From Clostridia bacterium (lineage in GTDB: Bacteria; Bacillota; Clostridia; RGIG6154), in contig JAGAJK010000067.1 of NCBI GenBank assembly GCA_017626145.1, positions 1 to 49,701 on the forward strand: a DNA stretch of 49,701 nt, read 5' to 3'. Both the position numbers and the translations under genes were made by a program. Of this stretch, positions 1-49,701 are shown piece after piece (within the stretch, counting starts at the first letter, position 1; each line of letters begins with the position of its first letter). The notes below the pieces were generated by a model. That model had not been told where the DNA came from. It ran no database searches and saw only the letters and a list, made by a program, of their open reading frames with translations.

Positions 1-219
1 ACCCGAAAGGTCTGTACCTGTCGCTATTGCCTGTGGCAATGTGATAGTTGACTTAAATGAAAGTGCAACATCTGTTGCATCAGTTAAATCAGAGCTACCT
101 ACTGTTGCTGTTACTACTGCTTCAACAGCTTCATCTTCTGCAAATACAGTAAGACCGCTGAAAACAGAAACAAGCATAGTAAGCGCCACAAGCAAGCTTA
201 AAAATCTTTTTGCTTTCAT
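1..219 (-). CDS. Secreted protein, N-terminal part only
   Basis: The start of a minus-strand gene that runs off the left edge of the window; 73 codons are present. The start at 219 has an AAAGGAGG ribosome site a few bases upstream. The first ~25 residues are a clear signal peptide: basic MKAKR, then a hydrophobic stretch, then a VFA-ED-type cleavage site. The mature start is Ala/Thr/Ser/Val-rich, as in exported surface proteins with beta-rich domains. The visible part carries no catalytic motif, so the function is unknown. It is probably secreted or wall-associated. A sigma-A promoter lies at 309-337. Confidence 0.8.
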   Translation of the reverse strand, partial: MKAKRFLSLLVALTMLVSVFSGLTVFAEDEAVEAVVTATVGSSDLTDATDVALSFKSTITLPQAIATGTDLSG

Positions 220-308
220 CTTTTTGTTTCCTCCTTTTATTTTTCACTCCGCCCCCAAATGTGCACATCTTTGCACTTATCGGAGCAAAATTACTTTTAT
301 ACATTATA

Positions 309-337
309 ATTATATATTATCTATTCTAAAAAATCAA
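309..337 (-). promoter_or_regulatory. Sigma-A promoter of the secreted protein
   Basis: On the minus strand TTGATT (332-337) is followed by a 17-base spacer and TATAAT (309-314). The start codon at 219 lies about 85 bases beyond, leaving a leader of modest length. Read directly from sequence; the start of transcription is inferred. Confidence 0.6.
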
Positions 338-497
338 TGCACAAATGAACGAATATTTTTCACTTTTGTACGATTTTACGAAAAAAATTCGCATCTGTAC
401 TTAATTGCTTTTGAATTTTATGTGTTTTGCGAAATAAAAATTTAAAAAAATATATTGTGCTAAAATTCGTTATTTAGTCCTGATACAAACAAGCTTT

Positions 498-519
498 CCG
501 CAGTTTATTGCGGTTTTTT
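498..519 (+). terminator. Intrinsic terminator-like hairpin
   Basis: CCGCA, a six-base loop, then TGCGG followed by six T residues on the plus strand. No gene is visible upstream on this strand within the window. It could end a short RNA starting between 340 and 498, or act as an early terminator for the structured stretch downstream. Confidence 0.45.
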
Positions 520-775
520 GCAAGGTTCAAAAAACACTAAATTTTGTGCTAATCTCAATAATTTAGGTTTGAAAAGTCGATTTTTTTCTTTTTTCTTTCA
601 CACTTCTATCACATTTTTTACACATATGTATATTATTTTAAAGGTGAAAACAAGGAAAGAGGTTGATTCCAATGTACGAGGTAAACGAAGAAAGATAAAT
701 TACTTTGAAAGGGCGATGCCTATGAAAGTATCAAACTCAGTCTTTCAGAAATTAAGTAAAAAAATCTAAGAATAC

Positions 776-910
776 GGAGGACGGGCCAAAGGAAACTTTA
801 AGTTAGCTTTATAGGAACCCAAATAAAAAAACAGGAGGAGAGTCCACCAAGAACTTTAGTTTAAAAGTATTACGTATAGGAGGACAGTCCAAAGGACACT
901 TCAGTTTAGT
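776..910 (+). repeat. Three imperfect GGAGGA repeats of about 31 bases
   Basis: Copies at 776-806, 834-866 and 879-910 each begin GGAGGA, continue with a GGCC or GTCC block, and end in CTTTAAG/CTTTAGT/CTTCAGT before TTA. Copies 2 and 3 are 45 bases apart and in the same reading frame. Translated, all three give Gly-Gly-x-[Ala/Ser]-x-x-x-Phe-[Lys/Ser]-Leu. At RNA level copy 1 also forms AAAG-GAAA-CTTT, a GNRA-capped stem. An in-frame TAA after MKVSNSVFQKLSKKI and a frame change between copies 1 and 2 prevent one continuous reading frame. Confidence 0.55.
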
Positions 911-939
911 TAATTAAAAATAAAACGGTATATCGGCAA

Positions 940-994
940 GCAGGTGTCAGGGTAGCGTACGGTATACGCATATAAAATTTGTTATACACCCTGC
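940..994 (+). other. Foldable RNA segment
   Basis: GCAGGTGT (940-947) can pair with ACACCCTGC (986-994) with one bulge. Inside lies a perfect GCGTA-CGGTA-TACGC hairpin (955-969), and then ATAA...TTAT. It sits just upstream of the terminator at 1041, so it is likely part of the same transcript. Folding was done by eye. Confidence 0.4.
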
Positions 995-1040
995 TATGAC
1001 GAAAACCTCATAAATATTTAAATAGATGGTAAAAAGAATC

Positions 1041-1070
1041 GGTCCCCGAAATAATTCGGGGGCCTTGTTG
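1041..1070 (+). terminator. Strong intrinsic terminator
   Basis: GGTCCCCGAA, an ATAA loop, then TTCGGGGGCC: ten pairs with one G-T, followed by TTGTTGTTT. It faces the plus strand and converges on the minus-strand permease gene ending at 1085. It therefore marks the end of a plus-strand transcript from the gap upstream. Confidence 0.75.
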
Positions 1071-1084
1071 TTTGCGGTATCTTT

Positions 1085-1954
1085 TTAAAATGTCATAAGA
1101 ACTGATGCAACAAATGCAACCACAGTAGCAAAATACTCAATTTTTCTTACTTTTTCGTGCCTTAACGTACTTATTAAAGTCGAACACACCATAACACCGC
1201 CTGTTACAAACGGATACTGCACAGATGCATCCAGTGCACCGGGTGCAACGGATATAAGCAGCAACAGGTCACCTATGCCGTTTAAAAATCCGTCGCCTGC
1301 CGAATATAAAAGGCTTTTTCCTTTGAGAATCAGTGTTTTTTCACCTTTAACAAGAAGCCATACTGTGCAAATCACAATAGTCCATATCCCCGAATAGAAC
1401 ATAAAGCTTGTACTGTTTGTATTGGCAATGCCGAGATTCTGATGAATTGCAGAGGTTGCACCTATTGTGCCGTTTAACATAAAAACAAGCATATAGTATA
1501 AAAATGCCTTTTTACTGCCTGAACCTTTTTTAACATTCATCAGAACGGCAACAATAACCAGCAGACAGCATATCACCTTAAACCTGTTTATTTCTTCACC
1601 AAACATCCAGACACCGACAATAAAAGGAATTATCATTCCTCCAAGCATTGTAAAAACAGAATAAACAGACAGATTTGCTACAGAAAATGCCTTTAAACTG
1701 AAATAAATCATAAGTATGTAGCAAAGCGCGTAAACACCCGATATTCCAAAGGAAAACCAGGTGAATTCAAGCTTAAAGCAATTAAGTATAAGCATCATAA
1801 CAATTACTGTAAAACCCTTATACATTGAAAACTTAAGTGCTTCCTTAAGTCCTGTTCCGCAGTTTTCCTCATATTTCTGCTGACACAAAAACTGCATTGA
1901 AAACAAGATTGCGGCAAATGAAACCATAATATAGTAAATCATAAATTCCCTCAA
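1085..1954 (-). CDS. EamA/DMT-like membrane permease
   Basis: A 289-residue, very hydrophobic protein with about ten predicted membrane segments and no soluble domain. The size and spacing of helices fit the drug/metabolite transporter (EamA-like) superfamily. Short basic loops follow helix 5 (VKKGSGSKK) and precede the last helices, giving the usual two-repeat layout. Its start overlaps the end of the upstream beta-helix gene by four bases (ATGA type), so it is the third gene of the same operon. That context suggests uptake of galacturonate or a pectin breakdown product. This is inference: substrates in this superfamily cannot be read from sequence. Confidence 0.7.
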   Translation of the reverse strand: MREFMIYYIMVSFAAILFSMQFLCQQKYEENCGTGLKEALKFSMYKGFTVIVMMLILNCFKLEFTWFSFGISGVYALCYILMIYFSLKAFSVANLSVYSVFTMLGGMIIPFIVGVWMFGEEINRFKVICCLLVIVAVLMNVKKGSGSKKAFLYYMLVFMLNGTIGATSAIHQNLGIANTNSTSFMFYSGIWTIVICTVWLLVKGEKTLILKGKSLLYSAGDGFLNGIGDLLLLISVAPGALDASVQYPFVTGGVMVCSTLISTLRHEKVRKIEYFATVVAFVASVLMTF

Positions 1955-3291
1955 TTAACTTCAACTTTGTTTATTTTTCCGTATCCCGTTCCGCCTTCGG
2001 GAGTTGTTTTCGGGTAATCAGGATTAACCGTCTGAACAGTTTCTTTAATAAGTTTTTCGGCATCAGTTACCTTTTCGCCGTTAAACATAATATTGGTTAA
2101 AGTAACATCTTCAACTGTGCAACAACGATCGGGGTCAAAGAAGTCGCCCCAGTCATCGCTACTTTCACCGTATTTCCATGTAGCGGAAATCGGGCCTGCA
2201 TTAATAACTCTTAAACCCATTTCATCTACTTCATTAAAATCATATTCAATATTTATATTTTCAAAATTAAGGTTACTGCAATCAGCCAAAATATCAAAAA
2301 GTCCATATACGGGAATTGCACTGAATCCGTTAGGTCTTACCTTTTTAAAGGTTATATTATTAAAGTATATATTATCCATTCTTCCGACAGTTTCTGCACG
2401 GTCAAAGTTTTCATCCTTTAACGGTACCTTTCTACAATGAGGCTGATAATACATTTTATATGTGTAAAAGCCTGAGATATTTTCAAACACACAGTCCTTT
2501 AAATCACAGTCAAAACTTGTACCGTCGGGATATACTTTTCTGCCTGTAAGCAAACGAAACTCATTATCATCACCCTCGACATTTTCAACAAAAACTTTTT
2601 CGATAGTACCGTGAGTCATTCCGCAGTTATACCAGTCCCATGAAAGGATTGCAACCATATCGTCCCCTAAAGCTTCTCCGCTTAAATTTCTTCCGATACA
2701 GTATTTTGCCGGTCCGTCAATATGGAAGCCGTCATTTTTACAGTTATTGAAATTAATTGTATCAACATAAATGTTTTCGCAGTTGCTGAACATAAGCGAA
2801 TATGTCATTATATCCGAAAAATGTATATTGGTTACGTTTACATATTTAACATTAGAAAATGCAAAGCAGGATGTTACACAGCAATATGCTTCCAAAGTCA
2901 TTTTTCTGTTTCCCGGGCTTTTCCATATACCTCCCGTTACCGTTATGTTTTCATCGGGGTTAGTAAGCTTCGCCTGAGCAAAATTACCCGGCAATATGTT
3001 ACGGTTACGGAGCATATAAACATCGGAATTTTCAATTAACCTTATCTCCTGCTTTTCATCAACCTTTAAATTGGTATTACTGTCCATAAAAATTGAACCG
3101 TCTGTTAAAATCTCGTGTCCCATATAGGGAATATAAACATTTTTCTTTTCTTCAAGGGCGGTCTGGATTGCCTTTGTCCAGATATTATCTTTAACAAGAT
3201 GCTTATATTCGTTGATATTTACAAACTCAAGCTTTGACGTGTCGATAACCTTCACTGTGTTTATAATATCGTTTTTAATTTGCTCTCTCAT
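1951..3291 (-). CDS. GH28-like intracellular beta-helix glycosidase (copy A)
   Basis: A 446-residue protein with the N/T/V-rich 20-25-residue strand repeats of a right-handed parallel beta-helix, strongest from about residue 110 to 350. Polar residues fall in the order expected of polygalacturonases (GH28): N186-D187-G (plus H190, D192), G209-D210-D211, T-H227-G and F-R246-L. In true GH28 these are NTD, DD, GHG and RIK, so this is a divergent relative, and catalysis is inferred. There is no signal peptide, so it acts in the cytoplasm, probably on short oligogalacturonates. It is a tandem paralogue of the next gene, and only three bases separate the two. Confidence 0.65.
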   Translation of the reverse strand: MREQIKNDIINTVKVIDTSKLEFVNINEYKHLVKDNIWTKAIQTALEEKKNVYIPYMGHEILTDGSIFMDSNTNLKVDEKQEIRLIENSDVYMLRNRNILPGNFAQAKLTNPDENITVTGGIWKSPGNRKMTLEAYCCVTSCFAFSNVKYVNVTNIHFSDIMTYSLMFSNCENIYVDTINFNNCKNDGFHIDGPAKYCIGRNLSGEALGDDMVAILSWDWYNCGMTHGTIEKVFVENVEGDDNEFRLLTGRKVYPDGTSFDCDLKDCVFENISGFYTYKMYYQPHCRKVPLKDENFDRAETVGRMDNIYFNNITFKKVRPNGFSAIPVYGLFDILADCSNLNFENINIEYDFNEVDEMGLRVINAGPISATWKYGESSDDWGDFFDPDRCCTVEDVTLTNIMFNGEKVTDAEKLIKETVQTVNPDYPKTTPEGGTGYGKINKVEVN

Positions 3292-3294
3292 TTT

Positions 3295-4647
3295 TTACCT
3301 CACATTTACTTTATTTATTTTACCGTATCCCGTTCCGCCTTTTGGCGTTGTGTTCGGATAATCGGGATTAATTTTCTGTATTGTTTCTTTAACAAGTTTT
3401 TCCGCATCGGTAATCTTTTCTTCTGCCATGATTATATTTTCAAAAGTTATATCTTCAACCGTGCAACACATATCAGGGTCAAAGAAGTCGCCCCAGGTTT
3501 CAACGCTGTCTCCATACTTCCAGGTAGCCGAAATTGGTCCGACGTTAACAAGCTTTACATTCTTGTTTTCTAAATTTTCGCAGGAGTCGGATATTTTAAC
3601 ATCTTTTATATTAATATTTTTACAATCGGCAAGAATATCAAAAATTCCGTAAACGGGAATATCGTTAAATCCTGATTCCCTTAATTTAGGAACCGATATA
3701 TTCTCAAAATAAATGTTTTCCATCTCACCTACGGTTAAGGCACTATCAAAATTTTTGTCTTGATATATAACATTTTTACAATTAGGCTGATAATACATCT
3801 TATATGTATAAATGCCGTTGATATTTTCGAATACACAATTGCGTACTGCGCAATCATGGGTTAAATGATTAGGATACTCCTTTCTTCCCGACAAAAGACG
3901 AATTTCGTTATCAACACCTTCAACATCGTGAACATATACATATTCAATATCGCCGTGAGTCATACCCGAACCGTACCAGTCCCAGGCAAGAATTGCTACC
4001 ATATCATCTTTTAAGCCTTCACCTTTGAGGTTACTTATAATACCGTATTTTGAAGGACCGTCAATATGAACACCGTCTTTTTTATGATTATCAAAATAAA
4101 TGTTATCCACATAAAAATCTTCACAGTTACTTATCATAACCGCATAAGATGCCGCACCGCCCAAAAATGTTACATCCGTTACATTAAGATGCTCAATATT
4201 TGAAAACGCCATATGAGCAAAACCGCCTTCAACGGCATGGAGATAATCAACTCTCATACCGTGATTTCCCGTTGCATTCCATATTCCACCCGAAACGGTT
4301 ATATTACAATCAGGGTTTTCTCTTTCAATATATTTATGACTTCCCGGTAAAATATTACGGTTTCTTATCATACAAATATTTTTATTTGGAAGTAATTTTA
4401 TAAGCTGTTTTTTATCAACCTTTAAATTGGTATTACTGTCCATAAAAATTGAATCGTCAAGCAAAATTTCATGCCCTAAATCAGGAATGTAAACATTTTT
4501 CTTTTCTTCAAGGGCGGTCTGGATTGCCTTTGTCCAGATATTATCCTTTACAAGATGCTTATATTCGGTGATATTTACAAACTCAAGCTTTGACGTGTCA
4601 ATTATTTTTACTGTCTCTTTTATATCCTTTTTAATCTGTTCTCTCAT
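3295..4647 (-). CDS. GH28-like intracellular beta-helix glycosidase (copy B)
   Basis: A 450-residue paralogue of the preceding protein and first gene of a three-gene operon (copy B, copy A, permease). The start is set at 4647 (MREQIKKD) because TTGGAGG lies just upstream and copy A begins the same way; an in-frame start at 4719 would run through the promoter. The same motif order is kept: N-x-K-K-D-G-x-H-x-D-G, L-K-D-D-M, M-T-H-G and N-E-I-R-L. No signal peptide. The first ~200 bases are almost identical to copy A, while the middle of the proteins has drifted considerably. It is controlled from the promoter/operator region at 4658-4706. Confidence 0.65.
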   Translation of the reverse strand: MREQIKKDIKETVKIIDTSKLEFVNITEYKHLVKDNIWTKAIQTALEEKKNVYIPDLGHEILLDDSIFMDSNTNLKVDKKQLIKLLPNKNICMIRNRNILPGSHKYIERENPDCNITVSGGIWNATGNHGMRVDYLHAVEGGFAHMAFSNIEHLNVTDVTFLGGAASYAVMISNCEDFYVDNIYFDNHKKDGVHIDGPSKYGIISNLKGEGLKDDMVAILAWDWYGSGMTHGDIEYVYVHDVEGVDNEIRLLSGRKEYPNHLTHDCAVRNCVFENINGIYTYKMYYQPNCKNVIYQDKNFDSALTVGEMENIYFENISVPKLRESGFNDIPVYGIFDILADCKNINIKDVKISDSCENLENKNVKLVNVGPISATWKYGDSVETWGDFFDPDMCCTVEDITFENIIMAEEKITDAEKLVKETIQKINPDYPNTTPKGGTGYGKINKVNVR

Positions 4648-4657
4648 TTTATGCCTC

Positions 4658-4706
4658 CAACTTATATATATAAGTTGATTATATACCTGTAATATTCCTT
4701 TGTCAA
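4658..4706 (-). promoter_or_regulatory. Promoter and palindromic operator of the beta-helix operon
   Basis: On the minus strand TTGACA (4701-4706), a 17-base spacer and TATAAT (4678-4683) form a near-perfect sigma-A promoter. Directly abutting the -10 box is a perfect 20-base palindrome, CAACTTATATATATAAGTTG (4658-4677), covering the expected transcription start and ending at the ribosome site. A repressor bound there would block initiation. The natural candidate is the divergently encoded GntR/LacI-type regulator. Boxes and palindrome are seen; binding is inferred. Confidence 0.75.
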
Positions 4707-4713
4707 CCGCTTG

Positions 4714-4749
4714 TTGCAATTTTGTTTAAAAACCTGTATAATACAAGTT
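4714..4749 (+). promoter_or_regulatory. Promoter and operator of the GntR/LacI regulator
   Basis: TTGCAA (4714-4719), a 17-base spacer and TATAAT (4737-4742) precede the regulator start at 4761. Overlapping the -10 box is an imperfect 19-base palindrome, AACCTGTAT-A-ATACAAGTT (4731-4749; 8 of 9 pairs). Its AACTTGTAT half-site resembles AraR-type operators and shares the AACTT-A core of the larger palindrome at 4658. Autoregulation by the same protein is inferred. Confidence 0.65.
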
Positions 4750-4760
4750 GAGGTGAAATT

Positions 4761-5762
4761 ATGAACGAAAAACCCCTTTACGTAAAAGTATCGGATATAT
4801 TAAGAGATGATATAAATTCAGGCAAATACAAAGCTAACTACAAGCTTCCAAGTGAAAATATGCTTGCCAACAAATATTCTATTTCCCGTCTTACTGCAAG
4901 GCAAGCACTGTCGGTTCTTGTTAACGAAGGGCTTATTGAAAAATTTCAGGGCAAAGGGTATTTCTGTAAAAACAGTGCATCCGGAAAACACATTCACGTT
5001 CTGCTTGATATGACTGATTATTATTTTATTCCCTACTATATACATTCAATCGGCCGTGTTCTTGAAGAAAACGGTGCAACCTTTATTGCGGGAGATACTA
5101 AAAATTCCTTTGATGAAATTATAAAGCTCCTTGAAAAAATAACAGCTTCAGGGTCGGACGGAATAATACTTCAGGTAAGCCCCGAAGAAAGCTTTGACAA
5201 AGAAAAAATTTCAAATGCTTTTAAAAAGCTTGAAGAAAAGAAAATACCGATAATACAAATTGATGCCGACTATGGTGTTGACGGTGTTTCATATACAATT
5301 ATGAACGAAGAAAAAATGGGGTTTACGGCTGCAAATTATTTTAAAGATTCCGGTCACAGCAAGGTTGCAACTGTTTATGTTACTGACAACAGAATATGCG
5401 TTCAAAGATTGGGTGCCTTTATCAAAGAATTTGATAATCCTTACATAATTTACGATGACGACCTTTTAAAAGAAAATCTGATAAAAGCATACAATGAAGG
5501 TGTAACAGGAGTATTCTGTTACAGCGATTTTGTTGCGAAAAAATGTATTGATGTTTTTTCATCACTTAACATAAAAATTCCTGAAAACATTTCACTGATA
5601 AGTGCCGACGATACTTTAGTTTCAAAGCTTTACAAGCTTACAGCAATGACCCACGCAAAGGAAGCTTTAGGAGAATTTGCCGCAAAGGCAATAATAAGTA
5701 ACCAGCTTCCTGTTTATAAAATATTTGATACAAGTTTAATTGAAAGAAATTCAGTAAAATAA
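4761..5762 (+). CDS. GntR/LacI-type (AraR-like) transcriptional repressor
   Basis: A 333-residue regulator with two domains. Residues 1-70 are a GntR-type winged helix (YVKVSDILRDDI, then LPSEN and SRLTARQAL, then the GKGYF wing). Residues ~75-333 have the periplasmic-binding-protein fold of LacI-family effector domains (ISADDT, GVFCYSDFVAKK). This layout is that of AraR. Transcribed away from the beta-helix operon, it is expected to repress that operon and perhaps the uxa operon until a galacturonate-derived ligand binds. The start has a GAGGTG ribosome site. The ligand is inferred from neighbours only. Confidence 0.85.
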   Translation: MNEKPLYVKVSDILRDDINSGKYKANYKLPSENMLANKYSISRLTARQALSVLVNEGLIEKFQGKGYFCKNSASGKHIHVLLDMTDYYFIPYYIHSIGRVLEENGATFIAGDTKNSFDEIIKLLEKITASGSDGIILQVSPEESFDKEKISNAFKKLEEKKIPIIQIDADYGVDGVSYTIMNEEKMGFTAANYFKDSGHSKVATVYVTDNRICVQRLGAFIKEFDNPYIIYDDDLLKENLIKAYNEGVTGVFCYSDFVAKKCIDVFSSLNIKIPENISLISADDTLVSKLYKLTAMTHAKEALGEFAAKAIISNQLPVYKIFDTSLIERNSVK

Positions 5763-5785
5763 ATCCGCCCCAAATGGGCGGATTT
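5761..5785. terminator. Bidirectional terminator between regulator and uxaA
   Basis: AAATCCGCCC, loop CAAAT, then GGGCGGATTT: a perfect ten-pair stem with A/T-rich flanks on both sides. It overlaps the regulator's stop codon and lies three bases beyond the convergent uxaA stop, so it can serve both genes. Confidence 0.85.
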
Positions 5786-5788
5786 ATT

Positions 5789-7156
5789 TTATAATACAAT
5801 TGAATCCTTGAAAATTGAGATTTCACGGTATGAATTAATTTCGTTTTTGGTTTCTTTACCCGATGCCACTTGTATTATGTAATCAAAGAATTTTTCGTCC
5901 AAATCTTCTCCGTTTAAAACAGGTGATGCATCAAAATCAATCCAGCTACTTTTTTTCGTTGCCAGGTTTTCGTTGGTTGCAACCTTAACTGTAGGAACAG
6001 GTGCACCCAAGGGAGTACCTCTTCCCGTGGTGAACAAAACCATATGTACACCGCAGGCAGTTAAATTGGTTATTGCAACTATGTCGTTACCGGGGCCGTT
6101 TAAAAGTGAAAGTCCGTTTTCCTTTAAAGTATCACCGTAATTCAATACATCCACTATTTCACCCTGACCGCCCTTTTGAATACAGCCGAGGGATTTTTCC
6201 TCTAACGTTGTGATCCCGCCTGCCTTGTTGCCGGGTGACGGATTTTCGTAAACAACCTGATTGTGGTTTGTGAAATAGTCTTTAAAATTATTTACCAGAC
6301 TAACTGTTTTATTGAAAATTTCTTCATTTTTGCAACGTTTCATTAAAAGGTGCTCTGCACCGAACATTTCCGGCACTTCCGTCAAAACACAGCTTCCGCC
6401 ATAAGAAATCAGCATATCGGAAAACCGTCCCACAAGAGGATTTGCAGTAATTCCCGAAAGGGCGTCACTTCCTCCACACTTTAAGCCTACCTTTAATTTT
6501 GAAACGGGTATATCTTCCCTTTCGAAGTTTGAAGCATATTCCTTCAGCTCATTTATAAGCTTAATACCCTCCGAAATTTCGTCATCAAAGTCCTGACAGT
6601 TTAAAAACTTCACTCTGTTTTCGTCTACCTTGCCAAGAACCTTTTTAAATTCTTCTATATTATTATTTTCACAGCCAAGACCTAAAACTAAAACTCCTCC
6701 TGCGTTAGGGTGATTTACAAGTCCCTTTAAAATAAGCTGTGTGGTTTTATGGTCGTCACCTAACTGTGAACAACCGAAAGGATGAGGAAAGCTAAAGGCT
6801 CCCGTTTCCTTTGAAAGGCGTTCCGAAATTTTGTTAACACAGCCAACCGTGTTAACAATCCAGATGTCGTTTCTTATTCCCACATCACCGTTTGGGCGAA
6901 GGTAGCCTTTAAAGGTTTTGTCCGTTTTAATCTTTTTTTCAGGAGTGAACTTTGTATAGCTGTACTCAATCTTACCCGAAAGATTTGTCTTTAAATTATG
7001 AGTATGAACGTGTTCACCTTTTTTAATATCCTCTGTTGCGTGACCTATTGCTTCACCGTATTTTATTATATTTTCGCCCTTTTTTATATCGCAGAGGGCG
7101 TACTTATGTCCGTTGGTTAAATTAACCTCAACATTATCTTTTTTATTTATAACCAT
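5789..7156 (-). CDS. uxaA: Altronate dehydratase
   Basis: A 455-residue enzyme converting D-altronate to 2-keto-3-deoxygluconate in galacturonate catabolism. Residues 1-~85 are the SAF domain (YALCDIKKGENIIKYGEAIG, then G-E-H-V-H-T-H). The rest is the UxaA/GarD catalytic region, with GYLRPNGDVGIRN, FPHPFGCSQLGDD, GLKCGGSDALSGITANP and TTGRGTPLGAPVPT, all typical of the family. It is somewhat shorter than the ~495-residue E. coli enzyme, but the ending looks complete. It is the last gene of the operon and its start overlaps the uxaB stop by ten bases. These dehydratases use iron; the metal is family knowledge. Confidence 0.92.
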   Translation of the reverse strand: MVINKKDNVEVNLTNGHKYALCDIKKGENIIKYGEAIGHATEDIKKGEHVHTHNLKTNLSGKIEYSYTKFTPEKKIKTDKTFKGYLRPNGDVGIRNDIWIVNTVGCVNKISERLSKETGAFSFPHPFGCSQLGDDHKTTQLILKGLVNHPNAGGVLVLGLGCENNNIEEFKKVLGKVDENRVKFLNCQDFDDEISEGIKLINELKEYASNFEREDIPVSKLKVGLKCGGSDALSGITANPLVGRFSDMLISYGGSCVLTEVPEMFGAEHLLMKRCKNEEIFNKTVSLVNNFKDYFTNHNQVVYENPSPGNKAGGITTLEEKSLGCIQKGGQGEIVDVLNYGDTLKENGLSLLNGPGNDIVAITNLTACGVHMVLFTTGRGTPLGAPVPTVKVATNENLATKKSSWIDFDASPVLNGEDLDEKFFDYIIQVASGKETKNEINSYREISIFKDSIVL

Positions 7157-8400
7157 TTTTCAACCTCAACTTTAAGAAAGGTTAAGTCCGTATCCCAGAA
7201 AGCGGTGTTTGCAAGAATTTCATCAACACTTTTTTCCTTCATAAACGCCATTACATCTTCATTGTCATCAGGTGTTCCCTTTTTGTAAAATTCAATCAGT
7301 TTTGAAAAAGAGAAGCAGAGATTTTCGGGCATTTTATTAAACCGTTTTACATATTCAAGAATTGACGGCAACACACGAACCTTGAATTTACTTACCGAAT
7401 TTAAGGAAATTGCAGAGCAAAGATGCTTTATGTAGGGATTTTCAAATCTTGTAAACACGTTATCGGCATAGTCCTTTAATTCTTCTTCGGGAAGGTCGAG
7501 GGTTGGAATAATTTCTTCGTAAACGCATTTTTTCACAAAGGAAGAAATCTTTTCGTTCTTCATACACTCCCCTACAGTTTCAACGCCCTCCAAAAGTGCG
7601 TAAGGAATCATCGATGTGTGTGCACCGTTTAAAATACGAACCTTTCGTGTGCGGTACATTTCAAGGTTATCTGTAATTATTACGTTAAGTCCGCACTTTT
7701 CAAAAGGTAAATCGGAAACTGCTTCTTTGTTGCCCTCAATTACCCATAAATGGAAATACTCCGAGGTGTTGAACATTTTATCACCGCCTACGATTTCCTC
7801 TTCATCTTTTGGGTAGCCTGTATTAATTCTGTCAACCAACGTATTGCAGAATACATTTTTGTTATTTATCCAGCTTATAAATTCGTTCCCTAAATCCCAC
7901 AGCTTAGCATACCTTAAAACAGTTTCCTTTAATTTAGCACCGTTTTTGTCAATAAGCTCGCAGGGAAGAAAAACAAAACCATCAAGTCCTGCCGAAAAAC
8001 GTTCAAACAAAAGTCGTGTAAGCTTTCCCGGGAATGCTTTTGGTGGTGCATCGGAGAAACTGTCCGTTTCGATAAATTCAATGCCTGCCTCTGTGGTATT
8101 TGAAATTACAAACTTAAAATCCTTATCCTTTGCAAGTGAAAGATACTTTTCAAAATCCGCATAAGGATTTACAGAATCCTTTATACAGCTTACCTTTGTT
8201 TCTTCAACCCCCTCGCTTCCTCGTATCAAATGGGTGTATTCATAATTCTGTGATTTTAAAATCTCTGTTAAACCTTTTTCAATGGGCTGAACAATTGTAA
8301 CAGAAATATCGGCAAGCTTTTTATCGTTCATTTTCTGGAACATCCAGTCACAAAAGCCTCTTAAAAATCCGCCCTCACCAAACTGTATAACCTTAATCAT
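7147..8400 (-). CDS. uxaB: Tagaturonate reductase (altronate oxidoreductase)
   Basis: A 417-residue member of the mannitol dehydrogenase family, reducing D-tagaturonate to D-altronate with NADH. The N-terminal Rossmann start is IQFGEGGFLRGFCDWMF. Family blocks follow: NTTEAGI, FPGKLTRLLFERF, FLPCELIDKNG and a K-x-R-I-LNG-A-H-T block (VRILNGAHTSMIPYA) that carries the active-site Lys-Asn-His set. It is shorter than E. coli UxaB (~483) but has all main blocks. The start at 8400 has GGAGG upstream and overlaps the end of the hydrolase gene; the end overlaps uxaA. UxaC, KdgK and KdgA are not in the window. Confidence 0.9.
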   Translation of the reverse strand: MIKVIQFGEGGFLRGFCDWMFQKMNDKKLADISVTIVQPIEKGLTEILKSQNYEYTHLIRGSEGVEETKVSCIKDSVNPYADFEKYLSLAKDKDFKFVISNTTEAGIEFIETDSFSDAPPKAFPGKLTRLLFERFSAGLDGFVFLPCELIDKNGAKLKETVLRYAKLWDLGNEFISWINNKNVFCNTLVDRINTGYPKDEEEIVGGDKMFNTSEYFHLWVIEGNKEAVSDLPFEKCGLNVIITDNLEMYRTRKVRILNGAHTSMIPYALLEGVETVGECMKNEKISSFVKKCVYEEIIPTLDLPEEELKDYADNVFTRFENPYIKHLCSAISLNSVSKFKVRVLPSILEYVKRFNKMPENLCFSFSKLIEFYKKGTPDDNEDVMAFMKEKSVDEILANTAFWDTDLTFLKVEVEKWL

Positions 8401-9865
8401 TTTTTGCCTCCATTATGCCTGTTGCGTAACCGTTATATTCTTCGAGGAAATATTCCCCTGCACCGAACATTCGTATGCCTGCGGTCAAGTCCTCTGTAAA
8501 ACCGATTTTAAACGCAGCATTACCGAAATATTTATCAATAATCTGAATTTTTATTATTAACTGATTTTCCAATGACCAGCGTGCGGAAGCAGCGCATTTG
8601 TAATAGTTGTCTTTTGCATAAGTAATTGCCATTTCATCGGAATAACCCTCTTGTGGGAATAAGCCGAATTCATTTCTGCCCATACCAAAGTAAAGTGTTT
8701 TTGCACCCTGACTGTTTACATAGTTAAATTCACATTTGCCGTCATTGCCGAAATTAATTGTAAATTCCTTAATGCCCATAGGATTTTCATTAAGAATAAA
8801 CTTTTTGCCGTTGATTTTTTCCTGAATCGGTGAATCTATTTCATTTTTAAGACTGTATAATTTCTTGTCACCTATAGGTTCACCTTTGTATTCTTCAAGC
8901 TCGTAGTCCTTTGCTGTATCGTAAATAACGTCAAAGTACAGCTCAATAAGTATGGAACGAAGCACGTCCGCATCCATTGTATCAGCATTTATTGCAAAAA
9001 CCATATCCTTATCGGGTGAGCATATTGCAAGCTGTGCACCCATTCCGTAAAATGAAAATGAGTTTCTCAGTGAACGCCAGAACTGGTAACCGTAGCCCAT
9101 GCAGTCAGCCTCGCAGATACCGAAGGATGAATTATCAATAAGATTTGAGGTCGCTGTTCTTACATACTCTTCATTAAGAAGCTGTTCACCATTCCACTTG
9201 CCTCCGTTTAAAACAAAACGTGCAGACTTGAAAAGGTCCATTGTTTTCATAACAAGAGCCGAATCACTCCAGGAGTGACCTCCGGGGCATTTAAGCATAT
9301 ATGCACCCTCAATACCAAGCTTGTTAAAGAGCTTTTCGTTTAAGTATTCAATTAAGGTTTTGCCTGTTACTCTTTCAACCATTGAGCCTAAAATAAAGGA
9401 GCCTGATGAATCGTAGTTCCAGATGGTGCCGGATGGTCTTGACTCGGTTAAAGGATTTTCAAAATAGAATTTAACTCTGTCATCAGGTTTTGCAGTAAAC
9501 CAGTTTCTTTCGGGAAGTGATGTACTCATCATAAGTGTATGCCTGATTGTCTGATTTTTAAAGTTTACGTCTGTAATATTCTTTGTTTCCTCGGGGAAAT
9601 ATTTTGCAATTTTATCATCAAGACTGATTTTGCCATCCTGTTCTAAGAAGCCTACTGCCAAAGATACAAAGCTTTTTGTTGCGGAATACATTCTGTGCTG
9701 AAAATCCTTATTAAAGGGCTCCCAGTATTTTTCAAAGAAAATTTCATTTCCGCGAGCCATAATTATTGAATGTATACAGCAGCCTCTTTCTTCAAGAGTG
9801 TCAATAAACCATTTCAAATTTTTGGTGGAAATACCCACTTTTTCGGGTGTTGTATAAGTAAACAT
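8393..9865 (-). CDS. Beta-lactamase-family serine hydrolase (copy 1)
   Basis: A 490-residue protein with the class C beta-lactamase/penicillin-binding-protein fold in its first ~330 residues. The SxxK motif is S61-A-T-K64 and the second motif is Y151-D-S153. The C-terminal ~150 residues form an extra beta-rich domain. There is no signal peptide, so a cell-wall role is unlikely. In this operon, between a galacturonidase and uronate enzymes, a cytoplasmic esterase removing acetyl or methyl groups from pectic oligomers is a reasonable guess, not shown. It is a close tandem paralogue of the next gene and overlaps uxaB by eight bases. Confidence 0.75.
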   Translation of the reverse strand: MFTYTTPEKVGISTKNLKWFIDTLEERGCCIHSIIMARGNEIFFEKYWEPFNKDFQHRMYSATKSFVSLAVGFLEQDGKISLDDKIAKYFPEETKNITDVNFKNQTIRHTLMMSTSLPERNWFTAKPDDRVKFYFENPLTESRPSGTIWNYDSSGSFILGSMVERVTGKTLIEYLNEKLFNKLGIEGAYMLKCPGGHSWSDSALVMKTMDLFKSARFVLNGGKWNGEQLLNEEYVRTATSNLIDNSSFGICEADCMGYGYQFWRSLRNSFSFYGMGAQLAICSPDKDMVFAINADTMDADVLRSILIELYFDVIYDTAKDYELEEYKGEPIGDKKLYSLKNEIDSPIQEKINGKKFILNENPMGIKEFTINFGNDGKCEFNYVNSQGAKTLYFGMGRNEFGLFPQEGYSDEMAITYAKDNYYKCAASARWSLENQLIIKIQIIDKYFGNAAFKIGFTEDLTAGIRMFGAGEYFLEEYNGYATGIMEAKND

Positions 9866-9883
9866 AAATTTAAAGCCTTTCTT

Positions 9884-11347
9884 TTATTTTAAAATTTTTC
9901 CTGTTGCGTAGCCGTTATATTCTCCGAGGAAATCTTCGCCCGCACCAAACATTCTTACACCTGCAGTTAAATCCTCGGTAAAACCAAAGATAAAGCTTGC
10001 ATTACCGAAATATTTGTCTATAATCTGAACCTTTATCTGTAACTGATTTTCGTGAGTCCATTTAGCAGATGATGCACATTTATAATAATTTCCTTTTGCA
10101 AACACTGTTCCTACTTCGTCGGAATACCCTTCTTGCGGGAATATACCGAATTCATTTCTGCCCATACCAAAGTAAAGAGTTTTTGCACCCTGTTCATTTA
10201 CATAGTTAAATTCACATTTGCCGTCATTGCCGAAATTAAAGGAAAATTCTGTAATACCCATAGGATTTTCATTACATACAAACTTTTTGCCATTAATTTT
10301 GTCCTGAATTGGTGAATTGATTTCATTTTTAAGACTGTATAATTCCTTATCACCGATAGGTTCACCCTTGTATTCTTCAAGAGGAACATCTTTTGCTGTT
10401 TCGTAAATTAAATCAAAATAATAATCAAGGACCTCACCTTTAAGAAACTTTGCATCCATAGTGTCGGAATTTATAACAAAAATCAAATCCTTATCCGGAG
10501 AACAAACTGCGTACTGACAGCCCATACCATTAAAATAAAATGAATTGTGGCAGGTTCTCCAGAACTGATAGCCATAACCCAAATCGTTAACTTCGTTAAG
10601 TCCGAAGGGCGAGTTATTTATTAAATTCGAGGTTGCTGTTTTTACATACTCTTCATTAAGAAGCTGTTCGCCATTCCAAGAACCGCCGTTTAAAACAAAA
10701 CGTGCAGACTTGAAAAGGTCCATAGTTTTCATAATAAGAGCCGAATCGCCCCAGGAGTGACCGCCCGGGCATTTAAGCATATATGCGCCTTCGATACCAA
10801 GCTTATTAAAGAGTTTTTCGTTTAAGTATTCAACTAAAGTTTTACCCGTTACTCTTTCAACCATTGCACCTAAAATAAATGAACCTGCCGAATCGTAGTT
10901 CCAGATAGTTCCTGACGGACGGGATTCTTCCAATGGATTTTCAAAATAAAATCTGACACGGTCATCAGGCTTGTGATAAAACCAGTTACGTTCAGGTTTT
11001 GCCGTGCTCATCATAAGCATATGACGAATTGTCTGATTTTTGATGTTTTCATCTTTTTGTTCTTTAAGCTCATCAGGAAAATATTTAATCATTTTATCGT
11101 CAAGATTAATTTTACCATCCTGCTCCAAAAAGCCTACTGCCAAAGATACAAAGCTTTTTGTTACGGAATACATTCTGTGCTTGAAATCTTTATCAAAGGG
11201 TGCCCAGTACTTTTCAAAGAAAATTTCGTTTCCGCGTGCCATAATCATCGAATGAGCACAAAAGCCTTTCTGTTCAAGCTTGTCTATAAGCTTTTTAATG
11301 TTTTCGGTGGAAACGCCCACCTTTTCGGGGGTTGTGTATGTAATCAT
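9884..11347 (-). CDS. Beta-lactamase-family serine hydrolase (copy 2)
   Basis: A 487-residue paralogue of the gene downstream, with high identity along the whole length, including the C-terminal beta-rich domain. Catalytic motifs are S61-V-T-K64 and Y151-D-S153. It starts after AAGGAG. The gap to copy 1 is 18 bases and the gap from the GH4 gene 11 bases, so all are co-transcribed. Two retained copies suggest different ester positions or substrates. As for copy 1, esterase activity on pectic oligosaccharides is inferred from fold and context, and no secretion signal is present. Confidence 0.75.
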   Translation of the reverse strand: MITYTTPEKVGVSTENIKKLIDKLEQKGFCAHSMIMARGNEIFFEKYWAPFDKDFKHRMYSVTKSFVSLAVGFLEQDGKINLDDKMIKYFPDELKEQKDENIKNQTIRHMLMMSTAKPERNWFYHKPDDRVRFYFENPLEESRPSGTIWNYDSAGSFILGAMVERVTGKTLVEYLNEKLFNKLGIEGAYMLKCPGGHSWGDSALIMKTMDLFKSARFVLNGGSWNGEQLLNEEYVKTATSNLINNSPFGLNEVNDLGYGYQFWRTCHNSFYFNGMGCQYAVCSPDKDLIFVINSDTMDAKFLKGEVLDYYFDLIYETAKDVPLEEYKGEPIGDKELYSLKNEINSPIQDKINGKKFVCNENPMGITEFSFNFGNDGKCEFNYVNEQGAKTLYFGMGRNEFGIFPQEGYSDEVGTVFAKGNYYKCASSAKWTHENQLQIKVQIIDKYFGNASFIFGFTEDLTAGVRMFGAGEDFLGEYNGYATGKILK

Positions 11348-11358
11348 GTTTTTACTCC

Positions 11359-12747
11359 TTATTTATACATTGTAAGATATGGTTTTGTGTTTTCTACCAT
11401 TTCATCAAATAACTTTTTGGCATCTGTAAGTGAACAGGTAACAAGAGCATCGTTTGCAAACACGTTGAATATTTCATTAAGTGAGCGGTTTGCAATTGCT
11501 TTATCAAGTGCCTCCTGCTGAGTGCAGGCTCTTGCAATAAGAGGATAAATTTCTTTTGGAATTTCACCTGCAAGTACGGGAGTAAGCGTGCCGTCACGGA
11601 ATGCCGCATTGGTTTCTACTACAGCGCCCAAAGGCAAGTTAGGTATCTGACCCTTGTTTGGAATATTTACGTTTGTAATAAGGTCGCAAAGTCCTAAAAG
11701 TGCGCGTATCTGACTAACACCCTCTTCACCGGTGCCTTTGATTTCAACCTTTTCTTTTCCGCTTCTTAAAGCTTCACTTCTTTCAAGACGTTTCTTAAGG
11801 TCTTCCTTTCTCCAGGAAACGGGAGTTAAAGAATAGCACCAGTCATTTACCGTATCAGGATCCTTTAAAAACCATTTTCCGGGGCAGAATTCTGCTAAAT
11901 GTCTGTCTCCTGCCGCCGCAATGTATCCGTAGCGGTCAAAAAGACTCATCTTTATTCTTTCCGCACTTCCAAAGTTACTGTTCATCCAATGCTTTGAATC
12001 AATATCGCCGTGTCCTTTTTCCTTATACTTTTCAACAAACTTACGGTATACAGGGAATAAGTCCTTATTATTATAGGTAGCTTCCGTAATCCAGGTAAAA
12101 TGATTAACACCTATCGGGTTAACCTTAATATCATTTCTTTCAGGAACTGAAATTCCTTCAAATTCCTTTAAAGCCTCTCTTAAAAGGTTTTGTGTGCTGA
12201 ACACCTCGTGACAGCATCCGAATGCCTTAATTTCAGGGAATACTCTGTAAAGTGTTTTTGTACAAAGTGTCATAGGGTTTGTGTAATTGATAACCCATGC
12301 CTCGGGACAATATTCCTTTATATAAAGTGCAATTTCTTCATACATAGGAACTGTACGCATGGCACGAAGCACTCCGCCGGGGCCTGTTGTGTCACCTACC
12401 GACTGATAGATACCGTACTTTTCCGGCGTATGTACATCCGATTCCATTTCGTCAAAGGTGCCGGGAAGAATTGATATAATAACAAAATCCGCTCCCGTTA
12501 AAGCTTCCTTCGGTGTCTTTGATGCGTGATAATTCCACACCGATTTTGCACCCTCACAGGAATTGAACATATTTCCTATTATTTCGTTGTGCTGTGCAGC
12601 CTGAAAATCTATATCGTAAAGATAAACGTCGCCTGATATATCGTCGCAGGATACGAGGTCACTCATAAGCCCCCACGCCCAGCCACGGGAGCCGCCGCCT
12701 ATATAAGCGATTTTAAGTTTGCTTACCTTATTATCATTATATTTCAT
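11359..12747 (-). CDS. GH4 alpha-galacturonidase (LplD-like)
   Basis: A 462-residue glycoside hydrolase family 4 enzyme, NAD- and metal-dependent. The N-terminal Rossmann motif is IAYIGGGSRGWAWGL (residues 13-27). YTNPMT (155-160), the metal-binding C179-H180 in FGCCHEVF, and NHFTWI (215-220) are GH4 hallmarks. The tryptophan-rich start and C-C-H-E match the alpha-galacturonidase branch (B. subtilis LplD) better than alpha-galactosidases. It would release galacturonate from short oligomers in the cytoplasm. First gene of the uxa operon; the start has GGAGGTG. No clear -35/-10 pair stands out upstream, though TATACT lies close to the ribosome site. Confidence 0.85.
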   Translation of the reverse strand: MKYNDNKVSKLKIAYIGGGSRGWAWGLMSDLVSCDDISGDVYLYDIDFQAAQHNEIIGNMFNSCEGAKSVWNYHASKTPKEALTGADFVIISILPGTFDEMESDVHTPEKYGIYQSVGDTTGPGGVLRAMRTVPMYEEIALYIKEYCPEAWVINYTNPMTLCTKTLYRVFPEIKAFGCCHEVFSTQNLLREALKEFEGISVPERNDIKVNPIGVNHFTWITEATYNNKDLFPVYRKFVEKYKEKGHGDIDSKHWMNSNFGSAERIKMSLFDRYGYIAAAGDRHLAEFCPGKWFLKDPDTVNDWCYSLTPVSWRKEDLKKRLERSEALRSGKEKVEIKGTGEEGVSQIRALLGLCDLITNVNIPNKGQIPNLPLGAVVETNAAFRDGTLTPVLAGEIPKEIYPLIARACTQQEALDKAIANRSLNEIFNVFANDALVTCSLTDAKKLFDEMVENTKPYLTMYK

Positions 12748-12850
12748 TACAATACACCTCCGTAGTATAACTTCATTTTACAACAACATTTTATAAATTT
12801 ATATTATTATATTGCCTTATTTAAAAATTAATATAAAAATATTGATATAA

Positions 12851-13240
12851 AAAACACGGTGCGTAATATCGCACCGTGTCAGCGTGTCGATAAATCTATC
12901 GACACGCTGAACAGGCAAGGAAAAAGGAAGTTATGTTTTGACGAACGGGTTGCAGACAGTACGATGGTACGGCAATAACCCGTTCGTCGAGCGGTTCGCA
13001 CTAACCGCAGTAAAACTGCGGAGTGCTATCGCATAGGTGTTATTAGCCAAAACAAGTTTTGGATAACACTCTAAAAGCAAGGAAAATGCCTATAAACTCA
13101 ATGTTTATAGGCATTTTTAGTAGTATTATTAAATTTGAATAATTAAAACTATAAATTAGTAATACTTCAAAAAATAATTTTGCTTGCGGTAGAACGACTT
13201 TTTCGACAGTCTGACACGGTGCGTAATATCGCACCGTGTT
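12851..13240. repeat. Structured palindromic intergenic element
   Basis: This ~390-base gap between the GH4 gene and the ABC permease holds no gene but a chain of perfect hairpins. The 26-base palindrome ACACGGTGCG-TAATAT-CGCACCGTGT occurs at both ends (12854-12879 and 13214-13239). Next to the first is a 13-pair hairpin (12880-12909). GACGAACGGGTT (12940-12951) pairs with AACCCGTTCGTC (12977-12988) around a GTAC-GATG-GTAC core. An AAATGCCTATAAAC hairpin lies at 13084-13116. The first palindrome ends in a T-run on the minus strand and can terminate the ABC operon. Confidence 0.75.
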
Positions 13241-13244
13241 TTCC

Positions 13245-14957
13245 TTAATTGATAAGGTTATATTTTTCAAGCAGCTCTAAGGTGTTTGTATATGTAAAGT
13301 ATATTGCGTAGCTTTCAGATGATTTGATATCAAATATTTCTCCGGTATCATCAATCACCGCCTTCTTAGTAAATTCAAGCTCCACGGTGTACAGATTATC
13401 AGTTGAATACAGCAAATTCCACACAGGCTCATTTTCAATATCCTTTTTCAGGGCACTGCAAATATTGTTAATCTCTTCGGGTGTAATGGTAACTTTTATA
13501 GGTGTAAATCCATCGTCAAGAAGAGTAAGGCGGGTATAATCTCTTTTTTCATTCCTTAATATGGGTATATAAAGGGATTTCAGTTCCGAGTTAGTAATTT
13601 CCATTATTTCCTTCTCATACCTATAATCTGCCGGATACACTCTCTTAAGAGTTGTTCCGTTTTTAAGATTATATGTTATCATAATGTCATTATTACGATA
13701 TTCCGGTTCATCTGCCTCAGAAAGGTTTTTGTGCAAATTGCAAATCTTTTCAATGGTCTCTTTGTTTGTTGTTACGGGAGTATATTTATCAACCAGAGAA
13801 GCCTTTTTATCTGAAAAGTATACAGTGTTATAGTCTTTTGCAGGCGGTATATACATTCTTGTATGATTTATATTACAATAGCCTTTAAATTCAAAAACGA
13901 CACTTTCAACATCAGAAGCAACGGGTACACGGCTCTGATAGCCTGTTATATCCATATCAAAAAATAAGAACATTACAAAAACAAATCCTAAAAAAACACC
14001 TATGGGTTTATATAGCTTTGGCACTTTGAAGCTTTTGGCGGAAATCATTGCTGAAATTATAATACCGATTACGCCAAAGGGTATAAAGGTAATTGAGGTT
14101 TGTCTGAAGTCTGAATTTATTGTAAGGAAATAAAGGTAGCCTACAGCACCGCAAACAATGCCCGAACCCATTATAAATGCCATTTTAAGCTTGGGAAATG
14201 CCACTATTTCGCTGTGATTTTCAAGGTCTCTTTTTTTGTACACAAGAATTCCTGCCCCAAGAAAAACTATACTAAGTATAGCGTAGCTTATTATATGCGT
14301 CGCTGTACACGGTTCATCAAAGAAATAGGCATTCATTGTTAAAATTGAATCCGTATCCGCATAAAAACCGTTAAGCATAGCTTCGGCAAAGCCTCTTATA
14401 AATGCTTCAATACCCAGAGGCAGAAAATAAAACACGTATGTAAACAAAAAGCTTGCAAAGGTATTTCCCATAAAACCTGACACAAACGCCGACATACAGA
14501 AAAACAAAATTCCGTATACAAGAGAAAGGTAGATACACTCGTAAATATCACATCTGATAGCAAGATTCTCCGCATCAAAGCCTTTTACTATAAGATACGA
14601 CGCAAAAAGATTTACAACAAGCGGAATCACATACATTACAAGACCCGAAAGAATATGGGAAAAATAAAGTGTTGTCCTTGAATATGGAAGTGCGTGGAAA
14701 AATGTTGCACTTTTCCCCTTCTGAAGGTAAGAAAAAAGCAACGCACCCAAAACCGCACTTATAATGGCACTTATAAAAAATACCGATATATTGTCAACAC
14801 TTATGCATCTGCCATTGTAATCATCCGCAAGAAGGTTTGTAAAAATTACAAAGGTGTAGTTTAGTGCAAGAAAAAGTGTAAAAAGTGCCGAAATCCACCA
14901 GTAACGTTTAAAATCAGATTTTATTATACTTTTAGAGAATAATATTTTCAAATTCAT
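13245..14957 (-). CDS. ABC-2 type permease with extracytoplasmic domain
   Basis: A 570-residue membrane subunit. Start chosen at 14957 (MNLKILFSKSI), preceded by GGGGGTAAAGG; a longer frame to 15017 would intrude far into the ATPase gene. The first ~365 residues contain around eight to ten membrane segments, including the LLFSYLQKGKSATFFHALPYSR element typical of YtrC/YtrD-like permeases. After the last helix (VFLGFVFVMFLFFDMD) a ~200-residue mixed alpha/beta domain follows, probably outside the cell. It overlaps the ATPase by 26 bases. It is likely an export system for, or sensing, cell-envelope antibiotics, by analogy to YtrABCDEF. Confidence 0.8.
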   Translation of the reverse strand: MNLKILFSKSIIKSDFKRYWWISALFTLFLALNYTFVIFTNLLADDYNGRCISVDNISVFFISAIISAVLGALLFSYLQKGKSATFFHALPYSRTTLYFSHILSGLVMYVIPLVVNLFASYLIVKGFDAENLAIRCDIYECIYLSLVYGILFFCMSAFVSGFMGNTFASFLFTYVFYFLPLGIEAFIRGFAEAMLNGFYADTDSILTMNAYFFDEPCTATHIISYAILSIVFLGAGILVYKKRDLENHSEIVAFPKLKMAFIMGSGIVCGAVGYLYFLTINSDFRQTSITFIPFGVIGIIISAMISAKSFKVPKLYKPIGVFLGFVFVMFLFFDMDITGYQSRVPVASDVESVVFEFKGYCNINHTRMYIPPAKDYNTVYFSDKKASLVDKYTPVTTNKETIEKICNLHKNLSEADEPEYRNNDIMITYNLKNGTTLKRVYPADYRYEKEIMEITNSELKSLYIPILRNEKRDYTRLTLLDDGFTPIKVTITPEEINNICSALKKDIENEPVWNLLYSTDNLYTVELEFTKKAVIDDTGEIFDIKSSESYAIYFTYTNTLELLEKYNLIN

Positions 14958-15831
14958 AACCTTTACCCCCCAGCTCATAAATAAATATTTCCTCAAGTGT
15001 AAGAGGAAGCAAATCAAGTATTTTAGGTGAATACTTTTCTATTTGTGCCGTAATTTCCTCCGCTTTTCCACGGACAATTAAAATGTTTACACTTCCGTAT
15101 TTTTCAAGATGGAGAATGTTAAGCTTGTCTTTAAGCTCATCCTTAAGCTCACCGTCAAAGGCAACCTGAATTTTATGAGCAGAGCCACGCATATCATCAA
15201 GTGCTTTTTCTAAGATAAGCTTTCCCTGATGCATAATTCCCACATGGTCGCACACATCCTCAAGCTCACGAAGATTATGACTTGAAACAAGAACGGTTGT
15301 GTTGTTCTCTGCCACATCGGAAAGCATCAGACGCCATACATTTCTTCTCATAACAGGGTCAAGTCCGTCCACAGGCTCGTCAAGAAGCAGTATTTCCGGT
15401 CTGGCACAAACCGCAAGCCAGAACGCAACCTGCTTTTGCATTCCCTTTGAAAGACGTCTTACCTTTCTGTTTACATCTATTTTAAAAATCTCTTTAAGGC
15501 TTTCAAACCGCTCCCAGCTCCACAACGGATAAGTTTTAGCGTAAAACTTAGCTGTGTCAAGTATTGAATATGCCGTAAAGAAGTATAAATCATCACTTAT
15601 AAAAGCCATTTTGTTTTTCACGGCAACATTTTCAAAAACCTTTTCTCCGTTTATTAAAACCTCACCCTCTGTTTGCTTGTATATTCCTGCAATGGTTTTA
15701 AGGATAGTGGTTTTACCCGCACCGTTAGGGCCTACAAGCCCGTACACCGCACCCTTTGGAACGGTAAGCTCAAGACCGTCAAGGGCTTTGAAGTCACCGA
15801 AGGTTTTAGTGACATTTTTAACTTCAATCAT
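14932..15831 (-). CDS. ABC transporter ATPase, YtrB-like
   Basis: A 299-residue ATP-binding subunit. Walker A is GPNGAGKTT (about residues 34-42), the signature is LSKGMQKQ, Walker B is EILLLDEP followed by the D-loop VDGLDP, and the switch histidine is in VSSHN. The ~80-residue C-terminal extension is usual for exporter ATPases of the YtrB/CcmA type. It is translated right after the GntR regulator (three-base gap) and overlaps the permease gene. It powers the permease; the substrate is unknown. AAGGAGG precedes the start. Confidence 0.9.
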   Translation of the reverse strand: MIEVKNVTKTFGDFKALDGLELTVPKGAVYGLVGPNGAGKTTILKTIAGIYKQTEGEVLINGEKVFENVAVKNKMAFISDDLYFFTAYSILDTAKFYAKTYPLWSWERFESLKEIFKIDVNRKVRRLSKGMQKQVAFWLAVCARPEILLLDEPVDGLDPVMRRNVWRLMLSDVAENNTTVLVSSHNLRELEDVCDHVGIMHQGKLILEKALDDMRGSAHKIQVAFDGELKDELKDKLNILHLEKYGSVNILIVRGKAEEITAQIEKYSPKILDLLPLTLEEIFIYELGGKGYEFENIIL

Positions 15832-15834
15832 AAT

Positions 15835-16206
15835 TTAATCCTCCTTTTTAAACTCCTTATCAAGAATTGCTTTTAATTCCTCATAATCCGCATTTAAAAA
15901 TTTAAGCTTTGATACAACAATTTTAAGCTCGCTCATAAGCTCCTCAGTGCCGTTTTTTCTGATTGCCGACTCCTTTGGTGCAACAAAGCTCCCCTTTGCC
16001 CGAAGTGAGTAAATAAAGCCCTCCTGCTCCAGCTCGTGATATGCTTTCTGTATTGTATTGGGGTTTATTGCAAGAATGGTTGCAAGCTCCCTTACCGAAG
16101 GAATTTTTTCATTCTCCTTAAGGACACCGTTTATAACAAGCTCCTTTATTTTTTCTTTTATCTGCTCATAAACCGGTCTGCGGTCACCGTAATTAAGCTG
16201 AAACAT
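15835..16206 (-). CDS. GntR-family regulator, YtrA type
   Basis: A 123-residue protein consisting of a GntR winged helix (residues ~10-78: PVYEQIKEKIKELVI, IPSVRELATILAINPNTIQKAYHELE, RAKGSFV) and a short C-terminal dimerization helix. This short form is the YtrA subfamily, which represses its own operon with adjoining ABC genes. AAAGGAGG precedes the start. The promoter at 16245-16273 carries palindromic sequences where YtrA-type proteins bind, supporting autoregulation. The inducer is unknown; for B. subtilis YtrA, envelope-active antibiotics induce the operon. Confidence 0.88.
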   Translation of the reverse strand: MFQLNYGDRRPVYEQIKEKIKELVINGVLKENEKIPSVRELATILAINPNTIQKAYHELEQEGFIYSLRAKGSFVAPKESAIRKNGTEELMSELKIVVSKLKFLNADYEELKAILDKEFKKED

Positions 16207-16218
16207 ATATTTCCTCCT

Positions 16219-16273
16219 TTAGTGCACTAACTGTACTATTACAGATAATACACTATATTTTACCATTTGTCAA
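16219..16273 (-). promoter_or_regulatory. Promoter and operator of the YtrA-type ABC operon
   Basis: On the minus strand TTGACA (16268-16273), 17 bases and TATTAT (16245-16250). An imperfect 25-base palindrome beginning AGTGTA and ending TACAGT covers the -10 box and start point, with a perfect CTGTA-ATAG-TACAG at its centre-right, and an AGTGCACT palindrome follows just upstream of the ribosome site. The placement fits repression by the first gene product. Confidence 0.75.
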
Positions 16274-16280
16274 GTGTTTA

Positions 16281-16337
16281 AAAAAAAGCCTATGAAACAT
16301 CGGTGTATCCTTAAGCTTTTCCGATATTTCAAAGACT
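16281..16337 (-). terminator. Terminator of the DAHP synthase gene
   Basis: A 17-base arm AGTCTTTGAAATATCGG pairs with CCGATGTTTCATAGGCT with one true mismatch and two G-T pairs, followed by a run of T on the minus strand. It lies 18 bases after the stop codon. Confidence 0.8.
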
Positions 16338-16354
16338 TTTTACATTTATTTAAT

Positions 16355-17383
16355 TTAAAGCAAATCTGCAATTTCAAGAATTAATTTTTCTGTCTTTTCC
16401 CATCCAAGGCATGGGTCGGTAATTGATTTACCGTAAATGCATTCTTCCGCTTTCTGTGTACCGTCTTCAATATAGCTTTCAATCATAAGACCTTTTACAA
16501 GCTTTTTAACATCGTTGCTGTGACGGCAGCTGTGAAGAACTTCTTTGGCAATTCTCGGCTGTTCAAGATACTTCTTGCCTGAATTTGCGTGGTTTGTATC
16601 AACAATAACTGCAGGATTAACAAGATTTGTTTTTGCATATGTTTCAGAAAGTTGAATAAGGTCTTCGTAATGGTAGTTAGGAAGGCTCTGACCGTGCTTG
16701 TTTACATAGCCACGGAGTATTGCGTGTGCGTATGGGTTACCGCTGCTCTGTACCTCCCAGCCTCTGTAAATAAATGTATGAGCGTGCTGTGCGGCAGTAA
16801 TTGAATTCATCATAACCGAAATATCTCCGCCGGTGGGATTCTTCATACCAACAGGCACATCAAGACCGCTTGATACAAGTCTGTGCTGCTGATTTTCAAC
16901 AGAACGTGCACCTACTGCAATGTATGAAAGAAGGTCTGAAAGGTATCTGTGATTTTCAGGGTAAAGCATTTCATCGGCACAGGTAAGTCCCGTTTCGTTG
17001 ATAGCTCTCATATGAAGCTTTCTTATAGCAATAACGCCCTCTAACATATCCTCACTCTTATTCGGGTCAGGCTGATGAAGCATACCCTTGTAGCCGTCAC
17101 CTGTGGTTCTTGGCTTGTTTGTGTAGATTCTCGGAATAATTAAAACCTTATCCTCAACCTTGTCGGAAACCTTTTTAAGTCTTGAAATATAGTCAATAAC
17201 GCTGTCCTCGTGGTCGGCAGAGCAGGGACCGATAATTAAAAGGAATTTATCCGATTCGCCTGAAAAAACTTTCTTGATTTCTTCATCTCTTTTCGCTTTC
17301 AAAGCAACCATTTCGTCCGAAATGGGGAACTGGGCTTTGATGTCCTGCGGAATTGGTAATTTTCTTAAAAAGTTCATATTCAT
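16355..17383 (-). CDS. aroF: 3-deoxy-7-phosphoheptulonate synthase (DAHP synthase, type I)
   Basis: A 342-residue class I AroA-alpha enzyme, the entry step of aromatic amino acid synthesis: phosphoenolpyruvate plus erythrose 4-phosphate. Diagnostic blocks are IIGPCSADHEDSV (~50-62), KPRTTGDGYKGM (~90-101), GARSVENQQHR, KNPTGG and VDTNHANSGK near the metal site. The length is normal for the Phe/Tyr-sensitive group. The start at 17383 has AGGAG eight bases upstream; a second ATG two codons in is possible. It is a single gene, controlled by an aromatic leader-peptide attenuator (17419-17591). The gene symbol is by family; AroF, G and H types cannot be told apart here. Confidence 0.92.
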   Translation of the reverse strand: MNMNFLRKLPIPQDIKAQFPISDEMVALKAKRDEEIKKVFSGESDKFLLIIGPCSADHEDSVIDYISRLKKVSDKVEDKVLIIPRIYTNKPRTTGDGYKGMLHQPDPNKSEDMLEGVIAIRKLHMRAINETGLTCADEMLYPENHRYLSDLLSYIAVGARSVENQQHRLVSSGLDVPVGMKNPTGGDISVMMNSITAAQHAHTFIYRGWEVQSSGNPYAHAILRGYVNKHGQSLPNYHYEDLIQLSETYAKTNLVNPAVIVDTNHANSGKKYLEQPRIAKEVLHSCRHSNDVKKLVKGLMIESYIEDGTQKAEECIYGKSITDPCLGWEKTEKLILEIADLL

Positions 17384-17418
17384 TTTACACGCTCCTATAT
17401 AAATTAAAATTTTTAACT

Positions 17419-17458
17419 AAAAAATTAAGTCTTACCTGTTTTATTACAAGTAAGACTT
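17419..17458 (-). terminator. Attenuator terminator of the DAHP synthase leader
   Basis: On the minus strand AAGTCTTAC pairs perfectly with GTAAGACTT (17427-17458), followed by AA and six T residues. It lies 34 bases after the leader-peptide stop and 36 bases before the gene. The 5' arm and loop (17444-17455) are also complementary to the last four leader codons (17496-17507): 12 pairs, two of them G-T. That gives a mutually exclusive antiterminator. Confidence 0.85.
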
Positions 17459-17492
17459 TAAATACTAATTTATTCAAATACCCGATATAAGT

Positions 17493-17591
17493 TTATCTCA
17501 CTTGCAATTTTTTCATACCAAAATAAGCATAGCCGTAATAAAATGCTACGCTAAAAAAGTATGTAAACATTGCAGTTGAAATTAAAGCCAT
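17493..17591 (-). CDS. Phe/Tyr-rich leader peptide of the DAHP synthase attenuator
   Basis: A 32-codon frame starting at 17591 after AAAGGA, 106 bases upstream of the DAHP synthase gene. Of residues 9-24, ten of sixteen are Phe or Tyr (five each). It ends just before a terminator hairpin, and its last codons can pair with the terminator's 5' arm. This is the classical arrangement of translational attenuation. With scarce charged tRNA-Phe or tRNA-Tyr the ribosome stalls, the 3' end of the leader stays free, the antiterminator forms and the gene is read. The peptide could also be a tiny membrane protein, but the placement argues for a leader. Not previously called by length-limited gene finding. 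Confidence 0.85.
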   Translation of the reverse strand: MALISTAMFTYFFSVAFYYGYAYFGMKKLQVR

Positions 17592-17621
17592 ATCTGTTTT
17601 CCTTTCAATTTATTTTTTCAC

Positions 17622-17650
17622 ATTATACCTCTAAAAAATTGATTTGTCAA
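17622..17650 (-). promoter_or_regulatory. Promoter of the leader peptide and DAHP synthase
   Basis: Minus-strand TTGACA (17645-17650), 17-base spacer, TATAAT (17622-17627): a consensus sigma-A promoter. It lies back-to-back with the plus-strand promoter of the SGNH hydrolase, whose -35 begins 12 bases away. Confidence 0.85.
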
Positions 17651-17661
17651 GAATTTTTTTG

Positions 17662-17689
17662 TTGACACAGAAAAAATTTATGTTATAAT
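17662..17689 (+). promoter_or_regulatory. Promoter of the SGNH hydrolase gene
   Basis: TTGACA (17662-17667), 16-base spacer, TATAAT (17684-17689). The ribosome site GGAG at 17697-17700 follows within 8 bases, so the leader is very short. Confidence 0.8.
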
Positions 17690-17709
17690 TTTTACAGGAG
17701 TTGATACTG

Positions 17710-18768
17710 ATGGATATTTCAAACATTGATAAGAATTTAAAGGTTGAAGGCTTGCCCGAAAACCTTGATGCACAGTTTTACAATTCAACAGAAGCAGATA
17801 AATTCAACATTTACGGTCTTATGCGTGAAAACGATTCGTATTGCCGTATGCCTTCTTTCGTTTCGGAAAACATAGAGGGGTGGCTTGGTGTTCTTGCAAC
17901 TCATACGGCAGGAGGACGTACCTGCTTTACAACAAATTCAAAGTTTGTTGCAATTTCCGTGCTTTTCGGTCACGTAAGCAAAATGAGCCATATGGCACTG
18001 ACCGGTTCCTGCGGATTTGATTTATATATTGATGATAAATATTATAAAACCTTTATTCCACCCTTTGATTTCACCGAAAGCTACAGCTCATACATAGAAT
18101 TTCCTGATAATTCCGAAAGAAATATAACAATTAATTTCCCTCGTTACAGCTGTGCAAAAGACGTATACATAGGCATAGAAAAGGGAGCAATGGTAAAACC
18201 ATTTAACCCTTATATAAACGATAAAAAGGTTGTTTATTACGGCTCCTCAATAACGCAAGGAGGATGTGCATCACGCCCCGGTCTTTGCTATCAGGCGTAC
18301 ATTGCAAGAAAAACAAAAACAGACTTCCTTAATTTGGGCTTTTCGGGAAGTGCAAAAGCGGAAGATGAGGTTCGTTGTTACATATCGTCTTTGAAAATGG
18401 ATGTGTTTGTTTACGATTATGACCATAACGCACCAGATGTTGAGCATCTTGAAAAAACACACGAGCAGTTTTTCAAAGCTATAAGAGAAAAACATCCACA
18501 GCTTCCCATAATAATTATCTCAAAGCCCGATATCGATATTACGGGAGAAAGAGCAGGAGTAAACCCCAAACGCCGTGATATAATTTATAAAACCTATTCA
18601 AATGCCATAAATTCAGGTGATGAAAACGTTTATTTTATTGATGGCTGTTCTTTCTTCAATGGCGAAGAGGACCGCTTCTCCTGCACAGTTGACGGCGTTC
18701 ACCCCAACGACCTTGGCTTTAGCAAAATGGCAAAGGTTATCGGTGAATATGTAGAAAAAGTTTTATAA
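17710..18768 (+). CDS. SGNH/GDSL-type hydrolase (carbohydrate esterase-like)
   Basis: A 352-residue protein. The start is placed at ATG 17710 (MDISNIDKN) because GGAG ends nine bases before it; a TTG at 17701 would touch the ribosome site. Residues 1-~165 form a beta-rich N-terminal domain. The SGNH domain follows: GSSIT with the nucleophile Ser near residue 180, the FSGSAKAE block with the oxyanion Gly, an NAPD-like block and the catalytic D-G-V-H near the C-terminus. There is no signal peptide. Relatives deacetylate sugars or act on acyl esters. Neighbours give no functional hint. Single-gene unit ended by the hairpin at 18781. Confidence 0.8.
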   Translation: MDISNIDKNLKVEGLPENLDAQFYNSTEADKFNIYGLMRENDSYCRMPSFVSENIEGWLGVLATHTAGGRTCFTTNSKFVAISVLFGHVSKMSHMALTGSCGFDLYIDDKYYKTFIPPFDFTESYSSYIEFPDNSERNITINFPRYSCAKDVYIGIEKGAMVKPFNPYINDKKVVYYGSSITQGGCASRPGLCYQAYIARKTKTDFLNLGFSGSAKAEDEVRCYISSLKMDVFVYDYDHNAPDVEHLEKTHEQFFKAIREKHPQLPIIIISKPDIDITGERAGVNPKRRDIIYKTYSNAINSGDENVYFIDGCSFFNGEEDRFSCTVDGVHPNDLGFSKMAKVIGEYVEKVL

Positions 18769-18780
18769 TATAATAAAAAT

Positions 18781-18810
18781 CCACCGGCATATCACATAGC
18801 CGGTGGTATT
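18781..18810 (+). terminator. Terminator of the SGNH hydrolase gene
   Basis: CCACCGGC (18781-18788) and GCCGGTGG (18799-18806) pair perfectly and are followed by TATTTC. The hairpin begins 12 bases after the stop codon. Confidence 0.75.
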
Positions 18811-18950
18811 TCAATTTCAGGCATAGCCCTAATCTCTACCGGCTGCACACAAGTGTGCTTTTTATTGACCCGCCAGCCACACAATTGTTACTTGCTACCC
18901 ATAAATGGGTTGCTTACAATGAATTTATTGGTAAATTTAATTTGAAAATA

Positions 18951-19127
18951 GGCTCCCTTAGGCTCCCTTAGGCTCCCTTAGGCTCCCTTGTGTAAAGGGA
19001 GCTGTCAACGAAGTTGACTGAGGGATTGTTTTTCTGCTTTTACTTTTATAGTTATATTCCTACTTTTAACAATTACAATCCCTCCGAGTTTGCTCCGCAA
19101 ACCCACCTCCCTTTACACAAGGGAGGC
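18951..19127. repeat. MITE-like palindromic element with four 10-base tandem repeats
   Basis: GGCTCCCTTA occurs four times in a row (18951-18990, last copy ending in G) and leads into a hairpin, GGCTCCCTT-GTGT-AAAGGGAGC. GTCAAC-GAA-GTTGAC and GAGGGATTG follow. The right part (19079-19127) mirrors this: CAATCCCTC, a GTTTGC/GCAAAC hairpin, then CCTCCCTT-TACAC-AAGGGAGG. The element therefore has inverted ends with internal hairpins and no coding frame. Sequences of this kind are frequent between genes of gut Clostridia. Between 18811 and 18950 only small hairpins (GCACAC/GTGTGC, ACCCAT/ATGGGT) are seen. Confidence 0.75.
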
Positions 19128-19205
19128 TTTGCTCATTAAAACTTTCTCTGAATTTCTTGTTTGTACCATTAAATTATGTTGATACTGTTTTATTTTTTGT
19201 TCATC

Positions 19206-19489
19206 GGTTAAGCAGTTGCGTTAGTATCCGAACTCGCCTAAATCAAGTAAAATAGCTGTTTTTCATCGTTGTCGGTCTTATAATACGAAAGTATTACTGC
19301 GACCTGCCGCCTTGAAAAAGCAACAATTTTATCTTGCTTTAGGTTCGAAGAATTTTAGGAACTGTGTTTTTGCGTTAATGTGAGGCAAAAACGCAGTAAA
19401 TGCTGACGCATTTGCGAGTATTTTAACAATGCAGTAGCGTAAAAACACGTTCCCAAAACGGGTTCGGATATTAACGCAACTGCTTAACC
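19206..19489. repeat. 284-base element enclosed by a 31-base inverted repeat
   Basis: The arm at 19206-19236 (starting GGTTAAGCAGTTGCGTTA) is the reverse complement of 19459-19489 at 29 of 31 positions, and both differences allow G-T pairing. Nested inside are a second stem (GGAAC-x-GTGTTTTTGCGTTA with TAGCGTAAAAACACGTTCC), AAATGC-TGAC-GCATTT, AATAC-GAAA-GTATT with a GNRA loop, and AAAGCAA/TTGCTTT. The preserved pairing suggests it folds as RNA or spreads as a non-autonomous element. No gene is present. Confidence 0.75.
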
Positions 19490-19527
19490 TTTTTTGAACC
19501 ACGCCGCTATGGGTGGTTTTCATATAC

Positions 19528-19568
19528 AAAAAACCTCTCAATCCTTTTTGGGGAACGAGAGGTTTTTT
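19528..19568. terminator. Terminator after metH
   Basis: AAAAAACCTCTC (19528-19539) pairs with GAGAGGTTTTTT (19557-19568). The A and T runs make it work in both directions. It is three bases beyond the metH stop codon. Confidence 0.85.
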
Positions 19569-19571
19569 ATA

Positions 19572-21947
19572 TCATAGTGTTTCTGCATAGCGTACAGCAG
19601 TCATTGCATCCTTGCCGTAGAAATCAGCACCCATCGCATCGGCGTAGGTCTTTGTCAGCACCGCACCGCCAACCATTGTTTTGCACTCAGGATATTTCTC
19701 CTTAAGCAGTCTTATTGTTTCCTCCATTGCAGGAACGGTGGTGGTCATTAAAGCACTAAGTGCCACAAGTCTTGCCTTTTCCTTTATTGCAGCAGACACA
19801 ATTGCCGAAGGCTCAACATCCTTGCCCAGATCTATTACATTATAGTCGTAATTTTCAAGAAGAACCTTAACTATATTTTTCCCTATATCGTGTATGTCGC
19901 CTTTAACGGTGGCTATTATAACCGTATATTTCTTTTCCCTGCTTCCTCCCTTTAAGGCGAGACTTTCCTTTATTACATCAAAGGCTGACTTTGCCGCCTC
20001 GGCACTCATTAAAAGCTGAGGAAGAAAAAGCTTCTTTTCCTCAAAGCCCTTACCCACAAAATCGAGTGCAGGAATAACATATTTGTTTATCACATCAAGA
20101 GGAGCTTCCTTTTCAAGAGCCTTTCTTGCACAAGATGATGCATCCTCCTTTAAGCCCTTCTTTATGGAATACATAAGCCTGTCTCCGCAATCCATATCCG
20201 ACACCGCCTGAACAGGCTTTGTATCAGTCTGAACAGCTGCAAAGGCTATATATTTTTCAAAGCTCGTGTCAAGATTGCAAAGAGCAAGAAAGCTGTAATA
20301 CGAGGAAAGCATATCCTCTGCAAAAGGATTCATAATTGCCGCTGAAAGTCCTGAAAGAAGTGCCATTGTAAAAAATGAAGAATTTATTAAATTTCTTGCA
20401 GGAAGTCCGAAAGAAACATTTGAAACTCCAAGGCTTGTTTTGATTCCCATTTTTGTAAGCATTTTTATGCATTCAAGAGTAACAAGTGCCGACTTAGGGT
20501 CTGAGCTTACCGTCATTGCGAGGGGGTCAACAATAATATCCTTTTTGTCTATGCCGTAGTTTGACGCCTCCGAAATAATTTTCTCAGCTATTTGTATTCT
20601 TCCCTCTGCCGTTTGAGGAATACCCGTCTCATCAAGAGTAAGCGCAATTATAACACCGCCGTATTTTGCCGCAAGCGGGAAAATCTTTTCCATTGATTCT
20701 TTTTTTCCATTAACGGAATTAATAAGTGCTTTACCGTTATAACAGCGAAGTGCCTTTTCCATTGCGTCAATATTTGTTGTGTCAAGCTGTAAAGGAAGGT
20801 CGCACACCGCCTGCAATTCCTCTGTCACCTTAACAAGCATTTCAGCTTCGTTAATTTCGGGAAGACCTACGTTGACATCTAAAACCGCAACTCCCTTTTC
20901 TGCCTGCTTAAGCCCTTCATTTAAAATGTATTCAATATTATTTTCACGAAGTGCCTGCTTAAACAGCGGCTTGCCCGTAGGATTTATACGTTCACCGATT
21001 AAAATGGGTTCTTTGTCAAAAATTACGCCCTTTGTGTATGAGCTTATAACAGTTATATTCTTATTTCCGGGATACGTATACGGTATATCTTGCGTAAGAC
21101 TTACTGTTTCTTTTATATGTGCAGGTGTTGTTCCGCAACAGCCACCAAGAATTGAAGCACCCATAAGTGCAATTTCTTTCATTAAACAGGAAAATTCATC
21201 GGCATCTACCGCAAAGGTGGTTTTGCCGTTTTCAAAAACCGGTAAGCCTGCATTGGGATTAACTATAACAGGCAGAGAGCTGTATTTTACATACTGCTCA
21301 ATTATTGGCTTCATTTTATCAGGTCCCAAGCTGCAGTTAACACCGATAGCATCAACCCTTAAGCCCTCAAGCATAGCAACCATAGCAAGAGGTGACGCAC
21401 CCGTCATCAGCTTTCCCGATTCATCGTAGGCGTTTGTTACAAAAACAGGAAGTGAAGAATTCTCCTTTGCCGCCAGAACTGCCGCCTTTGTTTCAAGACA
21501 ATCGTTCATGGTTTCAATTAAAATAAGGTCAACACCGTTTTTCACACCCAGCTTTACCGTTTGGGCAAAAGCTTCAACCGCCTTTTCAAATTCCATATCC
21601 CCCAATGGCTTTAAAAGCTTGCCGGTAGGCCCTATGTCGAGCGCCACAAATTTATCCTTAAACCCGCTTTCGGCAATTGCTTCTCTTGCGTTTTCAACGC
21701 CCTTTGCAATTATTTCCTCAAGCTCGGTTTTATCAAACTTCAAAATATTTGCACCGAAGGTGTTGGTCTTTAAAATGTCCGCTCCTGCTCTAAGGTAATC
21801 AAGGTGAATGTTTTTAACAATTTCACTTTTTTCTACATTCCATTTTTCGCACTTTTCACCGGGCTTTAGTCCCTTTTCCTGAAAAAGAGTACCATAGCCG
21901 CCATCGAAATAAAGCCTTTTCTTTTTTAATAAATCGGTAACCTTCAT
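19572..21947 (-). CDS. metH: Cobalamin-dependent methionine synthase, core without activation domain
   Basis: A 791-residue enzyme methylating homocysteine from methyl-tetrahydrofolate. Residues 1-~290 are the homocysteine/zinc domain, with zinc ligands C205 (GVNCS) and C270-C271 (GGCCGTTPAH). Residues ~310-570 are the pterin-binding barrel (LIGERINPTG, VDVNVGLP-like LDVNVGLPEI, NSVNGK, GVSNVSFGLP). Residues ~580-665 are the cobalamin cap. Residues ~668-791 are the B12 domain with GDIHDIGKNI, where H686 is the lower cobalt ligand. The ~300-residue reactivation domain of E. coli MetH is missing; a shortened relative is encoded by the preceding gene. It is last in a four-gene operon. Confidence 0.93.
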   Translation of the reverse strand: MKVTDLLKKKRLYFDGGYGTLFQEKGLKPGEKCEKWNVEKSEIVKNIHLDYLRAGADILKTNTFGANILKFDKTELEEIIAKGVENAREAIAESGFKDKFVALDIGPTGKLLKPLGDMEFEKAVEAFAQTVKLGVKNGVDLILIETMNDCLETKAAVLAAKENSSLPVFVTNAYDESGKLMTGASPLAMVAMLEGLRVDAIGVNCSLGPDKMKPIIEQYVKYSSLPVIVNPNAGLPVFENGKTTFAVDADEFSCLMKEIALMGASILGGCCGTTPAHIKETVSLTQDIPYTYPGNKNITVISSYTKGVIFDKEPILIGERINPTGKPLFKQALRENNIEYILNEGLKQAEKGVAVLDVNVGLPEINEAEMLVKVTEELQAVCDLPLQLDTTNIDAMEKALRCYNGKALINSVNGKKESMEKIFPLAAKYGGVIIALTLDETGIPQTAEGRIQIAEKIISEASNYGIDKKDIIVDPLAMTVSSDPKSALVTLECIKMLTKMGIKTSLGVSNVSFGLPARNLINSSFFTMALLSGLSAAIMNPFAEDMLSSYYSFLALCNLDTSFEKYIAFAAVQTDTKPVQAVSDMDCGDRLMYSIKKGLKEDASSCARKALEKEAPLDVINKYVIPALDFVGKGFEEKKLFLPQLLMSAEAAKSAFDVIKESLALKGGSREKKYTVIIATVKGDIHDIGKNIVKVLLENYDYNVIDLGKDVEPSAIVSAAIKEKARLVALSALMTTTVPAMEETIRLLKEKYPECKTMVGGAVLTKTYADAMGADFYGKDAMTAVRYAETL

Positions 21948-21962
21948 ATATGTAAAACCTTT

Positions 21963-22631
21963 CTATAAATTCCGTCTGAACTGACAGTTTTCCTTATCAC
22001 ACATCTCACACCCCGACAAAGCACAGCCGTTATTAATTTCACTTACTCCCATAACTGCCGTAACGGATTTTGTGGGCACCATCATAAGTGAGTCGGTAAG
22101 GGTGACACCTGTGTACTTCGTTGCATCAAGAGTGTTTATTATATTTTTCTGATAATTTATATCAAAATCACCGTAGCCGGGACTAAAACGCGGACGGAGA
22201 AACATACCATTAAGCTTTTCTTCCTTTGCGATGCTTTCGCAGAACAAATCACACCAGCCTTCAACAAGAGCCGCTCCCACAGCCTGAGCAATTACCGCCC
22301 TGGCAGGGGAAAGTGTACTGTAGCGGTTGATGATTCTGTCAACCTCAACACCTGCCGTTGCCGCAAAAATGTAAACACTTTGGCACCCCTTCAGATTTTT
22401 TAAAAGTGCCGTCGATTTAACCTCTCCTATCCCGAAGGACAGCTCTTTTTCGTTAAACTCATTTTTTGTATAACACAATTTAAAGCTTGCCGCTTTTTCA
22501 AGCTCTTCCTTGATTTCCAAAACAAAGGCTTCCGTACTCTTGTCAATAGAAACGCTCTTTACACCCGAATATCGGTAAACCTCTTTTATGTCTGCGGTAA
22601 TTTTCTCTTCACTATTGAACAGGTAAATCAT
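21963..22631 (-). CDS. Methionine synthase reactivation-domain protein
   Basis: A 222-residue stand-alone relative of the MetH activation (AdoMet-binding) domain. It contains the RPRFSPGYGDF block, close to the R-x-x-PGY motif of that domain, and ends in a cysteine cluster (CALSGCEMCDKENC). It is expected to support reductive methylation of the cobalamin in the core MetH encoded 15 bases downstream. Family precedent: Clostridia and Thermotoga with split MetH. The C-terminal cysteines may hold a metal or Fe-S cluster for electron delivery (inference). The start overlaps the hydE stop (ATGA), so translation is coupled. Confidence 0.85.
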   Translation of the reverse strand: MIYLFNSEEKITADIKEVYRYSGVKSVSIDKSTEAFVLEIKEELEKAASFKLCYTKNEFNEKELSFGIGEVKSTALLKNLKGCQSVYIFAATAGVEVDRIINRYSTLSPARAVIAQAVGAALVEGWCDLFCESIAKEEKLNGMFLRPRFSPGYGDFDINYQKNIINTLDATKYTGVTLTDSLMMVPTKSVTAVMGVSEINNGCALSGCEMCDKENCQFRRNL

Positions 22632-23662
22632 TTTTTAACATCCCCACGACTGCAAACCACCTCATAGCCTGCTTCCTTTACGGTTCTGCGGAGCTTTTCA
22701 ACAGACTCCGCCGCCTCTTCATCGGTTGCGATTTTATCCTTATAAAGTGAATACAGCTTTCTTACATTCTGCGGAGAAAGATTTGGCATAACAACATTCG
22801 CCCCTGCCTTAAGACCCATCTGTCTGCCCTGGGGATGAATGGTTCCAAGTGCCGTAGTTGACGGGATAAGGGCATAGGGAAACATAAGTCTTAATATGGA
22901 AACAAGTCTTATTGTAAGAAATAAGTCTCCGCTTTGTTTATCGTAAAAAGGTGTATCCTTATGTGTAATATAAGGTCCTATCCCTATCATATCGGGACCA
23001 AGCTCCTGCAAAAACCTGAGGTCGGCAATTATATTTTCAACAGTCTGATACGGTGAGCCTACCATAAAGCCCGACCCTGTCTGAAACCCGATTTCCTTTA
23101 AAGTAAATAAGCACTCTTTTCTGTATTCAAGGCTCATTGAATCCGGATGAAGCTTTTTGTAATGCTCCTCTGTTGCCGTTTCGTGACGGAGCAGATAACG
23201 GTTTGCACCTGCATCAAAATACTTTTTGTAGCTTTCGGCAGGCTTTTCGCCCAGAGAAAGAGTAATCGCACAGTCAGGATATTTACTGCGTATGGAATAA
23301 ACAATATCCGTTACGGTATCGTCGTTAAAATAAGGGTCCTCTCCACCCTGCATAACAAAGGTTCTGAAGCCCAGCCCGTAGCCTTGCTCACAGCAATACA
23401 AAATATCCTCTTTTGTAAGACGGTAACGGGTTAAATTTTTGTTCTCTCCCCTTATACCGCAGTAATAACAATTATTTTTACAGTAATTGGATATTTCAAT
23501 AAGACCGCGAATGTAAACATCACGGCCGTAAATTTCCTGACGAGCCTTATCTGCCTCCTGCATTAGCATACTGTCAAAACGATCGGTTACAAGTATCTGT
23601 CTTAATTCGTCATCTGTAAGATTATGTTGTTTTGCTAATTTTTTAACCAATTCCATCACCAT
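22628..23662 (-). CDS. hydE: [FeFe]-hydrogenase maturase-type radical SAM protein HydE
   Basis: A 344-residue radical SAM protein with the BioB-like barrel. C61-x3-C65-x2-C68 (NYCKNNCYYCGI) binds the 4Fe-4S cluster. RHETA, GSGFMVGSPYQT, GIGPYITHKDTPF and TTALGTIHPQGRQMGLKAGANVVMPN match HydE closely, a protein needed for assembly of the hydrogenase H-cluster. HydF and HydG are not nearby. It lies instead between a DUF554 gene and the methionine synthase genes, with overlapping starts and stops, so one operon is likely. An alternative start three codons in (23656) is possible. PylB is a related family but fits less well. Confidence 0.88.
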   Translation of the reverse strand: MVMELVKKLAKQHNLTDDELRQILVTDRFDSMLMQEADKARQEIYGRDVYIRGLIEISNYCKNNCYYCGIRGENKNLTRYRLTKEDILYCCEQGYGLGFRTFVMQGGEDPYFNDDTVTDIVYSIRSKYPDCAITLSLGEKPAESYKKYFDAGANRYLLRHETATEEHYKKLHPDSMSLEYRKECLFTLKEIGFQTGSGFMVGSPYQTVENIIADLRFLQELGPDMIGIGPYITHKDTPFYDKQSGDLFLTIRLVSILRLMFPYALIPSTTALGTIHPQGRQMGLKAGANVVMPNLSPQNVRKLYSLYKDKIATDEEAAESVEKLRRTVKEAGYEVVCSRGDVKK

Positions 23663-24411
23663 AAATTAATAATTGAACAAATTAAAATGGGCATAAATAT
23701 TGCAGGAATATAGTCTCCCGTTTTAATCTTTTTAATACCAATAAGATTGCAGGCTATAATAAGAAGAACTATTGAGCCTGTTGCATTCATAGAGCCAAGT
23801 GCTCCCACCGTTTCAAGAAACGGACGGATAATTCCTGCAAGAAATACCAGCATCCCCTGAAATACAAGAACAAATACGGCAGAAAGCATAACCGAAAAAC
23901 CGTACTTTGACGCAAGACAGGTAGATGAAACCAAATCAAGCATAGATTTAATAAGTAATGTTATATGACAGGAAAGAACAAGGGCATTTCCTGTATTTGC
24001 CGCACTTTCAAAAGCACCAAGAACTGTCATTGAGCCTATACAGAAAATAAGACATGCCGTAACAAAGCCCACAGCAGGATTCTGAGTATTTTCTGAATCG
24101 GGAAGCTTTAAAACGATTTTGTCACCTGCCGAGTTAAGACGGTCATCTATTTTAAGGAAGGTACCCACAAGAAGACCAAGAACAGTTGAAACAACTGTAA
24201 CCAATGCATCGGTTTTACTTTCCAATGAAACAAGTCCGCCTGCGGCGGCAAAAACCGTGCAGAATCCGAGACAGACCATCATCTTCCCCGACAGGCTTTC
24301 TTCATCCCCGGAAAGAGGCTTGTTTTTGGAATACTTTTTCACCATAAGCCCTATAAGGCTTCCTGCTATAACTGTTAAAGTGTTAATAATAACACCGAAA
24401 TACTGAAACAC
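23656..24411 (-). CDS. DUF554 (YqgA/YdfK-like) membrane protein
   Basis: A 251-residue membrane protein of the DUF554 family, recognised by the N-terminal FGVIINTLTVIAGSLIGLMVKK and about seven hydrophobic segments. Members are widespread in Firmicutes and of unknown function. The start is set at GTG 24411, since AGGTGAGG lies just upstream. A GTG at 24420 is embedded in that ribosome site. It heads the hydE-metH operon behind the promoter at 24440-24468. Its end overlaps the hydE start. No substrate or partner can be proposed. Confidence 0.85.
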   Translation of the reverse strand: MFQYFGVIINTLTVIAGSLIGLMVKKYSKNKPLSGDEESLSGKMMVCLGFCTVFAAAGGLVSLESKTDALVTVVSTVLGLLVGTFLKIDDRLNSAGDKIVLKLPDSENTQNPAVGFVTACLIFCIGSMTVLGAFESAANTGNALVLSCHITLLIKSMLDLVSSTCLASKYGFSVMLSAVFVLVFQGMLVFLAGIIRPFLETVGALGSMNATGSIVLLIIACNLIGIKKIKTGDYIPAIFMPILICSIINLW

Positions 24412-24439
24412 TATCCTCACCTTTGTTGCGTTTTTTTAT

Positions 24440-24498
24440 ATTTTATCACTCCTTAACCACGGTGTCAACTTGAAAAACTCTTAAAAATATGTTAAAAT
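24440..24498. promoter_or_regulatory. Overlapping divergent promoters (DUF554 operon and rluA-type gene)
   Basis: Minus strand: TTGACA (24463-24468), 17 bases, TAAAAT (24440-24445) for the DUF554-hydE-metH operon. Plus strand: TTGAAA (24470-24475), 17 bases, TAAAAT (24493-24498) for the pseudouridine synthase. The two -35 boxes are one base apart, so the promoters may compete. No B12 or SAM riboswitch fits into the ~70-base leader of the metH operon. Confidence 0.75.
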
Positions 24499-24514
24499 CA
24501 CTAACGGTGGTTAT

Positions 24515-25144
24515 ATGACAGAAATTTTATATGAAGATAAAAATTTAATATTCTGTGTAAAAGAAGCAGGCATTTCCTCTGAAACGGAGCTGCCGCAGGC
24601 ACTTAAGGAACAGACAAAAAGCGATATTTTTCCCGTTCACAGGCTTGATACTCCCGTTGGAGGAGTTATGGTGTATGCCAAAAACAAGCAAACTGCGGCA
24701 CTTATGAGCGATAAAATTGCCGGAAACGATGACTTCGAAAAAACCTACCTTGCGGTATGCGAAGGTGAATTTGATGAAAAAAGCGGTTATATGGAGGACC
24801 TGCTTTTTAAGGATTCACGCAAAAACAAAAGCTTTGTTGTTAAAAAAGAGCGTAAGGGTGTTAAAAAGGCTTTGCTTTACTACGAAATCCTCGGAGCGGC
24901 AGAGTACAAACAAAAACGTGTTTCTCTTGCAAAGGTTACCCTTAAAACAGGCAGAAGCCATCAGATAAGAGTTCAATTTGCAAGCCGCAGACACCCGCTT
25001 GCAGGTGACGGTAAATATGGCAGTAAAATAAACTGCCCCATTTCCCTCTTTTCCCACAGCATAAAAACCTGCAAAAAAGCTGTAACCAAAAATCCGCCCG
25101 ACCTGGAGCCATGGAATTTATTTAAAATAATACTTGACAAATAA
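24515..25144 (+). CDS. RluA-family pseudouridine synthase
   Basis: A 209-residue RNA pseudouridine synthase. The catalytic aspartate is D45 in VHRLDTPVGGVMVYAK. The GRSHQIRVQFA motif and HPLAGDGKYG follow in the usual order. There is no N-terminal S4 domain, so this is the short single-domain form, comparable to RluA/TruC types. The target uridine, in rRNA or tRNA, cannot be told. The start follows GGTGG closely. The end of the gene overlaps the -35 box of the downstream T-box promoter. Confidence 0.9.
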   Translation: MTEILYEDKNLIFCVKEAGISSETELPQALKEQTKSDIFPVHRLDTPVGGVMVYAKNKQTAALMSDKIAGNDDFEKTYLAVCEGEFDEKSGYMEDLLFKDSRKNKSFVVKKERKGVKKALLYYEILGAAEYKQKRVSLAKVTLKTGRSHQIRVQFASRRHPLAGDGKYGSKINCPISLFSHSIKTCKKAVTKNPPDLEPWNLFKIILDK

Positions 25145-25162
25145 AAAAAGTTGATATATAAT
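25134..25162 (+). promoter_or_regulatory. Promoter of the T-box transcript
   Basis: TTGACA (25134-25139) inside the last codons of the rluA-type gene, a 17-base spacer, and TATAAT (25157-25162). Transcription should begin near 25169 and run through the T-box leader. Confidence 0.85.
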
Positions 25163-25168
25163 TGTTTT

Positions 25169-25454
25169 AGCTTAAAATTTAATAACCAAAGGCTGTGACG
25201 AAGACGGTCGGAAAAAGGAGTTTCGAGAGAGTTGGCGGTTGCTGTGAGCCAACAACAAGCTTTTCCAATGACTTATCACTTCCGAGCCGAGGGTTGAACG
25301 GATTGATCAAGTAAACCTCTCCGAGAACTGCATCGTTAAGGCAGAGGGCTTGATAGAGCCTGCTAAGCGGCGTGCATTGTACGCAATTTGAGTGGTACCG
25401 CGGATATGAAAGTATATTCGTCTCAAACAAAAGTTTGTTTGGGGCGATTTTTAT
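25169..25454 (+). ncRNA. T-box riboswitch
   Basis: The leader shows the order of T-box parts. Stem I has a GTGA/TCAC base, a specifier internal loop, GAGAGAG, and a GGTTGCTGTGA distal loop flanked by TTGGC/GCCAA. The conserved T-box sequence AGTGGTACCGCGG lies at 25391-25403. An intrinsic terminator follows at 25419-25446 (CGTCTCAAAC with GTTTGGGGCG, then T-rich). The 3'-strand of the specifier loop is AATGACTTA. By alignment to B. subtilis glyQS the codon could be CTT (Leu); ATG (Met) is an alternative. The TGGT bulge predicts a tRNA with discriminator A, which argues against GAC (Asp) or AAT (Asn). Confidence 0.9.
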
Positions 25455-25478
25455 TTGCCCCTGAAAGGAGTAAAAATT

Positions 25479-27746
25479 ATGAGTTATCAGTTAAAAGAGG
25501 TAGCAGAAAGAATCAGAACCCTTCGTGAAATCGCAGGTCTCAGCGAAGGTGAAATGGCAAAGCTTACCGATGTAACAGAAAAAGAATACTTAGAGCTTGA
25601 AAAAGGTGAGGTTGATTTTAACTTTAACTTCATTTACAAGTGTGCTGATGTTTTCAAGGTTGAAATGAAGGATATCTTAGAGGGAAGCAGTCCTAAGCTT
25701 TCACTTTATACAGTTACCAGAAAGGGCGAAGGCTCCCCTATTGTAAAGCGTTCAGGTCATGTTTACAATAACCTTTCACCACGCTTCAAGGGAAAAGCGG
25801 TTGAACCGTTTTTCGTAACAATCCCCTACTCTCCCGATGATGAGCCTGTATTCAGCTCTCACGAGGGTCAGGAGGTTGATATCGTTATCAAGGGTAAAGT
25901 TAAAATACAGATTAACGACCGTGTTGAAATCTTAAAAGAAGGCGACACAATTTATTATAACAGTTCATACCCTCACGCAATTTCTGCAACAGGCGGCAAA
26001 GATGCGGAAATCTATGCATTTGTTGTTAAGTCAACTGCAGACGGAAAGCCCGTTTCGGAAATGGACGTTGAACCTGAAGTAGTTCACGCTGCAGATTCTG
26101 AGGTTGCAAGCAGATTCATAAAGACCAAAACAGATGAAAAAGGCGTTCTTACAGATATCAAGTTCAAAAATGAGGATAAATTCAATTTTGCTTTTGACTG
26201 TGTTGACAGAATTGCTGAAAAGAATCCTGATAAGGTTGCTATGGTATGGGTATCAAACGACAGACAGACAGAATATAAATTCACCTTCGGTGATATGAAA
26301 AAGTATTCGGCTATGACAGCAAATTACTTCGAATCCCTTGGCATCAAAAAGGGCGACAGAGTAATGCTTGTTTTAAAGAGACATTATCAGTTCTGGTTCT
26401 CTATACTGGCACTTCACAAAATCGGCGCAATCGTAATTCCTGCAACAAATCAGCTTGTAGAACACGATTTTGATTACCGCTTCAAAGCAGCAGGTGTTAA
26501 AGCAATCGTTTGCACCTCTGACGGAGATGTGGCAAATCAGGTTGAGCTTGCAGCTAAAAACTTCCCCGATATGATCAAAGTTTCTGTGGGTGAAAAAAGA
26601 GAGGGCTGGAAGGATTTCAACAGTGAGCTTACTCTCCAGAGCGATGTTTATAAAAGAACAGAAGACACTCCCTGCGGCAACGATCCTATGCTTATGTTCT
26701 TTACATCAGGCACAACAGGCTATCCTAAAATTGCATGCCATTCATACAAGTATGCACTTGGTCATTATATAACAGCAAAATACTGGCACAACGTTAACCC
26801 CAACGGACTTCACTTTACAATTTCAGACACAGGCTGGGGCAAAGCTCTCTGGGGTAAGCTATACGGTCAGTGGCTTTGCGAAGCTGCAGTATTTACATTT
26901 GACTTTGACAGATTCAAATCGGAAGAAATTCTCCCTATGTTCGCAAAATACGGTATAACAACCTTCTGTGCACCTCCTACTATGTACCGTTTCTTTATCA
27001 AGGAGGACTTGTCAAAATATGACCTTTCTTCAATAGAATATGCAACAACAGCAGGCGAAGCTTTGAATCCTGAGGTTTACTATCAGTTCAAAAAGGCTAC
27101 AGGTCTTAAAATTATGGAAGGCTTCGGTCAGACCGAAACAACTCTCGTTCTTGCAAACCTTGTAGGAACTGTTCCGAAAATCGGTTCAATGGGTAAGGCA
27201 AGTCCACTTTACGATGTTGTTCTTCTTAACGGAGAGGGCAAGGAATGTAAAGCAGGTGAAACAGGTGAAATCTGCATCAGAACCACAAAGAAAACACCTT
27301 GCGGTCTGTTCCTCGGCTATTACCTTGACGACGAAAAAACAAAAGAAGCGTGGTACGACGGTTATTACCATACAGGTGACCAGGCTGTAATCGACGAAGA
27401 CGGCTACTTCACCTACGTAGGCAGAATTGATGATGTTATCAAATCATCAGGCTATAGAATCGGACCATTCGAAATCGAAAGCGTAATAATGGAGCTTCCT
27501 TACGTTCTTGAGTGTGCAATCACCGCTGCTCCCGACCCTGTTCGCGGTCAGGTAGTAAAAGCAACAATAGTGCTTGTTAAAGGAACAGAGGGCACTTCAG
27601 AACTGAAAAAGGAAATTCAGAACTACGTTAAAACCCACACCGCTCCTTACAAATATCCAAGAATAGTTGATTTTGTAACCGAGCTTCCAAAAACAATCAG
27701 CGGAAAAATCAGAAGAGTCGAAATCAGACAGAACGACAATAAATAA
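25479..27746 (+). CDS. XRE-cupin-AMP-binding (acyl-CoA synthetase) fusion protein
   Basis: A 755-residue three-part protein; start at 25479 after AAAGGAG. Residues ~4-68 form an XRE helix-turn-helix, ~110-185 a cupin barrel (HEGQEVDIVIKG, LKEGDTIYYNSSYPHAISA), and ~210-750 an acyl-AMP ligase. Ligase motifs are MLMFFTSGTTGYPK, the GFGQTETT substrate/ATP block, YHTGDQAVIDEDGYFTYVGR, and the catalytic lysine in LPKTISGKIRR. The ligase resembles medium-chain or acetyl-type acyl-CoA synthetases. The fused regulator suggests that it may sense its substrate and act on DNA. It is controlled by a T-box, unusual for this enzyme class, which links it to an amino acid; a branched-chain or other amino-acid-derived acid is a possible substrate (inference). 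Confidence 0.87.
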   Translation: MSYQLKEVAERIRTLREIAGLSEGEMAKLTDVTEKEYLELEKGEVDFNFNFIYKCADVFKVEMKDILEGSSPKLSLYTVTRKGEGSPIVKRSGHVYNNLSPRFKGKAVEPFFVTIPYSPDDEPVFSSHEGQEVDIVIKGKVKIQINDRVEILKEGDTIYYNSSYPHAISATGGKDAEIYAFVVKSTADGKPVSEMDVEPEVVHAADSEVASRFIKTKTDEKGVLTDIKFKNEDKFNFAFDCVDRIAEKNPDKVAMVWVSNDRQTEYKFTFGDMKKYSAMTANYFESLGIKKGDRVMLVLKRHYQFWFSILALHKIGAIVIPATNQLVEHDFDYRFKAAGVKAIVCTSDGDVANQVELAAKNFPDMIKVSVGEKREGWKDFNSELTLQSDVYKRTEDTPCGNDPMLMFFTSGTTGYPKIACHSYKYALGHYITAKYWHNVNPNGLHFTISDTGWGKALWGKLYGQWLCEAAVFTFDFDRFKSEEILPMFAKYGITTFCAPPTMYRFFIKEDLSKYDLSSIEYATTAGEALNPEVYYQFKKATGLKIMEGFGQTETTLVLANLVGTVPKIGSMGKASPLYDVVLLNGEGKECKAGETGEICIRTTKKTPCGLFLGYYLDDEKTKEAWYDGYYHTGDQAVIDEDGYFTYVGRIDDVIKSSGYRIGPFEIESVIMELPYVLECAITAAPDPVRGQVVKATIVLVKGTEGTSELKKEIQNYVKTHTAPYKYPRIVDFVTELPKTISGKIRRVEIRQNDNK

Positions 27747-27757
27747 ATAAAGTTTTC

Positions 27758-27796
27758 AAAAGCTCTGTGTCCCTTTCGGGGAACGGAGCTTTTATT
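27758..27796 (+). terminator. Terminator after the acyl-CoA synthetase fusion
   Basis: AAAAGCTC (27758-27765) pairs with GAGCTTTT (27786-27793), with an inner CCC/GGG stem, followed by T-rich sequence. It begins 11 bases after the stop codon. The rest of the 221-base gap holds only the next promoter. Confidence 0.8.
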
Positions 27797-27878
27797 TTGA
27801 AATCGATGAATGTTTGTGAATGAAAACGCATTGTTTAATGTTAAATTAAAAAGAAACGGTCAAAATACATCAAAACTA

Positions 27879-27907
27879 TTGCAAAACAGGTCAGAAAATG
27901 ATAATAT
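27879..27907 (+). promoter_or_regulatory. Promoter of the secreted EEP-domain protein
   Basis: TTGCAA (27879-27884), 17-base spacer, TAATAT (27902-27907), about 60 bases before the start codon at 27968. Confidence 0.65.
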
Positions 27908-27967
27908 TTTATTACAATAAAGTTGGTTTTCGGATAATTGTGTGTTAAGAAAGGAAAAGGGGAATTT

Positions 27968-30900
27968 ATGGGCAAGTTTAAACGATTAATAACAGTTTTG
28001 TGTGTAGTGGTAATGACGTTTCAGGTGTTGAGCATTCCTGCATTTGCGGCTGATGAAACAGAATCAATTCAGACCATATACGCTACATCTACACAGCAGA
28101 GAAGAATGTGGGCGCAGACCAGCTACAATACAAATGACTGGGTGTATGAGCCGTGGGCAGTTACATACTGGGGCAGAGTTCATTACCTGCGTTTTGCATC
28201 AAACGATGTTGATACTGCCAAAATAAAAAAAGCAACAATCAAGCTTGATGCCCGTGCAAGGGAAACTGAAAAAACGGTATATCTTGTGGCACTAAGCCTT
28301 TCGGATACTATGTCTAAAAAAGTTGAAACCAATCTTACATCCTTAAGCTCTACTAACATTGTTACGGCAACAGGAAAAGCAGATAAGCTGATGCTTGACA
28401 AGAGCGGTAATTATGTTTCGGGCGTAAAATCCTCAGTTGTTGCATACACAAAAGCGACAGCTTCAGACACAACTACCGACGAGAACAGTTATTCCAATAC
28501 TGCAGGTACTTTTATATTCAACTATCCGATGGAGATAGAGCTTGATGTAACCGACACGGTACGTACTGCTTTCGGTAAGGGAAACCACGTTCAGTTTGTA
28601 CTTACAGCGGCAAAGGATATTCTTACAGATGACGGCAGAAATCTTTACGATATGGAGAATTTTAACAGCTTTTCAAACGGCGTAATTTACGACTCAAGCG
28701 GAAACGTAATTGAAGAGGTTGACAGCACCTTAAACCTTGACACATCTACCACCGTTTGCGGTAAAGCAGGATATTACACATCAATAGAAATGAACGATGA
28801 ATATTTCTCCTGGTTATATATGGTGCGTGATTCTATAAGACTTGAAATTGAATATACAACCGAAGAAGACATTTTCGATGAGTTTGCATCAGGCGTTAAG
28901 TCGGCAGAGGATTTTGATGCAAATATTGATGATATATCGCATTTATTAGATGAAAATGCTTGGGCATTGTACACAAAACTGCGTGGCGATAAATCGGTTT
29001 GCGATTTACTTTATAACGCTATGACAGACAGCGATTCTTTCGTTGAATTCAAAGCTGCTTTTTCCCAGATTCTTGACAAAATTTATTGGCAGGGATTTTC
29101 TTATAAGATTTCGGTTAAAGAGGAGCTTGGCGGAAGCCGCGGTATAATTACAACAGAAGGAAAAGACGGCATTTCTCAACACTTATATGCATTAATTAAA
29201 GGTTATAATGCTTCGGGAAACCTTATAAAAGATTTTACTGTTAACGTAAAGGACGGCAGAGGCTATTATAATATATATGAAGAAAATTCCGACATTACAG
29301 ATCTTGAAATTTGCCTGACATCCGATATTGAAGGAACAACTAAGATATCGCAAACGGTTGAAGTAAGCGTTAAAAAATTAAATATACCGTCAATTTTCAT
29401 TACCGAGCTTTCCAACGAGCATTCAAGAACATACTATCCTGATAACGGTTCTACAAACACAGGCAGTACCGAACAACCGTTTCAGTATATAGAGCTTTAT
29501 AACTACGGCAATACGGCAGTTAACCTTGAAGATTATACCTTCGTGTATAACGACGGTAGTGACCACGAATTTGGCTGGATATGGGAAAATGGTGTTGATA
29601 AAACATTAAATCCGGGCGAACTGTTTATTATCGGTGTATATTCTACCGATACAGTAACCACTCGTGGACTTACTTATGATACAGCCGACGGCTTATCGGA
29701 ATACTGGGAAGGCTTTAATACGTTTTACGGAGTTGATATTCCGCAAAATAACAGAGTGCTGATTGCCTGTGTAGAATCGGGTGATGCCACAGCCAAGCTG
29801 GGTGGCATCGACCACCTTGAGAGAAGCTTTGATGCGGGAGTCACTGTTTTTGCAGAAATCAGAAAAGGTGATGAAACCGTAACAAAGGTTATGTTGCCCG
29901 ATGACAGACCTCAGAGAGATTATGCTTATCAGTTTGTACCGTCTACAGGAGATACAAAAGAGGAAGAATTCCTTTTCTGTACAGGTTGTTTCCCTTACGA
30001 ACTTAAGGATGAACAAAGGTTTGATTACTGTGAAAAGGTTTATTTCAGCGAGCAAGAGGAAATCCGTGTAATGACATATAATGTTTTAGCTACCAATGAA
30101 GCCGGTGCTACTGTTGCAGACCGTTTTCCGCTCTTTATACGTACAATCAACGATTTTGATGTAGACATCGTCGGAATGCAGGAGGTTAATTACCTTTGGG
30201 TTAATAAGCTGAAAAGCGGTATGCCTTCCAGATTTTCCTGTGTTGAAGGTACTTCAAGATATGGTTATAAGTACAGCAATATCTCATCACAGATATGGGA
30301 TTTGATAAACCCCATTTACTACAGAAACGATAAGTACAACCTGCTTGCAAGCGGCAGTGCGTTTATGACTCCCGACGGTAAAATATCTACCGCACAATGG
30401 GATAGCGGTAATATGAAGAGAACTATGACCTGGGCTGTTCTTGAAGATAAGGAAACAGGCGAAGTTATATCTTTTGTAAATACACACGTGGTAAGAAGCG
30501 GTAAAAAGGCAAGAGTTGAACAGGTTAAGCTTCTTCACCAAAAAGGTAATGAGCTTCAGCAGAAATACGGTGGCGGTATAATTGTCGTAGGCGACCATAA
30601 CTTTAAGGAAAATAACGAGCCTTACCGTGAGTACAAAAACGGTGGTTTGGTGGATTCAAAGTATCAGACAACAAATCACGTGTCTCACACATCTGCTACA
30701 AGCTTCGGCACAAGTAGCGAAGTCTATGGTGCACCTATTGATTACTGCTTTATCAGTCCCGAAACCTTCAAGGTTCAGAAATATGATGTGTTCAACGGAG
30801 CATATCCCGAAGGCGCAGTAAGTGACCATTCAGCTTTATATGTGGAATTGCTGACAAAAGAACATATAAACGAGGCTGAAACTAAGGTTGTATCCTACGA

Positions 30901-31144
30901 CAGCGAAAGCAAAAGTGCAACAATTGAATTTGACAAAAAGGAAAACGTTGTTGTCATTTTCGCAGATTACGAAAACGACAAGCTTGTGAAAGTTGACGTT
31001 GTGGAAGCTTCGGCAAGCTGCGAGGGTTATGATGTAATTAAGCAAAATAACACAAAAATTACCCTTGATAAAAATGATAAGATATTTATCTGGAACAAGG
31101 TCGACGGTTTAAAACCAATTGCAATGCCTTATATTATACAATAA
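27968..31144 (+). CDS. Large secreted endonuclease/exonuclease/phosphatase-domain protein
   Basis: A 1058-residue exported protein; start at 27968 (MGKFKRL) after AAAGGAAAAGGGG. The signal peptide ends at about residue 29 (PAFAA-DE). Residues ~30-280 look like a beta-sandwich of the DNRLRE/CBM-like kind (YLRFASNDVDTAKIKKATI, ELDVTDTV). Residues ~475-610 match a lamin-tail domain (IPSIFITEL, YIELYNYGNTAVNLEDYTF). Residues ~700-960 form an EEP nuclease/phosphodiesterase domain: MTYNVLA, VGMQEVN, FVNTHV, VVGDHNF and SDHSAL. GDHN replaces the usual GDFN. A ~85-residue C-terminal module ends in the KIFIWNKVDGLKP pattern seen on other clostridial exported proteins. Likely an extracellular nuclease or phosphodiesterase. 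Confidence 0.82.
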   Translation: MGKFKRLITVLCVVVMTFQVLSIPAFAADETESIQTIYATSTQQRRMWAQTSYNTNDWVYEPWAVTYWGRVHYLRFASNDVDTAKIKKATIKLDARARETEKTVYLVALSLSDTMSKKVETNLTSLSSTNIVTATGKADKLMLDKSGNYVSGVKSSVVAYTKATASDTTTDENSYSNTAGTFIFNYPMEIELDVTDTVRTAFGKGNHVQFVLTAAKDILTDDGRNLYDMENFNSFSNGVIYDSSGNVIEEVDSTLNLDTSTTVCGKAGYYTSIEMNDEYFSWLYMVRDSIRLEIEYTTEEDIFDEFASGVKSAEDFDANIDDISHLLDENAWALYTKLRGDKSVCDLLYNAMTDSDSFVEFKAAFSQILDKIYWQGFSYKISVKEELGGSRGIITTEGKDGISQHLYALIKGYNASGNLIKDFTVNVKDGRGYYNIYEENSDITDLEICLTSDIEGTTKISQTVEVSVKKLNIPSIFITELSNEHSRTYYPDNGSTNTGSTEQPFQYIELYNYGNTAVNLEDYTFVYNDGSDHEFGWIWENGVDKTLNPGELFIIGVYSTDTVTTRGLTYDTADGLSEYWEGFNTFYGVDIPQNNRVLIACVESGDATAKLGGIDHLERSFDAGVTVFAEIRKGDETVTKVMLPDDRPQRDYAYQFVPSTGDTKEEEFLFCTGCFPYELKDEQRFDYCEKVYFSEQEEIRVMTYNVLATNEAGATVADRFPLFIRTINDFDVDIVGMQEVNYLWVNKLKSGMPSRFSCVEGTSRYGYKYSNISSQIWDLINPIYYRNDKYNLLASGSAFMTPDGKISTAQWDSGNMKRTMTWAVLEDKETGEVISFVNTHVVRSGKKARVEQVKLLHQKGNELQQKYGGGIIVVGDHNFKENNEPYREYKNGGLVDSKYQTTNHVSHTSATSFGTSSEVYGAPIDYCFISPETFKVQKYDVFNGAYPEGAVSDHSALYVELLTKEHINEAETKVVSYDSESKSATIEFDKKENVVVIFADYENDKLVKVDVVEASASCEGYDVIKQNNTKITLDKNDKIFIWNKVDGLKPIAMPYIIQ

Positions 31145-31151
31145 ATTTAAC

Positions 31152-31189
31152 ACACCCCGAAAGCAATTGCTTTCGGGGTGTATTTTTTT
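31152..31189 (+). terminator. Terminator of the secreted EEP-domain gene
   Basis: A perfect 30-base palindrome (31152-31181, ACACCCCGAAAGCAA and complement) followed by ATTTTTTT. It starts seven bases after the stop codon. Confidence 0.9.
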
Positions 31190-31388
31190 AGCCACGAGCG
31201 ATAAAATTCAGGATTATTCGCCCACAGGGCGAATTAGGTAAAAAAATACCACCCAAATAAATTAGTGTTGTATTTTCTTATCTCTGCGAGAACTGTCGGG
31301 GCGTTAAGAAAATATGCCGGTGGCATATTTTTAGCCACGAGCGATAAACTTCAGGATTATTCGCCCACAGGGCGAATTAGGTAAAAAA
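31185..31388. repeat. Two direct copies of a ~60-base hairpin repeat
   Basis: TTTTTAGCCACGAGCGATAA begins copies at 31185 and 31328, 143 bases apart. Each continues with TTCAGGATTA, the hairpin TTCGCCC-ACA-GGGCGAA and TTAGGTAAAAAA; only one or two bases differ. Each copy is followed by an ACC-containing terminator-like hairpin and then an rpsI-3'-end-like TTATCTCT sequence (31278, 31419). Between the units lies AAAATATGCC-GGT-GGCATATTTT. The gap 31145-31597 thus contains no gene but duplicated rpsI-downstream DNA and the element's left end. Confidence 0.8.
31278..31296. other. Second rpsI-3'-end-like (att-like) sequence
   Basis: TTATCTCTGCGAGAACTGT matches the rpsI 3' end at 46487 in 17 of 19 bases. 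On the minus strand it reads CAG TTC TCG CAG AGA TAA, i.e. Gln-Phe-Ser-Gln-Arg-stop, against Gln-Phe-Ser-Lys-Arg-stop in the resident rpsI. It looks like a leftover attachment site from an earlier or different insertion. The difference suggests origin from another host's rpsI. Confidence 0.6.
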
Positions 31389-31390
31389 TA

Positions 31391-31410
31391 ACACCCACAA
31401 AAGTGGGTGT
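31391..31410 (-). terminator. Displaced rpsI terminator
   Basis: ACACCCAC-TTTT-GTGGGTGT on the minus strand, followed by TATTTTTT. It sits eight bases beyond the left att copy. If the mobile element is removed between its direct repeats, this hairpin falls directly after the rpsI stop codon. It is therefore most likely the original terminator of the rplM-rpsI operon, now 15 kb away. Confidence 0.75.
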
Positions 31411-31418
31411 AATATTTT

Positions 31419-31433
31419 TTATCTCTTTGAGAA
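31419..31433. other. Left attachment site of the mobile element
   Basis: TTATCTCTTTGAGAA, identical over 15 bases to 46487-46501 at the end of rpsI. The two sequences differ immediately on both sides, as expected for the core of a site-specific integration. The element between them is about 15.07 kb. Confidence 0.8.
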
Positions 31434-31450
31434 TTTCCTGCTTCTAAAAA

Positions 31451-31471
31451 AGCCTGATTTTACGGGGTTTT
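31451..31471 (+). repeat. Subterminal inverted repeat, left copy
   Basis: AGCCTGATTTTACGGGGTTTT followed by TCTCT (21 bases, 31451-31471). It is the reverse complement of 46440-46460 at 18 of 21 positions and lies 18 bases inside the left att repeat. Probably an arm-type binding site for the integrase or an accessory factor (inference). Confidence 0.65.
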
Positions 31472-31597
31472 CTCTATTTTTTGTTACTTGTGCGTTATTT
31501 GCGGAGGACTGCTGATTACAGCATATTACAATAATAGCGGTTGTTTCTGTGTACATTTATAATTTTTTGCCTTTCAGTATACATTTGCTAAAACTTC

Positions 31598-33463
31598 TTA
31601 TTTAAGTTCTGCTTGTTTAATTTCTTTCTCAGCATCCTCCCGCTTAATTCTATAAAAGCTCAGTACTTCAAGCATTTCAGCATCTTTAATTGTTTTCTCA
31701 TAATCTGTAAAGTCATTACTTTCAATAATTGGTTTTATGATAGCTTTTTTTTCGTCTGATAACGATGAGAATTTATTCCACCATTTATCTGTCATACCAA
31801 TACCTTCAAAATAAAAACGATAAATAATCATTGCTTCAGGCATATACAAAAGCTTCATAAATTCTTCTTCATTTTCTCCAAACGCTTTACAGAAAAATGA
31901 TTTCCCTTTACCAACCTTTCCTTTTGTTGAGTTTAAAACGGCTTGGATTGTTCTGATAAACTTTCTATTCCAATTCTTTCCTATGTAATCTCTGTTACTA
32001 AAATACTCAGGATCTTCTATAGGATGATATTTCATAGGGAATGAATATATACTTACATCAAGTTCCTCGCACAAATTAACATTAAGTTCTAATCGTTTAT
32101 ATAATTCTAATGGTGTATCCTCATAATTATATAGAACATAATTAGACAAACTTGTATGACCATGCTTCACAGCCGTTCTAACTGCTTTCTCATAAACATC
32201 ATGCAATTTCCAATGATCAAAAGCAATCCTTACCGGGCGAATTGGAATTTGAAATAATTTTTCCATATTTTCATCAGTAATAAGCCTTGAATCTATACCC
32301 TGATTGAAATCTACATACCTTTTTCTTGGATGTCTTTTATAAAACTCCTCAAAATGCGGCTTTAATAGTTCGTATGTTTCCAATATTGCTTCTTTTTTGG
32401 CCGTATAATCATTTAAAAGATGCTTTTCCTCCAAAGTATCATACACATCTTGTATCTTTTCACCATACTTTTTTATAAGTAGATGATACTGTTTAACAAT
32501 CAATTTCGTGTATGCTCTAACATTGTAATTATCTCTTATATTTTTTATAGCCACCTCATACAAATTCGGAGGTGTGTAAGTACTATTCTTATCAAAGCCT
32601 GCTGTTTTAATTTCGTCTATTATTTTGTCAAATTGACATGAAGCAAGGACATTATTATCCAATAACAACAAATCCTTCTTCCCACCAAATCTCTCATTAG
32701 TTGCTTCGATTTGCGATGTGATTGGCAAGTAACTTTTATATTCCGGTTCTAACTTTGGTACAGCACAAAACTTGCATTTGTTTATACAACCACGAGTCAT
32801 ATAAGCTAAATATCCATCATTTGCAGGATATTCATACTCAATTTCTTCGAGAATTGAATAATCCAACGGAAGTGTATCTACTATAATATCGTTATCATCT
32901 AATACTCCTGCTTTACTTAATGTCCCTTTATAAGGTTTAATACCTGTTGCTTTCTCTACTTGTTCAGGTAAGATAGATGCCATTACACCGCCAACCATTA
33001 CATCAGACTCATTTTTACACAATTGCTTTGCAAAATTAATAGTGTCAATGGTTATATCCCAATAAAATGTAAATAATGTTGTTATCCCAACTCTGTCATA
33101 TAATCTATTTTCCGGTTTAAAGTACTCTTTATTATAATAGTATTTTCGATAGTACTTCAGCAGCTCTTTAATAATGATATTGTCATTAACCAATGGTATA
33201 TTTTCTAATACCTCATTACTACCTTTTTTTATATATTGACATATACTTGGCTTATATTTTTCCCAAAACACATTAGCATCATTTGCATACAACTGTGTCA
33301 ATAATAAATTGTATGTATCTTCTAATACTAATTCTCTCAAATCACCTTTAAAAAAGGTTACATCGTCACCAAGCATTCTGTAGTATGTAGCAATTTTCAT
33401 TAGTCCCATTGGCGGATATTTATTTTTATAATTTGGTTCAACTAATAAAATTTTTCTACTCAT
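31598..33463 (-). CDS. B12-binding-type radical SAM protein of the cargo operon
   Basis: A 621-residue protein, last of a six-gene operon. The N-terminus (ILLVEPNYKNKYPPMGLMKIATYY) resembles the cobalamin-binding-like domain that precedes many radical SAM enzymes, although no DxHxxG motif is visible. C226-x3-C230-x2-C233 (TRGCINKCKFC) should bind the 4Fe-4S cluster cleaving AdoMet. The barrel continues with LLLLDNN and FNQGIDSRL, then a ~160-residue C-terminal extension rich in aromatic and charged residues. Translation is coupled to the GHKL ATPase by a four-base overlap. The substrate is unknown; modification of DNA, RNA, a nucleotide or a partner protein is possible. It is not viperin-like. 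Confidence 0.78.
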   Translation of the reverse strand: MSRKILLVEPNYKNKYPPMGLMKIATYYRMLGDDVTFFKGDLRELVLEDTYNLLLTQLYANDANVFWEKYKPSICQYIKKGSNEVLENIPLVNDNIIIKELLKYYRKYYYNKEYFKPENRLYDRVGITTLFTFYWDITIDTINFAKQLCKNESDVMVGGVMASILPEQVEKATGIKPYKGTLSKAGVLDDNDIIVDTLPLDYSILEEIEYEYPANDGYLAYMTRGCINKCKFCAVPKLEPEYKSYLPITSQIEATNERFGGKKDLLLLDNNVLASCQFDKIIDEIKTAGFDKNSTYTPPNLYEVAIKNIRDNYNVRAYTKLIVKQYHLLIKKYGEKIQDVYDTLEEKHLLNDYTAKKEAILETYELLKPHFEEFYKRHPRKRYVDFNQGIDSRLITDENMEKLFQIPIRPVRIAFDHWKLHDVYEKAVRTAVKHGHTSLSNYVLYNYEDTPLELYKRLELNVNLCEELDVSIYSFPMKYHPIEDPEYFSNRDYIGKNWNRKFIRTIQAVLNSTKGKVGKGKSFFCKAFGENEEEFMKLLYMPEAMIIYRFYFEGIGMTDKWWNKFSSLSDEKKAIIKPIIESNDFTDYEKTIKDAEMLEVLSFYRIKREDAEKEIKQAELK

Positions 33464-35025
33464 TTGCTTAACTCTTCCTGTATTTTTGTAATAACCATTT
33501 CTGCCATATCTTTTGGCAAAATAGCTTTAACAATTCCATAAATTTTGCTGATAAGCTTTTGTTCCTTTTTGCCATACTTTGACAAATTTTGTGTAAGATA
33601 TTTCTTTGTATCCTTTTCTTCCTTTTTAGGAGATTTTTCAGTCTTGTCGTCTTTCTTTTCAGGAGGTCTATATGTTGTTTCAATTTGCTTAAACACTCGA
33701 TTTAAAACCGAACTTTTTTCTGCATCCTTTTGTCTAAGTTCAATTTCCCTTTGAGCTTTTTCCAAATTTGTCTTTTCATTTTCAAGTTCTTTTTTTGCCT
33801 CCAACATATCCTCACTATCCAAGAAGCCGGCATTATCAACTTTCTCCTGAAACTCTTGTTGTTTCTTCTCATAACCTGCCGCTTTTTTGAATGAAGAACG
33901 CACTTTACTCGCATAGTGATATAAATCATAGAATTCTTTATATAAAGTAGGCGTAATAAGCTCCTCAAATTTTTTCAGAGTAGGATTTGTATTAAAATAA
34001 TCTCTTCTTGCATTTGGTATAAGATTTGGTGAAACGGCAAATAACTCACCAACAAAATAGCAATTACCTCTTGATTCTTTATAGAACTTAGGATAAGACA
34101 AAGTATCCTCATTTCCAATTTGAATATTCTCTTTTCTTATTCTAATTCCCCTTGTAGGATTTATAATAGGAATTTGCTTTTCAAACTTTGTTACACCAAA
34201 CCAAAGCCAACCTAATAACTCCCCATCTTTGGTTTCAAATTTTCTGAACTCAATGTCATTTATTTCATCGTACTGTATCTTCTTATCTTCGGTTCCTTCA
34301 TAGAGAATTGTTTTATATGGCTTAAAAATAGGATTTCCGTTAATTAAAACATTATATTGGTCAATCTTAAGATTTTCTTTTTTTATAAATTCTTCAATTT
34401 TGCTACGGAAAATAAAACTGTTTAAATATGGAACAGGTGCAACCATTTGTAAATACTCTTTAACTTCGTGTTCATCTAAAAGGTTATCGCTTTCAGGTAT
34501 AACCCCTTCCATAATAACCTCAAAGAAATGGCTATTTTCGTCACACGGGATAACTTCGCACTCTATAATGCTATCAACCAAACTTGACGCAGACGGGTGT
34601 TGATTTACATCTGACAAAACTTCTCTAAGTTTAACCCCATCCCACTTCATAACTGATTCCACATTCTCGCCTTTAAAACTTGTCCTGAAGATAAGAGCAT
34701 TACAGTATGCTAATCCTGCTAAACGACCTATACCTCTAAACCCTTTTTCTTTTGTTTTATCTTTTTGAGAATCTGCAATATCTGAGAGCTTTTTATAAAA
34801 TTCATCTTTAGGAATACCCATTGCATTATCATTGATAGTTATTTTACGTTTGGTATATTCTATTTCAATGTCTATGGTTGCTTCAGATGAAGTTATGATA
34901 CCACTATCAATAGCTTTATCTATAGAATCCGCTGAATTTTGTATATACTCACGATATACTGTATAGCTATTTTCATACATAGCTGTTGTTAAATTCTCTA
35001 TAATATTTTTTCCTATTTCAGCCAT
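33460..35025 (-). CDS. GHKL (Hsp90-type) ATPase of the cargo operon
   Basis: A 521-residue protein with an Hsp90/MutL/histidine-kinase-type ATP site in residues ~1-220. The N-box is E26-x3-N30-x2-D33 (REYIQNSADSIDKA), the G1 box is D66-N-A-M-G70-I, and the lid is KEKGFRGIGRLAG (93-104). A middle domain with NPTRGIRIRKENI follows, close to the Hsp90-like middle segment. Residues ~385-455 are a charged coiled coil, followed by a Lys/Glu-rich linker and a small helical C-terminal domain. It looks like a self-standing ATP-driven clamp, not a kinase (no H-box). Gap to the HerA-like gene: 11 bases. Confidence 0.8.
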   Translation of the reverse strand: MAEIGKNIIENLTTAMYENSYTVYREYIQNSADSIDKAIDSGIITSSEATIDIEIEYTKRKITINDNAMGIPKDEFYKKLSDIADSQKDKTKEKGFRGIGRLAGLAYCNALIFRTSFKGENVESVMKWDGVKLREVLSDVNQHPSASSLVDSIIECEVIPCDENSHFFEVIMEGVIPESDNLLDEHEVKEYLQMVAPVPYLNSFIFRSKIEEFIKKENLKIDQYNVLINGNPIFKPYKTILYEGTEDKKIQYDEINDIEFRKFETKDGELLGWLWFGVTKFEKQIPIINPTRGIRIRKENIQIGNEDTLSYPKFYKESRGNCYFVGELFAVSPNLIPNARRDYFNTNPTLKKFEELITPTLYKEFYDLYHYASKVRSSFKKAAGYEKKQQEFQEKVDNAGFLDSEDMLEAKKELENEKTNLEKAQREIELRQKDAEKSSVLNRVFKQIETTYRPPEKKDDKTEKSPKKEEKDTKKYLTQNLSKYGKKEQKLISKIYGIVKAILPKDMAEMVITKIQEELSK

Positions 35026-35036
35026 TTTACTACCCC

Positions 35037-36707
35037 TTATTGTTTATATTGCTTATATATTGGTTTCGGGAATTTAATGTTCAATAAAGACCTAAATACC
35101 GGGTTTTGTATAATATATTCTCCTTGTTTTAAACGTGTCATCATATTTTTATATACTTGAGGTACATATTTGTAATCTGCCTTAGCAATTTCAATAGCAT
35201 TTGTTCTTCCGTACGCATGTGTTGAACAGTTTCCGGTAACTCTTGAATGGATAGCACTTCTAAACTGTTCGGCAGCAAACAATATAATACCTAATGATCT
35301 TCCACGCTCTGCTATATCAAGTATCTGGCGCAAAATAGGAGAACTTTTGGGCGTGTCTTGCGAAGCATATTTATTAAGCTCATCAATAAAAATAACAATT
35401 TTCTTTGGTGGATTTACATTTTCATCTTCGCTGAATTGCCCCAGTTGCAAATCATAAATAGTTCTTATTGCATCACCGAATACAAACCCTTGCATATCTT
35501 CATTTAATTTTGCTATATCAATAACATGAACTTCGTTCCCTTTGATATGTTTTAATGCTTCTCCTATGCGTGTTTCTTCATCATTGTTTCTTACTGTACC
35601 AAATATTTCATTTCTGTAAATAGATTTACGAATTATTCTATTAAACTTACGCCAACTTGCAACCGTTATCTCTTTGTCGCCAGCACTTCCGGCTCTACAG
35701 TACTTCTGAACTTCATCAAGGAAATCTTCCCAATCATCCAATCCTCCAAAACTTCCTTGATTAGTGATAATATAGTTAATAATGGAATCCATTGTTTGAG
35801 CAGGATCGTCCATGCTTGCAAACATTAAGTCTAAATTATCTTTATCATCTTCGTATGAATATTTATATAATTTTGCCTTATTTAATTTTCTTTGCTCTTC
35901 ATATGCCTCTTTCGGTAAATATGTATTACCGATTTTATTTCCTGAATATGGGTAATAATAATGTACATTTTGAAAAGGTTGCGTTGACATATGAAGTTTC
36001 TCATATAAATCCAAAACTTCTTTTTTCTCCTCAGCAGTTTCAAATTCATTCATTTCATCTATTGCTAATAAATCTTTTCCTTTTACATTAAACAAAACAA
36101 ATGCAACATCATCTTCAGGATCATTTTTCTCAAGATATTTATCTTGAATAGATTTCAACAAAAACATTGCATAAGAAGTTTTTGCAGCTAATCCTGATAT
36201 GCCGGATATGTTCAAATGTGCTCCTTCGGGACCTATTAAAAATCGTGAATCCAACTCTACCGGAAGTTGAACTCTATCCTCATTACTGCTATACATTTCC
36301 AAATAGCCACAAGTAACGGGATTCTTTACATTCTTCAATCCCAATGCTTCCGCAACTTCGTTTTCGTCAGCTAACTCTACTTTGGAGTTGTTTATTAGAG
36401 GTATGTATATGTTTTGTGTATTACCAATCACTTTGGCTTTTACATAATTCATGCCAACTCGATGCGTGTTTTCGCTTGCATCCACTTCACCAAAGTCATT
36501 TGAAATATAATCAGCTAAAAAATTTGCGGTATCTGTTATATGAGATATTTCTTCTATCACTCCGTATGAAACGCTATTCTGTAAATGCGTAACTTTGACT
36601 ACATCAAATGGATTTAATATCATTTCAGACTTTGTCCAAAAATAAAAATCATCAATTGTTGATGGACTCTTTTCAGTAGCAATAACTTTGCCTATTGTTC
36701 TTCCCAT
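35037..36707 (-). CDS. HerA-like hexameric ATPase (DUF87/FtsK-HerA superfamily)
   Basis: A 556-residue ATPase. The N-terminal ~115 residues fit the HAS-barrel found in HerA (IGKVIATE...DDFYFWT). The P-loop is atypical: GISGLAAKT (169-177), keeping Lys-Thr but with Ala in place of the usual Gly before Lys. Walker B is KIVIFIDELNKYA. An arginine-finger-like RGRSLGIILFAAEQF follows, then the HerA-type ending (THAYGRTNAIEIAKADY, MMTRLKQGEYII). HerA proteins are DNA translocases that work with NurA nuclease, and the NurA-like gene lies directly upstream (16-base gap). No membrane helix, so it is not a conjugation coupling protein. Confidence 0.83.
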   Translation of the reverse strand: MGRTIGKVIATEKSPSTIDDFYFWTKSEMILNPFDVVKVTHLQNSVSYGVIEEISHITDTANFLADYISNDFGEVDASENTHRVGMNYVKAKVIGNTQNIYIPLINNSKVELADENEVAEALGLKNVKNPVTCGYLEMYSSNEDRVQLPVELDSRFLIGPEGAHLNISGISGLAAKTSYAMFLLKSIQDKYLEKNDPEDDVAFVLFNVKGKDLLAIDEMNEFETAEEKKEVLDLYEKLHMSTQPFQNVHYYYPYSGNKIGNTYLPKEAYEEQRKLNKAKLYKYSYEDDKDNLDLMFASMDDPAQTMDSIINYIITNQGSFGGLDDWEDFLDEVQKYCRAGSAGDKEITVASWRKFNRIIRKSIYRNEIFGTVRNNDEETRIGEALKHIKGNEVHVIDIAKLNEDMQGFVFGDAIRTIYDLQLGQFSEDENVNPPKKIVIFIDELNKYASQDTPKSSPILRQILDIAERGRSLGIILFAAEQFRSAIHSRVTGNCSTHAYGRTNAIEIAKADYKYVPQVYKNMMTRLKQGEYIIQNPVFRSLLNIKFPKPIYKQYKQ

Positions 36708-36723
36708 AATTTATCCCTCCACA

Positions 36724-37884
36724 TTAAAACAAATTTAAAAACATTGCGTTGCTTAAATATTTACTTTTGGCAAAACTTTCAGTAACATAAACCGGATACA
36801 AATGATTTGCCCATCTTGTATCTGCACCATAACAAACAGGATTTCTTTCGTTTACGATATTTGCAGAAATGTAATTTACTTCTTCAGTATCAAGACCTTC
36901 TCGTATTTGTTCATCAGTAACAAGAATTTTTTCAATTTTCAAAATACCATCAAAAGTATTTACAGTATATTTTTTATCTCTTATTCTTAAATACCATACA
37001 GCATATTTCATACCGTCTAATCTTGGAGAGCTATACATCGAAACCGGTGTTCTGTGATACAATGGCAAATTTGCAATCATATTTGAATTGTTTTTTCCGC
37101 TTTTATCAATGCAATTTTCAGGATTAAACGATTTTGAAACTCCTACTACATATCTAAAATTACTTTGAAACTTTCTTTTTTCTCTATCGTTTCTCAAATG
37201 GTCAACCTTGTATTCTAGTGAACCATCCTTTAACAAGTAATTATTTTGATTAATAGTATGATTTGCAACCATCTTAGAAATCATATTAGTTTCGTGCTCT
37301 ATCATCAAATCTTGAATTACAGCAATACCTTTACTTTCTAATCGTTCAAACTCATCTGTACGCTTCGTTGAATATGGTAATATATCCGTAAATTCTATTT
37401 TAGATGCGGCAAGTTTTGTGTCTTGCTCATTTATTTTTTTCTTCAGATTTTGAAAAAATACTTGTCTTTTTCCCCAATCCTCTTGGCTTGCAACTTTAGG
37501 CAATGTAATAACCAGTCTTCTTTCAAAATCGTGCTTCTGCATTACCTTATTTTCTCTTTTGCAACAGCTTATACCAACTTGCCCCGCAACAACCGGATAA
37601 ACCTGATTCTTGTATGATATGTCATCAACTTTATATGTTCTTCTCGAACCATCTAAAAAGTATGTAAATAATGGTGTTGAATCTATAAGTTTATCTGCAA
37701 GAGGTTTCATATTGGAAAATTCCGGAGAAGTCGGTGGCACAGTTTCACCATATCGTTCCCATGTGATTTGTTGATGGTCATCATAATTGAAGGTTAATAT
37801 ATCGTTCCCTTCAAAACTATATTTGAAAGTTCTGTAACTCTTTCCATGTGTTTCATTTGCAATTATATCCATAATATTACTCAT
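36724..37884 (-). CDS. NurA-like nuclease
   Basis: A 386-residue protein next to the HerA-like ATPase. It shows the NurA-type order of motifs: F-L-D78-G-S (motif I with the metal-binding Asp), GIAVIQDLMIEHE mid-protein, YVVGVSKSF, and a C-terminal RWANHLYPVYVTESFA resembling the YP-x-x-x-AH ending. NurA has an RNase H-like fold with exo- and endonuclease activity and docks on the HerA hexamer. I did not detect another nuclease in the operon, so this is the likely effector. Assignment rests on motifs and on pairing with HerA. The N-terminal ~65 residues are unique. Confidence 0.68.
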   Translation of the reverse strand: MSNIMDIIANETHGKSYRTFKYSFEGNDILTFNYDDHQQITWERYGETVPPTSPEFSNMKPLADKLIDSTPLFTYFLDGSRRTYKVDDISYKNQVYPVVAGQVGISCCKRENKVMQKHDFERRLVITLPKVASQEDWGKRQVFFQNLKKKINEQDTKLAASKIEFTDILPYSTKRTDEFERLESKGIAVIQDLMIEHETNMISKMVANHTINQNNYLLKDGSLEYKVDHLRNDREKRKFQSNFRYVVGVSKSFNPENCIDKSGKNNSNMIANLPLYHRTPVSMYSSPRLDGMKYAVWYLRIRDKKYTVNTFDGILKIEKILVTDEQIREGLDTEEVNYISANIVNERNPVCYGADTRWANHLYPVYVTESFAKSKYLSNAMFLNLF

Positions 37885-37897
37885 GGCGGTTCTCCTT

Positions 37898-38725
37898 TCA
37901 AACTATAGATTTCAATTTGTCAATTATGAGTGAATATTCAATATCTTTAGCATAAGCAAACTGTTTTTGATAATTGTTCCACATACGTTTTAAGTCGTCA
38001 CTATTCTCAATGATAGCAAGAGTATCATTAAAATCTTTTATCTGATTTTTAGTTCCTCTGTGTTCAATAGTCTTTTTTAATGCTTCGCCAAATGTATTTT
38101 TATCAAACTTCTGTGTGGTAATCAGTATGTATATATCATAAAAATCTCTTGGTCTTGTGTTAAATACATTTCTCCGTAAAATTGTTTCAACCTTTTCCGC
38201 CAAAACTGTTTCTATGTTATATGCCCACACCTCAAATGTAAGTTTATCATCAAATATTCCCGTAAAATCGAATTTTACAGCATTGGGTGTAATAACATCA
38301 CCTGTTGAAACATCTATAGTCATAGGCGTAATAATTGTTTCATATATTGCATCCAAAGCAACTCTATATCCGCCATAAATATCGTCTTCTCTAATTGGCG
38401 ATATACCTTTTAAGGTAAACTTCACATCATCTTTCAAATCAATTTCAAAAATTTCATTTAGCGCATTTTTGATAGTTTCCGGTGTAAGCGGTAAGTTCTT
38501 AAGCGTAGTATCTAAATCCATTGTTGCACGATTATCAATTCCCACGAGAGCAGCTACAAGCATACCGCCTTTTAATACAAATTTTTCTTTGTATTCTGAA
38601 GCAGATAATCTATTAAGAAATCTTTCAAACATATAATTCTGCAAAATAACTTGTGCCGGAATATTCTTTGATTTTGCTATATTCCTTATTTTCGCTTTCA
38701 GGCTCGTAGCCTTTGCATTGCTCAT
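37898..38725 (-). CDS. abiEii: AbiEii/AbiGii-type nucleotidyltransferase toxin
   Basis: A 275-residue nucleotidyltransferase-fold protein. The motif FVLKGGMLVAAL (residues 49-60) and RATMDLDTTLK, with D70-x-D72 as metal ligands, are the AbiEii/AbiGii hallmark. EKVETILRR and R-D-F-Y-D-I-Y-I lie in the C-terminal half, as in the family. Toxins of this family add nucleotides to tRNA or otherwise block growth and form type IV toxin-antitoxin systems with AbiEi. The start overlaps the antitoxin stop by four bases. Thirteen bases separate it from the NurA-like gene, so the toxin is co-transcribed with the HerA/NurA set. Confidence 0.9.
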   Translation of the reverse strand: MSNAKATSLKAKIRNIAKSKNIPAQVILQNYMFERFLNRLSASEYKEKFVLKGGMLVAALVGIDNRATMDLDTTLKNLPLTPETIKNALNEIFEIDLKDDVKFTLKGISPIREDDIYGGYRVALDAIYETIITPMTIDVSTGDVITPNAVKFDFTGIFDDKLTFEVWAYNIETVLAEKVETILRRNVFNTRPRDFYDIYILITTQKFDKNTFGEALKKTIEHRGTKNQIKDFNDTLAIIENSDDLKRMWNNYQKQFAYAKDIEYSLIIDKLKSIV

Positions 38726-39315
38726 AATAACACCTCCAAATATTGTCGTACCTGAGATAAAATCCCCATTTTAGTTGCATATAAGCTAAGATTAGAAAGA
38801 TTTTTCTCAGGATTCGCAGCATAATTTCTTATGGAGGAAATAAATGTTTCATCAGCCATTCTGCTGCGACTTCTAACAATATCACAAATAGTTCTGTCCA
38901 TATCATATGCCCAAACCTTGTTGCCCATAGGAGTAACAAGCTGAGTTTTACCTAAATCATGCAATTCATCTTTAATATAATAAATTTTACATTCACCACT
39001 TATTGAGCGTGCTAATGTTTTTGATGATGGTATTGTAACAGTATGTTCAAATGGAGTTCTGTCAGATATTCCATTGAGAAACAATGCTGTTTCGTGAGAG
39101 AAAACAATTAAATTTGAACGAATGCCCAAAGAGAGTATTTCATCATTTAAATCTTCCGAAAAAACATATTGCCCATTTGCTATTCGTGTTATTTTACCAT
39201 CTTTACATAGTTGAGACAGACTTGCTCTGCTTACACCTTTAGTAGTCGCTGTTTTGGTAAGTATTAACCCATTATTTTCATTTGATATTTCTTTTAACAC
39301 CTCAAGAGTAGTCAT
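38722..39315 (-). CDS. abiEi: AbiEi-type antitoxin and transcriptional regulator
   Basis: A 197-residue protein, first gene of the cargo operon. Residues ~1-50 form a winged helix (ATTKGVSRASLSQLCKDGKITRIANGQYV). The rest is the AbiEi antitoxin domain (VFSHETALFLNGISDRTP, VTIPSSKT, MDRTICDIVRSR). Family knowledge: AbiEi neutralises AbiEii and represses its own promoter by binding inverted repeats. ATG 39315 was preferred to 39321, since GAGG lies too close to the latter. The promoter at 39347-39375 has a perfect inverted repeat on its -10 box. Confidence 0.9.
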   Translation of the reverse strand: MTTLEVLKEISNENNGLILTKTATTKGVSRASLSQLCKDGKITRIANGQYVFSEDLNDEILSLGIRSNLIVFSHETALFLNGISDRTPFEHTVTIPSSKTLARSISGECKIYYIKDELHDLGKTQLVTPMGNKVWAYDMDRTICDIVRSRSRMADETFISSIRNYAANPEKNLSNLSLYATKMGILSQVRQYLEVLL

Positions 39316-39345
39316 TCCCATACCTCATTTTAACAATAATACAGA

Positions 39346-39375
39346 AATTATAACATAATTCTTGCCATTTGTCAA
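39346..39375 (-). promoter_or_regulatory. Promoter and AbiEi-type operator of the cargo operon
   Basis: Minus-strand TTGACA (39370-39375), 17 bases, TATAAT (39347-39352). The perfect inverted repeat AATTAT-AAC-ATAATT (39346-39360 on the plus strand) covers the -10 box. No other promoter is evident further down the six closely spaced genes. One AbiEi-repressed promoter therefore probably drives the whole set. Confidence 0.75.
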
Positions 39376-39444
39376 GAGCTTGATTAACATTCGAAAAGAT
39401 AAGTATAATATTTTCTTGCTGATTGTAAAAATCATCTTTTGATA

Positions 39445-39954
39445 TTAAAGCACATTAATAATTTCTTTTCCCTTTTTAACAGCATAATCATACGCAAGCC
39501 TTGTACCGCTTTTTGGTTGGTAGTCTGTCAAATCCCGTCTGCTATTTCTTCTTCTCGGCGGTGCATAATTTTCATCATAGTACACTACACAAAAATCCGA
39601 CTTGTTTATCATTTCCTGATTACGCTCAACATAGGAAGCTTTACCTGCGTTTTCTATATGTTCGGGAAAATATGTATCTTCATAATGTTCAAGCAAACTA
39701 TTTTCATACCAATCGGGAATAAGTTGAAATGCCGACCTCACATAAACACGCTTTATGTAGGGATATTTTTCTTTCAGTTCGGTAGTAACTTTATGACACA
39801 AATCATCAAATTGACTTTTGCTGCCGAAATAAAAAATACTAACCTCATTTTCAGTGATTAAAAATTCAATCTCTTTTGTAATTCTTTCAATCAGTTCAGG
39901 TGTTTCATTTATCTTTCTATGTCCGAAAAAACAACACGCTTTATCAGTTCCCAT
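39445..39954 (-). CDS. SLOG-superfamily (DUF1273-like) protein
   Basis: A 169-residue single-domain protein with a Rossmann-like SLOG fold: CFFGHRKI at the start, FYFGSKSQFD (glycine loop for nucleotide), FCVVYYDENYAP, then SGTRLAYDYAVKKGKEIINV. SLOG domains bind nucleotides or their derivatives and occur in defence and signalling systems as well as in DprA. It is on the same strand as the cargo operon but 69 bases upstream of that promoter, so it is probably a separate gene. It starts after GAGGTG. Small SLOG proteins are common on clostridial mobile elements; the role is unknown. Confidence 0.75.
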   Translation of the reverse strand: MGTDKACCFFGHRKINETPELIERITKEIEFLITENEVSIFYFGSKSQFDDLCHKVTTELKEKYPYIKRVYVRSAFQLIPDWYENSLLEHYEDTYFPEHIENAGKASYVERNQEMINKSDFCVVYYDENYAPPRRRNSRRDLTDYQPKSGTRLAYDYAVKKGKEIINVL

Positions 39955-40147
39955 AGTTTGTCACCTCAAATTCATCACAAAAGTAATATTATAATCTATT
40001 ATACCACACGCATATAGAAAAATAAAGCAAAATTATTACCTATTTGTAGAATTATCTAAAATTGTATTCAAGTGTCAAGTTACAATTATACATCCCTGAA
40101 TATATAATTTAATTATGTAGAATAATCATTGTGAGGGTTGTATAATT

Positions 40148-40498
40148 ATGAGTATTGATAAATTTGAAAAAGAGCAAATAACCAAAAGTGTCGGAAAGAG
40201 AATACAAGAGTGCAGGCAAAAGGCAGGTCTCACACAAGAACAACTTTCTGAAATATCAGGAATTTCACAAAAGCATATTTCAAGAATTGAACAAGGTTAC
40301 CACGACACTCACTTTACAATGATATATAAAATAGCCAAAGCGTTGAATGTTCCCATTGACGCCTTTGCAATGGACTTTGAAGAAGATAACCCAAATATCT
40401 TTTTAAGTACAATCAGAGCAGATGTTGAGAACATGAGCAAAAAACAACTTGATATGCTTCGGGATTCAATCGAAACAATTAAAAAATACGAATTTTAA
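40148..40498 (+). CDS. XRE-family regulator
   Basis: A 116-residue protein with an N-terminal Cro/C1 helix-turn-helix (residues ~12-70: VGKRIQECRQKAGLTQEQLSEISGISQKHISRIEQG). A ~45-residue C-terminal tail follows. It reads in the opposite direction to both flanking genes. Upstream AT-rich DNA includes AATTGTA...TACAATT, a possible operator. It may control the adjacent SLOG or cargo genes, or the element's transfer functions; neither is shown. Confidence 0.85.
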   Translation: MSIDKFEKEQITKSVGKRIQECRQKAGLTQEQLSEISGISQKHISRIEQGYHDTHFTMIYKIAKALNVPIDAFAMDFEEDNPNIFLSTIRADVENMSKKQLDMLRDSIETIKKYEF

Positions 40499-40502
40499 CT
40501 TT

Positions 40503-40532
40503 AAGGGGTGTAACCAAACGGCTACACCCCAT
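40503..40532. terminator. Terminator between convergent genes
   Basis: GGGGTGTA (40505-40512) pairs with TACACCCC (40523-40530). It lies seven bases after the XRE stop codon and overlaps the last codons of the convergent exported-protein gene. Confidence 0.65.
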
Positions 40533-41097
40533 TATAATATTTACTTTCCAAAATTAGTTTTCTTGCAAGTATAAACAAGCTATTATCCACCGATGGAATA
40601 TCTCTGTATATCGGGTATTTCATATATTCCACATCGGGATTGAAGTTAGGATTTACGGATTGATAAATCTTGTTTCGTGCATTAAATTCAGCTTCTGTAT
40701 AAGTGACCTTGCCTGATTTATAATCTTCAATTACGGGAGCGATAATAACTCTGACTTTTTCAAGATTATTAGCATAGAAATCAGGTCGCAAATACATATC
40801 CCGGTACTGCCAAATTGCAGCATTTGCAATGTCAACAAGCTCACCGTATCTATAACCATTTGTCTGTCCGTTGAGCCAAGCATTGAAAAATATGCGGTTT
40901 GATTTAGCTCTTGCATCGGCATATCCCAAGCCGTTCTGTACTTCAGTTAAAATATCTCCTATCAAACTTTCAACGATCACGATTGCTTCGCTTGTGGCAT
41001 TGCAGGGTGCCGATTCTCTCGGTACCTCTGCGGCATATGTAGTTGTGGTAAAAATACTTACCAATGTTATGATTATAATAGCTTTTATAGTTTTCAT
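40522..41097 (-). CDS. Exported protein of unknown function in the mobilization operon
   Basis: A 191-residue protein. The start at 41097 (MKTIKAI) follows GGAGG; an upstream TTG is inside that ribosome site. Residues 1-~21 are a signal peptide (IIIITLVSIFTTTTYA-AE). The mature part is helical, with A-I-V-I-V-E-S-L, ADARAKSNRIFFNAWLNGQ and conserved aromatic residues; no catalytic motif was recognised. It begins 14 bases after the relaxase gene and is the last gene of that operon, so a role at the cell surface during mobilization, or in host interaction, is conceivable. I do not recognise the family. Confidence 0.65.
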   Translation of the reverse strand: MKTIKAIIIITLVSIFTTTTYAAEVPRESAPCNATSEAIVIVESLIGDILTEVQNGLGYADARAKSNRIFFNAWLNGQTNGYRYGELVDIANAAIWQYRDMYLRPDFYANNLEKVRVIIAPVIEDYKSGKVTYTEAEFNARNKIYQSVNPNFNPDVEYMKYPIYRDIPSVDNSLFILARKLILESKYYNGV

Positions 41098-41111
41098 AAG
41101 TTCCTCCAATC

Positions 41112-42461
41112 CTATCGTGTACTTTCTTGATCTTTAGTTTTGATTTTTGGTTTATTTTTCTTTGAACGCTCCAACTCTGCTTCTTGTTCAAGTCTTTGTG
41201 CTTCGTTATACTTTTCATTGATACGCTCCGAATCAATCAAAATATTGTTGCATATTCTGACCTTTGCCCGAAGCTCCTTCAGCTCTGTATTTATATTTGC
41301 GATTTCTCCTTTAGCTTCAGGCTTGTGGTATAACCTTGACCGTTTCAATGTCAGTTCTGAAATTCTTTCTTCCGACTTTTGCTTTATTTCAAGAAGTTGA
41401 GCAGTGGTTTCAATATCATTGTCGTAAAGAAAATGAAACTGATTTTGGTATCGTTCGAATTTTATAATCTCCTCTCTAAGATAGAAGCATACTCTTTGTG
41501 GTGGTTCCCTTTTTCGTATCTTACCGAACAGATATAAGTAATGGTAATACAGAGCCTTGAAGCCTTTGAGTTTTATCGGCTCATATTTTTCAAGCCAAGC
41601 GTTGTAGTCAGGTTTGGGTTTATTTATTTCCAAAAGCTTTATACCATTTCTTGCCGCAATAATACGCTCATTTATCGCATCGGGAGTATAGTATTTACCA
41701 AGATTATCAAGACGAACATATTTTTGAGCATAGGTTGGTTTTACAGCGATATATTTGCCCGTATTCTTAACCTCATATCCTCTGCGTTTCAGTTCTCTCC
41801 AAAAATCTTTCGTTGTATATGAGCCTTCTATAATACCGTCAATCTCATCCCTTATCTGTCCTCGAATTGTAGGGTAGCCATTTTTTTCTGCCATCCACTC
41901 AGCATAATGCTTACCCTTGCTTTTAGGATTTCGTATTACTGACAGATTATATTCTTCACATAGCCTATCAGAAATCTGTTTCATCTTATTGTAATTTGCG
42001 GTATTGTCATAATACTTCTTACCATCTGCAAAGGACACAGAGTTAATTACAAAGTGATTATGTAGATGTTCTTTATTCAGGTGAGTTGCTATTACCACCT
42101 CGAACCTATTGCCCCACATTTCTTTTGCAAGTCTTTTTCCGATTTCATGTTCAATTTCGGGTGTAACCTCTCCCGGCTTAAAACTCTGTATAGCGTGGAA
42201 TGCTACGATACCGTCTGTCTTACCATAACGAAGCTTTGTTTGATGCATTTTGTACTTTGCCATATCGGGCGTTGTGTTAACGCCCGATACATATAAGCTT
42301 CGTTCCGTTTTATAATCATCGGAAGCATAATCCATAACATCGTGGAGAGCTTGTATTTGCTTTTCGCTATAACGCTTTCCTTCGGTCTTTTCAGGATTGG
42401 CAGCATAATTTATAAGCGTATCAATCCTGCCTTTTATGTCCCATATTTTTGTTGTTGCCAT
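41112..42461 (-). CDS. MOBP-type relaxase (MobA/VirD2 family)
   Basis: A 449-residue DNA-nicking relaxase. The catalytic three-histidine motif is visible as H-L-N-K-E-H-L-H-N-H-F-V-I-N-S (~residues 130-144). The early tyrosine-containing stretch (INYAANPEKT) near residue 18 supplies the candidate nucleophile. The C-terminal ~200 residues are helical and charged, usual for primase-less MobA proteins of Clostridia. It overlaps the MobC gene by 28 bases. It would nick the element's oriT and lead the strand into a helper's secretion channel. No coupling protein is encoded here. Confidence 0.88.
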   Translation of the reverse strand: MATTKIWDIKGRIDTLINYAANPEKTEGKRYSEKQIQALHDVMDYASDDYKTERSLYVSGVNTTPDMAKYKMHQTKLRYGKTDGIVAFHAIQSFKPGEVTPEIEHEIGKRLAKEMWGNRFEVVIATHLNKEHLHNHFVINSVSFADGKKYYDNTANYNKMKQISDRLCEEYNLSVIRNPKSKGKHYAEWMAEKNGYPTIRGQIRDEIDGIIEGSYTTKDFWRELKRRGYEVKNTGKYIAVKPTYAQKYVRLDNLGKYYTPDAINERIIAARNGIKLLEINKPKPDYNAWLEKYEPIKLKGFKALYYHYLYLFGKIRKREPPQRVCFYLREEIIKFERYQNQFHFLYDNDIETTAQLLEIKQKSEERISELTLKRSRLYHKPEAKGEIANINTELKELRAKVRICNNILIDSERINEKYNEAQRLEQEAELERSKKNKPKIKTKDQESTR

Positions 42462-42802
42462 TTTATATCGCCTCCTTTGATTTTCACAGGAACGGTGAAG
42501 AGAGTATTGATTTGTAAAATTACCTTATCCAATCGCTCTGCCTGACCTCTTAAAAATTCGGTGTCAACTTTATGGATATTAAATGTTCCATTTGAAATGG
42601 AATAAATATTGGTGGCAATATCTGTAAGCTCTGACATCATTTCATCATAGCCGTTTGGTGGTCGTGGTTTGGGCAAATATCCTCTTGCAACTGTTCGTAT
42701 AAAAGCCGATTTTGTAAGACCTGTTTTTGCTATTGCCTTATTCAGAGTTTCATATTCTTGCTCATTTAGTCTTGCTGAAAAATTCTTTGTTCTGTTACGC
42801 AT
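42434..42802 (-). CDS. mobC: MobC-like relaxosome protein
   Basis: A 122-residue protein with an N-terminal ribbon-helix-helix (RNRTKNFSARLNEQEYETLNKAIAKTGLTKSAFIR) and a C-terminal helical part (ELTDIATNIYSISNGTFN, ILQINTLFT) typical of MobC. It assists strand separation at oriT and binding of the relaxase. The start at 42802 has AAAGGAGG upstream; a longer in-frame start at 42868 would read through the probable oriT region. Translation is coupled to the relaxase. Confidence 0.85.
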   Translation of the reverse strand: MRNRTKNFSARLNEQEYETLNKAIAKTGLTKSAFIRTVARGYLPKPRPPNGYDEMMSELTDIATNIYSISNGTFNIHKVDTEFLRGQAERLDKVILQINTLFTVPVKIKGGDIKWQQQKYGT

Positions 42803-42888
42803 CTTACCGCCTCCTTTCGTTATCGGGGTGTTAGGGGTATCCCTTAAAAATCGAATTTGTAATGCCAAATTCAGTGCTTGTTAAAACA
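42803..42888 (-). other. Candidate oriT region
   Basis: Directly upstream of mobC are a perfect inverted repeat, GAATTTG-TAATGC-CAAATTC (42853-42872), and a conserved-looking GGGATACCCC block. Relaxosome genes usually abut their oriT, and hairpins next to nic are the rule. The nick site itself is not identified. Confidence 0.35.
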
Positions 42889-43245
42889 TTAAATATAAAT
42901 TATCTCATTGTAGATAATTTCTTCCGCACACACTTTTGCGTTGTTCATATGACCAACCCACGCCATCTGTTGAGCAGTTTTATCGGGAGCATTTTTCTCC
43001 GCTTCCTTGATAAATTTGTCTAAAATTTCTTGAGCCTGAACATCGACCTCGTGTAAATGGTCGAGCAGCTTTCCGGTCATAAGAAGCATACTGTATTGAC
43101 ATGGCTTATTTGTTTTCAAATGCAGCCTTCTCAATCTTCCGTACTTTTTAATCTCGTACTTACATTCCGGCACTTCCAAGTTCGGTATGTAATAATCGCC
43201 GTTTCTTACATACTCAATTCCATTTTCGATAAATCTTTCTTTCAT
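42889..43245 (-). CDS. tnpV: TnpV-family protein
   Basis: A 118-residue protein of the TnpV family, first known from the clostridial transposon Tn4451. Recognised by the MKERFIENGIEYVRNGDYYIP start, the KYGRLRRLHLK block and the ending AWVGHMNNAKVCAEEIIYNEIIY. The start at 43245 follows AAGGAGG. Its function is unresolved; it is a marker of Tn4451-like and related integrative elements. Confidence 0.85.
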   Translation of the reverse strand: MKERFIENGIEYVRNGDYYIPNLEVPECKYEIKKYGRLRRLHLKTNKPCQYSMLLMTGKLLDHLHEVDVQAQEILDKFIKEAEKNAPDKTAQQMAWVGHMNNAKVCAEEIIYNEIIYI

Positions 43246-43335
43246 TGATGATTCCTCCTTGAAATTATTATTTATTTTCACTAACCACCTCCACAGAGCC
43301 GTGTACGGCTCCGTGAAAATGATTAGCAGAATTCT

Positions 43336-43689
43336 TTATCCTTTGAATGTCTGTCTAAATAACCGTTCTATATATGCATCGTAGTCCATGAGAGTTCTGA
43401 AGATACATCCTGCAAGATATGCTGTTTCGGTTTTCACACCCGTTGCTTCACGATAAACCTCTACGGCTCTATCTAAAATCTCAGGCATCATTTCATCAAG
43501 CAGCTTCTGTCTTATTTCCTCGTGGGAATATATAATATCGTGTACTTTAATGCTTTCCTTATTCCAAAGCAGTTCCATAGCCTTCCTTGCTAAATTCTTT
43601 TCGGTTTCAGAAGCAAATTCCTTATCTCGTTCGGGATGAAAATAACATTCATCGAGATAATAGTTAAATTGTGTCGTTTTATAATCCAC
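43336..43689 (-). CDS. Conserved hypothetical protein of the mobilization module
   Basis: A 117-residue, mostly helical, acidic protein. No known domain was recognised. Noticeable stretches are SETEKNLARKAMELLWNKE and EVYREATGVKTETAYLAGCIFRTL. It lies between the winged-helix gene and tnpV, all on the minus strand behind one promoter. An accessory role in replication or transfer of the element is the most that can be said. Confidence 0.6.
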   Translation of the reverse strand: MDYKTTQFNYYLDECYFHPERDKEFASETEKNLARKAMELLWNKESIKVHDIIYSHEEIRQKLLDEMMPEILDRAVEVYREATGVKTETAYLAGCIFRTLMDYDAYIERLFRQTFKG

Positions 43690-43752
43690 GACCTCACCTT
43701 CTTGTTGTAGTGGTTTTTGATAAATGAATATTGATATATAATTCTTGTTTAT

Positions 43753-44109
43753 TTATTTCCCCTCCATATTGGAGAAGGAGTGGGTATTTAATACGGAGGT
43801 ACTCCCTCCGTATTGTGTAGGCAGTGGCTCTATATGATAGAGGCTGCTTGTCTGATGCTTTTTGCCGTTGTTGGTATCTTTGTATCGCATCTGCTTTGAT
43901 ATTAAGCCTTTCTTTTCTAAAGAAGTTGTAACCTTATGTACCTGAGATTTACTGATACCGCAATCCATAGCAATTTTACTTACTGTCGGATAGCAGGTCA
44001 TTTTCTCTCTGTCTGATTTCATAACAAGATATGAGTAAACCATAAACTCGTAAGCACCTAATCCACACTTAAATATATCGTTATCCATTTTGAAGAAATT
44101 CCCTCTCAC
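43753..44109 (-). CDS. Winged-helix replication-initiator-type protein
   Basis: A 118-residue protein with the pattern of clostridial mobile-element replication/DNA-binding proteins: MRGNFFKMDNDIFKCGLGAYEFMVYSYLV, then a helix-turn-helix (YPTVSKIAMDCGISKSQVHKVTTSLEKKGLI). Longer relatives carry a DUF6017-type C-terminal part; here the frame ends soon after the winged helix, so it may be a short form or a truncation. The start is preceded by GGAGG at a suitable distance. Second gene of the transfer operon. Confidence 0.7.
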   Translation of the reverse strand: MRGNFFKMDNDIFKCGLGAYEFMVYSYLVMKSDREKMTCYPTVSKIAMDCGISKSQVHKVTTSLEKKGLISKQMRYKDTNNGKKHQTSSLYHIEPLPTQYGGSTSVLNTHSFSNMEGK

Positions 44110-44154
44110 ATAAAATCACCTCCAAACCTATATATAGAATTTTCAGAGCTGAAC

Positions 44155-44391
44155 TTATTTTGATGTGTCTCTGAAATATCCGGTTTCTTCCCATACCTTC
44201 TTATCGGGGCAATAGTAATTGAACTCGCTTGAATTTTCGAGCTTCATAGCACATCCAAACTTTAATATGCCTTGCTGTAAGCCAATTCGTACATATTGAG
44301 CGTCTTTACCTATTGCTTTTGCGATTTCCGTTATGGGAACATTTCTCCCAGTAAACTTCGGGAGTTCGACGAATGTTCTCTTGTCGTTCAT
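44155..44391 (-). CDS. Small DNA-binding-type protein, first gene of the transfer operon
   Basis: A 78-residue protein starting at 44391 after AAGGAGG. The segment VPITEIAKAIGKDAQYVRIGLQQGIL resembles the helix-turn-helix of excisionase-like proteins. It could help excision or regulate the operon. Assigned only from that motif and from its position at the head of the mobilization genes, directly behind a strong promoter. Confidence 0.6.
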   Translation of the reverse strand: MNDKRTFVELPKFTGRNVPITEIAKAIGKDAQYVRIGLQQGILKFGCAMKLENSSEFNYYCPDKKVWEETGYFRDTSK

Positions 44392-44414
44392 ACTTATTAC
44401 CTCCTTATAAGATT

Positions 44415-44467
44415 TACGCACTCTCAATGCGTATTTTCATTATACACGAAGTCTCACGACTTGTCAA
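44415..44467 (-). promoter_or_regulatory. Promoter and operator of the transfer operon
   Basis: Minus-strand TTGACA (44462-44467), 17 bases, TATAAT (44439-44444). Downstream of the -10 box a perfect inverted repeat TACGCA-N7-TGCGTA (44415-44433) fits a repressor site. The half-site CGTAAAT recurs near the divergent XRE gene (44496, 44515). The XRE protein encoded at 44560 is the likely binder. Confidence 0.75.
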
Positions 44468-44495
44468 TACCTTTTTATCAAGAATATGTAATTAA

Positions 44496-44539
44496 AATTC
44501 GTAAATGCACTTGCAATTCGTAAAAAGATGTGTTATAAT
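44496..44539 (+). promoter_or_regulatory. Promoter and direct repeats upstream of the XRE regulator
   Basis: TTGCAA (44511-44516), 17 bases, TATAAT (44534-44539). AATTCGTAAA occurs twice (44496-44505 and 44515-44524), 19 bases apart, flanking and overlapping the -35 box. The arrangement suggests autoregulation by the following XRE protein. Confidence 0.7.
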
Positions 44540-44559
44540 GTCCTCAGAGGTGATATATA

Positions 44560-45195
44560 GTGAATGAAATTAATAAGCTTGTAGGCGAAAGAATAGCCAC
44601 TATTCGCAAGTATAATCGTATCAATCAGGTAGATTTGGCTGAAAAACTTGGTAAATCCTTAAGAACTGTTCAAAAATATGAGAGTGGGGAAATCGACATC
44701 CCATTGTCAACATTGGCAGAGGTAGCGGAGATATTAAATACTACCTTGAATTACTTATTGGGATATGACACATCTCACATTAAGGCGGAAACTCTTGCCG
44801 ATGTATTGGAGTTCTTTTTTGAAATTGATCGAAAAAATGAGCTTTCATTTAATATGGATATAAAAAAGGCAGGCAGAGACGGCAAGTGGGAATGTGCTTT
44901 CATCTTCAATGGACATGATGAAAGTGCTTTGTATAATGCTGATTTCTGCAATGTAATGGAAAACTTTTCTATAAACAGAGAATCCTTAAATGCCTATTGG
45001 ATGGATTACGAAGCATACAGAGCTTGGCAGAAGGTAAAAATGGAGCATTATAGCAGATGCACTCTTTCCGATAAGGTTTATGAGGTGTTGGATAGAACAA
45101 CTTTTATAGAACGTCGTAATGAATTAGACAGACAAGACAAGCAAAGAAAGCTTGAAGAAGAAAGAAAATTAAACAGCGTTGATGACGAGCAATAA
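44560..45195 (+). CDS. XRE-family regulator of the mobile element
   Basis: A 211-residue protein starting with GTG after AGAGGTG. Residues ~6-70 are a Cro/C1 helix-turn-helix (VGERIATIRKYNRINQVDLAEKLGKSLRTVQKYESG). The remaining ~140 residues have no recognised domain and end in a charged helix. It is transcribed away from the mobilization operon and toward the integrase, 43 bases upstream of it. It probably decides between maintenance and excision/transfer. Confidence 0.85.
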   Translation: MNEINKLVGERIATIRKYNRINQVDLAEKLGKSLRTVQKYESGEIDIPLSTLAEVAEILNTTLNYLLGYDTSHIKAETLADVLEFFFEIDRKNELSFNMDIKKAGRDGKWECAFIFNGHDESALYNADFCNVMENFSINRESLNAYWMDYEAYRAWQKVKMEHYSRCTLSDKVYEVLDRTTFIERRNELDRQDKQRKLEEERKLNSVDDEQ

Positions 45196-45238
45196 GCTCT
45201 TTATCATAAAATCTTAATTTAAAGGAGGTTTTGGAGAA

Positions 45239-46291
45239 TTGAGATTACCCAACGGATATGGGAGCGTCGTAAAATTATCCGGAAAACGAAGAAATCCTTA
45301 TGTAGTCAGAAAGACGGCAGGCTGGCGATACGATAAGGATAAAGACAAACAGGTGCAGGAATATATTATAATAGGATATGCACCAACAAAAGCATACGGA
45401 CTTCAAATGCTTGCAGAGTATAACAAGAATCCATTTGATGTTTCATCTGCAAAAATCACTTTTCAAGAAATCTTTGAAAAGTGGTCGGCAAGTAAATTTC
45501 CATCAATATCAGATTCCAATGTAAAAGGGTACAATGCTTCATATAAGCTATGCGGCACTTTGTATAATAAGGTGTTTAAGGAAATAAAGCTTGCAGATTT
45601 GCAGTATGTGGTAGATACTTGCTATAAGAATTATCCAACTCTGCGTAAGCTTAAAGTGTTATTTGGGCAGTTGTATGAATACGCATTGAAAAATGATGTG
45701 TGCAACAAAAACTATGCCGAGTTTGTGGACATAGTAAAATACAAAGACCGTAATCCCAACAAAAGGGATAAGAATAAATTTGACAAATACGAGCTTGAGC
45801 GCATATGGGCACAGCAAGAGGATAAATATTATCAAATTGTTCTTATGCTGATTTACTCGGGTGTTAGAATTTCTGAAATGCTTGATTTGCTGAAAAGTGA
45901 TGTTCGCATTGAAGAACAATACTTTGATGTAATTGACAGTAAAACTAAAAATGGCATAAGAAAAGTCCCCATCGCAGATAAGGTATTGCCATTCTTTAAG
46001 AATTGGTATAATGATACCGATAGCGAATACCTTTTACATACTGAAAATGGGGAACAATTCAAATATCGTAATTACTACGACAGTTATTTCGTACCTTTAA
46101 TGGAAAACTTAAGCTTTGACAAAACCACGCATTGTTGCCGTCACACTTGTATATCAATGCTTGCCGAAGCTCATGTAGAGCAAACTACAATCAAAAAGAT
46201 TGTAGGACACTCCGGTGCGATGACGCTCACCGAAAAAGTTTATACTCATTTGGATGTAAAGGAGCTAATAGATGCAATCAATAAAATCTAA
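45239..46291 (+). CDS. int: Tyrosine integrase of the mobile element
   Basis: A 350-residue tyrosine recombinase. An N-terminal AP2-like arm-binding part (NGYGSVVKLSGKRRNPYVVRKTAGW) and a core-binding helical domain precede the catalytic domain. Catalytic residues are visible: Arg in SGVRISEML, Lys in KTKNGIRKVPI, H-x-x-R in HCCRHTC, His in GHSG and Tyr in KVYTHLD. The start is a TTG at 45239, ten bases after AAAGGAGG, supported by the typical family N-terminus (MRLPNGYGSV). The gene ends 195 bases from the rpsI att repeat, as expected of an integrase using that site. Confidence 0.93.
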   Translation: MRLPNGYGSVVKLSGKRRNPYVVRKTAGWRYDKDKDKQVQEYIIIGYAPTKAYGLQMLAEYNKNPFDVSSAKITFQEIFEKWSASKFPSISDSNVKGYNASYKLCGTLYNKVFKEIKLADLQYVVDTCYKNYPTLRKLKVLFGQLYEYALKNDVCNKNYAEFVDIVKYKDRNPNKRDKNKFDKYELERIWAQQEDKYYQIVLMLIYSGVRISEMLDLLKSDVRIEEQYFDVIDSKTKNGIRKVPIADKVLPFFKNWYNDTDSEYLLHTENGEQFKYRNYYDSYFVPLMENLSFDKTTHCCRHTCISMLAEAHVEQTTIKKIVGHSGAMTLTEKVYTHLDVKELIDAINKI

Positions 46292-46439
46292 GGACAAAAA
46301 GAAAGAGATGTCTTTCTTTTGTGGAGAAAAACATCTCTTTTAAAATCTTTGCTATTTAGATAACTTTGTTGCATATATGTTGCTTGTGTGTTACTTATCT
46401 CACACTTTTTGCAACTTTCCACAACATCTGATAACTCCA

Positions 46440-46460
46440 AAAACCCCGTAAATAAAGGCT
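46440..46460 (-). repeat. Subterminal inverted repeat, right copy
   Basis: AAAACCCCGTAAATAAAGGCT (21 bases), the reverse complement of 31451-31471 at 18 of 21 positions. It lies 26 bases inside the right att repeat, between the integrase gene and rpsI. Confidence 0.65.
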
Positions 46461-46486
46461 TTGTGAAGTCGTGAGAAGTCGATAGG

Positions 46487-46501
46487 TTATCTCTTTGAGA
46501 A
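46487..46501. other. Right attachment site (3' end of rpsI)
   Basis: TTATCTCTTTGAGAA contains the rpsI stop codon and its last codons on the minus strand. The insertion recreates the gene's 3' end, so rpsI remains intact. Confidence 0.8.
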
Positions 46502-46882
46502 CTGTGGAGCACGACGAGCAGCCTTTAAGCCGTACTTCTTTCTTTCCTTCATTCTTGGGTCTCTTGTTAAGAAACCTTCCTTCTTGAGGATAGCTCTGAA
46601 TGTTTCGTCTGCCTCTAAAAGTGCTCTTGAAATACCGTGACGGATAGCACCTGCCTGGCCTGTGAATCCACCACCTGTAACGTTTACGATTACGTCGAAC
46701 TTACCTAATGTTTCTGTTGCAACTAATGGCTGCTTAACAGTAACCTTAAGTGTTTCAAGACCGAAATATTCGTCGATTGAACGGTTGTTAATAACGATAT
46801 TTCCTTTACCAGGTAACAGTCTTACTCTGGCAACTGAAGATTTTCTTCTTCCTGTTCCGTAAAGTGCTTCTTTATTTGCCAT
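46487..46882 (-). CDS. rpsI: Ribosomal protein S9 (uS9)
   Basis: A 131-residue small-subunit protein: [15 protein letters not shown] start, the [19 protein letters not shown] core and the basic tail [18 protein letters not shown] that reaches into the P site. Second gene of the rplM-rpsI operon, 14 bases after rplM. The last codons are the integration site of the adjacent mobile element, whose right repeat keeps the reading frame complete. Its original terminator appears to be at 31391-31410. Confidence 0.98.
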
Positions 46883-46896
46883 TTTCCATTACCTCC

Positions 46897-47325
46897 TTAT
46901 CTTTCCCATACTACAGGGTTCTGAGCCTGATGTTCATGCTCTGCACCTGCGTATACTCTTAATCTTGTAAGTGCCTTTGCACCGAGGCTGTTCTTTGGAA
47001 TCATACCCTTGATTGCAAGTGTCATAGGTCTTGTTGGGTGCTTTTCGAGCATTGCACCGTAGCTTGATTCCTTAAGATTACCAATCCAGCCTGTGTGATG
47101 ATAATACATCTTATCTGTCATTTTCTTACCTGTTACAACAGCCTTTGCAGCATTGATAACGATAACGTGGTCACCGCAGTCAACGTGAGGTGTGTAAGTA
47201 GGAAGATGCTTTCCTCTAAGAATAGCTGCAGCCTGAGCAGCAACTCTACCTAAAGGCTTACCTTCTGCGTCTATAATATACCAATTTCTTTTGATGTCTG
47301 TAGCTTTAGCCATGTAAGTACGCAT
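46897..47325 (-). CDS. rplM: Ribosomal protein L13 (uL13)
   Basis: A 142-residue large-subunit protein. The start is set at 47325 ([23 protein letters not shown]) after AAGGAGG; an upstream in-frame start would lie in the leader. Standard blocks are seen: [31 protein letters not shown] and GMIPKNSLG. First gene of the operon, driven by the promoter at 47372-47400. The short leader may hold an L13 autoregulatory structure, but I cannot make one out with confidence. Confidence 0.98.
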
Positions 47326-47371
47326 ATTAAAAAACCTCCTTAATAATACTTTTAACTTTCGAACATTGTAT

Positions 47372-47400
47372 ATTCTATTACAAAAGCTTAAAGTTGTCAA
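47372..47400 (-). promoter_or_regulatory. Promoter of rplM-rpsI
   Basis: Minus-strand TTGACA (47395-47400), 17 bases, TAGAAT (47372-47377), about 40 bases upstream of the rplM start. Confidence 0.8.
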
Positions 47401-47459
47401 GAGGTTTTCTCAAAATTTTTGCGGTTTGTTTTTCAATCTCCCGTTTTCTTTAATTTGCT

Positions 47460-47960
47460 TTAATTTTCTTCCATTTCCTCACTTGATTTTTGAAATTTCT
47501 TTTCAAGTCGTGAGATAATTTTCATAATTCTTATACGGTTATAGCGTTGTATTGCTATACAAGGGGTATTTGCAATCACCGATGCAACTACTGCAAACGT
47601 TGCCCACCCAAAAGGAATTGCTGTATAATATAAAGGAGAGAAAATTATGAGCAGTATATGTGTAATTTCCGCACGTATTGTTTCAACGACAAACGTTTCA
47701 TAATGAGTAAGATCCTTTACGGGTATCTTGTCCTTTTTATAACCGAAATGAAACATTTTACTGAACTGGGGAATTAAATCCTTCCAGAGTGTTATTTTAA
47801 GGTAGTATTCGTAAAAAGCACCGTTCTTTTCAAATTTAAAAATTTTTCTCCACCCTTTGATATCAAAGACGCAGGAAGGAATAAGCGCAAACATAAAACC
47901 GACGATAGCTCCTACGCCGCAAAGGGTGATTATATACTTAATGAGAGTATAGAAAAACAT
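47460..47960 (-). CDS. CrtO-like (glycosyl-diaponeurosporenoate acyltransferase family) membrane protein
   Basis: A 166-residue protein with membrane segments near residues 1-30 and 95-135. The start at 47960 (MFFYTL) follows GGAGG. YYLKITLWKDLIPQF followed by FVVETIRAEITHILLIIFSPLY matches the conserved W-K-D-x-x-P and F-x-x-E-T-x-R-A-E-x-x-H pattern of the CrtO acyltransferase family from staphyloxanthin synthesis. No carotenoid genes are nearby; in Clostridia such proteins probably acylate another lipid-linked substrate or have an unknown task. Single gene after rplM-rpsI's promoter region, same strand. Confidence 0.65.
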   Translation of the reverse strand: MFFYTLIKYIITLCGVGAIVGFMFALIPSCVFDIKGWRKIFKFEKNGAFYEYYLKITLWKDLIPQFSKMFHFGYKKDKIPVKDLTHYETFVVETIRAEITHILLIIFSPLYYTAIPFGWATFAVVASVIANTPCIAIQRYNRIRIMKIISRLEKKFQKSSEEMEEN

Positions 47961-48055
47961 AACAACCTCCAAAATTTTACTTTACACAATAATAAATATA
48001 TGTTACAATATAAAAAGAAATTTGTCAAATACAAAATGAAGTGAGGTAATAATAA

Positions 48056-48361
48056 ATGGCTGCAACAAAAAAGAAATTAGATGAGCTTATGTATAAAGGA
48101 AGACCGGTAATAAGAAGAGGCAACAAAATATATTACGGATTTATTGATGATAATTATATAGTAGAAATTGACATCAAGGAATCCGAAAACGTAGGCGGTC
48201 TTGAAATGACATCAAAAGCAAAAATTGCTCTTATGATGAACAAAACGCATCTTACCGAAAAGGAAAGACCTGTTAAAAAGTCAGAAAGAGAAGGTCTTTT
48301 CGACGCTCTTGACCTTGCAAATGCATGGCTTGAAGATGCTCTTTCATACGAAGAAAACTAA
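48056..48361 (+). CDS. Small conserved protein of unknown function
   Basis: A 101-residue, soluble protein starting at 48056 after GAGGTAA. It has a short beta-rich N-terminal half (GRPVIRRGNKIYYGFIDDNYIVEIDI) and an acidic helical C-terminus (EGLFDALDLANAWLEDAL). No catalytic motif and no signal peptide. The composition and clean ribosome site support a real gene; the family is not one I can name. It ends at the terminator at 48375. Confidence 0.7.
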   Translation: MAATKKKLDELMYKGRPVIRRGNKIYYGFIDDNYIVEIDIKESENVGGLEMTSKAKIALMMNKTHLTEKERPVKKSEREGLFDALDLANAWLEDALSYEEN

Positions 48362-48374
48362 AATGTTACAAATT

Positions 48375-48423
48375 ACAGCCAATTTTTAAATCGGAAATTT
48401 CCCTTTAAAATGGCTGTTTTTTA
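48375..48423 (+). terminator. Terminator after the small conserved gene
   Basis: ACAGCCA...TTTTAAA pairs with TTTAAAATGGCTGT (ending 48417), followed by six T residues. Confidence 0.8.
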
Positions 48424-48464
48424 TTAAATGTTAAGAAAATGTTACGAAAATTATTAAATTTCTA

Positions 48465-48493
48465 TTGACATTTATTAAAAAATATAGTATACT
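48465..48493 (+). promoter_or_regulatory. Promoter of the SH3-NlpC/P60 gene
   Basis: TTGACA (48465-48470), 17 bases, TATACT (48488-48493), 34 bases before the start codon at 48528. Confidence 0.8.
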
Positions 48494-48527
48494 AACTCAT
48501 GTAAGAATTCAGGAAGGAATTATTTAT

Positions 48528-49403
48528 ATGAGTTTTATCAAAAAAATAACATCAAAGTTAATATACACAACTCTTACAGCAATCGCAGTTTTATCATGCA
48601 CTATGTCAGCTTTTGCTTACGACGGTATCGGTACTGTTACCGGTAGCGTAGTAAATGTAAGAAGCGGCGAAAGCATTTCTCATTCAGTTATCACAACTGT
48701 TTCAAAGGGCACAGAGCTTAATGTAATATCAAAAGGCGATGTATGGTCTAAGGTTCAGCTCCCTGACGGCAGAGAAGGCTACATAATAAACGATTACCTT
48801 TCAGTAGAATCAAAGGAAGGTGTTGTTACAGGAAGTGCAGTTAATGTAAGAAAGACTCCCGGTCTTGACGGTGAAATTATAGGTCTTGTTTATAAAGGAC
48901 AGACTCTTCCGGTTGTAGGCAGAGAAACCGAATGGGTTAACGTTGAATTCAACGGTCAGTTAGGCTGGATTTCAGCACAGTACATTTCAGATGCATTTGC
49001 ACAGTCTCTGACTGCAAGCTATAATCAGTCAAAGGGCGAACAGATTGTGTCCGAAGCAATGAAGCATGTTGGTAAGCCTTATGTTTACGGTGCATCAGGT
49101 CCTTCAGCGTTTGACTGTTCAGGATTTACGAGTTATGTATACAAACAGTATGGATACAATTTAAACAGAACAGCAGCAGGTCAGAATTCAAACGGTACAC
49201 AGGTTTCAAGAGCAGACCTTAAACCGGGCGATGTGGTACTTTTCTACGACAGAGGATATTCATCAATCGGTCACGCAGGAATTTATATCGGAAATGACCA
49301 GTTTGTTCACGCAAACAACGCAAGTACAGGCGTAATTGTTACAACAATTTCAAATTCACCTTACTACTCAACAAGATTTGTTTGCGGCAGAAGAATAGTT
49401 TAA
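48528..49403 (+). CDS. Secreted SH3-NlpC/P60 peptidoglycan endopeptidase
   Basis: A 291-residue exported cell-wall hydrolase. The start at 48528 (MSFIKK) follows AGGAAGG. The signal peptide ends at A30 (SAFA-YD). Two bacterial SH3 domains (about 34-95 and 98-157) bind the wall; each carries GSxVNVR and GW/GYI signatures. The NlpC/P60 domain covers ~175-291 with catalytic C197 (AFDCSGF), H249 (SIGHAGIY) and H261. It would cut the D-gamma-glutamyl-diaminopimelate bond in stem peptides during growth or separation. Single-gene unit with its own promoter and a downstream hairpin. Confidence 0.93.
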   Translation: MSFIKKITSKLIYTTLTAIAVLSCTMSAFAYDGIGTVTGSVVNVRSGESISHSVITTVSKGTELNVISKGDVWSKVQLPDGREGYIINDYLSVESKEGVVTGSAVNVRKTPGLDGEIIGLVYKGQTLPVVGRETEWVNVEFNGQLGWISAQYISDAFAQSLTASYNQSKGEQIVSEAMKHVGKPYVYGASGPSAFDCSGFTSYVYKQYGYNLNRTAAGQNSNGTQVSRADLKPGDVVLFYDRGYSSIGHAGIYIGNDQFVHANNASTGVIVTTISNSPYYSTRFVCGRRIV

Positions 49404-49417
49404 TAAAAAAGCTAAAG

Positions 49418-49456
49418 GGACTGTAAAAAATCATCGATTTTTTACAGTCCTTGTTA
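49418..49456 (+). terminator. Terminator of the NlpC/P60 gene
   Basis: GGACTGTAAAAAATC, an ATC loop, then GATTTTTTACAGTCC (ending 49450) and TTGTT: a perfect 15-pair stem 14 bases after the stop codon. Confidence 0.8.
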
Positions 49457-49481
49457 GGGAATAGGAAAAAATGTTTCAGAA

Positions 49482-49572
49482 CGGACGAACTGAGCTGTAA
49501 ATGCCTGTTCAAAGGCATTTACAGGTACCCGAAGCTGTACGATGGTACAGCGAGTTAGGTGAAGTTCGTTCG
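49482..49572. repeat. Three-way-junction intergenic element related to 12940-12988
   Basis: The outer stem CGGACGAACT/AGTTCGTTCG (49482-49491, 49563-49572) encloses two perfect hairpins: CTGTAAATGCC/GGCATTTACAG (49495-49524) and GCTGTAC-GATG-GTACAGC (49534-49551). The GTAC-GATG-GTAC core, the ACGAAC/GTTCGT outer stem and a trailing CGAGC are shared with the element at 12940. No gene is present between 49404 and the window end. Confidence 0.7.
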
Positions 49573-49641
49573 AGCAAAAAGGCTTACCTAATAGAAAAAA
49601 TATCGTACAAAAACGATATTTTTCCTTAAGTGTGTATTTAT

Positions 49642-49681
49642 TTTGTCAATTTTGACAAACTTATCACATTGTAGATACTAT
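49642..49681 (+). promoter_or_regulatory. Possible promoter with palindromic operator for a gene beyond the window
   Basis: TTGACA (49652-49657), 18 bases, TACTAT (49676-49681). The inverted repeat TTTGTCAA-TT-TTGACAAA (49642-49659) covers the -35 box. No downstream gene is in view. Confidence 0.4.
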
Positions 49682-49701
49682 TATTTAAGCCTTTTTGCGA
49701 T

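Follow-up and report, generated by a model that had tools for sequence, protein, structure and literature searches.

Why a tRNA-sensing riboswitch should stand in front of an acyl-CoA ligase gene is the question raised by this locus, a T-box leader within a window of 49,701 nucleotides (the whole stretch of DNA that was analysed) from a Clostridia bacterium draft genome. The leader was the sole Rfam match in the window: cmscan placed the T-box model RF00230 at 25186-25428 (+), spanning stem I, the stem II/III region and the antiterminator, and the match covers the full model (1-219) and scores 99.5 bits (gathering score 93, E 8e-21). It is preceded by a sigma-70-type promoter (TTGACA-17-TATAAT, 25134-25162, 12/12 consensus matches; 2 promoter-type sites were found against 0.8 expected in shuffles), from which transcription would start near 25169; all features described here for the leader and its gene lie on the + strand. 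The antiterminator (25387-25427, fold -10.3 kcal/mol) is closed by the arms TTTGAG (25387-25392) and CTCAAA (25422-25427) and carries the T-box bulge UGGU (25393-25396), complementary to the terminal ACCA of an A73 tRNA. The segment CGTCTCAAAC is common to this fold and to the hairpin of an intrinsic terminator at 25418-25455, in which 13 pairs (25418-25447; -16.7 kcal/mol, z -7.0, 0/200 shuffles as good) are followed by the U tract TTTTTATTT. The two structures are mutually exclusive, i.e. a UGGN bulge sits in an antiterminator that competes with a terminator.

Promoter, antiterminator, terminator and full-length Infernal match confirm that the T-box is real, although the word textbook, used in the original prediction, goes a little too far, as the score is barely over the cut-off and the specifier loop lacks the usual AGUA/GAA motif. 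In the alignment to the model the window has gaps where AGUA would be, and a GGUC/GACU helix stands in their place; the motif is common among T-boxes, not universal, and its absence was not treated as decisive. The switch elements recur in the related leaders described below, with the antiterminator arms complementary in 65/65 (6/6 pairs in 61 and 5/6 in 4) and the TGGT bulge present in every one. No tRNA-Ile gene was recovered from the same draft genome by BLAST or by pattern; its A73 and GAU anticodon are predictions.

The downstream gene (25479-27746, ATG at 25479 after AGGAG) encodes 755 aa and is followed by its own terminator (27758-27793, fold -21.0 kcal/mol, z -4.85), so the window ligase forms a single-gene unit. 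As originally described, it is an XRE-cupin-AMP-ligase fusion, comprising an XRE-like HTH (residues 10-68, 25506-25682; HTH_19/HTH_3 around or below the Pfam cut-off), a Cupin_2 domain (residues 121-180, 25839-26018; 41.8 bits against a cut-off of 27.2) and an AMP-forming acyl-CoA synthetase with AMP-binding and AMP-binding_C domains (residues 243-743, 26205-27707). XRE-cupin proteins are usually regulators, and the fused part might add a transcription factor role, i.e. a second layer of control exerted via an acyl-CoA or amino acid. Free-standing XRE-cupin genes do adjoin Vor and ligase genes (L134, L135), and in Parabacteroides XRE-cupin and ligase are separate adjacent genes, but the borderline HTH scores of the fused protein and an acidic recognition helix, with a median net charge of -2 over orthologs, speak against DNA binding and make this role unlikely. 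Elsewhere in the window, cobalamin methionine synthase is represented by two separate pieces, a MetH-like core (19572-21947) and a protein with the activation domain (21963-22631), next to a HydE gene (22628-23662); the three together span 19572-23662. A MobA/VirD2-type relaxase gene (PF03432) at 41112-42461 suggests that the right-hand part of the window contains a mobile element.

A single genome scan yielded 80 orthologs from gut Clostridia, 61-80% identical to the window gene; the genomes examined are almost all metagenome drafts. The leader is kept in 66/80 orthologs and therefore belongs to the ligase gene, which rules out a recent insertion of the leader and bears out the original proposal that an acyl-activating enzyme is tied to uncharged tRNA, insofar as the leaders bind tRNA as predicted. 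For 15 orthologs with upstream sequence available, no T-box was found there at the gathering score (L059-L065, L067, L071, L073, L081, L082, L086, L096 and L100); they come from Ruminococcus flavefaciens-like, Monoglobus-like and related genomes, and all have Gly at position 454 of the ligase. The window's own genome holds a second such fusion, likewise under an Ile T-box (L008). Its gene appears to be broken across two contig ends (L138 2244-3815 on contig C74 and L139 1-783 on contig C29); the ligase part is 82% identical to that of the window and the XRE-cupin part only 50%, a difference that may reflect gene conversion.

The nearest solved structure to the ligase is MacsMa (3ETC; 645 bits, 54.5% identity over 521 residues). 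This enzyme of Methanosarcina acetivorans prefers 2-methylbutyrate and has Gly in place of the acetyl-specific Trp416 together with an alternate Trp259 (PMC10455477). The window ligase has in common with it the GWGK motif, the pocket Trp (W436) and the Gly for Trp416 (G550), the last two present in 86/86 sequences; MacsMa differs in being archaeal and in having neither an XRE-cupin part nor a T-box. Among NCBIfam models the best match is MbcS (NF047394), at 441.5 bits far below the equivalog cut-off of 850. MbcS of S. aureus, which works in branched-chain fatty acid synthesis, has a KM below 10 uM for 2-methylbutyrate and isobutyrate and above 500 uM for isovalerate (PMC10026030). These two favoured acids are the carbon skeletons of Ile and Val, both amino acids named by the T-boxes of this family. 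Relatedness to MacsMa and MbcS makes branched-chain acids, already suggested in the original prediction, the best guess at the substrate, and the window ligase is regarded as a MacsMa/MbcS-type enzyme that probably activates 2-methylbutyrate.

The gene neighbourhoods place this enzyme in a pathway. In three relatives the whole cluster reads Ile T-box, ligase, Val T-box, ligase, ATPase, VorB, VorA and VorC, with the start of IlvE visible after VorC in two of them, and in a fourth a Val T-box precedes a ligase, an ATPase and VorBAC. The window ligase has no Vor gene adjacent; in its own genome the Vor genes lie on contig C70 under a Val T-box (GUA), in the order non-fused ligase, MetY, MetA, IlvE, ATPase, VorBAC and XRE-cupin, where VorB at 549 bits (curated cut-off 399) and IlvE at 507 bits (curated cut-off 307) are both clear matches, as would be expected of a branched-chain amino acid cluster of the reductive carboxylation type. 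A POR-gamma search found 2-oxoacid oxidoreductases in every genome tested. In about 20 of 40 genomes a POR-gamma gene follows the ligase on the same strand, at a distance of 2.8 or 5.4 kb; contig identity was checked for five and the others were matched by coordinates, and some further distances may be coincidence. Judged by its genes, the relatives' cluster corresponds to the set that reductive carboxylation would require for making Ile from 2-methylbutyrate and Val from isobutyrate. Since VorBAC and a branched-chain aminotransferase are encoded next to orthologs, the simplest view of the ligase is that it catalyses the first step of this route, and the statement that the T-box does not precede an amino acid biosynthesis gene was misleading: the ligase gene very likely is one after all.

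A different use of the same acyl-CoA is conceivable, in which it would prime the synthesis of branched-chain fatty acids, as with MbcS of S. aureus, and the T-box would tie the supply of membrane lipids to Ile status. The MbcS match and the lack of an adjacent Vor gene in the window agree with such a role. However, the MbcS score falls well short of its cut-off, the ligases of relatives have VorBAC and IlvE beside them instead of lipid genes, and the pairing of ligases, one under an Ile and the other under a Val T-box, suits amino acid synthesis better, so that a lipid function appears distinctly improbable.

The assignment to isoleucine depends on the specifier, which is read as AUC at 25275-25277. 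It lies inside a 5-nt bulge, UAUCA (25274-25278), opposite AC, and follows the TBDB rule that gives priority to place 2-4 from the bulge end (PMC7778990); AUC is also the codon in 99% of Ile T-boxes in that database (PMC7778990). Covarying helices flank the N-AUC-N bulge on either side. Below it, GAAG (25200-25203) pairs with CTTC (25279-25282), and this combination occurs in 48/55 Ile-type leaders, others including AAAG/CTTT and GAAA/TTTC; directly above it, GGTC (25206-25209) pairs with GACT (25270-25273), and this helix is paired in 191/220 cells of the 55 Ile-type leaders (shuffles gave 159 on average and 176 at most), and changes occur on both sides of the helix. Among the 65 readable leaders, i.e. 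those with stem I complete, counting the window and its paralog, the specifier is AUC in 56 and GUA (Val) in 9, always in the same register, and the position of the codon is fixed while the bases flanking it vary. In the window's own genome AUC occupies the same register before ilvA and the second fused ligase, and the same spacing gives ACC before thrS and CUC before a leuA-like gene; in the Tyr-type leader UAC lies one base further.

Some of these own-genome T-boxes have features of their own. The leader of the threonine dehydratase gene (L007 1501-1927 and L010, contig C28) consists of two tandem stem I-III units, of which only the downstream one, with specifier AUC, has an antiterminator and terminator; the specifier of the upstream unit is CUC in one register and AUC in another. 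The Leu T-box (CUC, L002; L137 2545-6419, contig C2) precedes a short leuA-like protein in which synthase models match two separate stretches, and the next gene encodes 819 aa, of which ~270 form an N-terminal extension ahead of a FadD-like ligase. The Tyr T-box (UAC, L001) on contig C51 heads a locus (L136 1501-9304) that begins with an SSS-type symporter and a FadD-like ligase and continues with IorA (726 against 651 bits), IorB (295 against 230), a PaaK-like ligase and a short protein; from its gene content, it may represent an aryl-acid version of the same T-box/ligase logic.

A Ser specifier (UCN, +1 frame) was rejected, as it would read UAG or UAA in the GUA leaders and the bulge is UGGU; serine tRNAs carry G73. 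A Leu (CTT or UUA) or Met (ATG) specifier, with which the gene would answer to another amino acid, is contradicted by the alignment and very hard to credit, and the original prediction, which favoured CTT or ATG, was wrong on this point. The sequence does contain CTT (25272-25274) and ATG (25268-25270), and UGGU suits A73 tRNAs generally, but both triplets vary freely among orthologs and are out of register with the other T-boxes of the genome, CTT lies mostly within the covarying helix, and orthologs carry CCC, CCT or CCA at its site, whereas AUC is fixed (AUC or GUA in 65/65 readable leaders).

The amino acid named by the leader is mirrored in the enzyme at a single position. Residue 454, which directly follows the D-x-G-W motif (DTGW in the window, Gly454 codon at 26838-26840), is Gly in ligases with an Ile T-box and Ala in those with a Val T-box. 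We take its counterpart in Salmonella Acs to be Val310, a residue of the acetate pocket, and by this correspondence it would sit at the acyl pocket. In the first set of sequences it was the only column of the catalytic domain that fully separated the AUC and GUA groups, and in a larger set Gly454 was found in 59/59 AUC ligases and Ala454 in 31/31 GUA ligases. In tandem clusters neighbouring ligases differ in Gly/Ala in line with their Ile/Val T-boxes, and the non-fused ligase of contig C70, which branches far outside on the ligase tree, has Ala454 and a Val T-box. The tree holds about two label changes, i.e. 1-2 independent contrasts in addition to the distant C70 ligase, so the link between residue and specifier is presented as a consistent pattern and no statistical claim is attached to it. 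At one further locus (L042, ~6200-7100) the second tandem ligase has Ala454 and its T-box reads CTG by spacing, possibly Leu. That specifier and specificity were switched together, with Ile T-box and Gly454 standing for 2-methylbutyrate and Val T-box and Ala454 for isobutyrate, is put forward as a proposal with about an even chance of being right.

Taken together, the observations on the leader, on the register of the specifier and how well it is conserved, on the operon partners and on residue 454 are best explained by an Ile T-box (tRNA-Ile, AUC, UGGU/A73) that gates a ligase feeding 2-methylbutyrate into isoleucine, a model in which we place considerable confidence. In isoleucine shortage, uncharged tRNA-Ile would bind and steady the antiterminator, and the ligase gene would be transcribed. 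The ligase would then convert external 2-methylbutyrate, its presumed substrate, to 2-methylbutyryl-CoA, from which VorBAC, encoded on contig C70, could form 3-methyl-2-oxovalerate by reductive carboxylation for amination by IlvE to isoleucine. A flux in this assimilating direction would be natural, because a sensor of uncharged tRNA turns genes on during starvation and because activating an acid costs an AMP-forming ligase ATP. The presence of a tRNA sensor before an acyl-CoA ligase gene would then make sense, as activated 2-methylbutyrate can be rebuilt into isoleucine. IlvD had no match in two of five family genomes (the close relatives G001 and G003, one of which is 98% complete). The window's own genome has two IlvD-type genes in addition to the T-box-controlled ilvA; the classical isoleucine route probably also exists there, and the ligase route may therefore be a supplement.

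In relation to known systems, the locus resembles the T-boxes of Firmicutes amino acid biosynthesis genes in its stem I specifier, UGGN bulge, antiterminator/terminator switch and a target in amino acid supply, but differs in that the target is an acyl-CoA ligase and the specifier loop lacks AGUA/GAA, taking the form of a short AC/N-AUC-N bulge. No report of a T-box joined to an acyl-CoA ligase, to Ior/Vor or to reductive carboxylation was found in the open-access literature, of which coverage was incomplete; the mechanism is ordinary for a T-box, and the acyl-CoA ligase is likely to be new as a class of target. 2-Methylbutyrate and isobutyrate are described as rumen precursors of Ile and Val (PMC7356843, citing original work). 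The reductive carboxylation of branched volatile acids in rumen bacteria studied by Allison and colleagues (cited in PMC7356843) concerns the same acids, the same amino acids and the same habitat as many of the orthologs, but the accessible descriptions of this physiology mention neither the ligase nor its T-box.

The formation of Val and Ile from isobutyrate and 2-methylbutyrate by rumen and gut anaerobes has been known to physiologists for decades, and the data propose a gene for a step of it, together with the control of that gene. Furthermore, likely substrates are assigned to a large family otherwise named only 'AMP-binding protein'. If the joint switch of specifier and residue 454 is true, paired tRNA-gated modules would choose which branched acid becomes which amino acid, and the codon of a riboswitch would tell the substrate of an enzyme.
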